Of a stretch of DNA of 47,833 nucleotides, positions 1-47,833 are shown piece by piece; position 1 is the first letter of the stretch; every line of letters starts with the position of its first letter. This DNA is from Halorussus amylolyticus. Lineage in GTDB: Archaea; Halobacteriota; Halobacteria; Halobacteriales; Haladaptataceae. The stretch spans positions 679,974-727,806 of the forward strand of contig NZ_ML974130.1 in NCBI RefSeq assembly GCF_004143485.2. Reading direction: 5' to 3'. The position numbers and the translations under genes are program-made. Under the pieces are notes generated by a model. The model searched no databases and had not been told where the DNA came from. It worked only from the letters and a program-made list of their open reading frames with translations.

Positions 1-75
1 CCCGGCTTCACCCCCGGGTGGCGGGGGGGGGGGGCCGCCCGCGGGGGCGGCGCGCCCCCCCCCCCGCCTGCTCTC
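1..75. other. G/C homopolymer contig edge
   Basis: The first ~75 bases are long runs of G and C with no coding character, unlike the normal haloarchaeal sequence that follows. The last ~75 bases of the window look the same. I read this as low-quality sequence at a contig end, not biology. Confidence 0.6.
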
Positions 76-111
76 GCACGGTACTTTGTCCCAGTCGTCG
101 GTCGCCAGTTT

Positions 112-1272
112 TCAGTCGTCGGTCGTCGGCCCGGAGGCCGACGAATCGAGACTGCCGGTGTCGAAGCCGCCCCAGTCGAACTTCCGCTGGAAGTACAGCG
201 CGACGTTGACGAGCGCGAGCAACACCGGAACTTCGATGAGCGGGCCGACGACCGTGGTGAACGCCACGCCCGACCCGACGCCGAACACCGCGACCGCGAC
301 CGCGATTGCGAGTTCGAAGTTGTTGCTCGCCGCGGTGAAGCCGATGGCGGTCGTCGTCGAATAGTCCGCGCCGATGCCCCGGCCCATCCCGAAGCTTACG
401 AGGAACATCACGACGAAGTAGATGGTCAGCGGGATGGCGATGAGCACCACGTCACCGGGCGCGGCGACGATGTTCTCGCCCTGCGTGGCGAACATCACGA
501 CGACCGTGAACAGCAGTGCGACCAGCGTCAGGGGGTCGATTTTCGGGACGAGCGTCTCGTCGTACCACTCCTCGCCCTTCGCGCGCGTGCCGACGTACCG
601 GGTGAGGAACCCGGCCGCGAACGGGATGCCGAGGAAGACGACGATGGCCTCGAACACCTGCACCGGAGTCACGTCGAAAGTGGTGATTCCGGCGACGAGC
701 GCCTCCATCCCCAACAGCGGGGGCAGGACAAGCGCGAAGAACCAGACGTACACCCCGTAGGTGATGATTTGAAAGAGGCTGTTGAACGCGACTAGTCCGG
801 TGACGTACTCGGTCGAACCCTCCGCGAGTTCGTTCCAGACGAGGACCATCGCGATACACCGGGCCATCCCGATGAAGACGAGTCCGAGGAAGAACTCGGG
901 ACGGGCCGGGAGTCCGGGGACGAGACCGCTGAAGAAGAACACCGCCAGCCCGAACATCAGCGTCGGGCCGATGAGCCAGTTCTGGACGAGGCTCAGGCCG
1001 AGGACCCGCCAGTTTCGGAACACGGTCGGGAGCCGCGAGTAGTCGGCCTTCGCCAGCGGCGGGTACATCATGAGGATGAGGCCGATTTCCACGAGATGGA
1101 GATTCTGAATCGGCTGGGTCACCGACGGCGCGACGAAGCCGAGACCCACGCCGACCGCCATCGCGCCGAAAATCCAGACGGTGAGGTACTTATTGAGGAA
1201 GTCCATCGAGCGCGGGTCGCCACAGCTCTCACAGCCGCAGTCCGGACCGTGGTCGTGGGCGGCGTCACTCAT
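112..1272 (-). CDS. arsB: Arsenite efflux transporter, ACR3 family
   Basis: Probable arsenite exporter of the Acr3/BASS fold, 386 aa with about ten hydrophobic helices. Family-typical stretches include [12 protein letters not shown] (helix 2 region) and [13 protein letters not shown], which carries the conserved cysteine thought to handle As(III). The short N-terminus holds a His/Cys cluster ([12 protein letters not shown]) that could bind metal. I place the start at 1272 rather than the in-frame ATG at 1284, because GGAGGG lies just upstream of 1272. With this start the gene overlaps the arsR stop by 8 bases, so the pair is probably cotranscribed and translationally coupled. The symbol follows common usage; acr3 would be equally correct. 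Confidence 0.93.
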
Positions 1273-1723
1273 CGCTCCCTCCATCGTCGCTCTCTCCGTC
1301 GTCGTTCCCTCGGTCGTCGCTCTCTCGGCTGACGCTCACGCTCCCGTCGAGGACCGTGACGAGCGCGACAGCGCGGTTGGTCGCGCGGTACTTCTTCCAG
1401 CGGCCGTCTTTCCGACCGGAGACGAGACCCGAATCCACGAGCGCCGAGAGCGCGTGACTGAGACCGCTCTCGGTCACATCCACGACCGCGTTGAGTTCGC
1501 AGACGCAGAGTTCCTCGCCCGCGGCCACGAGGACCCGGACGAGCGTGTAGCGCGTCTCGTTGGCGAGCGCCGAGAGCACGTCGAGTTCGGCGGCGACCCG
1601 GTCCGCGCCGACCGCGGCTTCGAGCGTCCCGAGTTCGTCGAGGCGGCGTTCGACATCTTCGTTTCGACACTCGCCGAGTTCGTCGGCGAGGTATCGCTCC
1701 AGTCGCTCGGTTGCGTGTGCCAT
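1265..1723 (-). CDS. arsR: ArsR-family metal-sensing repressor
   Basis: A winged-helix repressor of 152 aa that probably senses As(III)/Sb(III) and controls itself and the downstream exporter. Residues ~46-112 form the HTH. The ArsR signature ELCVCEL puts Cys73 and Cys75 at the start of the recognition region, the classic inducer site. Recognition helix [18 protein letters not shown] and wing KDGRWKKYR are clear. The C-terminus is an acidic Asp/Ser/Gly tail, and the first ~40 residues are an extension not typical of short bacterial ArsR. It is first in a two-gene operon. A TATA-like box at 1747-1756 places the start near the ATG. Confidence 0.92.
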
Positions 1724-1733
1724 CGAAAGTGAG

Positions 1734-1756
1734 TTGAATAGATGCTCAATTAATGC
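1734..1756 (-). promoter_or_regulatory. arsR promoter with possible operator dyad
   Basis: On the minus strand GCATTAATTG (1747-1756) sits 24-33 bases before the arsR ATG, as expected for a haloarchaeal TATA box of a leaderless gene. A dyad TTGA-N8-TCAA (1734-1749) overlaps its downstream edge, where an ArsR dimer would block initiation. The operator is inferred from position and symmetry only. Confidence 0.4.
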
Positions 1757-1970
1757 TTCCGATGTGAGCGCGGATATCGCGGAAATATCTCCGTAAGCGA
1801 GAAAAAGGAGCCACCTCGTCGGGAAAGTCGAGGTCTGTAGTTGTGGATTCTCTAAACCAATCTCGGAAATAATAGTCGGGCGTTCCGAACCTCCCGGCTC
1901 GCTGGCGCTCTCCGGTCGGTGTCACCGAGCGATAGCCACCGAAGCGCCCCTACGAGTAATCCATGATTAT

Positions 1971-2002
1971 GCATATTTTTTGATTTTCGAGACCAAATAT
2001 GC
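1971..2002 (+). promoter_or_regulatory. Inverted repeat upstream of the nucleobase permease
   Basis: GCATATTT (1971-1978) and AAATATGC (1995-2002) are perfect 8-base inverted arms separated by 16 bases. They lie just upstream of a TATA-like box (CTATTATCTG, 2017-2026) that is correctly spaced from the ATG at 2055. The placement, immediately upstream of TATA, fits an activator or repressor site. No regulator is identified. Confidence 0.35.
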
Positions 2003-2054
2003 GCTCGAACGCGAAACTATTATCTGATAACCCTCGCTTTGTCGGGGGTATAGG

Positions 2055-3434
2055 ATGGCAACCGACACAGACGGCGAGATAGACCTCGAATACGAACTCG
2101 ACGACCGACCGCCGTGGCCGAAGTCGCTCCTGCTGGGGCTACAGCACGTCGCGGTCATGATAGTTCCGGCGACCGCTGTCGCGTTCATCGTCGCGGGCGC
2201 GGTCGGCCTGAGCGCGGGCGACACCGCCTACATCGTCCAGATGGTCCTGCTGTTCTCGGGACTCGCGACGGTTCTGCAGGCGTACACCGTCGGCCCGGTC
2301 GGCGCGAAACTCCCCATCGTGATGGGGACGAGCTTCACGTTCGTCGGCGCGGCGTCGAGCATCGGCGTCGATTACGGCTTGGGAGCGGTCTTCGGCGCGA
2401 TTCTCGTCACCGGCTTCGCGGTCGAGGGACTCATCGGCTGGCAGTTCAAGCGCATCAAGCCCTTTTTCCCGCCGCTCGTGACCGGACTCGTGGTAATCAT
2501 CATCGGTCTCTACCTCGTCCCGGTCGCGATGGACTACGCGGCTGGCGGCGTGGGTGCGGCCGACTACGGTGCGACCCACAACGTCGGTCTCGCCGCGCTC
2601 GTCCTGTTCGTCGCGGTCGCGCTGAATCTGTTCACCGACGGCGTGACCCGGCTTCTCAGCACGCTCGTCGGTCTCGCGGTCGGCTACGTCGTCGCGCTCC
2701 CGCTCGGTCTCGTGGACTTCTCGCCGGTCGCGGACGCGGCGTGGTTCGCGGTTCCGCGACCCGGCGCGTTCGGGTTCTCGTTCGAACCCGTCCCAATCGT
2801 GACCTTCGCGTTCCTGTTTCTCGTCTCGGCGATGGAGACGGTCGGTGACATGTCGGGCATCACCGCCGCGGAGGGCCGCAACCCCGACAGCGAGGAACTT
2901 CGCGGCGGCCTCTTTACGGACGGACTCCTGAGTTCGCTCGGCTCGGTGTTCGCGGCGTTCCCGGTCACGTCGTTTTCGCAGAACGCGGGCATCGTGAACT
3001 TCACGGGCGTGATGAGCCGCCACGTCGTCGGCGTCGCGGGTGGCATCCTCGCGCTCCTCGGTCTCAGCCCGAAGGTGGGCGCGGCGGTCGCCACCATTCC
3101 GAGCGCCGTCTTCGGCGGTGCAGTCCTGCTGATGGCGGGGATGGTGGCCGCGAGCGGCGCGCGCCTCATCTTCCTCCACGTGGACCTCGACCGCCGGAAC
3201 ATGGTCATCGTCGCCGTCTCGCTCGGACTGGGTCTCGGCATCGCGACCCGCCCCGACGCGATTCAGGGGCTTCCGAGCGCCGCCCAGACCTTCTTCGGTC
3301 AGCCGGTCGTCCTGACCGCCCTGACCGCGCTCGTCCTCAACACCCTGACCCCCGGCGAGCAGAGTCCGCTGTTCGACGCGCCGCCCGAGACGCCCGTCGA
3401 TGCGGGCGAGGCTCCGGTCTCGACGGACGACTGA
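2055..3434 (+). CDS. NCS2 (xanthine/uracil) permease
   Basis: A nucleobase:cation symporter of 459 aa with about 12-14 hydrophobic segments. Family features include LGLQHVAVMIVPA near the N-terminus, the GPVGAKLPIVMGTSFTFVGA stretch around helix 3, and SAMETVGDMSGI followed by FPVTSFSQNAGIVNFTGVMSR, the NCS2 substrate-binding signature with its conserved Glu and the Q/N-containing loop. It resembles the xanthine/uric-acid branch more than UraA, but the substrate cannot be set from sequence alone. It is monocistronic, with its own TATA box and a hairpin directly after the stop codon. Confidence 0.93.
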   Translation: MATDTDGEIDLEYELDDRPPWPKSLLLGLQHVAVMIVPATAVAFIVAGAVGLSAGDTAYIVQMVLLFSGLATVLQAYTVGPVGAKLPIVMGTSFTFVGAASSIGVDYGLGAVFGAILVTGFAVEGLIGWQFKRIKPFFPPLVTGLVVIIIGLYLVPVAMDYAAGGVGAADYGATHNVGLAALVLFVAVALNLFTDGVTRLLSTLVGLAVGYVVALPLGLVDFSPVADAAWFAVPRPGAFGFSFEPVPIVTFAFLFLVSAMETVGDMSGITAAEGRNPDSEELRGGLFTDGLLSSLGSVFAAFPVTSFSQNAGIVNFTGVMSRHVVGVAGGILALLGLSPKVGAAVATIPSAVFGGAVLLMAGMVAASGARLIFLHVDLDRRNMVIVAVSLGLGLGIATRPDAIQGLPSAAQTFFGQPVVLTALTALVLNTLTPGEQSPLFDAPPETPVDAGEAPVSTDD

Positions 3435-3445
3435 GGAGGACAGCA

Positions 3446-3483
3446 TCGCGGCGACTGCCCGACTCGTCGGGCAGTCGCCGCGA
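3446..3483. terminator. Perfect 17-bp hairpin between convergent genes
   Basis: Arms TCGCGGCGACTGCCCGA (3446-3462) and TCGGGCAGTCGCCGCGA (3467-3483) pair perfectly around a 4-base loop. The hairpin starts just after the permease stop and before the end of the convergent rhodanese gene, so a bidirectional terminator or transcript-end stabiliser is likely. No U-tract follows. Confidence 0.55.
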
Positions 3484-3511
3484 GGCGGTCAGTCAGCGCA
3501 GAATCGGTCAG

Positions 3512-3883
3512 TCACCCCAAAAAGTTGCGGACCCACGACGAGAGCCGGTAGAGCAGTGTCCCGTTCTCGTACTGTCGCCACCCCCACATTCCCCCGGCGA
3601 GCGTGGCCGCTTCGCGGCCCCGCTCGCTCAGATAGCTCGTCGCCTTCCGCGCGACGACGCCTTTCTTGCAGACGGTGACGACTTCCGCGCCGGTCGGAAT
3701 CTCGTCCAGATGCGCTTCGAGAGCCTCGGTGTCGCCCTTCGCGAGGTCGCGGTACACCGGGGCGTTTTGGCTCCCGTCGATGTGCCCGGCCTGGTAGTCC
3801 TCTCGCGGCCGAACGTCGAGAATCACGAGGTCGTCGCCGCGCGACCGCCGCTCGTCGAGTTCCTCGGGGCGTATCTTGCTCAC
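3512..3883 (-). CDS. Single-domain rhodanese-like protein
   Basis: A stand-alone rhodanese fold of 123 aa. The first half shows ILDVRPREDYQAGHIDGSQN, the CH2A-type motif, and the active-site loop is CKKGVVAR with the persulfide cysteine at position 72. The GGMWGW motif follows at ~97-102. Such proteins carry sulfur as a cysteine persulfide or sulfurtransferase; the acceptor is unknown. The C-terminus is extended (YRLSSWVRNFLG). A clear TATA box (CGATATATCG, 3906-3915) 23-32 bases before the ATG gives it its own promoter, although it lies 82 bases after the same-strand spermidine-synthase-like gene. Confidence 0.9.
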   Translation of the reverse strand: MSKIRPEELDERRSRGDDLVILDVRPREDYQAGHIDGSQNAPVYRDLAKGDTEALEAHLDEIPTGAEVVTVCKKGVVARKATSYLSERGREAATLAGGMWGWRQYENGTLLYRLSSWVRNFLG

Positions 3884-3965
3884 GAGTCACGATTCCGAAC
3901 CGGAACGATATATCGGTGGCGCTCCGGGCGGCGACCCATCGGTGACTCCGGTCGAAGACACCGGC

Positions 3966-5540
3966 CTACGCCACCACTCGAACCGACTCGGCCGCGTTCG
4001 TTTCACTCGCGTTCGACTCAGATTCTTCGACCACGTACCGTTGGCCCACCATCGGGTCGAGCAGGCTATCGACCGGCGCGTGGTCGTCGCGGAGGACCGG
4101 CACGTCGTCGGTCTCGGGCGGCGACTGGTAGTTCGCGACCGCGTCGCTCAGATTGACGGCGGTGTCGCGCTCGCGGTTGCGCTCCCGGAAGTCGGATTCG
4201 GAGAGTCGCGTCTCGTCTTTCGTCGCCATCATCTCGACGTTCTGGACGACGCTCCCGCCCGCTGTCGGAAAGCTGTACACCTGTGGGAAGACGCGGCTCA
4301 TCGTCTTGTACTCGGCACGGTAGAACTTCGAGGCGGGACCGCTCGGGGCCGAGATGACGTTCGCAAAGAGGACGCCCTCCTCGGAGAGTCGGTCGTTCGC
4401 CAACTCCATGAACTCGACCGTGGTGAGTTCGAACGGCACCTTGTCCTTCTTGTAGGCGTCGAGGACGATGAGGTCGTAGGTCTCGTTGGCGTCCCGGAGG
4501 AACTGGCGGCCGCCCTCGTTGTAAATATTCAGCTTCTCGGACTCCTCGACGCCGAAGTAGCGCTCGGCGGTGTCGATGACCTCGGGGTCGATTTCGGCCA
4601 CGTCCACGGTCACGTCGTACTCCTCGGCGAAGTGCTTCGGACCGGTGAAGCCGCCGCCGCCGATGAACAGCACCCGGTCGATGTCGTCGGTGGCGAGGTG
4701 GGGCAAGTGGAAGTACCGGGTGTACTCGAAGACGTTGCGGTCGGGGTCGTTCAGGTCCATCGCGCTGTGTCGCTGGCCGTCGAGATACAGCGTCCGAGTG
4801 TCGCCGAGGTCGGCGACTTCGAGTTCCTGATACGGCGTCTGGGTCTGGTAGACGGTCTCGCCTCGGACCGAGTAGCCGAACGAGGGCGTGGCCGTCGCGG
4901 CGACGAGCAGGAGTGCGACCGCGAGGATGGCGAATCCCGACCGGCGCGAAATCGCGGGGAGTCGAAGCCCCAGCGCGGTCGCGACCAGAAGGAGGCCGAA
5001 GATGAGCGCGATGCGTTCGACGCTCAGCGCCGGGATGAGAAAGTACGTCGTGCCGAACGCGCCCACGATGCTCCCGATGGTGCCGAGCGCGTAGACGTGA
5101 CCCGACGCCTCGCCGATGCCTTCCTTCGCCGAGAGTTCGGCGGCGTAGGGGCTGATGAACCCGAGGAGGTACGTCGGCGGCCCGAACAGCAGCGTGATGG
5201 CCGGAAGCGACGCGAACCGGGCGGGGAGCGGGAAGCCCGACGCCCCGGCGAGAAGCATGTCGCCCGCGAAGATGAGGACCGCGACGTACGCCGCGGTGCC
5301 GAGAAACAGCCGGGACATCTTGGCGTTGGTCGCGCTGAACGCCGCACGCTTGCCCCCGTGGTGGTAGCCCAAACTCAGCGCCGCGAGGAAGACGCCGATG
5401 ATGCTCCCCCAGGTGTAGATGCTGCTGCCGAACTGGGGAGCCACGATTCGCCCCGCGAGGATTTCGAGGCCCATGCTCGCGACCCCCGAGACGAACACCG
5501 CGACCTCGGGCTTCGACGTTCGGTATCCGAACAGGTCCAT
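3966..5540 (-). CDS. Membrane-anchored spermidine-synthase-like protein
   Basis: A two-part protein of 524 aa. Residues ~10-250 form a hydrophobic membrane region resembling the fused-permease halves of bacterial spermidine synthase homologues. The C-terminal half is an aminopropyltransferase/SAM-type Rossmann domain with VLFIGGGGF (glycine loop, ~residue 291), VDVAEIDPEVID (acidic residue for the nucleoside) and LIVLDAYKKDKVP (catalytic Asp region, ~357). Polyamine synthesis is the family assignment, but many such fusions have no proven activity. The open frame extends far upstream through a repeat region. I choose the ATG at 5540 because TTAATG lies at -25 to -32, as in leaderless haloarchaeal genes; an ATG at 5567 is the alternative. 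Confidence 0.85.
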   Translation of the reverse strand: MDLFGYRTSKPEVAVFVSGVASMGLEILAGRIVAPQFGSSIYTWGSIIGVFLAALSLGYHHGGKRAAFSATNAKMSRLFLGTAAYVAVLIFAGDMLLAGASGFPLPARFASLPAITLLFGPPTYLLGFISPYAAELSAKEGIGEASGHVYALGTIGSIVGAFGTTYFLIPALSVERIALIFGLLLVATALGLRLPAISRRSGFAILAVALLLVAATATPSFGYSVRGETVYQTQTPYQELEVADLGDTRTLYLDGQRHSAMDLNDPDRNVFEYTRYFHLPHLATDDIDRVLFIGGGGFTGPKHFAEEYDVTVDVAEIDPEVIDTAERYFGVEESEKLNIYNEGGRQFLRDANETYDLIVLDAYKKDKVPFELTTVEFMELANDRLSEEGVLFANVISAPSGPASKFYRAEYKTMSRVFPQVYSFPTAGGSVVQNVEMMATKDETRLSESDFRERNRERDTAVNLSDAVANYQSPPETDDVPVLRDDHAPVDSLLDPMVGQRYVVEESESNASETNAAESVRVVA

Positions 5541-5564
5541 TGGTGTGGCGTAGGGCCAGTGGCT

Positions 5565-5572
5565 CATTAAGC
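5565..5572 (-). promoter_or_regulatory. TATA-like box deciding the start at 5540
   Basis: GCTTAATG on the minus strand is 25-32 bases before the ATG at 5540. It overlaps the alternative ATG (5567), so that upstream start would lie inside the promoter and is unlikely to be transcribed from here. Confidence 0.5.
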
Positions 5573-5682
5573 GTTGGCTCCTCACGGGACGTGTTTTTCG
5601 GAAGTGATTCGGTGGGACAGCTCGCCGGGAAACGGTCGGTGACACAAACCACGGAAAACGGCCGGTGACACACTCAACGTCG

Positions 5683-5824
5683 GGTGGGACTGAAAGGGGC
5701 GGCCCGGTCGCGGGCCGCAGGCCCGTGGTCGTCTCCGCGGGCCAGTATTTCCGCGCGAGCGGTGCGGAGAGCGCGGAAATATCCCGCGGAGCGACCGCGA
5801 CCGGGCCGGGGCTTTCTGGCTGTT
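5683..5824 (-). repeat. Structured dispersed repeat, copy A
   Basis: Read on the minus strand it begins AACAGCCAGAAAGCCCCGG and ends CCCCTTTCAGTCCCAC. It folds as follows. The outer stem is GCCCGGTCGCG / CGCGACCGGGC (11 bp). The middle stem GTCGCTCCGCGGG pairs with CCCGCGGAG-A-CGAC, leaving a bulged A. After an asymmetric internal loop, the inner stem is TATTTCCGCGC / GCGCGGAAATA, closed by the 14-nt loop TCTCCGCACCGCTC. Copies B (10.07 kb) and C (10.98 kb) share the architecture, loop and ends but have different stem sequences. It lies ~140 bases upstream of the spermidine-synthase-like gene on the same strand. It could be a small RNA, an mRNA leader or processing element, or a non-autonomous mobile element. 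Confidence 0.85.
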
Positions 5825-5938
5825 CTTTGCAGTCGATTTTGTGGCTCAGACTGATGTGACCGGGGCTTTCTGGCTGTTCTTTGCAGTCGATTTTGTGGCT
5901 CAGACTGATGTGACCGGGGCTTTCTGGCTGTTCTTTGC
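5807..5938. repeat. 54-bp tandem repeat (2.4 copies) of the element's 5' end
   Basis: Units 5807-5860 and 5861-5914 are identical, followed by a partial 24-base copy (5915-5938). Each unit contains the 5' head of the structured repeat (on the minus strand GCAAAGAACAGCCAGAAAGC plus CCCG) and 30 bases of flank. The head is thus present three times beside copy A. The remaining bases to 6129 hold no gene I can support. Confidence 0.9.
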
Positions 5939-6129
5939 TATCGTAACTGCGATTCCGAATCGCCTCCTTCACCTAGACATCACGAGCGCCCGAAAGCCAC
6001 GAACCGCTGGAGACCCAAACAGTCAACGATGGCACACGGCGCTCGCTCGGCCTGAGCGTGTCTTCGATGAGAGTGTGAAGGTGTTCGTCGGCCATCGTCA
6101 CATCGTTTCTTTCAACCAAATGTAACGGT

Positions 6130-6462
6130 ATGGCTCTTCATCCCGAGGGTCTGCCGTCGATGAAAGAACTGGAGTTCACCACTGGCCTCCACCGGGCGAC
6201 CATCCGCCAGCACGTAGAGACGCTCGCCGACGCGGAAATCGTCGAAGTCGTCGAGTTCCCTCCGGGCGAACGGACCAAGGGTCAACCGAGTAAATTCTAC
6301 GGAATCACCGAAACCGCCCGCGACGTGTTCGACCGGAACAACGTCTTCGTGAGAGAACACTGGCAGGAGGTCTACGCGCGAGTGGACAAGCAGGACGAAA
6401 TCGAGCGCGCACAGGCGGCACGTCGCCCCGACCGATACCCCGCCTCGTCGAGAGGCGAGTGA
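6130..6462 (+). CDS. Winged-helix regulator, possibly 5'-truncated
   Basis: A 110-aa winged-helix protein. The recognition helix region is SMKELEFTTGLHRATIRQHVETLADAEIV (residues ~10-38, quoted in two parts by position), and a basic wing with GERTKGQPSKFYGIT follows. The charged tail probably dimerises. The protein begins almost directly at the first helix of the fold (LHPEGLPSMKEL), so a short N-terminal piece seems to be missing; the upstream in-frame codons reach a stop at 6076 with no ATG or GTG. It lies next to a repeat-rich stretch, which fits loss of its original 5' end. Function unknown; probably a DNA-binding regulator of accessory origin. Confidence 0.6.
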   Translation: MALHPEGLPSMKELEFTTGLHRATIRQHVETLADAEIVEVVEFPPGERTKGQPSKFYGITETARDVFDRNNVFVREHWQEVYARVDKQDEIERAQAARRPDRYPASSRGE

Positions 6463-6506
6463 TTTTGTCTTTCGCTAAACACTGTTAATACGGATTCAGG
6501 ACAGTT

Positions 6507-6710
6507 TCAAACGGAGTTCCGATGCCTTCCGGCTCTGAGTAGCGAGATGAAGGAGTACAGCACGAATGAGATGGATATAAAGACGAAGTAGAATGCCGCA
6601 TTATCGTCCTCGAAAAGGGGTGCCGCCATAATCGCGAACGGTATCGAGACGATTGCGGATTGAATCGACTGTATATAATACGCATCGAGCGAAGTACGTC
6701 CATCTGTCAT
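6507..6710 (-). CDS. Small two-helix membrane protein
   Basis: A 67-aa ORF with two clear hydrophobic helices (AIVSIPFAIMAAPLF at ~19-33 and FYFVFISISFVLYSFISLL at ~40-58) and a short basic C-terminus. Its base composition is clearly lower in GC than the surrounding genes. No family recognised. The hydrophobic pattern and its position in a gene-free gap make a real small membrane protein more likely than a random frame, but the evidence is limited. Confidence 0.45.
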   Translation of the reverse strand: MTDGRTSLDAYYIQSIQSAIVSIPFAIMAAPLFEDDNAAFYFVFISISFVLYSFISLLRAGRHRNSV

Positions 6711-6839
6711 GATGGGGAGTTACAGTGAATGAACCTGAAATTTCTGATAGGAATATGACTACAGCGAATCCGAGGGTCTGTGCGTGAGTCTTTGAGGAGG
6801 GCAATCGCTCCGGAGATTGGACGGAGGGTCGAGCCGAGG

Positions 6840-6847
6840 TTTAAATA
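6840..6847 (+). promoter_or_regulatory. TATA-like box of the toxin-antitoxin operon
   Basis: TTTAAATA lies 23-30 bases before the ATG at 6870, the normal spacing for a leaderless haloarchaeal transcript. Confidence 0.5.
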
Positions 6848-6869
6848 ACTTCGCGCACGACTACGACGT

Positions 6870-7121
6870 ATGTCGGCAGAGATTTCGGACCGAGTGCGAG
6901 AAATTGCCCAAGCGCGCGACGTCCCCGAATCGAAGGTCTTCGAGCAGGCGCTCGAACGGGGACTGGAAACGCTCTGGGAGGATATCGTTCTCTCCCAGTA
7001 CTTCGAAGGAACACTCGACCGCGAGCAGGCGGTCGAGCAGGTCGGCCGGTCGAAGGTCGAGCGTGCGGAGCGTGAGCGTGAGGTCGTGGAGCAGGATGTC
7101 GATTGGGGTCTCAATGCGTGA
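6870..7121 (+). CDS. VapB/UPF0175-like antitoxin
   Basis: A small (83 aa), helical, charged protein. Its first half (DRVREIAQARDVPESKVFEQALERG, residues ~6-30) resembles a ribbon-helix-helix or UPF0175-type DNA-binding segment. The second half (LSQYFEGTLDREQAVEQVG) is typical of antitoxins paired with DUF3368 PIN proteins. The stop codon overlaps the GTG start of the downstream PIN gene in a GTGA junction, the layout of a toxin-antitoxin operon in which the antitoxin is made first and autoregulates. The assignment rests on gene order and size; sequence similarity alone is weak. Confidence 0.7.
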   Translation: MSAEISDRVREIAQARDVPESKVFEQALERGLETLWEDIVLSQYFEGTLDREQAVEQVGRSKVERAEREREVVEQDVDWGLNA

Positions 7122-7600
7122 GTCTCGTCGCAGTTGCTGACGCGGGGCCAATAATTCACTTAGCGGAAATCGAGTCGCTCGCGCTTCTCGCAGAGGTCGA
7201 CCAACTGTACCTTCCGGAGGTCGTCTACGACGAACTCGAAGTTGGTGGCCTTCCTGACGGTCTCGACAGTATCGAGTACGAACTCGTCACTACAACAATG
7301 ACGTGCATCGAGGACGAGGAGTTAGACCCCGGTGAAGCGTCGGCGCTCGCCGTTTCGAAAGAGCGCGACGCAGTACTGCTCACTGATGATTTAGCCGCCC
7401 GAGAAGTCGCCGCCCAGACGGGAGTCGAAGTTCACGGCTCAATCGGCGTTATAGCACTCGGCCACTCTCGCGGGCGACTCGACCGCGACGAGGCAGCCTC
7501 GCTCATGCGGACGCTCCAGCGTGAGACTAGCCTCTTCGTGACCGACGCGGTCGTCAGGCGCGGCATCGAACTACTCGACGAGCGCGGTCGTACCACGTGA
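7118..7600 (+). CDS. PIN-domain toxin (DUF3368/VapC-like)
   Basis: Probable ribonuclease toxin of 160 aa with a PIN fold. Acidic metal-binding residues appear in order: VADAGPIIHL (first Asp), YLPEVVYDEL (Glu), LDPGEASALAV (Glu) and LLTDDLAAREVA (Asp pair). GVEVHGSIGVIALG is a typical DUF3368 segment. I choose the GTG at 7118, which overlaps the antitoxin stop by four bases; the longer TTG start at 7103 is also open. All key acidic residues are present, so the toxin looks intact. Confidence 0.82.
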   Translation: MSLVAVADAGPIIHLAEIESLALLAEVDQLYLPEVVYDELEVGGLPDGLDSIEYELVTTTMTCIEDEELDPGEASALAVSKERDAVLLTDDLAAREVAAQTGVEVHGSIGVIALGHSRGRLDRDEAASLMRTLQRETSLFVTDAVVRRGIELLDERGRTT

Positions 7601-7614
7601 ACCAACAACATTCC

Positions 7615-7794
7615 TCACAGTCCGTCGAGCGCCATCGCGACCCCGACGAATCCCGAAGCGAGGCCGAACAGCATGATGGGAACGCCGAGCGAGAACAGGC
7701 CGCCGTCGTAGTCTCCGGTCGCGTTGCTGAGGGTCAGAAAGCCCCCGAAGACGACGATGGCGATTGCGAACCGCTGAACCGAGTCGGCGAGCAT
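7615..7794 (-). CDS. Small two-helix membrane protein (59 aa)
   Basis: A short ORF that translates to MLADSVQRFAIAIVVFGG at its start and GFVGVAMALDGL at its end, with two hydrophobic segments around a polar GDYDGGLF turn. Codon bias (third-position G/C) matches haloarchaeal genes. It is convergent with the PIN toxin. Similar short two-helix proteins are common in haloarchaea; no function is known. Confidence 0.65.
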   Translation of the reverse strand: MLADSVQRFAIAIVVFGGFLTLSNATGDYDGGLFSLGVPIMLFGLASGFVGVAMALDGL

Positions 7795-7870
7795 ACTTCG
7801 TGAGAGCTTCCTGAGGTGTCAAAAACATTTCGTCGTGGCGTCGGGGCGGCCGGGCGCTCGGTCATCCTGC

Positions 7871-8431
7871 TCAGGCGTCGATTCGGTCGGTGGTCTCGCC
7901 GCGCGGGCGGCCGTAGCGCGCGGCGAGTTCGTCGAGTTCGGCCGCGTAGCGCGCATCGAGGCGGTCGATTTCGTGGCGTCCGTCGTCGGTCAAAATCCAG
8001 TCGGTCACGCGGGCGTCGTCGGAGGTCCGGGCGTAGTTGGTCACGTCGTCGGGGTCGCCCCGAAGCGTCCCGAGGTCGAAGCGGTCGCTCGTGCGCTCGG
8101 ACTCCGTGAGGTCCTCGACGCGCTGGACGAGATTCTTCTCGCGTAACTGCGTGAGCGCCCGCCGAATCGTGGACTTTCGGACGGTGCCGGTCGTCGCAGT
8201 TTTCGGGCCGACGTTGGCGTAGTCGCCGCGCTCGATGACCGACGCGATGGCGTCGAGTACGTCGCCGACCGTCGCGGGCGCGTACGACTCGTCGCTCCCG
8301 TCGGCCACGTCGCTTCTATCGGCCATGCAGTGGAGAATCGTGCGCTCGATGTAGCCGTTGGTCTTCGGGTCCGCGTCGGCGGGTCGTTCGTCGATGTCGT
8401 CACAGTCACGGATTTGCGTGTCTTCTGCCAT
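7871..8431 (-). CDS. Winged-helix protein of unknown role
   Basis: A 186-aa acidic protein. The middle (residues ~45-100) looks like a winged helix: APATVGDVLDAI, then TVRKSTIRRALTQLREKNLV as the recognition helix, then a short wing. The C-terminus (WILTDDGRHEIDRL...YAAELDELAARYG) is typical of regulators whose last helix dimerises. The frame stays open far upstream, but a TATA-like TCTTTATG at 8456-8463 sits 25-32 bases before the ATG at 8431, which favours that start over the ATG at 8458. No specific family recognised. Confidence 0.7.
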   Translation of the reverse strand: MAEDTQIRDCDDIDERPADADPKTNGYIERTILHCMADRSDVADGSDESYAPATVGDVLDAIASVIERGDYANVGPKTATTGTVRKSTIRRALTQLREKNLVQRVEDLTESERTSDRFDLGTLRGDPDDVTNYARTSDDARVTDWILTDDGRHEIDRLDARYAAELDELAARYGRPRGETTDRIDA

Positions 8432-8496
8432 ACCAGATGTTTCGGAGTTCCGTGACATAAAGATTGGGGAATGACACGCTTCTAATCGGCGGCGAA

Positions 8497-8808
8497 TCAC
8501 CGCGATTCGGTCACTCGAATCGAGCCGTCGCTCCGGACGACGACTCTGTACCCGTCGTAGTGGAACGACACGACGCCGAGTTCCTCGCGGTCGGTGTTGG
8601 GGGCGGTGGAACCGAAGAAGGTGTCTTCGAGGGCTTCGGCGTCGATGGTGTCGTAGAGCGGCGGCATTGTCCCGTCGAGCGGGTCTACGCCCTTGGCGTC
8701 GGCGATGGCGAAGACGACGACGGTGGCGAGTTCGCGGTCGCTCTCGGGGTCGTAGCGTGCTTGCTCGACCTGCCGCCGGTCGGCGGAATCCGACGACTCG
8801 CCGGTCAT
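8497..8808 (-). CDS. HalOD1 output-domain protein
   Basis: A 103-aa stand-alone HalOD1 domain, a family nearly confined to haloarchaea and often at the output end of signalling proteins. Diagnostic parts are ATVVVFAIADAKGVDPLDGT, MPPLYDTIDAEALEDTF and the closing strand pair VSFHYDGYRVVVRSDGSIRV. The biochemical role is unknown. Its ATG overlaps the stop of a 37-aa upstream ORF by ATGA, so its translation is probably coupled to that ORF. Another HalOD1 gene lies at 46.6 kb. Confidence 0.85.
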   Translation of the reverse strand: MTGESSDSADRRQVEQARYDPESDRELATVVVFAIADAKGVDPLDGTMPPLYDTIDAEALEDTFFGSTAPNTDREELGVVSFHYDGYRVVVRSDGSIRVTESR

Positions 8809-8918
8809 CGAACCGCTCCCGTTCGCGGGCGCGGTTCTCGGTCGGTGGTGGTGGCGCTGGCGGTGGGGGCGCTGATGCAGTCGTCCGGGCCGTCAAGGGC
8901 GGGAGGGCGGTCACTCAT
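8805..8918 (-). CDS. 37-aa leaderless ORF coupled to HalOD1
   Basis: Begins MSDRPPALDGPDDCISAP and ends REPRPRTGAVR. No family recognised. Three things support translation: a good TATA-like box at 8944-8951, correctly placed for a leaderless ATG at 8918; a stop codon that overlaps the HalOD1 start by four bases (ATGA); and the lack of any other way to explain the HalOD1 gene's promoter distance. It may be a leader peptide that delivers ribosomes to the HalOD1 start, or a small protein in its own right. Confidence 0.5.
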   Translation of the reverse strand: MSDRPPALDGPDDCISAPTASATTTDREPRPRTGAVR

Positions 8919-8943
8919 CGGTCGGACGTTGGCGCTCGACCGC

Positions 8944-8951
8944 GATATATG
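8944..8951 (-). promoter_or_regulatory. TATA-like box for the 37-aa ORF / HalOD1 unit
   Basis: AACATATA on the minus strand lies 26-33 bases before the ATG at 8918, within a short AT-rich stretch (8940-8995) of an otherwise GC-rich gap. Confidence 0.5.
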
Positions 8952-9014
8952 TTGTCGATATTTCATTAATTTGAGTGGCGGAAATATGGTCGCTCGCTCG
9001 CAACCGCGCCGACG

Positions 9015-9048
9015 GTCGCGCCCGAGTGCGGGACTACTCGGGCGCGAC
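9015..9048. terminator. 13-bp hairpin after the 9060-9371 gene
   Basis: Arms GTCGCGCCCGAGT (9015-9027) and ACTCGGGCGCGAC (9036-9048) pair perfectly around 8 bases, just downstream of the minus-strand gene ending at 9060. The position suggests a transcript end. Confidence 0.4.
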
Positions 9049-9059
9049 ACCGCGAGCAG

Positions 9060-9371
9060 TCACTCGTCGTCGCGATTGTCGTCGTAGGGCAGTTCGTCGG
9101 TGGGGTGCCACGAGGGCGTTCGGTCGTCGTTGTCCGCCCACGCCTCGGTGTCCGCACAGAGGCGCGCGAGGTACTCCTCGGTGGCGTACTGGAGGTCGAA
9201 CACGGCCTGTCGCATGCGCTCGACCTGTTCGGCGTCGAGGTCGTGGCCCCAGTAGAGGCTGTCGGCGACCTCCTCGGTCGTGCGCTGGGTGTCGTCGGCG
9301 AGTCGGCTGAGCGACTGCCAGAGCGTTTGGCGAACGATGCGTTCCCAATCGGTCCGGTCGGTACCTGTCAT
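9060..9371 (-). CDS. Conserved-looking haloarchaeal small protein
   Basis: A 103-aa acidic, mostly helical protein. The central part (SLYWGHDLDAEQVERMRQ, then AVFDLQYATEEYLARLC) has a regular heptad-like pattern and the tail is very acidic (YDDNRDDE). No family recognised. Amino-acid composition and codon bias fit a real haloarchaeal gene. A TATA-like ATTAAAG lies around 9483-9490, so the transcript may have a leader of about 80 bases. Confidence 0.6.
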   Translation of the reverse strand: MTGTDRTDWERIVRQTLWQSLSRLADDTQRTTEEVADSLYWGHDLDAEQVERMRQAVFDLQYATEEYLARLCADTEAWADNDDRTPSWHPTDELPYDDNRDDE

Positions 9372-9576
9372 GGGTGGCTCCCGGAAGCCTCCCGGCCCGG
9401 CCCTCGGTACCGACCGGGTTTTCGTCGTCGGACCGAAGCGCGAGAGGGACTTCCGTACTCACCTGTAGTTTGCATGCCAACTTTAATCATACTAAACGCA
9501 AATATATTCAGAGACGTTTGCTAACTTTCTCCGTTGCATCGGAGGGGTTATCCGGTTCTTTCCCCGCTTTCCGGCC

Positions 9577-9837
9577 ATGCGCCAGCGTGCAGAGTGGATG
9601 AAACCGGCGGACGACGCTATCTTGGAGTACACTCGCGACGCCGGTGAGGTTCCACCTGCGGTCATTGCACGCAATATCGACATGCATCGAAATTACGCGG
9701 GCCAGCGATGTCTAGAGTTAGCGAAATACGGATTGCTGGAAAAACACGAAGGTGGCTACTATCGGCTGAGTGACCTCGGACGAGAGTATCTGGACGAGGA
9801 ACTGGACGCTGACGATTTGGAACCCGACGATTCCTGA
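9577..9837 (+). CDS. PhiH1-repressor-like winged-helix protein
   Basis: A compact winged-helix protein of 86 aa similar to the haloarchaeal PhiH1 phage repressor group. It has the typical opening MRQRAEWMKPADDAILEY, a recognition region AVIARNIDMHRNYAGQRCL, and the wing LLEKHEGGYYRLSDLG with an acidic tail. Most chromosomal members have no phage around them, and none is visible here. It probably represses a nearby promoter. AT-rich sequence before the ATG contains several TATA-like stretches but no single clear box. Confidence 0.85.
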   Translation: MRQRAEWMKPADDAILEYTRDAGEVPPAVIARNIDMHRNYAGQRCLELAKYGLLEKHEGGYYRLSDLGREYLDEELDADDLEPDDS

Positions 9838-10065
9838 CCGCGCAGAGCTGATTTTCACCCCGGCGCGCGCTGGCGTGGCCTCGTGCCACGCCATCGTCCG
9901 TGCGAGGGATGAGCATCGCAGGCCGAAGGCCGAGAAGCGCAATCGGTTGGGGAGGGTGTGGCTTGCGGTGGCGGTGCGGTGCGGTCTCATATGTACCGGG
10001 AGTAGCTAGCTTCTCGCTGTCAGAACAGTTATTCTCGATTTCTACGAAAACTCCGCCGTGACGTT
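9838..10065. other. Gene-free spacer with hairpin, adjoining repeat copy B
   Basis: No gene is seen here. TGGCGTGGC (9871-9879) and GCCACGCCA (9885-9893) form a 9-bp hairpin soon after the PhiH1-like gene. The following stretch containing GAGAAGCGCAATCGGTTGGG has the look of a recurring haloarchaeal spacer sequence, but that is an impression I cannot check here. Confidence 0.4.
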
Positions 10066-10196
10066 TTAGAAAGCCCCCGCGCGCTCGCGGTCGCTCCTCG
10101 ACATATCGCGGGCCTCTCCGCACTGCCCGGCCCGCGATAGGGGCCGAGGAGACGACCAAGACAAGCGCGAGCGCGCGGCCCCTTTCAGTCCCACCC
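10066..10196 (+). repeat. Structured dispersed repeat, copy B
   Basis: Same architecture as copies A and C with different stem sequences. The outer stem is GCGCGCTCGCG (10079-10089) with CGCGAGCGCGC (10166-10176). The middle stem is GTCGCTCCTCG (10090-10100) with CGAGGAG-A-CGAC (10145-10156, bulged A at 10152) and one A.C mismatch above it. The inner stem is TATCGCGGGCC (10104-10114) with GGCCCGCGATA (10129-10139). The 14-nt loop is TCTCCGCACTGCCC (10115-10128). The 3' tail GGCCCCTTTCAGTCCCACC is shared exactly with copy C. The 5' head is degenerate (TTTTAGAAAGCCCCC). The remaining bases to 10282 hold nothing else I can name. Confidence 0.85.
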
Positions 10197-10282
10197 TGTG
10201 GATTGGTCGGGCGAGCGTTTTCGTGGGATGGTCAGCCGAGTGTCAGTCTTCAGTTTCGATTCCGAACTGCACTCGCCTCGAC

Positions 10283-10813
10283 TTACGGCATGTAGCGAAC
10301 GCTCACTACGCCTTCGCCCGACTCCCCTTCGCCCGTCCGGACTTCCACCCGCGAAACGCCGAGTCGCGCCGCCCGCGAGAGGGTCCCCTCGTCGTCGAGC
10401 ACGTCCGAAACCGCGTCGTCGGTGTCCTCGGGCGGCACCGTCAGGACGTGAATCTCGCCCGTCCCGGCGCGCTCGGTTCGCCTGACTTCGCCCACCTCCT
10501 GCTCGGCCGCCATCTCGCGCTCGTGAACCGTCGGCGGTTCGTCGCTCTCCTCGGTCGAGAGGCTCCGGCGTTCCTCGACCTCGACCACCGACCACGTCAG
10601 ATTCATCGGCGGGTCGGGCGCGACCGTCGCCTCGACCGCGTCGGTCTCGGAGACGCCGGGATTCGACGAGAGGGTGTGGACCTGCCCGCTCTGTACGTCC
10701 TTCAGGACTGCCGAGTCCTCGTCGGCGTTCGTGACGAGGAACGTGCTCGTCTTCTCGGTCTCCTCGGGGTCTGAGTCTGCGTCGAAATCGGTTTCGGGAA
10801 TCTCGTCGGTCAT
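10283..10813 (-). CDS. DUF5812-like haloarchaeal protein
   Basis: A 176-aa soluble, very acidic protein. After a disordered acidic start it has TSTFLVTNADEDSAVLKDVQ and GQVHTLSSNPGV, which I associate with haloarchaeal DUF5812; the name is from memory. The C-terminal part contains EIHVLTVPPEDTDDAVSDVL and a closing strand EGVVSVRYMP. Biochemical function unknown. The gene is bracketed by copies B and C of the structured repeat in direct orientation: copy B lies past its 3' end and copy C upstream of its start. Confidence 0.75.
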   Translation of the reverse strand: MTDEIPETDFDADSDPEETEKTSTFLVTNADEDSAVLKDVQSGQVHTLSSNPGVSETDAVEATVAPDPPMNLTWSVVEVEERRSLSTEESDEPPTVHEREMAAEQEVGEVRRTERAGTGEIHVLTVPPEDTDDAVSDVLDDEGTLSRAARLGVSRVEVRTGEGESGEGVVSVRYMP

Positions 10814-10914
10814 GGACCGGTGTAGGTGTGCGCGACTTTTCCCGATTGCGTTTGGGATTGGCGGGTGCGAGGTTGTGAGTTCGGTGTCGTCGATGCGAAC
10901 GGCAAATCGAAAGC

Positions 10915-11106
10915 AGAGAACAGCCAGAAAGCCCCGGCCCGGTCGCTACGCACTCCAGAAAATCTAGGAATCAACAACAGCCAGAAAGCCCCGGCCCGGT
11001 CGCGGTCGCTCAGCGACATATCTGCGCTCTCAGCACCGTCCGCGCAGATAGGGGTCGCTGAGACGACCAAGACGAGCGCGACCGGGCGGCCCCTTTCAGT
11101 CCCACC
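10915..11106 (+). repeat. Structured dispersed repeat, copy C, with duplicated head
   Basis: Core 10978-11106. The outer stem is GCCCGGTCGCG (10994-11004) with CGCGACCGGGC (11077-11087). The middle stem is GTCGCTCAGCGAC (11005-11017) with GTCGCTGAG-A-CGAC (11054-11067, bulged A at 11063). The inner stem is TATCTGCGC (11019-11027) with GCGCAGATA (11042-11050). The 14-nt loop is TCTCAGCACCGTCC (11028-11041). The head sequence CAGCCAGAAAGCCCCGGCCC occurs twice, at 10921 and 10978, 57 bases apart. The tail matches copy B exactly. The element lies downstream of the membrane-protein gene ending at 11246 and upstream of the DUF5812-like gene. Confidence 0.88.
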
Positions 11107-11245
11107 CACCGCGGTTGACCAACCGAGCGTTCGCTTCCAAGCACGTCTAACGCGCGCCAAGATATAACAATCCACAGTACATTCCCGAAGGTACGCGGAG
11201 TTGGACGACTCCGTACTGGTGAGAACCGAATAAGCACTACGGCGC

Positions 11246-11662
11246 TCAGTCGTCGGCCGGAGCGCCCGCACGCGGGCGACCGGTCGCGCCGCCCGTCGCG
11301 GTGGCGGTGTGGTACGCCATCAGGAGCATCGCCGCGATGAGGCACAGTCCCCAGAGGAACGCGGTCGGGTGGAGAAAGGCGAGTCCGAATCCGGCGGCGA
11401 GCCACACCGTCACCGGGAGACACCACTGGCCGACGACGTACAGGCCCGTCACCGCCGAGCGCATCCGCCCCGCCACGCCGAGTGCGTCCACCGCGAATCC
11501 CATCACGATTGCGAGGATGGACAGCACGCCGAGATGGGCGTGCCCGCCGACCATCCACGCTGGCGCGGCCCCCTGCGACGCGACGAGCATGTTCTGATAC
11601 AGTCCGACGAGCATCATCACCGTCAAGCCGAGGAATCCCGAAGTCTTGAGGATTCGTGTCAT
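11246..11662 (-). CDS. Four-helix membrane protein with HAH motif
   Basis: A 138-aa protein with four hydrophobic helices and a short charged tail. The stretch QNMLVASQGAAPAWMVGGHA, followed by HLGVLSILAIVMGF, places a His-x-His pair at the start of helix 2, and another His lies in FLHPTAFLWG. Histidines on the helices of a small four-helix protein recall heme-binding families such as styrene-oxide isomerase relatives; that is only a resemblance. An AT-rich promoter (ATTATTAAATAA, about 11687-11699) lies at the correct distance upstream. Confidence 0.75.
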   Translation of the reverse strand: MTRILKTSGFLGLTVMMLVGLYQNMLVASQGAAPAWMVGGHAHLGVLSILAIVMGFAVDALGVAGRMRSAVTGLYVVGQWCLPVTVWLAAGFGLAFLHPTAFLWGLCLIAAMLLMAYHTATATGGATGRPRAGAPADD

Positions 11663-11683
11663 GTGAGAGAGTAACTGACGACA

Positions 11684-11710
11684 AAATTATTTAATAATTC
11701 CGGTATAACT
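11684..11710. promoter_or_regulatory. Divergent promoter region
   Basis: AATTATTTAATAATTCC on the plus strand supplies a TATA-like box for the minus-strand membrane gene (start 11662). GGTATAACT (11702-11710) could serve the photolyase: it is 22-30 bases before a TTG at 11732 but ~55 before the ATG at 11762. Confidence 0.45.
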
Positions 11711-11761
11711 TCACCGACCCGACCCCACCGTTTGACAATCGCCGCGACCCCACACCGAGGT

Positions 11762-13180
11762 ATGCACCTTCACTGGCACCGCCGAGACCTCCGGGTCGCC
11801 GACAACCGGGCGCTGGCCGAAGCGACGTCCGACGACCCGGCGCTCCCCGTCTTCGTCTTCGACGGCGAGGTTCTCGACCACGCCTCGCCGCCCCGAACCG
11901 CGGCCCTCCTCGCGGCGCTCGACTCGCTCAGCGAGTCGTACCGCGAATGCGGGAGCGATTTGGTCGTCGCGCACGGCGACCCCCGCGAGGAACTCCCCCG
12001 ACTCGCCGAGGAATGCGGCGCGGACGGCGTTCGCTGGAACCGCGACTACTCGGGTCTCGCACGCGAGCGCGACCGCGAGACCCGGCAGGCGCTCGACGAC
12101 GCCGGACTCTCGGTGACCGACTTTCAGGACGAACTCCTCCACGAACCGGGGTCGATTCTGACCAACGCGGGCGACCACTACTCGGTGTTCACCTACTTCG
12201 GGAAGAAGTGGCTCGACCGCGAGAAGGACGCACCGTTCGACGCGCCCGACTCGGAGACAGTCGCCGACGCTGACGCTCTCCCTGATTTCGCCACCGAACC
12301 CCTCCCCTCGCTCGCGGACCTCGGATTCGACGCGCCCGAGGCCGCGGTGCCCGAGATGGGCACCGCGGCCGCCCGCGAGCGACTCGCCGGATTCTGCGAA
12401 GACGCCGTCTTTCGGTACGACGAGGACCGCGATTTCCCCGCCAGAGAGGGAACCTCGCGGCTCTCGGTCCATCTCAAGTTCGGGACGGTCGGGATTCGAG
12501 AGGTCTGGACCGCGATTCGAGACGCCGAAAAGAGGGCCGAAACCGACGCCGAGCGCGAGGCGGTCGAGTCCTACCAGCGCCAGCTCGCGTGGCGGGAGTT
12601 CTACGCCCACGTCCTCGACGCGCGCCCGGACGTGACGGTGAACAATTACAAGGACTACGACGAGCCAATCGAGTGGCGCGACGACCCCGACGGCCTGCAA
12701 GCGTGGAAGGACGGCCTGACTGGCTACCCAATCGTGGACGCCGGGATGCGCCAACTCCGCGCGGAGGCGTGGATGCACAACCGCGTCCGGATGATAGTCG
12801 CCTCGTTCCTCGCGAAAGACCTCCTGCTCGACTGGCGCGAGGGGTACGCGTGGTTCCGCGAGAAACTGGCGGACCACGACACCGCCAACGACACCGGCGG
12901 GTGGCAGTGGGCCGCCTCGACCGGTACCGACGCCCAACCCTACTTTCGCGTCTTCAATCCGACGACGCAGGGCGAACGCTACGACCCCGACGCCGAGTAC
13001 ATTCGAGAGTTCATCCCCGAACTCCGGGACGTGCCTCCGGAAAAAATCCACGATTGGCCCGACCTCGACCCCGCCGAGCGCGACGACCTCGCGCCGGACT
13101 ACCCCGCGCCAATCGTGGACCACGGCGAGCGCCGCGAGGCGGCGATAGCGATGTTCGAGCGAGCGCGCGGCGGCGACTGA
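11762..13180 (+). CDS. phr: Deoxyribodipyrimidine photolyase
   Basis: Light-driven repair of cyclobutane pyrimidine dimers. 472 aa. The N-terminal antenna domain opens with MHLHWHRRDLRVADN. The C-terminal FAD domain has TSRLSVHLKFGTVGIREVW, GYPIVDAGMRQL, AWMHNRVRMIVASFL and the FAD/lesion-site stretch DTANDTGGWQWAASTGTDAQ, then PYFRVFNP. This is the class I/CPD photolyase pattern; a cryptochrome is less likely. I start at the ATG at 11762, where the family begins; an in-frame TTG at 11732 fits the TATA spacing and would add 10 residues. The stop codon lies inside a perfect hairpin shared with the convergent gene's end. Confidence 0.95.
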   Translation: MHLHWHRRDLRVADNRALAEATSDDPALPVFVFDGEVLDHASPPRTAALLAALDSLSESYRECGSDLVVAHGDPREELPRLAEECGADGVRWNRDYSGLARERDRETRQALDDAGLSVTDFQDELLHEPGSILTNAGDHYSVFTYFGKKWLDREKDAPFDAPDSETVADADALPDFATEPLPSLADLGFDAPEAAVPEMGTAAARERLAGFCEDAVFRYDEDRDFPAREGTSRLSVHLKFGTVGIREVWTAIRDAEKRAETDAEREAVESYQRQLAWREFYAHVLDARPDVTVNNYKDYDEPIEWRDDPDGLQAWKDGLTGYPIVDAGMRQLRAEAWMHNRVRMIVASFLAKDLLLDWREGYAWFREKLADHDTANDTGGWQWAASTGTDAQPYFRVFNPTTQGERYDPDAEYIREFIPELRDVPPEKIHDWPDLDPAERDDLAPDYPAPIVDHGERREAAIAMFERARGGD

Positions 13181-13194
13181 AGTCGCCGCCGCGC
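13165..13194. terminator. 14-bp perfect hairpin at phr stop
   Basis: GCGCGGCGGCGACT (13165-13178) pairs perfectly with AGTCGCCGCCGCGC (13181-13194) around a 2-base loop. It contains the photolyase TGA and lies 11 bases before the end of the convergent gene at 13206, so it probably serves as a terminator for both. Confidence 0.5.
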
Positions 13195-13205
13195 TCACTC
13201 GACCT

Positions 13206-14465
13206 CTACGAGGTGTCCGAGTTCTCTTTTCGGAGTCGCGCTTCGACCACATCGCACACCGCGGCCGCCCGACGCTGCTCCTGAGTCTCGGCGTCGAAGA
13301 CGGCCCGTCTCACCGCCCTCCGGCGGTCGGCGTCGGGGTCCGAGTCGGGGGCTTCGACCGCGTCGAGCGCCCGCCCGAGCGCGTCGAGGAGTTCCGGGAA
13401 GTCGCTGGCGACCGGACCCGCCACGACCTCGTCGTAGTCGAAGTAGAAGCCCCGGTCGGCGGTGTACGATTCCCGGTCGAAGGGGTAGAACGCCACCGGA
13501 CGGTCGAGGAGGAGGTAGTCGAAGTACACCGACGAGTAATCGGTGAGCAGTGCGTCGGTCTCTCGGAGAAGCGGGTACACGTCGGTTTTCTCGGAAAGGT
13601 GGACGATACGCGAGAGGTCCGGGGGGAGGTCGAGGCGCTCTTTCGGGTGGGTTTTGACCACGAGGTAGGCGTCTCGGTCGGCGAAGAGGTCGTCGAGCGC
13701 CCGGGCGTCCAGATTCTCGGCGACGGTCTCCTCGCCCTCCCGATAGGTCGGCAGGTAGCAGACGACGGGATGGCGCTCCGCGAGGTCCCGAACGCGCGCG
13801 AGCGCCGCCGAGTCGGTGCCGACCTCCTCGCCCCGAATCGGGCCGAACAGCGCGTCGTTCCGGGGGTAGCCCGTGGCGACCATCCGGTCGCGGGGGATTC
13901 GAAGCCCCGACTCGAACGGGTCGGCCACGCCCCCGCCGGGAATCGTGAGCAGGTCGAACTCCCTGGCTATGTAGGCGCGAGCGGCCTGAATCGGGGCGGG
14001 GTCGCGCACGAATTCGGCGTCCCACGAGATGCGCTTGAGAGGAACTCCGTGCCAGAGCATTACCGTGAATGCGCCCGCACAGCACGGCATGAGGAGGTCG
14101 CGGTGGCCCTGCGTGAGGAAGACGACGCCCGCCCGGAGGTTCGCGAGCAGACCCCGGAGCGAGTGGCAGTGGTACGCCTCGTAGCCGTGGTCCTGCAGGT
14201 CGGCGACGACTTCTCGATTCTTCGAGAGCCAGACCGCCCGAACGTCGGGGTGTTCGGCCGCGACGTGGAGGTAGAGGTACTTCGAGTTGTCGGCGAACGC
14301 CTCGCCGCCGCGCGCGCCGAACGCCCACAGCGAGTCGTCGCGGGTCCGAAATCGCGAGAGCGCCTTCAGGACGGCGTAGAGCGCGGTTTGTAGGAGAAAC
14401 GACGCCGCGCCAGCGAGCGCGAGCGTTCGCGCGCGAACGCTCGCGCTCGTCGTTTTCTGACTCAC
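13206..14465 (-). CDS. CDP-glycerol glycerophosphotransferase family protein
   Basis: A TagB/TagF-type transferase of 419 aa that would add glycerol-phosphate (or a related polyol-phosphate) from a CDP donor to a surface glycan. Typical segments: LWAFGARGGEAFADNSKYLYLHV, here quoted as GARGGEAFADNSKYLY; VMLWHGVPLKRISWD (family HGxPLK motif, central); CYLPTYREGE; and LLTDYSSVYFDYLLLDRPVA with YPFD (the acceptor/donor region). A hydrophobic stretch near the N-terminus (~15-35) suggests membrane association. The substrate in archaea is not established. Codons ~6-18 lie inside a 36-base perfect palindrome, so this start region is unusual. Confidence 0.88.
   Translation of the reverse strand: MSQKTTSASVRARTLALAGAASFLLQTALYAVLKALSRFRTRDDSLWAFGARGGEAFADNSKYLYLHVAAEHPDVRAVWLSKNREVVADLQDHGYEAYHCHSLRGLLANLRAGVVFLTQGHRDLLMPCCAGAFTVMLWHGVPLKRISWDAEFVRDPAPIQAARAYIAREFDLLTIPGGGVADPFESGLRIPRDRMVATGYPRNDALFGPIRGEEVGTDSAALARVRDLAERHPVVCYLPTYREGEETVAENLDARALDDLFADRDAYLVVKTHPKERLDLPPDLSRIVHLSEKTDVYPLLRETDALLTDYSSVYFDYLLLDRPVAFYPFDRESYTADRGFYFDYDEVVAGPVASDFPELLDALGRALDAVEAPDSDPDADRRRAVRRAVFDAETQEQRRAAAVCDVVEARLRKENSDTS
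14414..14449. repeat. 36-bp perfect palindrome in a gene start
   Basis: The arms CGAGCGCGAGCGTTCGCG (14414-14431) and CGCGAACGCTCGCGCTCG (14432-14449) are perfectly complementary with no loop. The palindrome covers codons ~6-18 of the glycerophosphotransferase gene and could form a cruciform or a strong mRNA hairpin near the ribosome start. Confidence 0.9.
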
Positions 14466-14655
14466 GTTCGATTCCCCCTCGTCTGTTCACCGTCCGCAGT
14501 CCCCCGTCTCGTCTCGAAAATCGCCAGCAGTTCCAACCCCATCTACCCATCTCACGACGCGAACCGTCAAAAAGCCCGACGGCGGTTCGTGGTATCACTA
14601 CCCACGGCAAATCGGGGCGTGGGACGCTCTCACGCCCGCTTTCGGCTTTAGCAGG

Positions 14656-14665
14656 TGTTTTAGTT
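14656..14665 (+). promoter_or_regulatory. TATA-like box of the YchF-type GTPase gene
   Basis: TGTTTTAGTT lies 23-32 bases before the ATG at 14688, which supports that start over the upstream in-frame start at 14664. Confidence 0.5.
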
Positions 14666-14687
14666 GGCCGACGCCACCCACGGTGTA

Positions 14688-15881
14688 ATGAGCTACAAAA
14701 TCGGTCTCGTCGGCAAGCCCTCGGTGGGCAAATCGACGTTCTTCAACGCGGCAACGATGAACGACGTACCCGAGGGCGCGTACCCCTTCACGACAATCGA
14801 CCCCTCGGTCGGCGAAGCCTACGTCCGGGTCGAGTGCGCCGCCCCGGAGTTCGACGAGGAGTGCACCCCGAACGTCGGCTTCTGCGAGGACGGCACCCGA
14901 TTCGTCCCCGCGAAACTGGTGGACGTGGCGGGTCTCGTCCCCGGCGCACACGAGGGGAGAGGGCTGGGAAATCAGTTCCTCACCGACCTCAACGAGGCCG
15001 ACGTGCTGGTCCACGTCGTGGACTTCTCAGGCACGACCGACCTCGAAGGCGAACCCGTCGAGGACCACGACCCCCGCGAGGACGTGGAGTTCCTAGAAGA
15101 GGAACTCGACATGTGGTACCTCGAAGTGCTCGAAAAGGGCATCACGCGCTACGAATCGGGCTACGACGGCGAAGACGACGAGATTGAAATCGAACTCGCC
15201 GAACAGATGAGCGCGTTCCGAATCAACAAGGACGAAATCAAGCGCGAAATCCTCTCGCTCGACCTCGAACTCGACCCCGAGACGTGGGACGACGCCGACC
15301 GCGAGGACCTCGCCCGCGAGATTCGGAAGGTGACCAAGCCGATGGTAATCGCCGCGAACAAGATGGACACGCCCGAAGCGCAGGCCAACTTCGAGGAGAT
15401 AACGAGCGACCCCGACTACGACCACCTCACGTTCGTCCCGGTCAGCGCCCACGCCGAGAAGGCGCTCAAGAACGCCGACGAACAGGGCGCGGTCGAGTAC
15501 CGACCCGGCGACTCCGACTTCGAAATCGTGGGCGAGGTCGCCGACGAACAGCGCGCCGGACTCGAAGCCATCGAATCGTTCGTGGCCGAGTACGACGGCA
15601 CCGGCGTTCAGCGCGCGCTCGAAACCGCGCTGTTCGACGAACTCGGCATGGTGCCCATCTTCCCCGGCGGCGCGAACGGACTCGGCAACGAACGCGGCGA
15701 GGTCCTGCCCGACTGCTTCCTCCTGCCCGAGGGTTCGACCGCCGAGGACTTCGCGTACCACATCCACTCCGATTTGGGCGAGGGCTTCCTTCACGGCATC
15801 GACTGCCGAACCAACCGGCAGGTCGGCGCGAACACCGAACTCGACGGTCGGGACGTAATTGACATAGTCTCCACGAACTGA
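14688..15881 (+). CDS. YchF/Obg-like translation-associated GTPase
   Basis: A P-loop NTPase of the Obg/YchF group, 397 aa, normally ribosome-associated. G1 is GKPSVGKST (residues ~8-16). The G2 region has YPFTTIDPSVGEAYV, G3 is LVDVAGLVPGAHEGRGLGNQ, and the specificity motif is NKMD (~223). A TGS-like C-terminal segment (LPDCFLLPEGSTAEDFAYHI, then HSDLGEGFLHGID) closes the protein. The archaeal branch carries an extended middle domain, as here. The TGA lies within the promoter of the next gene, a zinc-ribbon protein, so the two are tightly packed. Confidence 0.95.
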   Translation: MSYKIGLVGKPSVGKSTFFNAATMNDVPEGAYPFTTIDPSVGEAYVRVECAAPEFDEECTPNVGFCEDGTRFVPAKLVDVAGLVPGAHEGRGLGNQFLTDLNEADVLVHVVDFSGTTDLEGEPVEDHDPREDVEFLEEELDMWYLEVLEKGITRYESGYDGEDDEIEIELAEQMSAFRINKDEIKREILSLDLELDPETWDDADREDLAREIRKVTKPMVIAANKMDTPEAQANFEEITSDPDYDHLTFVPVSAHAEKALKNADEQGAVEYRPGDSDFEIVGEVADEQRAGLEAIESFVAEYDGTGVQRALETALFDELGMVPIFPGGANGLGNERGEVLPDCFLLPEGSTAEDFAYHIHSDLGEGFLHGIDCRTNRQVGANTELDGRDVIDIVSTN

Positions 15882-15882
15882 G

Positions 15883-15889
15883 ATTTAAG
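15883..15889 (+). promoter_or_regulatory. TATA-like box before the first zinc-ribbon gene
   Basis: ATTTAAG lies 25-31 bases before the ATG at 15914 and immediately follows the GTPase stop codon, giving the small gene its own leaderless transcript. Confidence 0.5.
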
Positions 15890-15913
15890 AGTCGGGAACG
15901 CCTCTTTGCGGGT

Positions 15914-16117
15914 ATGGACGTAGACCCGCGGTGTCCCGATTGTGGCGTGACGATGGAGCGAACCAAGATTCAGACCGGCGACGGATTCGGTCTCAGCGTC
16001 AAGACCGGCGAGAAAGCTGGCGGTCTGCTCGGGTCGCTGGGGGTGAACAAGTCGCTCGACGTGTCGCCCCGGATGTGCCCAGAATGTGGACTCGTCCGCC
16101 TCTACGCCGAGGAGTGA
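15914..16117 (+). CDS. Zinc-ribbon protein, copy 1
   Basis: A 67-aa protein with two CxxC knuckles, CPDCGVTM near the N-terminus and CPECGLVRLYAEE at the C-terminus, separated by ~55 residues that include a glycine-rich turn (GEKAGGLLGSLGVNKSLDVS). The four cysteines probably hold one zinc. Its neighbour 63 bases downstream is a clear paralogue with the same architecture and ending. Role unknown; such proteins often bind nucleic acid or act as small adaptors. Confidence 0.8.
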   Translation: MDVDPRCPDCGVTMERTKIQTGDGFGLSVKTGEKAGGLLGSLGVNKSLDVSPRMCPECGLVRLYAEE

Positions 16118-16179
16118 CGCCGGAGCGCACATTACCGACTAACCGACATGTTTTTCGCGCAGCGGCGACCACAGACCGT

Positions 16180-16380
16180 ATGGCCGACGACGCGCGGTGT
16201 CCCGACTGCGGGGTGACGCTGGCGGAAGCCGACCTGTTCACCGGGCAGGGCGACCTGAAGGTCCGAACCGAAACCGACGAGGACGGCGTGCTCGCCGCGG
16301 TCGGGGTGGCGAAGGCGTTGGAAGTGTCGCCCCGGCGGTGTCCCGACTGCGGACTGGTGCGATTCTACGCCGAGGAGTGA
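16180..16380 (+). CDS. Zinc-ribbon protein, copy 2
   Basis: A 66-aa paralogue of the preceding gene. It has CPDCGVTLAEADLF, a central LAAVGVAKALEVSPR matching the GSLGVNKSLDVSPR of copy 1, and the ending CPDCGLVRFYAEE. The pair is a tandem duplication that has since diverged. The spacer between them contains no strong TATA box, so cotranscription is possible. Start set at the ATG at 16180 just before the first CxxC. Confidence 0.8.
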   Translation: MADDARCPDCGVTLAEADLFTGQGDLKVRTETDEDGVLAAVGVAKALEVSPRRCPDCGLVRFYAEE

Positions 16381-16402
16381 GATTCGAACGACGACCCGGC
16401 GC

Positions 16403-16729
16403 TCAGTCCCGGTCGTCGTCCCCTCCGGGAAGCCGACGGACCGCCTTCTCCCACCTGTCTTTGGCCGCCTGTCCGGGGTCCGCGAACGGGTCGTACGTGA
16501 TGTCCTCGGCCGTCCCGAGGTGGGTTCGACCGTCGCCGTCGGTGGTCGTCCGCCACACGCCGACGGCCGTCGCGGTCACCAACGACGCGAACAAGAACGC
16601 CAACAGGACGCTGGCGAAGTCATCGAAGGGGAGCGCCACGAAGAGCAGGACCAGCAGAAGCGCGACCAGTTGGAACGCGTAGAGGAGGCGACCGAGCCAG
16701 TCGCCCGGAAGCCCGATACTTCGTCCCAT
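16403..16729 (-). CDS. Two-helix membrane protein
   Basis: A 108-aa protein with a cytoplasmic N-terminus (MGRSIGLPGDWLGRLLYAFQ), two hydrophobic segments (LVALLLVLLFVALPF and FASVLLAFLFASLVTATAVGVW) and an acidic tail with YDPFADPGQAAKDRWEKAVR. No family recognised. An AT-rich stretch near 16757-16765 lies about 30 bases before the ATG at 16729, which favours that start over the ATG at 16753. Confidence 0.65.
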   Translation of the reverse strand: MGRSIGLPGDWLGRLLYAFQLVALLLVLLFVALPFDDFASVLLAFLFASLVTATAVGVWRTTTDGDGRTHLGTAEDITYDPFADPGQAAKDRWEKAVRRLPGGDDDRD

Positions 16730-16821
16730 CTCTCGTCCGGGTACTCGAACCACGGGCTACTAATCGTTTTTCCCGCGACACCTGCACGATTCGGCGAAAC
16801 ACGCCAGGGTTCGAATCGCGA

Positions 16822-17391
16822 CTACGCCGACGCGACTCGCATCGCGACCGCGACGGTCGCGGCCGCGAGGAGTCCCCACAGGAGAAGTCCGCCGACCCCC
16901 ACCATCGCCGAGAGCGCGCCGACCGCCGCGAACGCCGCGAGCGCGCCGAAAGCCTTGCGCGCCGCGGACTTCGCGTCGTCGGACAGCACCCGGTCGATTC
17001 CCGACCGCCTGTCCGGCCCGAAGACGTAGCCGTATCGCTCGCGGCGCGCTCGGTCCCTCGTCTCGGGGTCGTCACGCTCGCGAACGTAGTCGAACTCGCT
17101 GGCCGCACACTCCGGGCAGTACGCCAGCGCGACCGCCGACTCGGTGCCGGTCGCCCGATGGACCGTATCGACTCCGACCACGACCGCCTCCTCAATGGGG
17201 ACGTAGCCGTCACGTCGCGGGCAGTAGCCGGGGTAGCGTTCGCACGTCACCACCTCGACCCGCTCGGTGGCCGGGAGACCGAGCGTCTCGGTCTCGACGG
17301 GAGTCCCGTCGGTGCCGAGTTCGACCGGGCGTTCGACGTCAACGGTCGTATCGCGACGTATCGTTTCCGTCTCGAAGCGTTCCTGAGTCAT
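16822..17391 (-). CDS. Cys-containing membrane-anchored protein
   Basis: A 189-aa protein with a soluble N-terminal part and two C-terminal hydrophobic helices (AAFAAVGALSAMVGVGGLLL and LLAAATVAVAMRVASA). The soluble part has CERYPGYCPRRDGYVP and, ~40 residues later, YCPECAASEFDYV. These four cysteines (C-x6-C ... C-x2-C) could form a zinc site. No family recognised. Start placed at MTQERFETET (17391), because an AT-rich GATATACATTG lies about 30 bases upstream (near 17424-17434); the ORF also opens at 17421. It is divergent from the small gene at 17456. Confidence 0.65.
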   Translation of the reverse strand: MTQERFETETIRRDTTVDVERPVELGTDGTPVETETLGLPATERVEVVTCERYPGYCPRRDGYVPIEEAVVVGVDTVHRATGTESAVALAYCPECAASEFDYVRERDDPETRDRARRERYGYVFGPDRRSGIDRVLSDDAKSAARKAFGALAAFAAVGALSAMVGVGGLLLWGLLAAATVAVAMRVASA

Positions 17392-17455
17392 GGGTTGTGA
17401 GCGCCGCCACTCTCGTTTCAATGTATATCGCCTATTTCCTTAGCAGTTGGGACCG

Positions 17456-17614
17456 GTGGAGGAGTTCAGATGGGTCGCGCTCGTCCTGCTTTCGGTTTCC
17501 AGTGCGCTCAGTGCCGCGATTGCGTTCGACACGATGCGGACAGATTTCGCGTCCGTTCTGGTCGCGTTTGCCGCCGCGAGTCTGGTGAGCGCGTGGTATT
17601 TCAAAACCCGGTAA
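17456..17614 (+). CDS. 52-aa small membrane protein, GTG start
   Basis: It reads (M)EEFRWVALVLLSVSSAL at the start and ends SLVSAWYFKTR. Two short hydrophobic segments flank a polar FDTMRTDF turn. A TATA-like CCTATTTCCT (17431-17440) sits 16-25 bases before the GTG, which supports a leaderless transcript. Family unknown. Confidence 0.55.
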   Translation: MEEFRWVALVLLSVSSALSAAIAFDTMRTDFASVLVAFAAASLVSAWYFKTR

Positions 17615-17704
17615 GGTGTCACGGGGGACAATACTGGGTGTCACAGCGAGCACTACCCGACGAGACAGCAGGTGACGACGCCCGCTTTAGCAACGAATCG
17701 ACGG

Positions 17705-17712
17705 GATTTAAG
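17705..17712 (+). promoter_or_regulatory. TATA-like box of sucCD
   Basis: GATTTAAG lies 27-34 bases before the sucC ATG. Confidence 0.5.
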
Positions 17713-17738
17713 CGACCGGCGAACGCCGTTTCGAACGC

Positions 17739-18881
17739 ATGAAACTCCACGAGTATCAGGCGAAGCGCGTCTTCGCCGATGCAGGAATTCCGACGCCAGC
17801 GTCGGCGCTGGCGTCGTCCGTAGACGAGGTCGTCGATGCCGCGGAGGAAATCGGCTATCCCGTCGCGGTGAAGGCACAGGTACACGTCGGCGGCCGCGGA
17901 AAGGCCGGGGGCATCAAGCTCGCCGACGACCGCGAGGAGGCCGAACAGGCCGCCGAGGACATCCTCGGTATGGACCTCAAGGGCTACACCGTCGAGGAGG
18001 TGCTGGTCGAGGAGGCCGTGAACTTCAAGAACGAACTCTACGTCGGCGTCACGATGGACCGCGGCGAGGGCGAGCCGGTCGCGATGGTCTCGACCAAGGG
18101 CGGGGTCAACATCGAGGAAGTCGCCGAGGAGGACCCCGACGCCATCGCGCGCGAGCACGTCGACCCCGCGTTCGGGATGCACGGCTATCAGGCCCGGAAG
18201 GTCGTCTACGACGCCGGAGTCCCCCGCGAAGTCGCCTCCGACGTGGCCTCCGTCCTCTCGACGCTGTTTCAGCTCTGGGACGACCGCGACGCGAGCGACA
18301 TCGAGGTCAATCCCCTGATGATTACCGAGGACGACGAGGTCGTCGCCGCCGACGCCGTGATGAACATCGACGACGACGCACTGTTCCGCCAGCCGGACCT
18401 CGCCGAGATGGAGGACGAGACGTACGAGGACGACCTCGAACGCAAGGCCGGGGAGTACGGCTTCGACTACGTTCGGCTCTCGGGTAACACCGGCATCATC
18501 GGTAACGGCGCAGGTCTCGTGATGACGACGCTCGACCTCGTGGACTACTACGGCGGGTCGCCCGCCAACTTCCTCGACATCGGGGGCGGCGCGAAGGCCG
18601 ACCGCGTGGCGAACGCGCTCGACATGGTGTTCTCCGACGAGAACGTCGATGCGGTCGTATTCAACATCTTCGGCGGCATCACCCGGGGCGACGAGGTCGC
18701 GAAGGGTATCAACTCCGCGCTCGAACAGTTCGACGAGATTCCCAAGCGCGTGGTCGTCCGACTCGCGGGCACCAACGCCGAGGAGGGTCGCGAGATTCTG
18801 AACGACGAACTCGTGACGGTCGAGGAGACCCTCGAAGACGCGGTTCAGCGCGCGGTCGAGTACGCGGAGGTGGAAGCATGA
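17739..18881 (+). CDS. sucC: Succinyl-CoA synthetase beta subunit
   Basis: The ADP-forming beta subunit, 380 aa, which couples succinyl-CoA cleavage to ATP synthesis in the citric acid cycle. The N-terminal ATP-grasp begins [20 protein letters not shown] and has [19 protein letters not shown] (nucleotide-binding Lys/Gly loop). The C-terminal CoA-ligase domain carries [34 protein letters not shown] and [17 protein letters not shown]. It is full length. The stop codon overlaps the sucD start by ATGA, so the two subunits are translationally coupled in one operon. Confidence 0.97.
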
Positions 18882-19747
18882 GTATTCTAGTCGACGAGGA
18901 CACCAGAGTCGTCGTACAGGGCATCACGGGTGGCGAAGGGAAGTTCCACACCCAGCAGATGATGGAGTACGGCACCAACGTCGTGGCTGGCGCGGTGCCC
19001 GGCAAGGGCGGCCAAGAAGTCGAAGGCGTGCCGGTCTACGACACCGTCGAGCAGGCCGCGCGCGAGGAGGATGCCGACGCGTCGGTCGTGTTCGTCCCGC
19101 CCGCGTTCGCCGCGGACGCCGTGTTCGAGGCGCTCGACGCGCCGCTCGACCTCGTGGTCGCCATCACCGAGGGCATTCCGACCCAGGACATGGCGAAGGT
19201 CAACAAGCGCCTCTCGGAAGTCGATACGCGGCTTCTCGGCCCGAACTGTCCCGGCATCATCACCCCCGGTGAGTCGAAACTCGGCATCCTGCCGGGCAAC
19301 ATCTTCGAATCGGGTAACGTCGGTCTCGTCTCGCGCTCCGGGACGCTGACCTACCAAGTCGTGGACAATCTCACGAGCCGAGGAATCGGCCAGACCACCG
19401 CCATCGGTATCGGCGGCGACCCCATCATCGGGACCGACTTCATCGACGCCCTCGAACTGTTCGAGGCCGACGAGGACACCGAAGCGGTCGTGATGTGCGG
19501 CGAAATCGGCGGCGAGGACGAAGAAGACGCCGCTCAATTCATCGCGGAGAACATGGACACGCCGGTCGCTGGCTTCATCGCGGGCCGGACCGCGCCGCCG
19601 GGCAAACGCATGGGTCACGCCGGAGCCATCGTCTCTGGAAGCGGCACCGGCACAGCAGAAAGCAAAATCGACGCGCTGAACGACGCTGGCGTTCCGGTGG
19701 GCGACACCCCCAACGAGGTCGCCGACCACATAGAAGACTTCCTGTAG
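18878..19747 (+). CDS. sucD: Succinyl-CoA synthetase alpha subunit
   Basis: The alpha subunit, 289 aa, which binds CoA and carries the phosphohistidine. The CoA-binding Rossmann part has [21 protein letters not shown], here quoted as [17 protein letters not shown]. The ligase part has [37 protein letters not shown] and [19 protein letters not shown], in which His247 is the phosphorylated residue. All catalytic elements are present. It is the last gene of the sucCD operon and converges with nuoCD over a ~40-base T-rich spacer. Confidence 0.97.
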
Positions 19748-19790
19748 CGCGCTCGTTTCTTCCGTTTTCCGTTTCTCTCGTTCTGCGGTT

Positions 19791-21500
19791 TTATCGGTCC
19801 ACCGACCCCAACACGATGTCGAGACTGCCGAGCGACGCCACCAAGTCGGGGACGTACTCGCCGGTCGCCATCGCCTCCAGCGAGTGGAGATTGTTGAAAC
19901 ACGGGCTCCGAATCTTGAACCGAGCGGGCTGAGAGGTACCGTCCGACCGAATGTAGACGCCCATCTCGCCCTTCGCGGCTTCGACTGCGCGATACACTTC
20001 GGTGTCGGGGTCGGGCTTGATAGTTCGAGGGACGTTGCTCTGGATGGTGCGTTCGTCTTCGGGCCAGTCTTCGAGCAGGTCGAGACACTGTTCGATTATC
20101 TTCGCGGATTCTTCGACCTCCTGCATTCGGACCAGCAGGCGGGCGTAGTTGTCGCCGTAGGGTTCGGTCACGACGTTCCAGTCGAGTTCGTCGTAGTAGC
20201 CGTACGGGTCGTCGCGCCGGAGGTCGTAATCGATGCCCGACGCGCGAGCGACCGGGCCGGTACAGCCGTACGCCTTGGCGGTTTCGGCGTTGATGACGCC
20301 GGTATCGACCGTCCGCTTCTGGAAGATTTCGTTGCCGGTCATCAGGTCGTGGTACTCCTCGACGTGTTCGGGGAGTTCGTCGAGGAAGTCCCGGACTTTG
20401 TCGAACCACTCCTCGCGGGGTTCGGGCAGGTCCCAGACGACCCCGCCGAGTCGGAAGTAGTTGAACATCATGCGCTGGCCCGTCAGGTCTTCGAGGATGT
20501 TCTGGACGATTTCGCGGTCCCGAACCGAGTACATGAAGATGGCGGTGAAGTCGCCGTACACGTCGAGCGCGAACGTCCCGAGCGCGAGCATGTGGCCCAT
20601 GATGCGGCCGAACTCGACCGCCATCGTCCGGAGGATTTGGGCGTACTCGGGCACCTCGATGTCGGCCAGCGCCTCGGCGGTCCGGGCGTACGCCCATTCG
20701 TTGGGCATGTTGGCAGTGTAGTCCCACCTGTCGGGGTACGGCATGATTTCGTACCGGTAGTTCTTGTCCTGACACATCTGTTCCTCACATCGGTGGAGGT
20801 AGCCGATGTCTGGTTCCACGTCGGCGACCTGCTCGCCGTCGAGGACGGTCTTGAGGTGGAGGACACCGTGGGTCGCTGGGTGGTGTGGCCCGATGTTGAG
20901 GAACATCGTGTCCGACCCCGAATTCGAATTCTCGTCCGCTTTCGACTGGGATTCGGTCCGGTGCTGGGTGTCGGTCAGTGGATTCACGTGCTCTTTCAGG
21001 GTGACGATTTGGGGCTTGTCTTGGTCGTAATCGAGGCCGAGGGGGTGGCCCTGCCACGTCTCGGGCAGGAGAATCCGCCGGAGGTCGGGGTGGCCCACGT
21101 ACTCGATACCCACGAGGTCGTACGCCTCGCGCTCGTGCCACTCGGCGGTCTTGTAAATCGGCGCGGCCGACTCGCTGACCGGGTTCTCCTTGTCCGCCGG
21201 AACGACCACGCTGAGTTCCTGACTCCGGTCGGCGTACTTCGTGAGGTGGTAGATGCTCTCGTAGCGGTCGGCGTACTCCTGGGCAGTCAGAAGCGAGAGG
21301 TGGTCGAACCCCGCCTCCCGCTTGAGCGTCCCGAGGACCGACTGGACCTCGTTCGGTCGTATCACGAATCCCTCGGCGTTGATGTGGTTCTCCCTGCTCG
21401 TCACCCGGTCGCCGAGCAGGGCTTCGAGTGCGTCGAAATCGACGTGCTCGACCTGCGTCTGTTCGGCTACTCCCGGTTCTGATTCCGATGTCTCGCTCAT
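19791..21500 (-). CDS. nuoCD: NuoCD fusion, complex I peripheral subunit, standing alone
   Basis: A 569-aa fusion of the NuoC (30-kDa) and NuoD (49-kDa) subunits of NADH-dehydrogenase-like complex I, as in haloarchaea. The NuoC part (~1-170) ends in REAYDLVGIEYVGHPDLRRI and LLPETWQGHPL. A Ser/Asn-rich linker (~185-200) follows, then NuoD with MFLNIGPHHPATHG (quinone-site His), GYLHRCEEQMC, NILEDLTGQRMMFNYFRLGG and the C-terminal DLVASLGSLDIVLGSVDR. It appears intact. Unusually, no other nuo genes flank it: upstream is a Q-rich protein and downstream the convergent sucD. It may be a second or relocated copy. Confidence 0.95.
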   Translation of the reverse strand: MSETSESEPGVAEQTQVEHVDFDALEALLGDRVTSRENHINAEGFVIRPNEVQSVLGTLKREAGFDHLSLLTAQEYADRYESIYHLTKYADRSQELSVVVPADKENPVSESAAPIYKTAEWHEREAYDLVGIEYVGHPDLRRILLPETWQGHPLGLDYDQDKPQIVTLKEHVNPLTDTQHRTESQSKADENSNSGSDTMFLNIGPHHPATHGVLHLKTVLDGEQVADVEPDIGYLHRCEEQMCQDKNYRYEIMPYPDRWDYTANMPNEWAYARTAEALADIEVPEYAQILRTMAVEFGRIMGHMLALGTFALDVYGDFTAIFMYSVRDREIVQNILEDLTGQRMMFNYFRLGGVVWDLPEPREEWFDKVRDFLDELPEHVEEYHDLMTGNEIFQKRTVDTGVINAETAKAYGCTGPVARASGIDYDLRRDDPYGYYDELDWNVVTEPYGDNYARLLVRMQEVEESAKIIEQCLDLLEDWPEDERTIQSNVPRTIKPDPDTEVYRAVEAAKGEMGVYIRSDGTSQPARFKIRSPCFNNLHSLEAMATGEYVPDLVASLGSLDIVLGSVDR

Positions 21501-21656
21501 TGTAACTCACACGGGGGTAGCGCGACTCGGCGGTCCTCGACTGTCGCGTACGCGCCCCCATTCCCCCGTCTGGAGTACCCGACTGACGGCAATAGGACTA
21601 CCGCTTGTCATCTTCTGACGGTCCGTCGAAAAAAGCGCGGAATCGGGTCGTCGGGC

Positions 21657-22241
21657 TCAGTACTGGGGCGTCTGCTCGCGCTCTTGGCCGCGCGCCCGGC
21701 CGCCGTGGCGCTGTTCCTCGTAGCCCCGGCCCTGCGACTGGCTCTGTTGGCCCTGTTCGTGCTGTTGGCCCTGCTGGCTCCCGTGCTGGCCCTGCTGGGA
21801 GTGGCGTTCGCCGCCCTGCTGGCTCTCGCCGCGCATCGCGGTCTGCTGGACCGGGCTGAAACTCCCCTCGGAGCTTCCGCCGTACTGGTTCTGCTCGCGC
21901 TGGCCCTGTTGTTGGCCGGATTGCTGGTGCTGTTGGCCCGACTGCTGATACCGACCTCCTTCGCCACCTTGCTGGTGGCGACTCTGCTGACCTTGCTGAC
22001 CTTGCTGGCCCTGCTGGCCGCGTCTCCGCCGACTTCCGTATCGGCGGCCCTGCTGACTCTGTTGGCCATGCTGACCCTGCTGTTTTTGCTGACCGTGTTG
22101 TCCGTGCTGACCTTGCTGGCCCTGCTGCTGGCTTCGTCCTCGCTCTCGTCCGCCTGAGGAGTACCGGTCTCGCTGGCTCCCCTGTTGGCTCTCTTGGTCG
22201 CGGTTGCGCCACTGCTCTCGGTTCGGATTCTGTTGTGTCAT
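21657..22241 (-). CDS. Q/G/R/H-rich low-complexity protein
   Basis: A 194-aa protein made almost only of Gln, Gly, Arg, Ser and His, with no Cys, almost no hydrophobic residues and a positive charge. This is the reverse of the acidic haloarchaeal norm. Repeated patterns such as QQGQQGQHGQHGQQ dominate residues ~38-85 and ~145-170, with more varied parts at the start (REQWRNRDQESQQGSQRDRY) and at GSFSPVQQTAMRGES. It resembles prion-like or RNA-binding low-complexity regions. Lack of stop codons over the whole frame and a plausible ATG support translation. It lies directly upstream of nuoCD on the same strand; role unknown. Confidence 0.7.
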   Translation of the reverse strand: MTQQNPNREQWRNRDQESQQGSQRDRYSSGGRERGRSQQQGQQGQHGQHGQQKQQGQHGQQSQQGRRYGSRRRRGQQGQQGQQGQQSRHQQGGEGGRYQQSGQQHQQSGQQQGQREQNQYGGSSEGSFSPVQQTAMRGESQQGGERHSQQGQHGSQQGQQHEQGQQSQSQGRGYEEQRHGGRARGQEREQTPQY

Positions 22242-22351
22242 TAGTCTCTCCCCCGTCGAACTACTCGCCGCGACTTTCCTTAGGTGTACTGGGCGGAGGC
22301 TGACAGAATCGCCCGACGGCGGCGAGAAGCGCTTCTTCGGCGCAGTTGGGC

Positions 22352-22359
22352 ACTCTTAA
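22352..22359 (+). promoter_or_regulatory. TATA-like box of the hisC operon
   Basis: ACTCTTAA lies 26-33 bases before the hisC ATG at 22385, which rules against the upstream in-frame start at 22346. Confidence 0.5.
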
Positions 22360-22384
22360 GGCGCGGCGCACACACTTCCCGGAC

Positions 22385-23458
22385 ATGGAACCACGGGACC
22401 TCTCTGCACACACCGTGTATCAGGCCGGACGGGGCGTCGAGGAGGTGGCCCGCGAACTCGGGCTGAACCCCGACGACCTCGTGAAACTCGCGTCGAACGA
22501 GAACCCCTTCGGCCCGAGTCCGGCCGCCGTCGAGGCCATCCGGGAGGCCGCCGCGTCGGCCAACTCCTACCCGAAGGCGTCCCACGCCGACCTCCGCGAG
22601 AAGCTGGCCGACCGATGGTCGGTCGCCCCCGAACAAGTCTGGCTCGGAAACGGCGGCGACGGCGTCCTCGACTATCTGGCTCGCGCCGCGCTCGAACCCG
22701 GCGACACCGTCCTCGTGCCGACGCCCGGCTTCGCCTACTACGGGATGAGCGCGCGCTTCCACCACGGCGAGGTCGCCGAGTACGAACTCTCGAAGGACGA
22801 CGGCTTCGCGCTCGACGCCGAGACGGTCCTCGACGCCTACGACGGCGAGCGCGTCGTCTACCTCACCAGCCCCCACAACCCCTCCGGCGGTCGCTTCTCG
22901 CTCGGCTCGGTCGAGACAATCGCCGACGAGACAGACGACCAGACGCTCGTCGTCGTGGACGAAGCTTACGGCGAGTTCGCCGACGCCCCGAGCGCGGTCG
23001 AACTCCTCGAAGGTCGCGACGATATCGCGGTCCTCCGAACGTTCTCGAAGGTGTACGGTCTCGCGGGCGTCCGGCTCGGGTACGGTATCGTGCCCGACGA
23101 GTGGGCCGACGCCTACGGTCGGGTAAACACCCCCTTCGCCGCGAGCGAAATCGCGTGCCGGGCGGGACTCGCCGCCCTCGACGACCGCGACCACGCCGAG
23201 AAGACGGTCGAGACCGCGGCGTGGGCGCGCGAGTACATCGCCGAAAATCTCGACGCGCCGACGTGGGAGAGCCACGCCAACTTCGTGCTCGCGGAGGTCG
23301 GCGACGGCTCGGCCGTCGCCGACGAACTCCAGCGCCGGGGTATCATCGTCCGCGATTGCACGAGTTTCGGTCTCCCCGAGTGCGTCCGCATCACCTGCGG
23401 GACCGAGGCCGAGACTCGAACGGCGGTCGCCGAGTGCAACGAGGTGCTGGCCGAGTGA
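22385..23458 (+). CDS. hisC: Histidinol-phosphate aminotransferase
   Basis: PLP-dependent aminotransferase of histidine synthesis, 357 aa. It begins MEPRDLSAHTVYQAGRGVEE. Class-II features in order: LVKLASNENPFGPSP, LGNGGDGVLDYLARAAL, VVDEAYGEFADAP (Asp/Tyr), TFSKVYGLAGVRLGYGI with the PLP lysine, and the C-terminal arginine region CVRITCGTEAETR. First of three genes joined by four-base overlaps. Its partners are unrelated to histidine, so the operon probably reflects shared expression only. Substrate specificity within the family is inferred. Confidence 0.93.
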   Translation: MEPRDLSAHTVYQAGRGVEEVARELGLNPDDLVKLASNENPFGPSPAAVEAIREAAASANSYPKASHADLREKLADRWSVAPEQVWLGNGGDGVLDYLARAALEPGDTVLVPTPGFAYYGMSARFHHGEVAEYELSKDDGFALDAETVLDAYDGERVVYLTSPHNPSGGRFSLGSVETIADETDDQTLVVVDEAYGEFADAPSAVELLEGRDDIAVLRTFSKVYGLAGVRLGYGIVPDEWADAYGRVNTPFAASEIACRAGLAALDDRDHAEKTVETAAWAREYIAENLDAPTWESHANFVLAEVGDGSAVADELQRRGIIVRDCTSFGLPECVRITCGTEAETRTAVAECNEVLAE

Positions 23459-23979
23459 GAGTCGCCGTCACCGGCACGCCCGGAACGGGCAAGACTACGG
23501 CTATCGAGGCGCTCGTCGGCGACGAGCGCCTCGACCGCGACTTCGAAGTCGTCCACCTCAACGACCTGATTCGCGACGAAGACCTCTGGAACGAGCGCGA
23601 CGAGGACCGCGACAGTTTAGTGGCCGACCTTGAGGCGGTCCGCGAGCGACTCGCGGACCGCGGCGATTTGCTGGTCGAATCCCACCTCGCTCACCACCTC
23701 GACGCCGACCGGGTGGTCGTCCTCCGGTGTCACCCCGAGGAACTCGAACGCCGGCTCAGCGAGCGCGGCGAGTCCGAAGCGAAAGCGCGGGAAAACGCCG
23801 AAAGCGAAGCCCTCGACGTGATTCTCTCGGAGGCTGTAAGCGAACACGGCGTCGAGCGCGTCTACGAAATCGACACGACCGACCGCTCGCCCGACGCGGT
23901 GGCCGCCGACATCTCGGCGGTCCTCGCGGGCGAGCGCGAACCGAGCGCCGGGGACGTTGACTTCCTCGACTACCTATGA
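23455..23979 (+). CDS. Fap7/hCINAP-type adenylate kinase
   Basis: A small P-loop kinase of 174 aa that starts at the GTG overlapping the hisC stop (GTGA). MRVAVTGTPGTGKTT gives the Walker A motif. The core follows with EVVHLNDLIRDEDLW, LLVESHLAHHLDADRVVVLR and LERRLSERGESEAKAREN, the pattern of archaeal adenylate kinase AK6/Fap7. Fap7 homologues act in small-subunit ribosome maturation as well as AMP phosphorylation. The stop overlaps the next ATG (ATGA). Confidence 0.88.
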   Translation: MRVAVTGTPGTGKTTAIEALVGDERLDRDFEVVHLNDLIRDEDLWNERDEDRDSLVADLEAVRERLADRGDLLVESHLAHHLDADRVVVLRCHPEELERRLSERGESEAKARENAESEALDVILSEAVSEHGVERVYEIDTTDRSPDAVAADISAVLAGEREPSAGDVDFLDYL

Positions 23980-24584
23980 CCCTCGACCAACTCCGCCCGG
24001 TCGCCGACCGCCTGCTCGGGCCGTTCGTCTCGGCGTCGGTCCGACTCGGCGTGACCCCCGACGTGGTCAGCGTGGTCGCGTTCGTACTGGCCGGAGGCGC
24101 GGGCGGCGCGTTCTACCTCGGCGGCACCGACCCCATCTGGTATCTCGTCGGGGGGCTGCTCGTCTTTCTGAACGGGTGGCTCGACCTGCTCGACGGCGCG
24201 CTCGCGCGGGAACTCGGCACCGACTCGCTCGCGGGCGACCTGCTCGACCACGTGCTCGACAGATACGCCGACATCGTGATTATCGCGGGCCTCGCGGCTG
24301 GCGTGGGCCGATTCGCGCTCGGTCTCGCCGCCGTGACGGGCGTGCTAATGACCTCCTACCTCGGGACGCAGGCCCAAGCCGTCGGTCTCGACCGGGTGTA
24401 CGGCGGCCTGCTCGGCCGGGCCGACAGACTCGCGCTCATCGGCTTCACGGGCGCGCTCGCGTCGGTCGTGACCGCGACGCCCGCGGGTCTGTCGGTCGTC
24501 TCGTGGCTCCTCGTGGTGTTCGCGGTCGTGGGTCACGTCACGGCGCTCCAGCGGTTCTACTACTCGTGGCGGAGTCTCGCCTGA
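23976..24584 (+). CDS. CDP-alcohol phosphatidyltransferase
   Basis: An integral membrane enzyme of 202 aa that transfers an archaetidyl group from a CDP-lipid to an alcohol, making polar lipid head groups. The catalytic signature is intact: DLLDGALAREL...GDLLDHVLDRYADI matches D-G-x2-A-R-x8-G-x3-D-x3-D. About five to six hydrophobic helices follow. In haloarchaea it could make archaetidylinositol-phosphate, archaetidylserine or archaetidylglycerol-phosphate; sequence does not decide. Third gene of the hisC operon, overlapping its neighbour by four bases. Confidence 0.92.
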   Translation: MTLDQLRPVADRLLGPFVSASVRLGVTPDVVSVVAFVLAGGAGGAFYLGGTDPIWYLVGGLLVFLNGWLDLLDGALARELGTDSLAGDLLDHVLDRYADIVIIAGLAAGVGRFALGLAAVTGVLMTSYLGTQAQAVGLDRVYGGLLGRADRLALIGFTGALASVVTATPAGLSVVSWLLVVFAVVGHVTALQRFYYSWRSLA

Positions 24585-24672
24585 CGATTCGAGTTGTCTC
24601 ACGGAACAGTTCGATTCAGTTATCTTTTTCACCCTCTCTCTCGTTGAAACGAAGCACGGACGAGGACGTGCC

Positions 24673-24927
24673 ATGAGTAATGAAAGACCAGGTGAATCAG
24701 GAATCAACGTCGAACTCGAAGATATCCTTCCGGCCAACAGCCACCTCACGATGGACGAGTTCCTCGAAACGGCCGAGGAAGTCGATTCGCTGTTCGAACT
24801 GAGCAGGGAGACGCGACTGTCCCGAGAGAAGTGTCGCCGGATTCTCAAGTACTTCGAGCGGAGCGACGAAATCGAACAGGGGTTCGGCTACCTACGGTCG
24901 AAGCGCAACGACGACCGAATTCCGTAG
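24673..24927 (+). CDS. Small HTH-like haloarchaeal protein
   Basis: An 84-aa acidic protein. The second half (SLFELSRETRLSREKCRRIL, then KYFERSDEIEQGFGYLRS) looks like a helix-turn-helix with a short wing. The first half is mostly disordered until SHLTMDEFLETAEEVD. Its TATA-like box, TTATCTTTTTC around 24619-24629, sits ~45-54 bases before the ATG. No specific family assigned; a DNA-binding accessory role is plausible. Confidence 0.6.
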   Translation: MSNERPGESGINVELEDILPANSHLTMDEFLETAEEVDSLFELSRETRLSREKCRRILKYFERSDEIEQGFGYLRSKRNDDRIP

Positions 24928-24971
24928 GAATCGACCCGAAACGCGGTGTCGGGACGCCGCTCGCGGCGTGT

Positions 24972-24979
24972 CATTTAAG
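24972..24979 (+). promoter_or_regulatory. TATA-like box of the MBF1 gene
   Basis: CATTTAAG lies 25-32 bases before the ATG at 25004, which supports that start over the upstream in-frame start at 24968. Confidence 0.5.
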
Positions 24980-25003
24980 AGCGGGGACAGACTACCTCCG
25001 GGT

Positions 25004-25534
25004 ATGGTTCAGTGTGAGATGTGCGGTGCCGAGACGGGGTCGCCCACGACCATCAAGGTCGAGGGTGCCGAGTTGGAAGTTTGTGACAACTGTGCCGACT
25101 TCGGAACCGAGGTCAAGACCCAAGACGCCGGGTCCACGTCCACGAAATACTCGACTTCGTCGTCGTCGAGTTCGAGTTCCGGGTCGGGCGCGACGGGTTC
25201 GTCGGGCGCGTCGAGTTCCTCGCGGTCGCGGCGCTCGGACATGTTCGACGACATGGACGAAATCGCCCAGGACTACGACGACCGGATTCGGAACGCGCGT
25301 GAGGCCGCCGACCTGAGTCAGGAGGACCTCGCCAAAAGCCTCAGCGAGAAGGCGAGCCTCATCCGGAAACTCGAACAGGGGAGCATGCTCCCGAGCGACG
25401 AGGTCCGCAAGAAACTCGAAAGCAAACTCGACATCACGCTGACCGAGGGTGGCTCCGCCGACGACGAGGAGTGGAGCGGCGGCAACTCCACCGGGAGTTA
25501 CACTCTCGGCGACGTGGTGAAGCGCAAGGACTGA
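25004..25534 (+). CDS. Multiprotein bridging factor 1 (aMBF1)
   Basis: Archaeal MBF1, 176 aa. The N-terminal zinc ribbon has MVQCEMCGAETGSP and VCDNCADFG, four cysteines. A Ser-rich linker (~43-75) follows, then an XRE/Cro-type HTH with DYDDRIRNAREAADLSQEDL, AKSLSEKASLIRKLEQGSM and KLESKLDITL (residues ~90-155). In archaea this protein associates with the ribosome or the basal transcription machinery; in eukaryotes it bridges activators and TBP. Full length. Confidence 0.94.
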   Translation: MVQCEMCGAETGSPTTIKVEGAELEVCDNCADFGTEVKTQDAGSTSTKYSTSSSSSSSSGSGATGSSGASSSSRSRRSDMFDDMDEIAQDYDDRIRNAREAADLSQEDLAKSLSEKASLIRKLEQGSMLPSDEVRKKLESKLDITLTEGGSADDEEWSGGNSTGSYTLGDVVKRKD

Positions 25535-25577
25535 CTCCTCGTGACTGCCGAGCAGTAACGAGTCACGGCAATCGCTA

Positions 25578-25952
25578 TCACTCGATGTCGGCGTCTTCGG
25601 ACGCCCCCGTCTCGATTTTTGCCACCGCGTTCAGAAACGTCGCCAGGTCGCCGTTGCTTCGATAGGCCACCGTCCGCGCGCCGGGGTCGTACGCGACGAG
25701 GTTCGCGTCGGCGAGTTTCGGGAGGTGTTGGTGACGGAGCGCCGCGGCGACTCTGGCGGGGTCGTCGTTCCATACGTCGAGTTCGGTCGCGGCGAGTCGC
25801 TCGGCGAGCGACTCGACCGCGACTCGCTCGTCGGTGTCCGAGAGGAGATAGAGGAGTCGCCTCCGATACTCGTGGGACAGCGAGTCGAAGAGGACGTCGA
25901 GCGATGCGTCAGTCAGGGTGCCATTGCTACCGAGAGTATTGTCGTTACGCAT
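25578..25952 (-). CDS. DUF7344-type winged-helix protein
   Basis: A 124-aa haloarchaeal regulator-like protein. The signature ASLDVLFDSLSHEYRRRLLY, followed by LLSDTDERVAVESLAERL, is the usual opening of this winged-helix group. ALRHQHLPKLADANLVAYDP is the recognition and wing region, and the C-terminus is acidic. I start at the ATG at 25952 rather than the GTG at 25955. Targets unknown. It is separated from the HTH-10 gene upstream (start 26700) and both are on the minus strand, which may reflect joint regulation. Confidence 0.75.
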   Translation of the reverse strand: MRNDNTLGSNGTLTDASLDVLFDSLSHEYRRRLLYLLSDTDERVAVESLAERLAATELDVWNDDPARVAAALRHQHLPKLADANLVAYDPGARTVAYRSNGDLATFLNAVAKIETGASEDADIE

Positions 25953-26034
25953 CACATTTACCGAGTAACAAATGGACCGGCACGCTCATACCCGTTTAGC
26001 TTGGTGTGCGAGGGTGCGCGTGCTGGCCGTCGTC

Positions 26035-26700
26035 TCATTCGGCGGCCACGTCGCTCTCGTCGAGCATGAGCGAATTTTCGACGAGCGTGGTTATCGCGCG
26101 CCGGAGTCGCTCGGTCAGGGCCTGGTCGGAGATGTCGAGCATGTCGGCGACTTCGACGGTCGAGCGGCCCCGCGGAATCTCGTAGTAGCCCTCCCGGACC
26201 GCGAGCAAGAGCGCTTCGCGCTGGCGCGCGGTCAGCCCGTACCACGGTCCGGCGTCCGGTTTGGTGGGATTGTAAATCCGTCGCAGGTCGAGCGAGATGT
26301 GGGCGGCCGCGCAGTGTTGTTTGAACCCCGCGAGCGCGTCGTGCGACGGAAATCTGAGTTCGAACTCCCAGAACGACGACGTGCCGGTCGCGGCGAGTAT
26401 CTGGCCCTGTTGGTCCATCACCCCTTCCAACACGAGGTCACGTTCGAGCGTCCAGTCGAGCGCGTAGAGAGTCCGGCCCTCCACCGTATCGACTTCCGTG
26501 AGATTCTCGACGCTCGGGTGGTCTTGTACGCTCTCCTCGAAGTCGGCGCGGTCGGCCTCGTATACCCAGAAGAACGGAACCGCCTTCTCGCCGGCCGGAA
26601 CCATCGTTTCGAGTTCGACCGTCGTGGTCCCGACCACCTCCAGTACCCTCCCCAGTTCGAAATCCCCGGCCGGAATCCGGAGTTCAGCAATCACACTCAT
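26035..26700 (-). CDS. HTH-10 (bacterio-opsin activator-type) regulator
   Basis: A 221-aa regulator. The N-terminal sensory part starts MSVIAELRIPAGDFELGRVL and has VPFFWVYEADRADFEESV. The C-terminal HTH-10 domain contains YGLTARQREALLLAVREGYY and VADMLDISDQALTERLRRAI. Cytosolic homologues respond to redox, stress or metabolite signals. The ORF opens upstream at 26802, but the domain begins at MSVIAEL, so the ATG at 26700 is used. A paralogue with the same opening lies at 47.1-47.7 kb. Confidence 0.9.
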   Translation of the reverse strand: MSVIAELRIPAGDFELGRVLEVVGTTTVELETMVPAGEKAVPFFWVYEADRADFEESVQDHPSVENLTEVDTVEGRTLYALDWTLERDLVLEGVMDQQGQILAATGTSSFWEFELRFPSHDALAGFKQHCAAAHISLDLRRIYNPTKPDAGPWYGLTARQREALLLAVREGYYEIPRGRSTVEVADMLDISDQALTERLRRAITTLVENSLMLDESDVAAE

Positions 26701-26751
26701 AGTAGTCTTCGTACGACTTGGTAGACAATGCACGAACAAAGCAGGTGGGCT

Positions 26752-26765
26752 TGGTGTACCAAGTA
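26752..26765. promoter_or_regulatory. Possible operator dyad upstream of the HTH-10 gene
   Basis: CTTGGT-GT-ACCAAG is a perfect 6-bp dyad about 50-65 bases upstream of the ATG at 26700. A site for an autoregulating HTH-10 protein is possible; short dyads also occur by chance. Confidence 0.25.
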
Positions 26766-26898
26766 AAATGGCTGATTTAGCTCGAAAGTGCGTCCGAATC
26801 ACGACACTGAAGGCCCGTCCCCCACCGGATACAGACTACCCTGGTATACCATGCAAAAACTCCGAAATCAGCACCAGATACTTAAGCCTACGGCCCCC

Positions 26899-26907
26899 TT
26901 TATAAAC
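26899..26907 (+). promoter_or_regulatory. TATA-like box with unusual spacing to the 27037 gene
   Basis: TTTATAAAC is a strong TATA match, but the next supported start (ATG 27037) is 130 bases away, whereas most genes here have their box at -25 to -33. The transcript would carry a leader of about 105-110 bases. A second TA-rich stretch (ATACTTAAG) lies just upstream. Confidence 0.4.
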
Positions 26908-27036
26908 AGAAACGGCGATTCCGAATCGCGAAGTTGCCTCGGCATTACCCTGTGGGTGAACTGGCGTCCCCTTTGTACTGTGGCGTATTCGCTTGGCCTC
27001 CGCGAGTCGCTCGTTTCGACGGCCGAAGGGGACACC

Positions 27037-27234
27037 ATGACCACGAATTCAGACGACGTTACGACCGAACAGATGTTCGAAAAAGCGCTCGAAGCGCTCT
27101 TCCGGACAGCACACGAAAACGACGTTCCCGTCCGAGGCGGATGGGAACTCCGCAACGGCGACGGCACTCCCGACTGGGACGTGGTCGTCACGGTGGTCGA
27201 GAAACCGCCTCCGGCGACCGACGACGAGGACTGA
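27037..27234 (+). CDS. Small acidic haloarchaeal protein
   Basis: A 65-aa protein that reads MTTNSDDVTTEQMFEKALEA at its start and has VRGGWELRNGDGTPDWDVVV near its end. A weak GGGG lies before the ATG. Pattern and codon bias suit a small conserved haloarchaeal protein of unknown function. The upstream in-frame codons (from 26788) do not look coding. Confidence 0.6.
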   Translation: MTTNSDDVTTEQMFEKALEALFRTAHENDVPVRGGWELRNGDGTPDWDVVVTVVEKPPPATDDED

Positions 27235-27270
27235 CTTCGAGCGGACTCGCAACGGCTTCCGGTCTCGCAA

Positions 27271-27278
27271 TCTATTAG
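27271..27278 (+). promoter_or_regulatory. TATA-like box of tpiA
   Basis: TCTATTAG lies 25-32 bases before the tpiA ATG. Confidence 0.5.
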
Positions 27279-27302
27279 TCGCGCCCGGCGGACGATTCGA
27301 AC

Positions 27303-27947
27303 ATGCAAACCGTCGTCAATCTCAAAGCCTACCCGTGCGACCCGGTCGAAATCGCGACGGCCGCCCGCGACGTGGCCGACGAGTCGGGCGTCCCGATTGC
27401 GGTCGCGCCGCAGGCCGCCCACCTCCGGGCGGTCGCCGACACCGGCGTCGAGACGTGGGCACAGCACGTCAGCCCGGTCGAACACGGGAGCCACACCGGT
27501 TCGACGCTCGCGGAGGCCGCGGCCGACGCGGGCGCGACCGGAACCCTGCTGAACCACTCCGAGCGCCGCCTGAAGCTCGCGGACATCGACGCCGCGCTCG
27601 CCGCGGCCGAGCGCGCAGGTCTCGAAACGTGCGCCTGTGCGAACAACCCCGACCAAATCGCGGCGGTCGCCGCGCTCGGTCCGGACGCGGTCGCGGTCGA
27701 ACCCCCGGAACTCATCGGCACGGGCACTCCGGTCAGTCAGGCCGACCCCGACGTCGTGACCGACGCGGTGGCGGCCGCCGAGTCGGTGGACGACTCGGTG
27801 GCGGTCTACTGCGGCGCTGGCATCTCGACCGGCGAGGACTTGACCTCGGCCCAGGATTTGGGTGCGGAGGGCGTCCTGCTGGCGAGCGGCGTGGCGAAGG
27901 CCGACGACCCCAAGGCGGCGCTGGAGAATCTGGTCGCGCCGTTGTAG
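27303..27947 (+). CDS. tpiA: Triosephosphate isomerase
   Basis: Archaeal-type triosephosphate isomerase of 214 aa, shorter than bacterial enzymes (~250), as is usual in archaea. It interconverts glyceraldehyde-3-phosphate and dihydroxyacetone phosphate in glycolysis/gluconeogenesis. Catalytic residues are in place: Asn6 and Lys8 in VVNLKAYP, His85 in LLNHSERR and Glu133 in [11 protein letters not shown]. The phosphate loop GAGISTGED and SGVAKADDP are also clear. Monocistronic with its own TATA box. Confidence 0.96.
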
Positions 27948-28014
27948 ATTTAGCGACGGACGGACGCGATTTTGAGACCGAATTCGACTCCGGGTGGAAG
28001 AATCCGCCGGGAAC

Positions 28015-29142
28015 TCAGACCCCGAACGTCGCCCGGAGCATGTCGCGCGTTCCGGGACCGAGTCCGACCGCCACGATTGCGATGAGCAACAGAATCGCGT
28101 AGCGCGGACTCTCCTCGAAAATCTGCTCGTCGAACACCCAGACGACGAACACCGCGGCGACGATTTTCACGAGCAGGAACGGCCACGCCGTCCCGATGAA
28201 GTGTTGGACCGCCTCGGGGAACTGCTCGCCCACCTGTACTAACGCCCGGTTGACCGGGTGCTTCGGCACGAGGTCGGCGGGCAGGCCGAGTTCGGTCGCC
28301 CAGTCGAGACCCACGACGTTGGCCACGCCGTCCACGAGATGCGCCCAGAGGACGACGATGCCCATCGCTCGCGTGCCGCGGTTGATTTCGGGCGCGTAGC
28401 GCTCGACGGTCCACCAAATCAGCACGGCGAGTACGGTCGAGGCCGCGAGGACGACCCCCGCAATCTGCGGGTAGAACTCGACGTACTCGGTCGTGTACGC
28501 GAGGAACCCCAGATAGCCGAGAATCGCGGCCAACAGCGCGGTTCCGATGGCCGCCACCGGGTACGTGTAGCTCGACACCCGGCCGGAATCGGCGAGTCTG
28601 ACGCTCACCACGAGCGCGACCAGCGTAATCGCAAACATCGTGAAGTAGATGACCGGGCTGATGATGAGCGTGTTCCACGGGAACGTGATGGCGGCTTCGG
28701 CGGCCGAGAGGCCGTCGAAGGCGTCCTCGACCACGCGGAGCGCGCCGCCGACCAGCATGTAGGGAAACAGCGCGTAGAACAGCCCGCGGTCTTGGCCCAC
28801 GTCGAGTCGGCGGAGGAGGAACACGACGCCGACCAGCGCGAGCAGGAGCGTGAGCGCGTAGCCGATTTCGGAGACGACGGTGTAGCCGGGGTACGCGACC
28901 GGTTCGGCCGCGGCCTGACACGCCGCGGTGTCGTAGAGGTACGTCGTCGAACCGTCGGCGTAGACCGCACACGTCGCGCTCTTGGCGTCGGCCAACACGG
29001 GACCCCAGAAGTAGTGCCAGATGAAACCGTAGTAGACTCGGTCGGGGAACACGAGCGCACCGCCGACCAGCGCGGCCAGCAGCGCCACGACCGTCCCGCC
29101 CCACAGGCGCTCGGGGTCCATACTCTCGACTGCGGTGCTCAT
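28015..29142 (-). CDS. DUF63 family membrane protein
   Basis: A polytopic membrane protein of 375 aa with roughly nine or ten hydrophobic helices. The N-terminus ([20 protein letters not shown]), [27 protein letters not shown] and [20 protein letters not shown] match the archaeal DUF63 family. A central [11 protein letters not shown] loop and [20 protein letters not shown] follow. No biochemical function is established; a transport or lipid role is a guess. It converges with tpiA. Confidence 0.88.
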
Positions 29143-29258
29143 ACCTTACGTGGTGTAACCGGGCGGTTTTACGGTTCCGGTATCGGTCGGAATCCCCGCC
29201 GAAATCGAGGCTGGCGCGCGCGAGGTTCCGTGCCCCTGCGGTCGCCGTCGAACGACGG

Positions 29259-29717
29259 TCACTTGACTTCGATGGGGAGTTCCTGCGTCTCGTACGACGT
29301 TCCGAGAATGACCATCGTTTGAGACCGCGCGAATCCGTCCATCTGCGCGACGTTCTCGAACATCAGCTTTCGAAGTCGGTCCGCGTCCTCGGCGTACACT
29401 TTCATCATCACGTCCCACGACCCGGTCGTGAGGTGGACCTCCTGAACGCCCGGGATGTCCCTGAGTCGGTCGAGCGTGTCCTGTTCCTGTCCCTGCTCGA
29501 CCTGCAGACCCACGACTGCGGAGATGTCGTAATCGAGCATCTTCGGGTCGACCTTCGCGTGATAGCCCTCGATAACGCCAGCGTCTTCCATCCGGTTGAC
29601 GCGGTCGTGAACGGTCGCGCTCGACATATTAATTCGACGCGCAATCTCGCTAAACGGGGTCCTCGCGTCCTCTTGGAGCGCTTCGATAATCGCGTAGTCG
29701 GTCTCATCGAGTTCCAT
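29259..29717 (-). CDS. Lrp/AsnC-family transcription regulator
   Basis: A 152-aa feast/famine regulator. The N-terminal winged helix has MELDETDYAIIEALQEDART, FSEIARRINMSSATVHDRVN and RMEDAGVIEGYHAKVDPK. The C-terminal AsnC ligand domain has ISAVVGLQVEQGQEQ and GSWDVMMKVYAEDADRLRKL. These proteins bind amino acids and form octamers or higher complexes. Start at the ATG at 29717: TATATAGG on the minus strand (29741-29750 region) is correctly spaced; the GTG/ATG codons at 29729 are less well placed. Confidence 0.93.
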   Translation of the reverse strand: MELDETDYAIIEALQEDARTPFSEIARRINMSSATVHDRVNRMEDAGVIEGYHAKVDPKMLDYDISAVVGLQVEQGQEQDTLDRLRDIPGVQEVHLTTGSWDVMMKVYAEDADRLRKLMFENVAQMDGFARSQTMVILGTSYETQELPIEVK

Positions 29718-29788
29718 ACCTAACATCAAATTCTTTCAGCCTATATATCCTTAGAATTCACCTCGACGGGGTCGGGGGTTTCTGTCCC

Positions 29789-30583
29789 TTACTTCCCGAC
29801 GCTTTTCGCGGTGGCTAACAGTTCGTCGTGCGCTTCGCCGTTGGACGCGACGAGTCCCTCGCTGTCGTGTCGCCAGCGATTTCCGTCGAGGTCGGTCACG
29901 ACGCCACCGGCCTGCCGGACCATGTAGACGCCAGCGACCGAGTCCCACGGATTTGGTGCGACGTTGGTCACGGTGCCCTCCAGCGCCCCGGAAGCCACCA
30001 TCGAGAGGGTTATCTGCGCGCATCCGAATCGGCGCATGTCGCCGAATCGCTCGACGATTTCCCGGCAGATGTCGGCGTACTCGTCGCGGTGGTCGAAGTC
30101 CCACCAGATGGTCGGTGCGACCGTGAACGTCTCGGGGTCGGTGCGGTCGCTGACCGACACCGGTTCGCCGCCGAGTCGTGTGCCCGTCGAGTCCGCGACG
30201 TAGGTGTCGCCGAGTGCAGGACAGACGTTCGCGGCTGCGATGGGTTCGCCGTCCCGGACCGCCGCCACGCTCGTCGTCCACATCGGAATCGACCGGATGT
30301 AGTTGTTCGTCCCGTCGATAGGGTCGATTACCCACGCGTCGCCGGTCTCGGGCACCGCCTTGCGTTCGTCCTCCTCCTCGCCGACGATTGCGTCGTCGGG
30401 GAACTTCTCGGTCACCACCTCGATGACCCGGCGCTGGGCCGCCCGGTCGGCCTCGGTCACCACGTCGGTCTTGCCGGACTTCGTCTCCACGTCGATGCCC
30501 TGTCGAAAGTGGGCGGCCGCGACTTCGCTCCCGGCGGCCGCCGCGCGCTGGACCACCGCGAGACGGTCGGCGTCGTTGCTCAT
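29789..30583 (-). CDS. Inositol monophosphatase family phosphatase
   Basis: A Mg-dependent phosphatase of 264 aa. Metal-site motifs: TEADRAAQ, VGEEEDE (residues ~67-73), IDPIDGTNNY (86-95) and NPWDSVAGVYMVRQAGG with the second WD-x2-AG. In archaea such enzymes hydrolyse inositol-1-phosphate or fructose-1,6-bisphosphate; the choice cannot be made here. Start at the ATG at 30583 (MSNDADRLAVVQ), because the frame upstream to 30703 does not look coding. It is upstream of, and on the same strand as, the Lrp gene. Confidence 0.9.
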   Translation of the reverse strand: MSNDADRLAVVQRAAAAGSEVAAAHFRQGIDVETKSGKTDVVTEADRAAQRRVIEVVTEKFPDDAIVGEEEDERKAVPETGDAWVIDPIDGTNNYIRSIPMWTTSVAAVRDGEPIAAANVCPALGDTYVADSTGTRLGGEPVSVSDRTDPETFTVAPTIWWDFDHRDEYADICREIVERFGDMRRFGCAQITLSMVASGALEGTVTNVAPNPWDSVAGVYMVRQAGGVVTDLDGNRWRHDSEGLVASNGEAHDELLATAKSVGK

Positions 30584-30689
30584 GTCGCGCCAGTGGGGTG
30601 TGAACAGAAAAGGGTTGTCGATTCGAGTAGCAGTCCCCGACCGCCAAACGCAGGATATTAAAGCGATTCGCTCTAACTCACGGTCGCGT

Positions 30690-30774
30690 GCGAGGGTAGC
30701 CAAGCTAGGCCAACGGCGGCGGACTCAAGATCCGCTCCCGTAGGGGTCCAAGGGTTCGAATCCCTTCCCTCGCA
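30690..30774 (+). tRNA. tRNA-Leu (CAA)
   Basis: A type II tRNA of 85 nt. The acceptor stem is GCGAGGG / CCCTCGC with discriminator A. The anticodon stem-loop is GCGGA-CTCAAGA-TCCGC, so the anticodon is CAA. It has a long variable arm (CTCCCGTAGGGGTC) and a T-arm with GGGTTCGAATCCC. The long variable arm plus A73 identify leucine. No intron, and CCA is not encoded. Confidence 0.95.
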
Positions 30775-30780
30775 CTCACC

Positions 30781-30858
30781 GCGTGGCTCTGCCACGCAGA
30801 ACGGCGCGGCCAACCGCGCCAAACGAGTGCGGGAAGACCGCTTCGGAGCGCTCTTCCC
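30781..30858 (+). other. Three-hairpin tail after tRNA-Leu
   Basis: Immediately 3' of the tRNA are three stem-loops: GCGTGGC-TCT-GCCACGC (30781-30797), GGCGCGG-CCAA-CCGCGCC (30803-30820), and GGGAAGA paired with TCTTCCC (30831-30858) with an inner CGC/GCG helix. Termination or 3' processing of the precursor is the simple reading. No protein gene is seen to 30970. Confidence 0.5.
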
Positions 30859-30939
30859 CTCGCAAATTCTGACGCGACGTTACGTTCGGAGACGGTTCAC
30901 TCGTAGTTTCTTCGGTCATCCGCCAGCAAGAAATCCAAA

Positions 30940-30948
30940 ATTTTAACA
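30940..30948 (+). promoter_or_regulatory. TATA-like box of the S9 peptidase gene
   Basis: ATTTTAACA lies 23-31 bases before the ATG at 30971. Confidence 0.5.
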
Positions 30949-30970
30949 AATCAGACAGGAGTTAGTTCGT

Positions 30971-32770
30971 ATGAGCGAGGAGTTCCCGCTGACTGAAATA
31001 GCGAGCCTTCCCGAGTTCTACCACCCGACTGCGTCACCCGACGGGGAGCGCGTGGCGGTCTACTGGGACGGAAGCGGTCGAAACGAACTCCACGTCATCG
31101 ACGCCGAAACAGGCGAAATCCGACAAGTGAGCGACGGTGAGGTCCCCCGGAGCGCGCGCTGGCACATCCAGTGGGGACCCGACGGCGACCGCGTGTTCTT
31201 CCACCGCGACGAGGGCGGCGACGAGCAGAACGACATCCACGCCATCGGTCTCGACGGCGTAGTTGAGCAGGTAGTCGGTCTCGACGGCCAGTGTCTCCTG
31301 CAGGACGTGAGCGACGACCACCTGCTGTTCACGAGCGACGCCGACGAGCAGATGAACCTCTACCGGTGCGCGCTCGACGGAAGCGGCGTCGAGAAGCTGA
31401 CCGCCCACGAGCGGCCGGTCCTCGTCGCCGTGTTCTCACCCGACGGCGACCGAGTCGCGTACGCGACCAACGAGTCCGAGGACCTCGAAAACAAGGACAC
31501 CTACGTTGCGGCCGCCGACGGGTCGAATCCCCGAAAGCTCCCGGTCGGCGACCGAGGGTCGGAGGTCTACCCCGCGTCGTTCGGTCCCGAAGGCGACCGC
31601 CTGCTAGTCTCGGACAACACCGAAGACCTCGGGCGATGTGGCGTGTACGACCTCCGCGACGACGGGGTGACGTGGTACGGGTCGGGCGACTACGAGGAGA
31701 AGGCCGTGGAGTTCTCGCCCGATGGGTCGCGATTCGTCGCGACCCGGACGCGCGACGCGGGCGTCGTCCCGGTTCTGTACGACGCTGACGGCGGCGGCCG
31801 GGAACTCGATTTCCCCGATGGCGTCGCGTCGTTTCCGCGATTTCCGGACAACGTGTTTCGCTCCTCGGACTCGCTCGTCGTCGCCCACGCGACGACCGAC
31901 TCCCGAAAGCAGTTGTACCGATACGACCTCTCGACCGACGACCGGGACGTGTTGCTCGACGCCGAGTACGGCGACATCGACCCCGACTCGTTCGTCTCGG
32001 CCGAGTACGTCACCTACGAATCGCGGGACGGACTCGAAATCGGCGCACTCCTCTACGATTCGGGCGAGCGACCCTCTCCCGCGCTCGTCCGAGTCCACGG
32101 CGGCCCGCACTCCCAGACGCAAAAGGAGTTCGACGTGTACACCCAGTTTCTGGTGAATCGGGGCTACACCGTCCTCCGGCCGAACTACCGGGGGTCGCTC
32201 GGACGAGGTCGAGAGTTCAAGAACCGAATCCACGGCGACTGGGGCGGCGGCGAGCAGGACGACATCGCCGCGGGCGCTGAGTGGCTCGCGGCGAGAGATT
32301 GGATAGACGGAGACCGAATCGGAGTCATCGGCGGGTCGTACGGCGGCTACAGCGCGTACGTGCAGCTCACGACCGAACCCGACCGCTGGGCGACGGGCGT
32401 CGCCCGCGTCGGCATCACCGACCTCCGCGCGCTCTACGACGAGTCGATGCCCCACTTCCAGGCCGTGCTCGAAGAACAGATGGGCGACCCCGACGAGAAC
32501 GCCGACCTGTGGCGCGACCGAAGCCCCATCACCCACGTCGAGGATATGGAGGCTCCAATCCTGATGATTCACGGCGTCAACGACCCGCGCTGTCCGGTCT
32601 CGCAGGCCCGATGCTTCCGGGACGCGCTCGAAGACCGGGGCTGGACCGAAGGCGAAGACGGCGACTTCGAGTACGAGGAACTGGTCGACGAGGGCCACGG
32701 AAGCACCGACATCGACCAGAAGATTCGGTCGTTCCGACTCGTAGAGGAGTATCTCGACCGACGGCTGTAG
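30971..32770 (+). CDS. S9 prolyl-oligopeptidase family peptidase
   Basis: A 599-aa cytosolic serine peptidase. Residues ~1-350 form a beta-propeller of WD40/PD40-type repeats (VAVFSPDGDRVAYATN, VEFSPDGSRFVATR). The alpha/beta-hydrolase domain has the oxyanion region VRVHGGPHSQT and RPNYRGSLGRGREF. The catalytic triad is Ser456 in GGSYGGYSAY, Asp538 in NDPRCPV and His576 in DEGHGST. It probably cleaves oligopeptides or acyl-peptides; no signal peptide is visible. The gene is well conserved in layout with S9C acyl-aminoacyl-peptidase relatives. Confidence 0.94.
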   Translation: MSEEFPLTEIASLPEFYHPTASPDGERVAVYWDGSGRNELHVIDAETGEIRQVSDGEVPRSARWHIQWGPDGDRVFFHRDEGGDEQNDIHAIGLDGVVEQVVGLDGQCLLQDVSDDHLLFTSDADEQMNLYRCALDGSGVEKLTAHERPVLVAVFSPDGDRVAYATNESEDLENKDTYVAAADGSNPRKLPVGDRGSEVYPASFGPEGDRLLVSDNTEDLGRCGVYDLRDDGVTWYGSGDYEEKAVEFSPDGSRFVATRTRDAGVVPVLYDADGGGRELDFPDGVASFPRFPDNVFRSSDSLVVAHATTDSRKQLYRYDLSTDDRDVLLDAEYGDIDPDSFVSAEYVTYESRDGLEIGALLYDSGERPSPALVRVHGGPHSQTQKEFDVYTQFLVNRGYTVLRPNYRGSLGRGREFKNRIHGDWGGGEQDDIAAGAEWLAARDWIDGDRIGVIGGSYGGYSAYVQLTTEPDRWATGVARVGITDLRALYDESMPHFQAVLEEQMGDPDENADLWRDRSPITHVEDMEAPILMIHGVNDPRCPVSQARCFRDALEDRGWTEGEDGDFEYEELVDEGHGSTDIDQKIRSFRLVEEYLDRRL

Positions 32771-32834
32771 TCGAGCGGGGATACCTCGCGCCACATTCAA
32801 GGCGGCTCCCGACCAACCACACGACCTATCCGCG

Positions 32835-33701
32835 ATGAAGGACTTTCCCTCGGTTCCCCGCGCCGACGACGCCCCGCCGGACCTGTTCGAGCGCGGCCAC
32901 CTCTGGATTCAGGAGCAGCCAGACGGCGCACCGCTTCGATTTCAGCTTCGGGAGTCCGGGCTGATTCGGTTCGGCGACCGAACTCGCGTCTTCCGCGACG
33001 ACGTTCCCGAAGCGTACCGCCACGCGGTCCGGCACGTCCGCGAACGCCTCGACCGGACGGCGCTCCGCGAGGCGGTCGGCGACCCCGAATCGGTCGTCTT
33101 CTTCGGCGCGGCGATGCACAAGCGCACAATCGACTACGACTGGGACCGAACGCCGTCGGTTCTCGGCTTCGACGTCTGGTCGGCGAGCAGAGGGGCGTTC
33201 CTCCCGCCGGATTCGGTCGAGAAAATCTACCGGCGACTCGACCTCGACCCGGTACACGCCTTCGAGAAAGAGGTCCGGGCGGTCGATTTCGACCCCGAAG
33301 AGTACGAGATTCCCGAGTCGAACTGGTACGACGGTCCGGCCGCGGGCGTCGTCGTCCGGAACAAGACGGGCGACCGCGCCGAAATCTCGCATTCTCGGCT
33401 CGAGCAGACGGAGGGGTCCGAGACGCCCGATAGCTCGGCGGACGCGGCGCTCCCGAGCGCCGCGTCCGCCGAAGACCTCGCAGAGCAGTACGCGACCGAC
33501 CGCAGATTCGAGAAAATCGCAAGCGAACTACGCGACCGCGACCGCCCGGTCACGTTCGACGCGCTCTACGAGCGGGTGGTCGATGACATCGTCCGCGAGC
33601 AGCACGACCGACTGTTCGACGACGCAGCCGACCTCGACTTCGGCGCGTTTCGGTCGGAAATCGCGGCCCGAACGAATCGCTTCCTCGGCGAGGGCGGGTA
33701 G
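32835..33701 (+). CDS. RNA-ligase-fold protein, possibly inactive
   Basis: A 288-aa protein related to Rnl2-type RNA/DNA ligases. The region HLWIQEQPDGAPLRFQL is where motif I (K-x-D-G) is expected, but Gln replaces the nucleotidyl-accepting lysine. Other motifs are recognisable: GDRTRVF (Ia-like), VVFFGAAMHKRTIDYDWDRT (III region, where Glu is usual), LGFDVWSA (IIIa) and AGVVVRNKTG (motif IV, lacking its Glu). The C-terminal half is charged and helical. Missing catalytic residues suggest an RNA-binding or regulatory relative; family identity is from motif pattern. It ends 9 bases before a convergent gene. Confidence 0.7.
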   Translation: MKDFPSVPRADDAPPDLFERGHLWIQEQPDGAPLRFQLRESGLIRFGDRTRVFRDDVPEAYRHAVRHVRERLDRTALREAVGDPESVVFFGAAMHKRTIDYDWDRTPSVLGFDVWSASRGAFLPPDSVEKIYRRLDLDPVHAFEKEVRAVDFDPEEYEIPESNWYDGPAAGVVVRNKTGDRAEISHSRLEQTEGSETPDSSADAALPSAASAEDLAEQYATDRRFEKIASELRDRDRPVTFDALYERVVDDIVREQHDRLFDDAADLDFGAFRSEIAARTNRFLGEGG

Positions 33702-33710
33702 CGCGAGTCG

Positions 33711-34550
33711 TCACTCCTCGGCAGGACTCAGTCTCGCGGACTTCTCGACGGAAGCGAGCTTCGCGGGGTCGAGTCCCCACGAGTCGAACGCCTCCTCGAT
33801 TGCGGGAATCCGGTCGCGGAGTTCGTCGGGCGCGTGCGAATCCGACCCCGCGACGAACTCGACGCCGCGGTCGGCGAGCGCCTCCCGGAAGTCGCTCGCG
33901 GGGTGGAACGCGCCGTAGTCGCCGAGCGCGCGTCCGGCGTTGAGTTCGGGGACGGTTCGGGACCGCGAGAAGGCGTCGGCTATCAGTTCGTAGTGGTCCG
34001 AGGTGGTGTACCCGCGGAGGTCGGGCGTGCGTTCAATGAGGTCTGCGTGGGCCGCGATTTCGAACAGTTCCGACTCCACGAGGTCGGCGAGCGCGTCGTA
34101 GTAGTCGTCCACGATTCGGCGGCGTTCGGACTCCGAGCGGTCCGCGAAGGTGCTGTGGCTCTGGACGTTCTCGCCCTCGACGCGGTGGACGCTCCCGATG
34201 GCGTAGTCGAAGCCCGAATCGGCGAGGAACGCCCGAATTTCGGCCTCGTCGTCGGGCGCGTAGTCAAGTTCGACCGCGTCGTAAATTTCGAGGTCGTATC
34301 TCTCGCGCAGGCTCTCGATTCCCTCGCGCCGGAGCGGGTAGGTCCGGTCGAGAGTCATGCCGTACTCGTACTTCGCGCGAATCATCCGGTCGCGCTCGGA
34401 GACGTTGCAGTGGTCGGCGAACCCCACGGCGTCGAGTCCGGCGTCGGCCGCGGCCCTGACCATCCGGGGCATGGCCGTACCGTCGGAGTAGTTCGAGTGG
34501 ACGTGGTAGTCGTGAGCGACGGCGGCGTCGCTCCGGGGCGCGTCGGTCAT
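33711..34550 (-). CDS. PHP-domain phosphoesterase
   Basis: A metal-dependent PHP-fold hydrolase of 279 aa similar to HisK-type histidinol phosphatase. It has HDYHVHSNYSDGTAMPRMV (HxH metal motif), VGFADHCNVS, AIGSVHRVEG, IAAHADLIE and FVAGSDSHAPDEL. These supply the metal ligands of the family. Whether the substrate is histidinol phosphate is uncertain: no other his gene is near, and hisC is 10 kb away. The ATG overlaps the stop of the upstream 87-aa gene by ATGA. Confidence 0.88.
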   Translation of the reverse strand: MTDAPRSDAAVAHDYHVHSNYSDGTAMPRMVRAAADAGLDAVGFADHCNVSERDRMIRAKYEYGMTLDRTYPLRREGIESLRERYDLEIYDAVELDYAPDDEAEIRAFLADSGFDYAIGSVHRVEGENVQSHSTFADRSESERRRIVDDYYDALADLVESELFEIAAHADLIERTPDLRGYTTSDHYELIADAFSRSRTVPELNAGRALGDYGAFHPASDFREALADRGVEFVAGSDSHAPDELRDRIPAIEEAFDSWGLDPAKLASVEKSARLSPAEE

Positions 34551-34810
34551 TCGAAGACCGGGCTGTCGTCTTCCATCGCTTCGATGTCGCGCGCGAGCGA
34601 CCGGACCTGCTCGGGGAACAGCGCGACCTGCACCTCGTTTCCTTCGGCGTCCTCGCAGACGATTTTGACGCGCTTGTCGCCGAACTCGCGGGCTTCGGCC
34701 GTCTCCACGTCGAACAGTTTCGCAGTCCCGGTCTTGTTCGAGGGACCGACGTTCTTGATGGCTCCGTCCTTGAGTTCGACCATGAAGTCGTCGAGGATGA
34801 GATTCAGCAT
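34547..34810 (-). CDS. Conserved haloarchaeal small protein
   Basis: An 87-aa protein that begins MLNLILDDFMVELKDGAIKN and continues with KTGTAKLFDVETAEAREFGD and VKIVCEDAEGNEVQVALFPE. The strand-rich pattern suggests a small beta domain. No family name assigned. A TATA-like GGTTATAAGGC on the minus strand (34833-34843) supports the ATG at 34810 over the ORF start at 34912. First gene of a two-gene operon with the PHP phosphoesterase. Confidence 0.75.
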   Translation of the reverse strand: MLNLILDDFMVELKDGAIKNVGPSNKTGTAKLFDVETAEAREFGDKRVKIVCEDAEGNEVQVALFPEQVRSLARDIEAMEDDSPVFE

Positions 34811-34832
34811 ACCACGTCGTTCGGTCGGGACT

Positions 34833-34843
34833 GCCTTATAACC
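34833..34843 (-). promoter_or_regulatory. TATA-like box of the 87-aa / PHP operon
   Basis: GGTTATAAGGC on the minus strand lies 23-33 bases before the ATG at 34810. Confidence 0.5.
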
Positions 34844-34935
34844 GGGCGGGGCTTTCGAGGACGACACGGTTTCGTCACTCCGCGGATTACGACTCACGTC
34901 TCTCAGTCTCATTCATACATTACGTCACTCGACGG

Positions 34936-35679
34936 TTACGCGTCGGCTTCGGCAACCCAGTCTGGTCGTTCCACAGTCGTCGAACCGAGGTCTGTCAGAT
35001 ACCACTCCTCAGACGTGTGCGTGTTCCGTTCGGTTCCAGCGAGTGTTTGTTGGTAACGGTGGACGAGTGCGTCTTCATCGACGAACGCGTGAACATCGAA
35101 CCACTCTACTTCCTCATCACCCGTGCCCCCCTCCATGTTGCTGAACCGATACAATTCCTCGTCGTTGACGGTTTCCGCACCGACCTTGCGCATACTGGCC
35201 TCTTCGAGTCGTGATGTCCCCGTGAAACTGCCTTTGGAGAGGGCTATCTCGTGCGGTTCACCCGAAGTTGTCGTCCATTCGCCATCGGTTCGCGTCCGCA
35301 AGAAAATGGTCGAGTCGTCGTTGAAATAGATTTCAAGTCGGTCTACATCGGGTTTTCCAATCAACGTTCGCCCGGACACGACGGCATGGACGTGGTTGCC
35401 TTCGACGCGAACAGTCCATACAGTATGACGCTCGGAGTCGCCGGTCTCGCGGTCGAGAGATGTTCTGGCCCACTCAAGCGTTCCGGTACGCGTAGCGAGT
35501 TGGTCGCCATGAGCGTTGGCGAAGGTGTGATGGTCAACGATTTCGCCGTCTTCGACACCTGGAATATCGCCGTTCGCCATCGCAATGCTGTCAGTAGCGC
35601 CGGAACACCCCGCTATCGTCGTTGCAAGCACGAGCGTAGTACCGGACCGGAGGAGCGAACGTCGAGACAGGCGTGTCAT
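34936..35679 (-). CDS. Tat-exported lipoprotein
   Basis: A 247-aa lipoprotein. MTRLSRRSLLRSGTTLVLAT has twin arginines, a hydrophobic stretch and then the lipobox TIAGCSG, with Cys25 as the lipidation site. The mature part is acidic and strand-rich (LEIYFNDDSTIFLRTRTDGE, HAFVDEDALVHRYQQTLAGT, SEEWYLTDLG) and resembles haloarchaeal cell-surface lipoproteins of unknown role. It shows no catalytic motifs. Its base composition is somewhat lower in GC than its neighbours. An AT-rich promoter (ATATATAATTAG region near 35700-35715) lies upstream. Confidence 0.82.
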   Translation of the reverse strand: MTRLSRRSLLRSGTTLVLATTIAGCSGATDSIAMANGDIPGVEDGEIVDHHTFANAHGDQLATRTGTLEWARTSLDRETGDSERHTVWTVRVEGNHVHAVVSGRTLIGKPDVDRLEIYFNDDSTIFLRTRTDGEWTTTSGEPHEIALSKGSFTGTSRLEEASMRKVGAETVNDEELYRFSNMEGGTGDEEVEWFDVHAFVDEDALVHRYQQTLAGTERNTHTSEEWYLTDLGSTTVERPDWVAEADA

Positions 35680-35879
35680 AGCACAATAATGTTGAATATC
35701 TAATTATATATCTTTGTGGGTAGTCCTGTTTGAGTTAAGAACGACCGAGAAATTCGCACCACGAACTGCTCACGTCAATTACTGTCGGACCCGAAGGATT
35801 TCGACAGCGCCATACACCTAAATCCATCTCCCGAGTCGAACCCAACACTTTTTCAGACCCTCCCGCGAACCCCTCGGCC

Positions 35880-37133
35880 ATGACCCTCGACCCGGTGCAT
35901 TTCGACGGCATCGCGGGCCTCGCCGACCACATCGACTACGACGCCGAGGACCGCGACCACCGGGAGTTCGCCGAGACCGTCTGGGAGAACTACCTCGACC
36001 CGCTCTACGGCGACGACGGCCCGATACTCGAACCGCTCGACGACCTCGCTCGCAAGCGCGTGAACGTCGAGGACGTGGCGCTCGCGCAAGCCGAATTTCC
36101 GACGGTTCACGGTCTCGACTCCGGAACCCTGAACCCGAAGGTGTTCAAGAACGGTCTCGTCCTCGACGTGGCCCACGCCGCGATGAGCGCCACGCCCTCG
36201 GACCTCGCGCTCCACGACTGTCGAACCGTGGTGAAGGCGGTCCACTCGAACGACACCACCGAGAAGTTCGAAACCGAGTGGGACTCGTACAACGACGGGA
36301 GCGAACGCCGAATCGTCCACACCCACCTTCCCGAAAATCAGTACGAGGAGGACGTGGTCCACGCGCTCGCGCTCTACCTCGCGGAGAGTCATCACGCGCT
36401 CGAACACGCCGCCGAGGTCTCGGACTTCCTCCTGCTCGACGGTCCCCTCTACCCGAAGGGCGTCCTCCGGTGGTACTACCGGAGTTCCGTGTTGACTCGC
36501 CTGTTCGAAGAATCCGACCACGTCGGCCGAATCCTCGACAACTACGTCGAACTGGTCGAGTCGTTCGTCGAGCGCGGCGTTCCACTCGCGGGGTTCGTCA
36601 AGAACGTCTCCGCGAAGTCGGTGATTCGAACGCTCAAGCGGAACGGAGTTGGCCCAGTTCCGTGGGCCCACGACGCGGGCTTCTTCTCACAGGTGTTAGA
36701 GCGCCGGGAGCTCGTCGATGACGAGTACGAGCGCCTGACCGACGAACTCACGCTGACGAACTGGTTCGTCTCGACGGCGGGGGCCGACGACTTTTTCGCC
36801 GACCCCGAAAAGGGTCTCATCGACCGGACCCTCGACCCCGACCAGTACCGGGTCACGTTCTGCATCGTGTACGACCCCCGACGGGACCTCGTGTTCAAAA
36901 TCGAGGCCCCCTACGCCTTCACCGAGGACGAGGAGACGCGCCGGAAAATCGAGCGCCAGATTCTCAAGGAGATAGCGACCCGTCGCGGCCCGCCACTCGC
37001 CATCTCGAAGGCCGACGAACTCGCCAAAATCGACCGCGGGAGCGCGAGTTCGCTCGTCAAGTCGTTCGAGGAGTCGCTCGACACGGAGTTGGACGACAAC
37101 TACAACGCGATTCGCTGGGGGAAAAATTACTGA
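35880..37133 (+). CDS. nurA: NurA-domain 5'-3' nuclease
   Basis: A 417-aa nuclease that works with the HerA helicase in end resection of double-strand breaks. Family segments: VHGLDSGTLNPKVFKNGLVL and DVAHAAM (N-terminal catalytic Asp region), LLLDGPLYPKGVLRW (second acidic site), GFVKNVSAKSVIRTLK and the C-terminal FKIEAPYAF with PPLAISKADELAKID. A putative HerA is encoded 600 bases downstream on the same strand. Mre11/Rad50 are not in the window. Confidence 0.9.
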   Translation: MTLDPVHFDGIAGLADHIDYDAEDRDHREFAETVWENYLDPLYGDDGPILEPLDDLARKRVNVEDVALAQAEFPTVHGLDSGTLNPKVFKNGLVLDVAHAAMSATPSDLALHDCRTVVKAVHSNDTTEKFETEWDSYNDGSERRIVHTHLPENQYEEDVVHALALYLAESHHALEHAAEVSDFLLLDGPLYPKGVLRWYYRSSVLTRLFEESDHVGRILDNYVELVESFVERGVPLAGFVKNVSAKSVIRTLKRNGVGPVPWAHDAGFFSQVLERRELVDDEYERLTDELTLTNWFVSTAGADDFFADPEKGLIDRTLDPDQYRVTFCIVYDPRRDLVFKIEAPYAFTEDEETRRKIERQILKEIATRRGPPLAISKADELAKIDRGSASSLVKSFEESLDTELDDNYNAIRWGKNY

Positions 37134-37148
37134 CGATTGCCGTCTCCG

Positions 37149-37499
37149 TTACTGCGGTTCCGCGGTCTCGGTTTCGGACTTCTCGACGGTTAGCTCCACG
37201 TCCACGGGGTCCACGCCGATGCGCGCGAACTGGGTCCTGACGTGTTCGCGGGCCGCCTCGGTCGCCTGGTCCTTCGTGTCGAAGCCGCGGGGCATCGGGG
37301 TCTCGAACGCGACGTTGACCTCCTCGCCGTTGACCTTCTGGATGGTCCCGCCGCTCTCGACCTGATAGAACTCATCGCAGACCCAGACGTAGGGGGCGTC
37401 CTCGTCGGGCGCACCCTTGAACCGCGGCGCGCGCTCGCCACGCTCGTACAGCGTCCCGGTCAGGGTCGTCCCTCCGGCTTCGCCACGGATGAGTAGCAT
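37149..37499 (-). CDS. DUF7113-type haloarchaeal protein
   Basis: A 116-aa protein that begins MLLIRGEAGGTTLTGTLYER and has PYVWVCDEFYQVESGGTIQK, NGEEVNVAFETPMPRGF and a lysine/glutamate-rich tail. I associate it with haloarchaeal DUF7113; the number is from memory. Function unknown. It lies on the opposite strand between nurA and herA. The position could be a conserved association or chance. Confidence 0.75.
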   Translation of the reverse strand: MLLIRGEAGGTTLTGTLYERGERAPRFKGAPDEDAPYVWVCDEFYQVESGGTIQKVNGEEVNVAFETPMPRGFDTKDQATEAAREHVRTQFARIGVDPVDVELTVEKSETETAEPQ

Positions 37500-37540
37500 G
37501 GACGCCGATAGGATGTCAGGAGGTAAAAGGCGTGCGACTG

Positions 37541-37650
37541 ATACTGTCGGCTGTAATCCTTTGAATAGCAGTACGCAGAAGACGAGGAGTAGAGCCGAGG
37601 GAACGTCTAGTCTCCGGCGGTGATTCTCACGTACTTACAGCCGACAGTAT
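37541..37650. mobile_element. MITE-like 110-bp element upstream of herA
   Basis: ATACTGTCGGCTGTAA (37541-37556) and its exact reverse complement TTACAGCCGACAGTAT (37635-37650) bound a 110-bp piece with no coding capacity. If the inverted repeats are taken as CTGTCGGCTGTAA, each side is flanked by TA, which would be the TA target duplication of IS630/Tc1-type elements. No transposase is encoded here, so this would be a non-autonomous remnant. It lies 78 bases before the herA start. Confidence 0.55.
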
Positions 37651-37727
37651 GAACAGACCGACCCCGGACGAACGCGACCGGACGGGAGGGAAACGTGTTT
37701 GTCGCAGGCGCGCATTGCCCGGAAACG

Positions 37728-39605
37728 ATGACCGACCTCGGCGACTTCGAGAGCTTCGAGGGCGACGCCGACGCCTCCGAAGCCGACGACCCGACTCCGG
37801 ACGCCCCCGACGCCGACGACATCGCTTCCGAGGGCGCGACACCGAACACCGCTGACGGCGACTCCGCAGTCGCGAGTTCGACTGCGGACGACGACCGCTT
37901 CGAGCGGATGGACCCCGAACCGGTCGGTACCGACCGGGGCATCGGCACGCTCTCGGCCGCCGACGGCCTTCGAATCGGGGAGGACGACGACGACACCCGC
38001 ATCCGGGCGTACGTGACCGCGGACAACCGTGAGGACGTGCGCGTCGGCAAGTATCTCCTCGCGCCGTATCCGGACGGCGAGAAGCTGTTCTGTCGGATTT
38101 CCGGACTCGCGTACGAGCAGGAGTACCTCGTGGACGACGCGACCGAAATCCACTCGAAGCGCGCGATGCGCCGCGACGACATCGAAGAGACCGACTACAA
38201 ACTGCTGGCGACGCTGGAACCCGTGGCGGTTCTCTACTCCGACGACGGCGAACTCAAGCGCCGGATGACCGACCGCGTACCCAAGCCCAAGACGGTCGTC
38301 CGGCAGGCCGACGACAAGGCCGAAATCAAGACCGGCCTCAAAATGCCCGAGGACGGCGTGTTTCTCGGTCACCTCTCGGTCGGGGGTGAGAAGGTCCGGA
38401 CCGCCGCCGAACCGCCGACTATCGACTACCGACTCAAGGACGACTACGCCGACGGCGACCCGCTCGTGTTCCGTCACACACTCGTCGCCGGAGGCACGGG
38501 GTCGGGGAAAACCCACGGCGCGAAGAACGTGCTCCGGCAGTTCCTCGCCGAGGAGCGCCGGTACGACATGGAGGACGGCGCGGAACGCCGGGCCGCCGTC
38601 GTCCAGTTCGACCCGCAGGACGAGTACGCCCAGATGCACGACGACAATCCAGACGTGACCGACGCCGACCGCCGAGCGTGGGAGCGAGAAGGAGTCGCCC
38701 ACGGCGGCCACGAGGACACCGTGGCGTTCGTGCCGAAAATCGACGGGAGCGACTACAACGCCAGCCACCACCGCGCCGAGCAGGTCGAGTTCACCATCCC
38801 GTTCTCGATGGTGCAGGGCGCACCGTGGCTCATCGCTGGCGCGAGCCTCAACGACAATCAGTACAATGCGCTCCAACTGCTGCTCGAACGCTTCTTCGAC
38901 CAGTACGGGAGGTCGGGTGCGTACGGCGACTTCGTGAACTTCATCGACGACCCCGCGCTCCGCGAGGAACTCGACGAGTCGGGGCGCGTCCACGAAGCCA
39001 CCTACGACGCGGTCAAGCGCCGCGTCATCAGCACGACGTTCAGCAACGTCTTCGACCAGGACGCCCGGCCCATCACCGACCAGATAAAGAAGTTCGTGCG
39101 GGCGGGCGGTCTGACCGTGGTGCCGACCTACCACCTCAACGACTCGCGGGCGACCGAAGTGGTCGTACTGGCGCTGTCGAGTCTGCTCGTAGACCAGAAA
39201 CTGTCGAACTCGCCCCACTACGACCGCATCAAGGAGACGCCCCTCGTGGTCGGGATGGACGAGGCCCACAACTTCCTGACCGACGCCGACAGCGTGCAGG
39301 CCCGGAAGGTCATCGGGAAGTTCACCGAAGCCGCAAAGCAGGGCCGCAAGGAGCGACTCGGCCTGTTCCTCATCACCCAAGACCCCCAGGACATCCACGA
39401 CGCGGTGTTCAAGCAGATAAATACCACTGTCGTGTTGAATCTAGGTGACGAGGACGCCATCAAGAGCGTCAACATCCCCTCGGAACTGGAGGGGAAGGTG
39501 CCGTACATGGAGAAGGGCCAGATGGTGGTCTACTCGCCGGACAACTCCGAACCGGTCGAAATCACCGGCCTGCCGAAGTGCGTGACGAAACACGGTCGGG
39601 AGTAA
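37728..39605 (+). CDS. herA: HerA-like hexameric ATPase
   Basis: A 625-aa FtsK/HerA-superfamily ATPase, the usual partner of NurA. After a disordered acidic start (~1-70) comes a HAS-barrel-like N-domain (IRAYVTADNREDVRVGKYLL, ISGLAYEQEYLV). The motor has Walker A GGTGSGKTHGAKNVLRQFL (~253) and Walker B VVGMDEAHNFLTDAD (~507), then FLITQDPQDIHDAVFKQINT. The gene opens at 37695, but the start at 37728 (MTDLGDFESFEGD) is more typical. A MITE-like element lies just upstream and a strong hairpin just downstream. Confidence 0.88.
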   Translation: MTDLGDFESFEGDADASEADDPTPDAPDADDIASEGATPNTADGDSAVASSTADDDRFERMDPEPVGTDRGIGTLSAADGLRIGEDDDDTRIRAYVTADNREDVRVGKYLLAPYPDGEKLFCRISGLAYEQEYLVDDATEIHSKRAMRRDDIEETDYKLLATLEPVAVLYSDDGELKRRMTDRVPKPKTVVRQADDKAEIKTGLKMPEDGVFLGHLSVGGEKVRTAAEPPTIDYRLKDDYADGDPLVFRHTLVAGGTGSGKTHGAKNVLRQFLAEERRYDMEDGAERRAAVVQFDPQDEYAQMHDDNPDVTDADRRAWEREGVAHGGHEDTVAFVPKIDGSDYNASHHRAEQVEFTIPFSMVQGAPWLIAGASLNDNQYNALQLLLERFFDQYGRSGAYGDFVNFIDDPALREELDESGRVHEATYDAVKRRVISTTFSNVFDQDARPITDQIKKFVRAGGLTVVPTYHLNDSRATEVVVLALSSLLVDQKLSNSPHYDRIKETPLVVGMDEAHNFLTDADSVQARKVIGKFTEAAKQGRKERLGLFLITQDPQDIHDAVFKQINTTVVLNLGDEDAIKSVNIPSELEGKVPYMEKGQMVVYSPDNSEPVEITGLPKCVTKHGRE

Positions 39606-39641
39606 CGCGATTCGGGCGGCGCGTGCGCCGCCCGAATCGCG
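39606..39641. terminator. 17-bp perfect hairpin after herA
   Basis: CGCGATTCGGGCGGCGC (39606-39622) and GCGCCGCCCGAATCGCG (39625-39641) pair perfectly around GT, starting right after the herA stop codon. Likely a transcript end or 3' stabiliser. Confidence 0.55.
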
Positions 39642-39681
39642 AACGAGTCGCCGAAGTTCTCAGATTTCGAGAACTGCCTGT

Positions 39682-39689
39682 ACACTTAA
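39682..39689 (+). promoter_or_regulatory. TATA-like box of the UspA gene
   Basis: ACACTTAA lies 26-33 bases before the ATG at 39715. Confidence 0.5.
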
Positions 39690-39714
39690 ACAACGGACGT
39701 GCGTACGTTCGCGC

Positions 39715-40143
39715 ATGGGTAAGACGATACTCGTCCCCATCGACGGCTCAGAGCAGTCCGAGACCGCGCTCGAATACGCGCTCTCCGAGTTCCCCGACGC
39801 CGACATCACCGTGCTGAACGTCTTCGACCCCATCGACGCGGGGTACGACGCGCCGGTCGGGATGCCCGGCGGGTCTCAGGAGTGGTACGAGAACGCCAAA
39901 GAGCAGAGCGAGGCGCTGTTCGAGAACGCCCAGCGAACCGCCGACGAACACGGCGCGACCCTCGACACCGCGACCGAGATGGGCCGCCCGGCAGGCGTCA
40001 TCGTGGAGTACGCGGGCGAGGAGGAGTTCGACCAGATAATCATGGGGAGTCACGGTCGGTCGGGCGTCTCCCGAATCCTGCTCGGGAGCGTGGCCGAGAC
40101 GGTGGTCCGGCGCGCGACGATGCCCGTGACGGTGGTTCGGTAA
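39715..40143 (+). CDS. Universal stress protein (UspA family)
   Basis: A single-domain Usp of 142 aa. It begins MGKTILVPIDGSEQSETALE, and the ATP-binding motif is GSHGRSGVSRILLGSVAETV (G-x2-G-x9-G-S), so the ATP-binding subgroup is likely. C-terminal VVRRATMPVTVVR is typical. Role: stress-linked signalling of unknown output. Convergent with the RecA-like ATPase across a hairpin-rich spacer. Confidence 0.93.
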   Translation: MGKTILVPIDGSEQSETALEYALSEFPDADITVLNVFDPIDAGYDAPVGMPGGSQEWYENAKEQSEALFENAQRTADEHGATLDTATEMGRPAGVIVEYAGEEEFDQIIMGSHGRSGVSRILLGSVAETVVRRATMPVTVVR

Positions 40144-40179
40144 GACCACTTTTCGGGAGGATGGTCTAATAGCGAGACA

Positions 40180-40300
40180 GCGCGCGAAGCGCGCGCACTA
40201 CCGATTGTACCGCGAGCGAAGCGAGCGACTTTTTTGGTCCAGATTTTTGCGCCGAGCGGTTCTCGGAGCGGTCGAACGACGTTCGACCGCTCCGAGAACC
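40180..40300. terminator. Hairpin-rich spacer with a perfect 20-bp stem
   Basis: The main hairpin is GGTTCTCGGAGCGGTCGAAC (40258-40277), loop GAC, then the exact complement (40281-40300). It is flanked by TTTTTGCGCC and GGCGTAAAAA, so either strand ends in a T-rich run after the stem: a bidirectional terminator for uspA and the RecA-like gene. A smaller GCGCGC-GAA-GCGCGC stem and a T6 run lie upstream. Confidence 0.6.
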
Positions 40301-40320
40301 CGAGGCGTAAAAAGGTGGTC

Positions 40321-41661
40321 TCAGAAGATGTTCGCCTGCCGATAGACGCTGATGCCTTCGTTCGTAATCGCGTAGGGCTTGATTTCCCGGGAGTGGTTCG
40401 CGTCCCGAATCTTCTGAATCTCGACCGCGAGTCGCGTCTCTCGAAAGTCGTCGCCCGCCCGGATGTAGCGCAGAATGAACACCGCGTCCACGAGGTACTC
40501 GATGATGCCGTGTCGGGAGGCGTAGGCGCTGTCCTCGCTGGCCTCGCTGGTGAGCATCGTCGTCACGCCCGCCCGTTTCAGGCTCTTGGTGAAGTCGTAC
40601 ACCTCGTTTCTCCGGGTGGCTCGGTCGTCGTACATCATCTCCAGCAGCGAGACGGAGTCGAGGACGAGTCGAGACGCCCCGAACTCCTCGACCAGTCGAG
40701 GCAGGTCGTTCCGGATGCTGGTCAGACTGTTCGCCATCTCGATGGGGTCTAAATCGATGACCGCGAGTCGCCCGTCGGCTTCGTACTCGTCGAACGCCCA
40801 CCCCTTCTCAGTCGCGGTGTTGACGATGCGGTCGCGGCTCTCTTCGAGGGTGATGAACACCGCGCTCTCCCCCGCTTCGAGCGCCTCGTGGAGGAACTGA
40901 AGCCCGAACGTCGTCTTGCCGGTCCCGGCCGACCCGACGGTCGTGATGAGCGACCGCTCGGGCACCCCGCCCTGAATCATGCTGTCGAGACCTTCGATGC
41001 CGATGTCGATGCGCGGAATCGCCGACTCGAACTCCTCCTCGTCGAACTCGGTCTCCTCGAACGGCTGGCCACCTCCCATCCCGAAGTCGTCACCGCCGCC
41101 CATTCCGAAGTCATCGCCGCCGCCCATTCCGAAGTCATCGCCACCGCCCATTCCGAAATCGTCGCCGCCGCCCATTCCGAAATCGTCGCCGCCGCCCATT
41201 CCGAAGTCGTCGTCCCCACCGGCCTCCCCCATCCCGAATCCGGCGTCCGAATCGGCGCTCGACCCGCCGCTCGGGGTGCCGCCGCTCGGAGCGTTCTGAA
41301 ACGCGGTGGCGAAGTCGTCCTCGAACAGTTCGTCGTCGCCGTCGTCGGGTTCGGGGTCGAAATCGTCGTCGGTGTCGAAGTCGGGGGCGGAGTCCTCATC
41401 GGAGAATCCGCGGTCGGTCGAATCCCCGGCGGTATCCGAATCGTCGGTCTCGCTCGGTGATTCGGTCGTCGCCTCGGATTCCGATTCGGATTTGAGGTCG
41501 GTCGTCGCATCCGCTTCGAGTTCCGAGTCGGCTTCGGCGTCGCTCGCCGCCGGTTCGGACTCCGAATCGCCCGACTCCGCTTTCGCGTCGTCGGATTTTG
41601 CGTCCGTTTCGTCGTCCTCGTCTTCTCGGAGCGCACGCTCGAACCAGTCGTCGTCGCTCAC
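40321..41661 (-). CDS. RecA/KaiC-type ATPase with acidic repeat linker
   Basis: A 446-aa protein. The first ~150 residues are acidic and disordered (Asp/Ser/Glu/Ala), then six copies of DDFGMGGG (about residues 150-197). The C-terminal RecA domain has GLDSMIQGGVPERSLITTVG, Walker A GSAGTGKTTFGLQFL, VFITLEESRDRIV, Walker B SRLVLDSVSLLEM and an ending KPYAITNEGISVYRQANIF. It belongs to the archaeal RAD55/KaiC-like group of unknown role, perhaps signalling or motility. I use the GTG at 41661 because GGAGGT lies seven bases before it; the ATG at 41724 also opens the frame. Confidence 0.82.
   Translation of the reverse strand: MSDDDWFERALREDEDDETDAKSDDAKAESGDSESEPAASDAEADSELEADATTDLKSESESEATTESPSETDDSDTAGDSTDRGFSDEDSAPDFDTDDDFDPEPDDGDDELFEDDFATAFQNAPSGGTPSGGSSADSDAGFGMGEAGGDDDFGMGGGDDFGMGGGDDFGMGGGDDFGMGGGDDFGMGGGDDFGMGGGQPFEETEFDEEEFESAIPRIDIGIEGLDSMIQGGVPERSLITTVGSAGTGKTTFGLQFLHEALEAGESAVFITLEESRDRIVNTATEKGWAFDEYEADGRLAVIDLDPIEMANSLTSIRNDLPRLVEEFGASRLVLDSVSLLEMMYDDRATRRNEVYDFTKSLKRAGVTTMLTSEASEDSAYASRHGIIEYLVDAVFILRYIRAGDDFRETRLAVEIQKIRDANHSREIKPYAITNEGISVYRQANIF
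41069..41212 (-). repeat. 24-bp x 6 tandem repeat coding DDFGMGGG
   Basis: Six near-identical 24-base units in frame encode DDFGMGGG; differences are synonymous (GTC/ATC and GCC/ACC on the plus strand). This suggests recent expansion by slippage or unequal recombination. It forms a flexible linker between the acidic region and the ATPase. Confidence 0.95.
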
Positions 41662-41738
41662 GTCGTCCACCTCCGCGGGAGTCGAGCGCGCGTCGTCATG
41701 TGGAACACCTCGGACCCCCCGCATTTGAATGTTTCTCG

Positions 41739-41778
41739 GCGCGGGCGCTCGAATCGCGAGCGATTCGAGCGCCCGCGC
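41739..41778. repeat. 19-bp perfect palindrome in a divergent promoter
   Basis: GCGCGGGCGCTCGAATCGC (41739-41757), loop GA, and its exact complement (41760-41778). It sits between the divergent RecA-like gene (start 41661) and gpmI (start 41851), so it cannot be a terminator for either. Possibly a regulatory or cruciform site. Confidence 0.85.
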
Positions 41779-41850
41779 GTTGCCGTCGCAATTGGAATCA
41801 CTGTCACGACAAGCGAAGGGTAGTTACGGAACGACGCCGACGTGACGCAT

Positions 41851-43425
41851 ATGAAAGCCGCGCTCATCGTACTCGACGGGTGGGGACTCGGAAGCGACGA
41901 CGGCGGCCGAAACGCCGTCGAGGCCGCGGAAACGCCGAACTTCGACCGACTGGCCGAGACCGGGGCGTACGGCACCCTCACGGTGTCGGGTCGGCGAGTC
42001 GGCCTGCCCGAGGGCCAGATGGGCAACAGCGAGGTCGGCCACCTCAACATCGGCGCGGGCCGGGTGGTTCGACAGGAGTACACCCGAATCACCGACGCCA
42101 TCGAGGCGGGCGAACTCGGCGACAATCGGGCCATCGACTCGGCGTTCGAGTACGCCCGAGAGAACGACGGCCGGGTCCACTTCCTGGGTCTCGTCAGCGA
42201 TGGCGGCGTCCACTCCGACCAGAAGCACCTCTACGCGCTCATCGAGTTGGCGGCCGAGCGTGGCGTCGAGGCCGTGACTCACGCCTTCACCGACGGACGA
42301 GACACCCCGCCCAAGAGCGGCGCGGGCTACCTCGCGGAGTTACGGGAAGTCATCGACCGCGAGGGCACCGGCGACGTGGCGACCGTCTCGGGGCGGTACT
42401 ACGCGATGGACCGCGACCAGAACTGGGAGCGCACCAAGCGCGCCTACGACGCCATCGTGGAGCGCGAGGCCGACCACACCGCCGAAACCGCGGTCGAAGC
42501 GGTCGAGCGGAGCTACGACCGGGGCGACACCGACGAGTTCGTGGACCCGACGCTCGTGGCGGGCGGTCCCGCACTCGATGCCGGCGACAGCGCGCTCTTC
42601 TTCAATTTCCGGTCGGACCGCGCGCGCCAACTCACTCGGATGCTGGCCGACATCGACCCCGTCTGGGAGTTCGACACCGACCCGCCCGAGATTCTGCTCG
42701 CCACGATGACCGAGTACGACGCCGAGTTCGACCTCCCCGTGGCGTTCGCCCCTCACCAGCCGGAGGACACGCTCGGCGAAGTCCTCTCGGAGAACCGCCT
42801 GACCCAACTCCGCATCGCCGAATCCGAGAAGTACGCCCACGTGACCTACTTCCTGAACGGCGGGCGCGAAGTCGAGTTCGAAGGCGAACGCCGCGAAATC
42901 GTGGCGTCGCCCGACGTGCCGACCTACGATTTGAAGCCCGAGATGAGCGCGCCGGAAGTCACCGACACCGCGATTTCGGTCGTCGAGAGCGACGACCCCG
43001 ACGTGCTGGTGCTGAACTACGCGAACCCCGACATGGTGGGCCACACGGGCGATTTCGACGCCGCCGTCGAAGCCGTCGAAGCCGTGGACGCCCAACTGGG
43101 CCGTCTCGTGGACGCTATCGAAAATGCTGGCGGGCATGTCCTCGTGACCGCCGACCACGGCAACGCCGACGACATGGGGACGCCCGACGACCCCCACACC
43201 GCCCACACGTACAACCCGGTCCCGTTCGTGTATCTCGCACCCGAGGACGAGGACGGCGTCTCCGCGCGCTCTGCGCGCGGAGACGCCGAGCGCACGCAGG
43301 GCGACCGCTCCGGCGGCAAGACGGTTCGCGAGGGCGGGTCGCTCTGTGACATCGCGCCGACGATGCTCGAACTCCTCGGGGTCGAACAGCCGAAGGCGAT
43401 GACCGGCCGGACGCTGTTGAACTAA
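41851..43425 (+). CDS. gpmI: 2,3-bisphosphoglycerate-independent phosphoglycerate mutase
   Basis: iPGM of 524 aa, which interconverts 3- and 2-phosphoglycerate using Mn. Begins MKAALIVLDGWGLG (first metal Asp). Ser60 in QMGNSEVGHLN is the phosphoserine. Further motifs: THAFTDGRDTPPKSG, VSGRYYAMDRDQNWERTKRA, LFFNFRSDRARQL and VTADHGNADDM. A segment at ~43240-43315 (residues ~465-488) appears inserted between VPFVYLAPE and REGGSLCDIAPTM and contains a perfect 15-bp palindrome. The family usually has a short loop here. The fold should tolerate it, so I consider the enzyme active. I choose the ATG at 41851; an ATG at 41842 is also open. Confidence 0.95.
   Translation: MKAALIVLDGWGLGSDDGGRNAVEAAETPNFDRLAETGAYGTLTVSGRRVGLPEGQMGNSEVGHLNIGAGRVVRQEYTRITDAIEAGELGDNRAIDSAFEYARENDGRVHFLGLVSDGGVHSDQKHLYALIELAAERGVEAVTHAFTDGRDTPPKSGAGYLAELREVIDREGTGDVATVSGRYYAMDRDQNWERTKRAYDAIVEREADHTAETAVEAVERSYDRGDTDEFVDPTLVAGGPALDAGDSALFFNFRSDRARQLTRMLADIDPVWEFDTDPPEILLATMTEYDAEFDLPVAFAPHQPEDTLGEVLSENRLTQLRIAESEKYAHVTYFLNGGREVEFEGERREIVASPDVPTYDLKPEMSAPEVTDTAISVVESDDPDVLVLNYANPDMVGHTGDFDAAVEAVEAVDAQLGRLVDAIENAGGHVLVTADHGNADDMGTPDDPHTAHTYNPVPFVYLAPEDEDGVSARSARGDAERTQGDRSGGKTVREGGSLCDIAPTMLELLGVEQPKAMTGRTLLN
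43255..43287. repeat. 15-bp perfect palindrome inside gpmI
   Basis: GGCGTCTCCGCGCGC (43255-43269), loop TCT, and GCGCGCGGAGACGCC (43273-43287). It encodes GVSARSARGDA within an apparent insertion loop of the mutase. Confidence 0.9.
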
Positions 43426-43431
43426 AAGGGA

Positions 43432-43755
43432 TTATTTTAGGTACAAAGCTAATAATGCGAAGAGTCCAGCAAGTCCACTCCCAATAGCGATTGATGCGAC
43501 AGCACTCTCACCATTTTCGAGGGTGGCAACCACTATCATTATTAATATAGGAATTGGTGTAGTAGCTGCAAACTGTGGATGCTCCGAATAAAATCCTAAA
43601 TAATGGGAGATTTTTATGGATAGAAGGAGAACAATTATTGCTAAAAACAGGTAAAATATTGAGATATGTTTAGAAGTAGTCCATATATAGTAGTTGCCAA
43701 GTAGTATAAGTACGATACTTAAGATGGCGGATAGATAGATATCTCGTTTTATCAT
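43432..43755 (-). CDS. AT-rich four-helix membrane protein
   Basis: A 107-aa protein with four hydrophobic helices: LSAILSIVLILLGNYYIW, FYLFLAIIVLLLSIKI, IPILIMIVVATL and IAIGSGLAGLFALLALYL. Ile/Leu content and codons ending in A/T differ sharply from all core genes, so this piece is probably foreign. A TATA-like GATTTATGC on the minus strand (43777-43785) is correctly spaced from the ATG. It is divergent from the Tat-exported protein and separated by only 69 bases. No family recognised. A membrane immunity protein is one possibility given the neighbour; this is inference. Confidence 0.65.
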   Translation of the reverse strand: MIKRDIYLSAILSIVLILLGNYYIWTTSKHISIFYLFLAIIVLLLSIKISHYLGFYSEHPQFAATTPIPILIMIVVATLENGESAVASIAIGSGLAGLFALLALYLK

Positions 43756-43824
43756 ACCATGATATCCACGCCAGAAGCATAAATCTCTTACCCCATATAA
43801 TATTATAATATTATATTATTTATA

Positions 43825-44637
43825 ATAAAATTAATTCGGCGGACAATATTAAAAACGACTGGTCTCGCAATCGGTGGGGTTGGTTTTACTGGAACGGCTC
43901 TCGCAAAAGGCGAAAAGAAAAAAGGGACACGGGCTAACAGACCCGAGTTTTCTGTGTTGGCTGAAGATAGCCAATCTGGACTCTACACAGCAAAAAGCGA
44001 AAACGAAATCACCATCTATCGGATTGACGAGTCCAAGGGTGGTCAAGTTATCAAGACACCAGTTGGTGATGTTACCAACATAGAGTCAATCACTGCATCA
44101 GACACAAAGACGGTTGATGTCGAATGGTCCGACGTTCAGACTCAGAGTGTTAGTACACAAGACGTGACGACGCAGGGCCCAGGCGTGTCAGTCGTTGATC
44201 GGTCTAAGGAAATTGACCGCACCATCGGCGGTTGTAAGACTGACAGTGACTACCGTCACCAGTACAACGGTATCACATTTACTCTGAGTGAGCCTGCTGA
44301 TGTTGTCGGTAAGGCAACAATTTCAGAAGCCATCGGTGCCCTCGGTTTGTACTATCTCGGAACGGGCCCCGTCGGTGCCCTTATCAGTTCGTTGGCAGCC
44401 ATCGCGGCGGCAGCCATTCTCTCGCTGTTCACCGGTCGAAATTACACTGTCTGCGCGAAAGACGGGTACATTGACTGGGAAGGTGGCTACTCGCCGCAGA
44501 TCAACGGCGTCGTCGCCAACAGCTACGATGCTTCCGCATCGTCAACTACGGACATCGCGTTCGTCCCGGACGTTCACATGGGCGGTGACCACGAAATCAG
44601 TGATGATATAGCCCACGACAATCCGTGGCAAAAGTAG
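43825..44637 (+). CDS. Tat-exported protein without a canonical start codon
   Basis: The frame reads RRTILKTTGLAIGGVGF then TGTALAKGEKKKG, a textbook Tat signal, but upstream there is no ATG, GTG or TTG. Codons run ATA AAA TTA ATT CGG CGG, so the protein would begin (I/M)KLIRRTILKTTG from an ATA at 43825. The nearest usable canonical start (GTG 43954) would lose the signal. The ~240-aa mature part has two cysteines (GGCKTD, YTVCAKDG), a long Ala/Gly/Leu-rich hydrophobic segment (GPVGALISSLAAIAAAAILS) and an ending with AFVPDVHMGGDHEISDD. No family recognised. Lower GC than neighbours. Either a rare start codon is used or the gene is a recent pseudogene. Confidence 0.6.
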   Translation: MKLIRRTILKTTGLAIGGVGFTGTALAKGEKKKGTRANRPEFSVLAEDSQSGLYTAKSENEITIYRIDESKGGQVIKTPVGDVTNIESITASDTKTVDVEWSDVQTQSVSTQDVTTQGPGVSVVDRSKEIDRTIGGCKTDSDYRHQYNGITFTLSEPADVVGKATISEAIGALGLYYLGTGPVGALISSLAAIAAAAILSLFTGRNYTVCAKDGYIDWEGGYSPQINGVVANSYDASASSTTDIAFVPDVHMGGDHEISDDIAHDNPWQK

Positions 44638-44800
44638 AATAGCACGAACCAGTCTGTTCACACCGTTTTATTATTTTTGTATCTCTGAAGGGATTTGGTA
44701 GCTCAAGGAGAGAAGTTCCAACTCTATGGATTATAATCTAACCGATAGCCCTCGATTCGAGTCCGAACGCATTTGTTCGACCGGGACCGAACAACGCGGT

Positions 44801-44959
44801 ATGCTCTTGCCACTTCACGTCGGAATCGGACACCCGAGCCTCGTCTGGATAGCCGCGAGCGCGATACTCGCGTTCGTCGCGGGTCTCGTCGTCAATCTCT
44901 ACCGGTCGTCGGGCGACGACGCGCCCGCGCCGTCCGCTCCCGAGAAGAAGGCCGAGTAG
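44801..44959 (+). CDS. 52-aa small membrane protein
   Basis: One N-terminal hydrophobic helix (HVGIGHPSLVWIAASAILAF, then VAGLVVNLY), followed by a short charged tail ending APSAPEKKAE. The GC content returns to normal here. The ATG at 44801 is chosen because the protein pattern begins there; the frame is open from 44726. No function known; similar small single-helix proteins are frequent in haloarchaea. Confidence 0.6.
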   Translation: MLLPLHVGIGHPSLVWIAASAILAFVAGLVVNLYRSSGDDAPAPSAPEKKAE

Positions 44960-44979
44960 CCGCCCTTTTCGCTGTCGTC

Positions 44980-46542
44980 TCACCGACGGTCGTACACCAC
45001 GTCGCCGTCCACCACGGTCAGCGCCACGTCGATGTTCTCGATGTCGTCGGGATGCTCCCACGGCGACCGCTCCAGCACCGTGAAGTCGGCCCTTTTGCCC
45101 GTCTCGATGGTTCCGAGTCGGTCTTCGTCGAAGCCCGCGTAGGCCGCGCCGAGCGTGTACGCGCGGAGCGCCTCGGTGACCGAGAGGCGCTGGCGCTCGG
45201 CGGGCGCGTTGACCGCCCAGTGGACGCCGAGCAGCGGGTCGAGCGGCATGCAGTCGCTCCCGAACGCGAGGTTCGCGCCCGCCTCAAGTAAGTCGGCGAA
45301 GCGGTTCGACCGCTCGCGGCGCTCGGTGCCGAGTCGGGCGTCGTAGAGGCCGCCCTCGTCGGCCCACTTGAGGAAGTTGGGCTGGACCGACGCGACGACG
45401 CCCGACTCGGCGAAGTAGTCGAGCGCGTCGTCGTCGGTGAGTTCGGCGTGTTCGACCCGGTGGCGGGCCGCGCCGGGGTCGTCGGTGTCGTCGTAGGCCG
45501 AAAGCACCTCCCGGACCGCCTCGTCGCCGATGGCGTGGGCGGTGAGTTGGAACCCGGCGTCGTCGCCCGCGGCGACGAACTCCCGGAGTTCGTCGGGTGC
45601 GACGACCCACTGGCCGGTCGCGTCACCGTCGGTATCACTCTCATTCTCGGCCTCGGGGGCGTCGGCGTAGGGTTCCGAAAGCTTCGCGGTTCGGCCGCCG
45701 AAGCTCCCGTCGGTGAACGTCTTGACGCCGCCCATCTGGACGAACTCCGACCCGTGATTCGTTCGGAGACCGATTTCGGTGAGCGCGTCGAGGTGATCCG
45801 ACCAGTAGTTGATGCGGACCCGGAGCGAGAGGTCGCCGTCGAGTTCCATCTGGCGGTACACTTCGGGGTCGCGGGAGTTCCGGACCATGTCGTGGACGCC
45901 CGTGACGCCCCTGCTGTTGGCGTCGTTCTGAGCGGCTTCGAGGAGGTCTCGGGTCTCGGCCGCGTCGGGTTCGATGGCGTCGTAGAGCACGTCGAGCGCC
46001 TCCTCCACGATGACGCCGGTGGGTTCGCCCCCCTCGGTCTGGACGTCCTCGTTGGGCATCGCGTCGGCGTGGCGGTCGAGCGCGACGGAGTTGACCGCCG
46101 CGGTGTGGAGGTCCTCGCGGAACGCCGCGACGGGCCGGGACTCGCTCACCCGGTCGCAGTCTTCGCGGGTGAGATACCGAGACTCGTCCCACGTGCTCTC
46201 GTCGTAGCCGAAGCCGAGAATCCAGTCGCGGTCCTCGTTCGCGGCGTCCGCGAGGAGTTCGACGCAGTCGTCGGGCGACTCGGCCGCCGAGAGGTCGGCG
46301 TGGACGAGCGACCGCCCGACGTTCCGGAGGTGGGTGTGGGCGTCGATGAACCCCGGCAGGAGGACGCGCCCGCCGAGGTCGATGACATCAGTCTCGACAC
46401 CGTTCAAGAAGTCGAGTTCGTAGGCGTCTCCGACTCGGACGATTTCCCCGTCCCGGACCGCGACCGCCTCCGCGGTGTCGTCGCCGTCGGTGAGGGTGTG
46501 AACCGCCGCGTTCGTGAGTAGGAGGTCTGCTGCCGCTGTCAT
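44980..46542 (-). CDS. Amidohydrolase (YtcJ-like, amidohydrolase 3 family)
   Basis: A metal-dependent hydrolase of 520 aa. It begins MTAAADLLLTNAAVHTLTDG, with a TIM-barrel start at LLPGFIDAHTHLRNVG (HxH). Further motifs: GVTGVHDMVRNSRDPE, KTFTDGSFGGRTAKLSEPYA, LTAHAIGDEAVREVL and NLAFGSDCMPLDPLLGVHWA with the last metal Asp. The substrate is unknown; the family includes N-substituted formamide and imidazolone-type hydrolases. I use the ATG at 46542; the open frame upstream to 46947 is antisense noise. Confidence 0.9.
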   Translation of the reverse strand: MTAAADLLLTNAAVHTLTDGDDTAEAVAVRDGEIVRVGDAYELDFLNGVETDVIDLGGRVLLPGFIDAHTHLRNVGRSLVHADLSAAESPDDCVELLADAANEDRDWILGFGYDESTWDESRYLTREDCDRVSESRPVAAFREDLHTAAVNSVALDRHADAMPNEDVQTEGGEPTGVIVEEALDVLYDAIEPDAAETRDLLEAAQNDANSRGVTGVHDMVRNSRDPEVYRQMELDGDLSLRVRINYWSDHLDALTEIGLRTNHGSEFVQMGGVKTFTDGSFGGRTAKLSEPYADAPEAENESDTDGDATGQWVVAPDELREFVAAGDDAGFQLTAHAIGDEAVREVLSAYDDTDDPGAARHRVEHAELTDDDALDYFAESGVVASVQPNFLKWADEGGLYDARLGTERRERSNRFADLLEAGANLAFGSDCMPLDPLLGVHWAVNAPAERQRLSVTEALRAYTLGAAYAGFDEDRLGTIETGKRADFTVLERSPWEHPDDIENIDVALTVVDGDVVYDRR

Positions 46543-46640
46543 ACCCGAGACGTGCGGTGGCAAGGCGATAACCGTTGGGGAACCGGCGGCCGCAGGAAAG
46601 TCGAGACGAGCGAAATAGACGGGACGGTGTGAACGGCGGC

Positions 46641-46937
46641 CTACCGCGTCACCGCCGAGAGGGTGACGTACCGGCCGTCGGTCACCTCGACCTCGTAGCC
46701 GGAGAAGGGGAATCTCGTCGTGCCGCCGATTCGCGGAGTGCCGTCGTATCTGTCGGCGAAGATGGCGTCGAGCGCGTCGGGGTCCACGAAGTCCGCGAGG
46801 GGGTCCATCCTCGCGGGGTCGGCGTTCGCCGCGTCGGCGACCGCCGCGATTACGGCCTCGCTCACGCGTTCGCCGTCCGCAACGTCGTATCTGAGCGTCG
46901 ATTCGGTACTGTGACCTGTCGTTTCGTTCTCTATCAT
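46641..46937 (-). CDS. HalOD1 output-domain protein
   Basis: A 98-aa stand-alone HalOD1 domain. STLRYDVADGERVSEAVIAA, PLADFVDPDALDAIFADRYD and the strand FPFSGYEVEVTDGRYVTLS match the family and the gene at 8.5 kb. It lies directly downstream of, and on the same strand as, the HTH-10 gene at 47.1 kb, with 131 bases between them. Confidence 0.85.
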   Translation of the reverse strand: MIENETTGHSTESTLRYDVADGERVSEAVIAAVADAANADPARMDPLADFVDPDALDAIFADRYDGTPRIGGTTRFPFSGYEVEVTDGRYVTLSAVTR

Positions 46938-47068
46938 GTATTTCCACGGACGGTCGAAAGCCGCCGGAGAGTCCTCGCCGGAGGTTCGGTACCGACCGGC
47001 CTACCCCCGACGGTTCGCTGCTGAACGGGTTTATAAGGAATGCCTCGTCGGACGTGTCTCGAACTCCG

Positions 47069-47707
47069 TTATTCGACCAGCGCGGCCCCGACCAGATTTC
47101 GAAGCCCCCGGCGGAGGCGCTTCGAGACCGCTCGCGACGAGATGCCGAACTCCTCGCCGAGGGCTTCGAGCGTCGTCCCGCGCGGGTCGTCGAAGTATCC
47201 GGCTTCGAACGCCCGGAGAAGCGTCTCGCGCTGCTCGTCGGTCAGGCCGTACTGCTCGCCCGCCTCGAACTCCATGAGGGTGTGAATCCAGTTGAGGCGG
47301 AGGTCGATGTCGTTGTCGGCGCAGTACTGCTGGAGGGCGGCGACCGCCTCGTGGTCGGGCGACCGGAGCCGGAACAGCCAGATGCCGTCCTGTCGCCGGA
47401 CCTCCAGCAGGGTGGCGTCCGACGCCAGAATGCCGTCTATCAGGCCCGGTTCGGTGGTCCAGACCGCCTCGACCAGCGCGCCGTTTTCCACCCGGTCGAG
47501 GACCGCGATGCGGTCGATTCCCGGATTCGTCTCGACCGACTTCACGAACGCCTCGATGTCGTCGCCCCACACCCAGAAGAACGGCATCACGCCGTTTCCG
47601 GTCGGGACGATGCGTTCGAGTTCGACCTGCATCTCCGGGGTTGCGGACAGAGTCTGCCCGAGGGGGAAGTCATCGACGGGAACCGCCAACTCCGCGATGA
47701 CGCTCAT
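47069..47707 (-). CDS. HTH-10 (bacterio-opsin activator-type) regulator, second copy
   Basis: A 212-aa paralogue of the 26.0-kb regulator, with the same opening MSVIAELAVPVDDFPLGQTL and MPFFWVWGDDIEAFVKSVET. The C-terminal HTH is YGLTDEQRETLLRAFEAGYF and LGEEFGISSRAVSKRLRRGL. It is followed by HalOD1 on the same strand. Its target promoters are unknown. Confidence 0.9.
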   Translation of the reverse strand: MSVIAELAVPVDDFPLGQTLSATPEMQVELERIVPTGNGVMPFFWVWGDDIEAFVKSVETNPGIDRIAVLDRVENGALVEAVWTTEPGLIDGILASDATLLEVRRQDGIWLFRLRSPDHEAVAALQQYCADNDIDLRLNWIHTLMEFEAGEQYGLTDEQRETLLRAFEAGYFDDPRGTTLEALGEEFGISSRAVSKRLRRGLRNLVGAALVE

Positions 47708-47756
47708 TTCGGTGACGTTCGGGGCGATTACGTAAGGAGGTTTTGGCGACCGAGCG

Positions 47757-47833
47757 CGGCCGTGGGGCCCCCGCGGGGGGGGCCCCGCCCCCCCCCGGGG
47801 GGGGCCCCCCCCCCCGGCCCCGTCGGCACCACA
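47757..47833. other. G/C homopolymer contig edge
   Basis: Long runs of G and C with no coding character, mirroring the first bases of the window. Probably artefact at a contig end. Confidence 0.6.

Follow-up and report, generated by a model that had tools for sequence, protein, structure and literature searches.

A conserved glutamine-rich protein family of haloarchaea, predicted to be disordered, with a motif shared by tiny acidic proteins

The haloarchaeal cytoplasm is molar in KCl, and the proteins of these organisms are expected to be acidic. What, then, should be made of an open reading frame (ORF) in a haloarchaeal genome whose product would be a basic chain composed largely of Gln, Gly, Arg, Ser and His? 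The ORF in question lies in a stretch of 47,833 nucleotides from Halorussus amylolyticus (hereafter the window), and an earlier note, made from the letters of the DNA, had likened its translation to prion-like condensate-forming or RNA-binding regions. Here we ask whether this ORF is a gene and, if so, what a protein of this kind might do.

A glutamine-rich ORF and its composition

The predicted 194-amino-acid product (Table 1) contains 65 Q, 38 G, 24 R, 19 S, 13 E, 9 H and 6 Y (34% Q, 20% G and 12% R) and no Cys, with as many as 37 Q+N in 80 residues, a pI of 11.07 and a GRAVY of -2.40. As a background we used 447,833 bases of the same genome (the window and 20 further stretches, about 12% of 3.78 Mb), in which a crude gene-calling script found 389 genes with a mean of 2.3% Q (SD 1.4, maximum 10.4%) and a median pI of 4.5. 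A high pI does not by itself set the ORF apart, because 27 of these 389 called genes, some of which may be miscalled, exceed pI 9. However, when all frames of the same bases were scanned for ORFs that start with ATG or GTG and contain at least one D or E, this was the sole ORF of at least 80 aa with more than 12% Q. Likewise, other haloarchaeal nuoCD loci (L020-L095, a set that includes the second-copy loci of some Halorussus) total 863,114 bases, in which every ORF of at least 100 aa, counted from its first ATG, stays at or below 15% Q. The composition is thus rare in the haloarchaeal DNA scanned, as the earlier note had proposed. Its description of a basic protein in an acidic proteome stands with respect to pI, but the net charge is just +10 over 194 residues. 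With a net charge per residue (NCPR) of only +0.05, the protein is basic by pI, yet the chain is mostly uncharged and polar.

The supposed absence of a hydrophobic core agrees with an AlphaFold2 model built from a five-sequence alignment, which contains no folded segment (mean pLDDT 43.9, pTM 0.11), and the protein is therefore predicted to be intrinsically disordered. Among the 18 Halorussus proteins described below no hydrophobic segment was found, the highest 15-residue Kyte-Doolittle mean being -0.23. Because no stretch is hydrophobic enough to act as a signal peptide, the Halorussus protein is probably intracellular.

Table 1. Coordinates of the ORF, its motifs and neighbouring genes in the window, and of proteins from genus g9 (locus numbers precede the coordinates)
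Feature	Position	Strand	Evidence or remark
Q/G/R/S/H-rich protein, predicted disordered; complete ORF (ATG at 22241, TGA ending at 21657)	21657..22241	-	Translation; intact orthologue in 18/18 Halorussus; mean pLDDT 43.9
C-terminal conserved motif, residues 117-138 (QNQYGGSSEGSFSPVQQTAMRG)	21828..21893	-	Profile A2; shared with acidic proteins
RRYGSRRRR internal element, residues 66-74	22020..22046	-	RYG enrichment across protein sets
N-terminal conserved motif, residues 26-34 (RYSSGGRER)	22140..22166	-	Alignment A1; pattern in 17/18 Halorussus
Ribosome-binding-like GGGGGAGAG, directly before the ATG	22246..22254	-	G-rich stretch in most Halorussus; putative function
Promoter-like block (GTCAGCCTCCGCCCAGTACACCTAAGGAAAGTC)	22272..22304	-	Upstream DNA alignment; putative function
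hisC (histidinol-phosphate aminotransferase), divergent neighbour	22385..23458	+	Presumed gene name; positional marker, outside the system
nuoCD, second copy, downstream neighbour	19791..21500	-	Pfam PF00329 and PF00346; incidental
g9 Cys-containing protein	L208:3137-3844	-	
g9 Cys-containing protein	L207:8169-8852	+	
g9 Cys-containing protein	L209:3593-4270	-	

Conservation and gene neighbourhood

All 18 Halorussus genomes searched carry an intact Q-rich frame that adjoins, and is divergent from, the gene we take to be hisC. The products range from 194 to 429 aa, the window's member being the shortest, and their composition is held within limits (Q 22-43%, AVILMFWC 3.5-6%, H 3-11%, pI 9.3-11.8). 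Their Q+N content of 24-44% is high over a long stretch, as in Q/N-rich prion-like domains, judged by content alone. The earlier note had anticipated orthologues with conserved ends around a variable number of repeats, and had tied the reality of the ORF to retention of its frame. Both are seen among the 18 genomes, where the ends are kept and the Q/G/H/R repeats that fill the space between them vary. The member in G017 (L119:221-1003, plus strand) is 43% Q, is filled with Q/P-rich sequence and has neither end motif, and runs of nine His occur in three members (L122, L116 and L127, from G016, G014 and G004, respectively). No convincing paralogue was found in the window's own genome, where the two other matches had E values of 0.2 and 0.6.

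A frame of this kind could in principle lie open by chance in a GC-rich repeat of the CAG type, or be the shadow of a Leu/Ala-rich ORF that runs antiparallel to it. Repeats of 9 bases do occur, and the opposite frame, itself long, was the one picked by the crude gene caller. However, the sense frame is the only one that is free of stops in all 18 Halorussus, every other frame being interrupted in some or all members; the ATG, the G-rich site and the upstream block are preserved as well, and the motifs are conserved at the protein level. A non-functional ORF is contradicted by these 18 intact frames, and we consider it extremely improbable. As judged from these comparisons, the Q-rich ORF is a genuine gene that is conserved in one haloarchaeal family (Halorussus, Haladaptatus and Halomicrococcus). 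The Leu/Ala-rich ORF (window 21684-22157, plus strand) is its shadow. A caller based on GC3 chose part of this shadow (21705-22157), and annotation pipelines may consequently miss the real gene.

The earlier note had also placed the ORF just upstream of an orphan nuoCD. This position is correct: 156 bases separate the ORF from the start of nuoCD, which lies downstream of it on the same strand. This nuoCD is a second copy, its counterpart lying at G000:C6, but the link is incidental. Although nuoCD adjoins the Q-rich ORF in 15 of 18 Halorussus, G001, G015 and G017 lack it there and have one nuoCD match each elsewhere in the genome. Two matches are present in 13 of the 18 genomes, three in G003, and three partial ones on short contigs in G011. 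In the three exceptional genomes a luciferase-like oxidoreductase frame lies within 1.7 kb downstream of the Q-rich gene instead, directly in G001 and G017 and beyond another ORF on the opposite strand in G015. An oxidoreductase of the same kind (Pfam PF00296, one copy tested) follows the Q-rich ORF in Haladaptatus. The simplest reading is that the second nuoCD was inserted after the Q-rich ORF, and we rejected a function by way of nuoCD on the grounds of this incomplete pairing. Elsewhere in the window, an HTH_3 (Pfam) helix-turn-helix protein (24968-25534, plus strand) has a long serine-rich linker, which is another low-complexity stretch.

Beyond Halorussus, an ORF starting with MTHH adjoins hisC in all nine genomes of the Haladaptatus group (g3). 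Eight of the products are intact, basic and Q/R-rich, with 17-29% R and an NCPR of +0.09 to +0.19; the ninth (G023, L254:1091-1411, minus strand) is broken by a frame change, which reflects either a sequencing error or real decay. In G018 (Halomicrococcus) the Q-rich ORF lies one gene further from hisC, past the oxidoreductase. Among 15 genomes of other families, no ORF of at least 60 aa with over 12% Q was found within 1.5 kb upstream of hisC.

Conserved motifs and their occurrence in tiny acidic proteins

In Halorussus the C-terminal motif (C-motif) takes the form NQYGG...SPVQQTxMR, and profile A2, which represents it, matches 17 of the 18 genomes and misses G017. The 17 members with both end motifs carry them 85 to 320 residues apart, and 12 of the 18 also have a middle module (QRHEVGQNQ...VHELSQHGGSGGQYTGH) that is absent from the window's member. 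Values of pN/pS are 0.18-0.22 for the C-motif (14 and 17 members), 0.19 for the N-terminal motif (17) and 0.10 for the middle module (12), all of them biased low because members were picked by amino-acid pattern, which lowers pN. Compared with shuffled sequences, the tripeptide RYG is enriched 10-fold in the 18 Halorussus proteins (24 seen, 2.4 expected) and over 20-fold in eight from Haladaptatus (31 seen, 1.3 expected), with 1 seen and 0.2 expected in the window protein alone. The upstream DNA of 18 Halorussus, 3 Haladaptatus and G018 could also be aligned. A block resembling GTCAG..CCGCCCAGTACACATAAGGAAA precedes the ATG in most Halorussus, and TAAGG is present in 21 of the 22 sequences, with TAAGC in L115.

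Within the Haladaptatus group, profile A2 scores the C-motif in G022, G026 and G027. A weaker form (LSDVERTVIRGG) was read by eye in G020 and G024, and none could be seen in this way in G019, G021 and G025.

The C-motif recurs, as NQYGG...DAVEQTEMR and with nearly identical spacing, in tiny acidic haloarchaeal proteins such as MTDDSDQNDEGETQDENQYGGGDQDKDAVEQTEMREDDEAEERNEE. Such proteins are present in nine of 391 genomes of the class (G060, G070, G099, G104, G111, G191, G224, G344 and G404), representing five genera in three other families. In contrast to the Q-rich protein, they are only 46-121 aa long, have an NCPR of -0.39 to -0.48 (six measured), lack the Q/R-rich filling and reside in other gene neighbourhoods. 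In a search of 293 genomes of the order, 23 gave an A2 match with E up to 0.01 (17 Halorussus, 3 of the Haladaptatus group, G018, G104 and G111). Profile A2, built from Halorussus only, thus reaches acidic proteins of another family in G104 (E 1.9e-4) and G111 (0.0016), while its match in G018 (0.0067) extends over 18 residues only; these E values apply per genome, and all three are modest over 293 genomes. For this reason the link between basic and acidic proteins rests on a profile-profile test, in which hhalign compared the Halorussus set with the acidic set and returned a probability of 96% and a score of 39.9, as against a mean of 7.2 and a maximum of 15.3 for 200 column shuffles of the acidic set.

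Other profiles gave additional matches. A4 and A5, both of which already included acidic members, hit 26 (E up to 0.05) and 19 (E up to 0.01) of the 391 class genomes, respectively, and the weak remaining matches were dropped after reading by eye. Profile A7, made from acidic members only, matched 13 of the 391 genomes and found three of the eight Halorussus in the sample (E 3.8e-4 to 3.4e-3), the window's own genome not being among them; at similar strength it gave the unrelated-looking G239 (0.0023), whose locus we read, and G232 (0.0053), both probably by chance. Profile A8, which represents the MTHH start, had seven matches in 108 genomes. Five of these were already in A8, and the remaining two, in G070 (0.0022) and in G005 (0.0059, far from its hisC locus), are weak.

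Common descent of the C-motif in the basic and acidic proteins is likely on this evidence, with convergence as a possible alternative. Genus g9 presents a split arrangement, wherein G060 and G099, but not G070, carry a separate Q/G/H/R-rich ORF near the gene for the acidic protein. This ORF is divergent and about 0.5-0.6 kb away, and starts with MPHHQH or MTHHQH, much like its counterparts in Haladaptatus. The arrangement, present in two related genomes, suggests that motif and scaffold act together, whether fused or apart. In the same genus, a probably helical protein that contains Cys and has tails rich in Q, G and M is encoded next to what seems to be an isolated nuoB-nuoCD pair (nuoB was recognised by eye), some 2 kb away from the acidic motif protein; the one such protein tested had no Pfam match.

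Possible functions of the protein

The reading that we favor, with a probability of roughly 0.4, is that the protein is a disordered Arg/Tyr/Gln scaffold that self-associates in molar KCl and carries a motif for docking a partner. Arg, Tyr (in the RYG elements) and Gln would provide the many weak contacts of a multivalent scaffold, molar KCl would strengthen these contacts instead of screening them, and the chain would thereby self-associate or concentrate its partners, with the short NQYGG...VQQTxMR motif docking one specific partner. If valency were tuned by length and repeat number, this would account for the drift in sequence and length alongside the retention of composition and motifs. 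Consistent with such a scaffold are the conserved frame, composition and motifs, the low pN/pS of the motifs, the RYG enrichment, the use of R and not K, and the disordered model. However, each Halorussus chain has only 3-11 tyrosines and a small net charge (NCPR 0.00 to +0.10), so its sticker valency may be too low, and the C-motif is missing in G017 and, by eye, in three genomes of the Haladaptatus group. A chain this polar and this close to uncharged may also just stay dissolved in salt without ever condensing.

Condensation at such salt concentrations has precedents, at least in the excerpts of the reports considered here. For FUS, phase separation sets in again once KCl exceeds 1.5 M, and at 2.7 M KCl the Arg-rich peptide PR25 forms condensates on its own (PMC7889641, in excerpt). 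Protamine undergoes high-salt reentrant phase separation through arginine contacts, in experiments that included hyaluronic acid (at 4 M NaCl) or left it out (PMC9705477, in excerpt), and for disordered proteins that are largely uncharged the same is described near 3 M salt (PMC13269793, in excerpt). The archaeal protein resembles FUS and other prion-like low-complexity domains of eukaryotic RNA-binding proteins in being Q/G/S/Y/R-rich, predicted to be disordered and low in hydrophobicity, a likeness of composition for which we claim no evolutionary link. It differs from them in its short elements. Among the 18 Halorussus proteins the FUS-type [GS]Y[GS] is rarer than expected (1 seen, 9.8 expected), its place being taken by RYG, whereas RGG (27 seen, 27.6 expected) and RG (135 seen, 134.2 expected) occur at chance levels. 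A condensate grammar of the FUS type was rejected on these counts. RNA binding of the RGG kind is likewise not supported by them. Moreover, no folded RNA-recognition domain was found above the Pfam or NCBIfam cut-offs or as a folded segment in the model.

Nucleic acids might nevertheless be bound in another manner, with Arg coating RNA or DNA, as in protamine or in an RNP, and Gln/Gly spacers keeping the chain flexible. The marked preference for arginine (661 R and 22 K summed over the 18 Halorussus proteins), the high pI and the still more Arg-rich, more strongly charged proteins of the Haladaptatus group would all be expected of such a binder. However, the low NCPR in Halorussus and the chance levels of RGG and RG argue otherwise, molar KCl should weaken binding that is based on charge, and no known nucleic-acid-binding family was matched. 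The Arg-driven condensation of protamine at high salt (PMC9705477, in excerpt) may have a counterpart in the archaeal protein, although the latter has a lower arginine share and a mostly uncharged chain. We therefore regard nucleic-acid binding as unlikely, and we place at a similarly low level the possibility that the protein is a hydrophilin-like stress protectant, a polar Gly-rich chain that would shield other proteins on drying or on dilution of the brine. Hydrophilins are described as high in glycine, very hydrophilic and disordered, and also as N+Q-rich (PMC4190154, in excerpt), and all 18 Halorussus proteins match in glycine and hydrophilicity (Gly 8-24%, GRAVY -2.1 to -2.5), the window's member being predicted to be disordered as well. 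Yet this class is defined by composition only, and membership would leave unexplained both the conserved, family-specific short motifs, one of them shared with acidic proteins, and the very high glutamine and arginine. A role in metal binding or storage appears less probable still. The histidine content, the nine-His runs and the enrichment of QHQ in Halorussus (103 seen, 35.6 expected) could each point to metal, but no such enrichment of QHQ appears in Haladaptatus (3 seen, 6.5 expected) or in the window's member (1 seen, 1.0 expected), the latter has no Cys, and neither hisC nor nuoCD gives any hint of such a role.

Returning to the scaffold, a broader proposal would be that haloarchaea possess a dedicated high-salt condensate system, comprising an Arg/Gln scaffold and a docking motif that are fused in the window's family or split in g9. 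We consider this distinctly doubtful.

Database searches gave no name to the protein. It had no match in Pfam or PHROGs and one in NCBIfam at E 0.99 (8.2 bits, with a cut-off of 325), and its relatives were likewise without family matches (five in NCBIfam, six in Pfam and four in PHROGs). Motif profile A4 retrieved nothing from PDB sequences up to E 1, Rfam gave no match up to E 0.1 on either strand of 21450-22500, and of 22 viral-contig stretches that fit a pattern in a search with profile A5, none encodes a relative. In the literature searched the protein is not described, though a paper on archaeal prion-like domains that lay outside this search may cover it; no paper in that literature pairs Halorussus or Haloferax volcanii with a glutamine-rich protein. 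Across whole proteomes, one survey of prion domains rich in Q/N made 22 predictions in 14 archaea (PMC3654983, in excerpt), and a review states that little is known about internal organisation of this kind in archaea (PMC7613921, in excerpt). What is new here, as far as sequence comparison can tell, is an unannotated, conserved family of predicted disordered proteins and the link of its motif to acidic proteins.

A conserved, nearly uncharged, R/Q-rich protein that is predicted to be disordered departs from the acidic rule of haloarchaea, and has to solve the problem of solubility by other means. A motif common to basic and acidic disordered proteins predicts a shared haloarchaeal partner. If the broader proposal of a condensate system is true, this would be a natural protein operating in the "reentrant" salt regime that has been reported from purified proteins, and if it condenses at molar KCl, reentrant phase separation in vitro would become a question of cell biology, in organisms that can be grown and whose relatives can be genetically handled.
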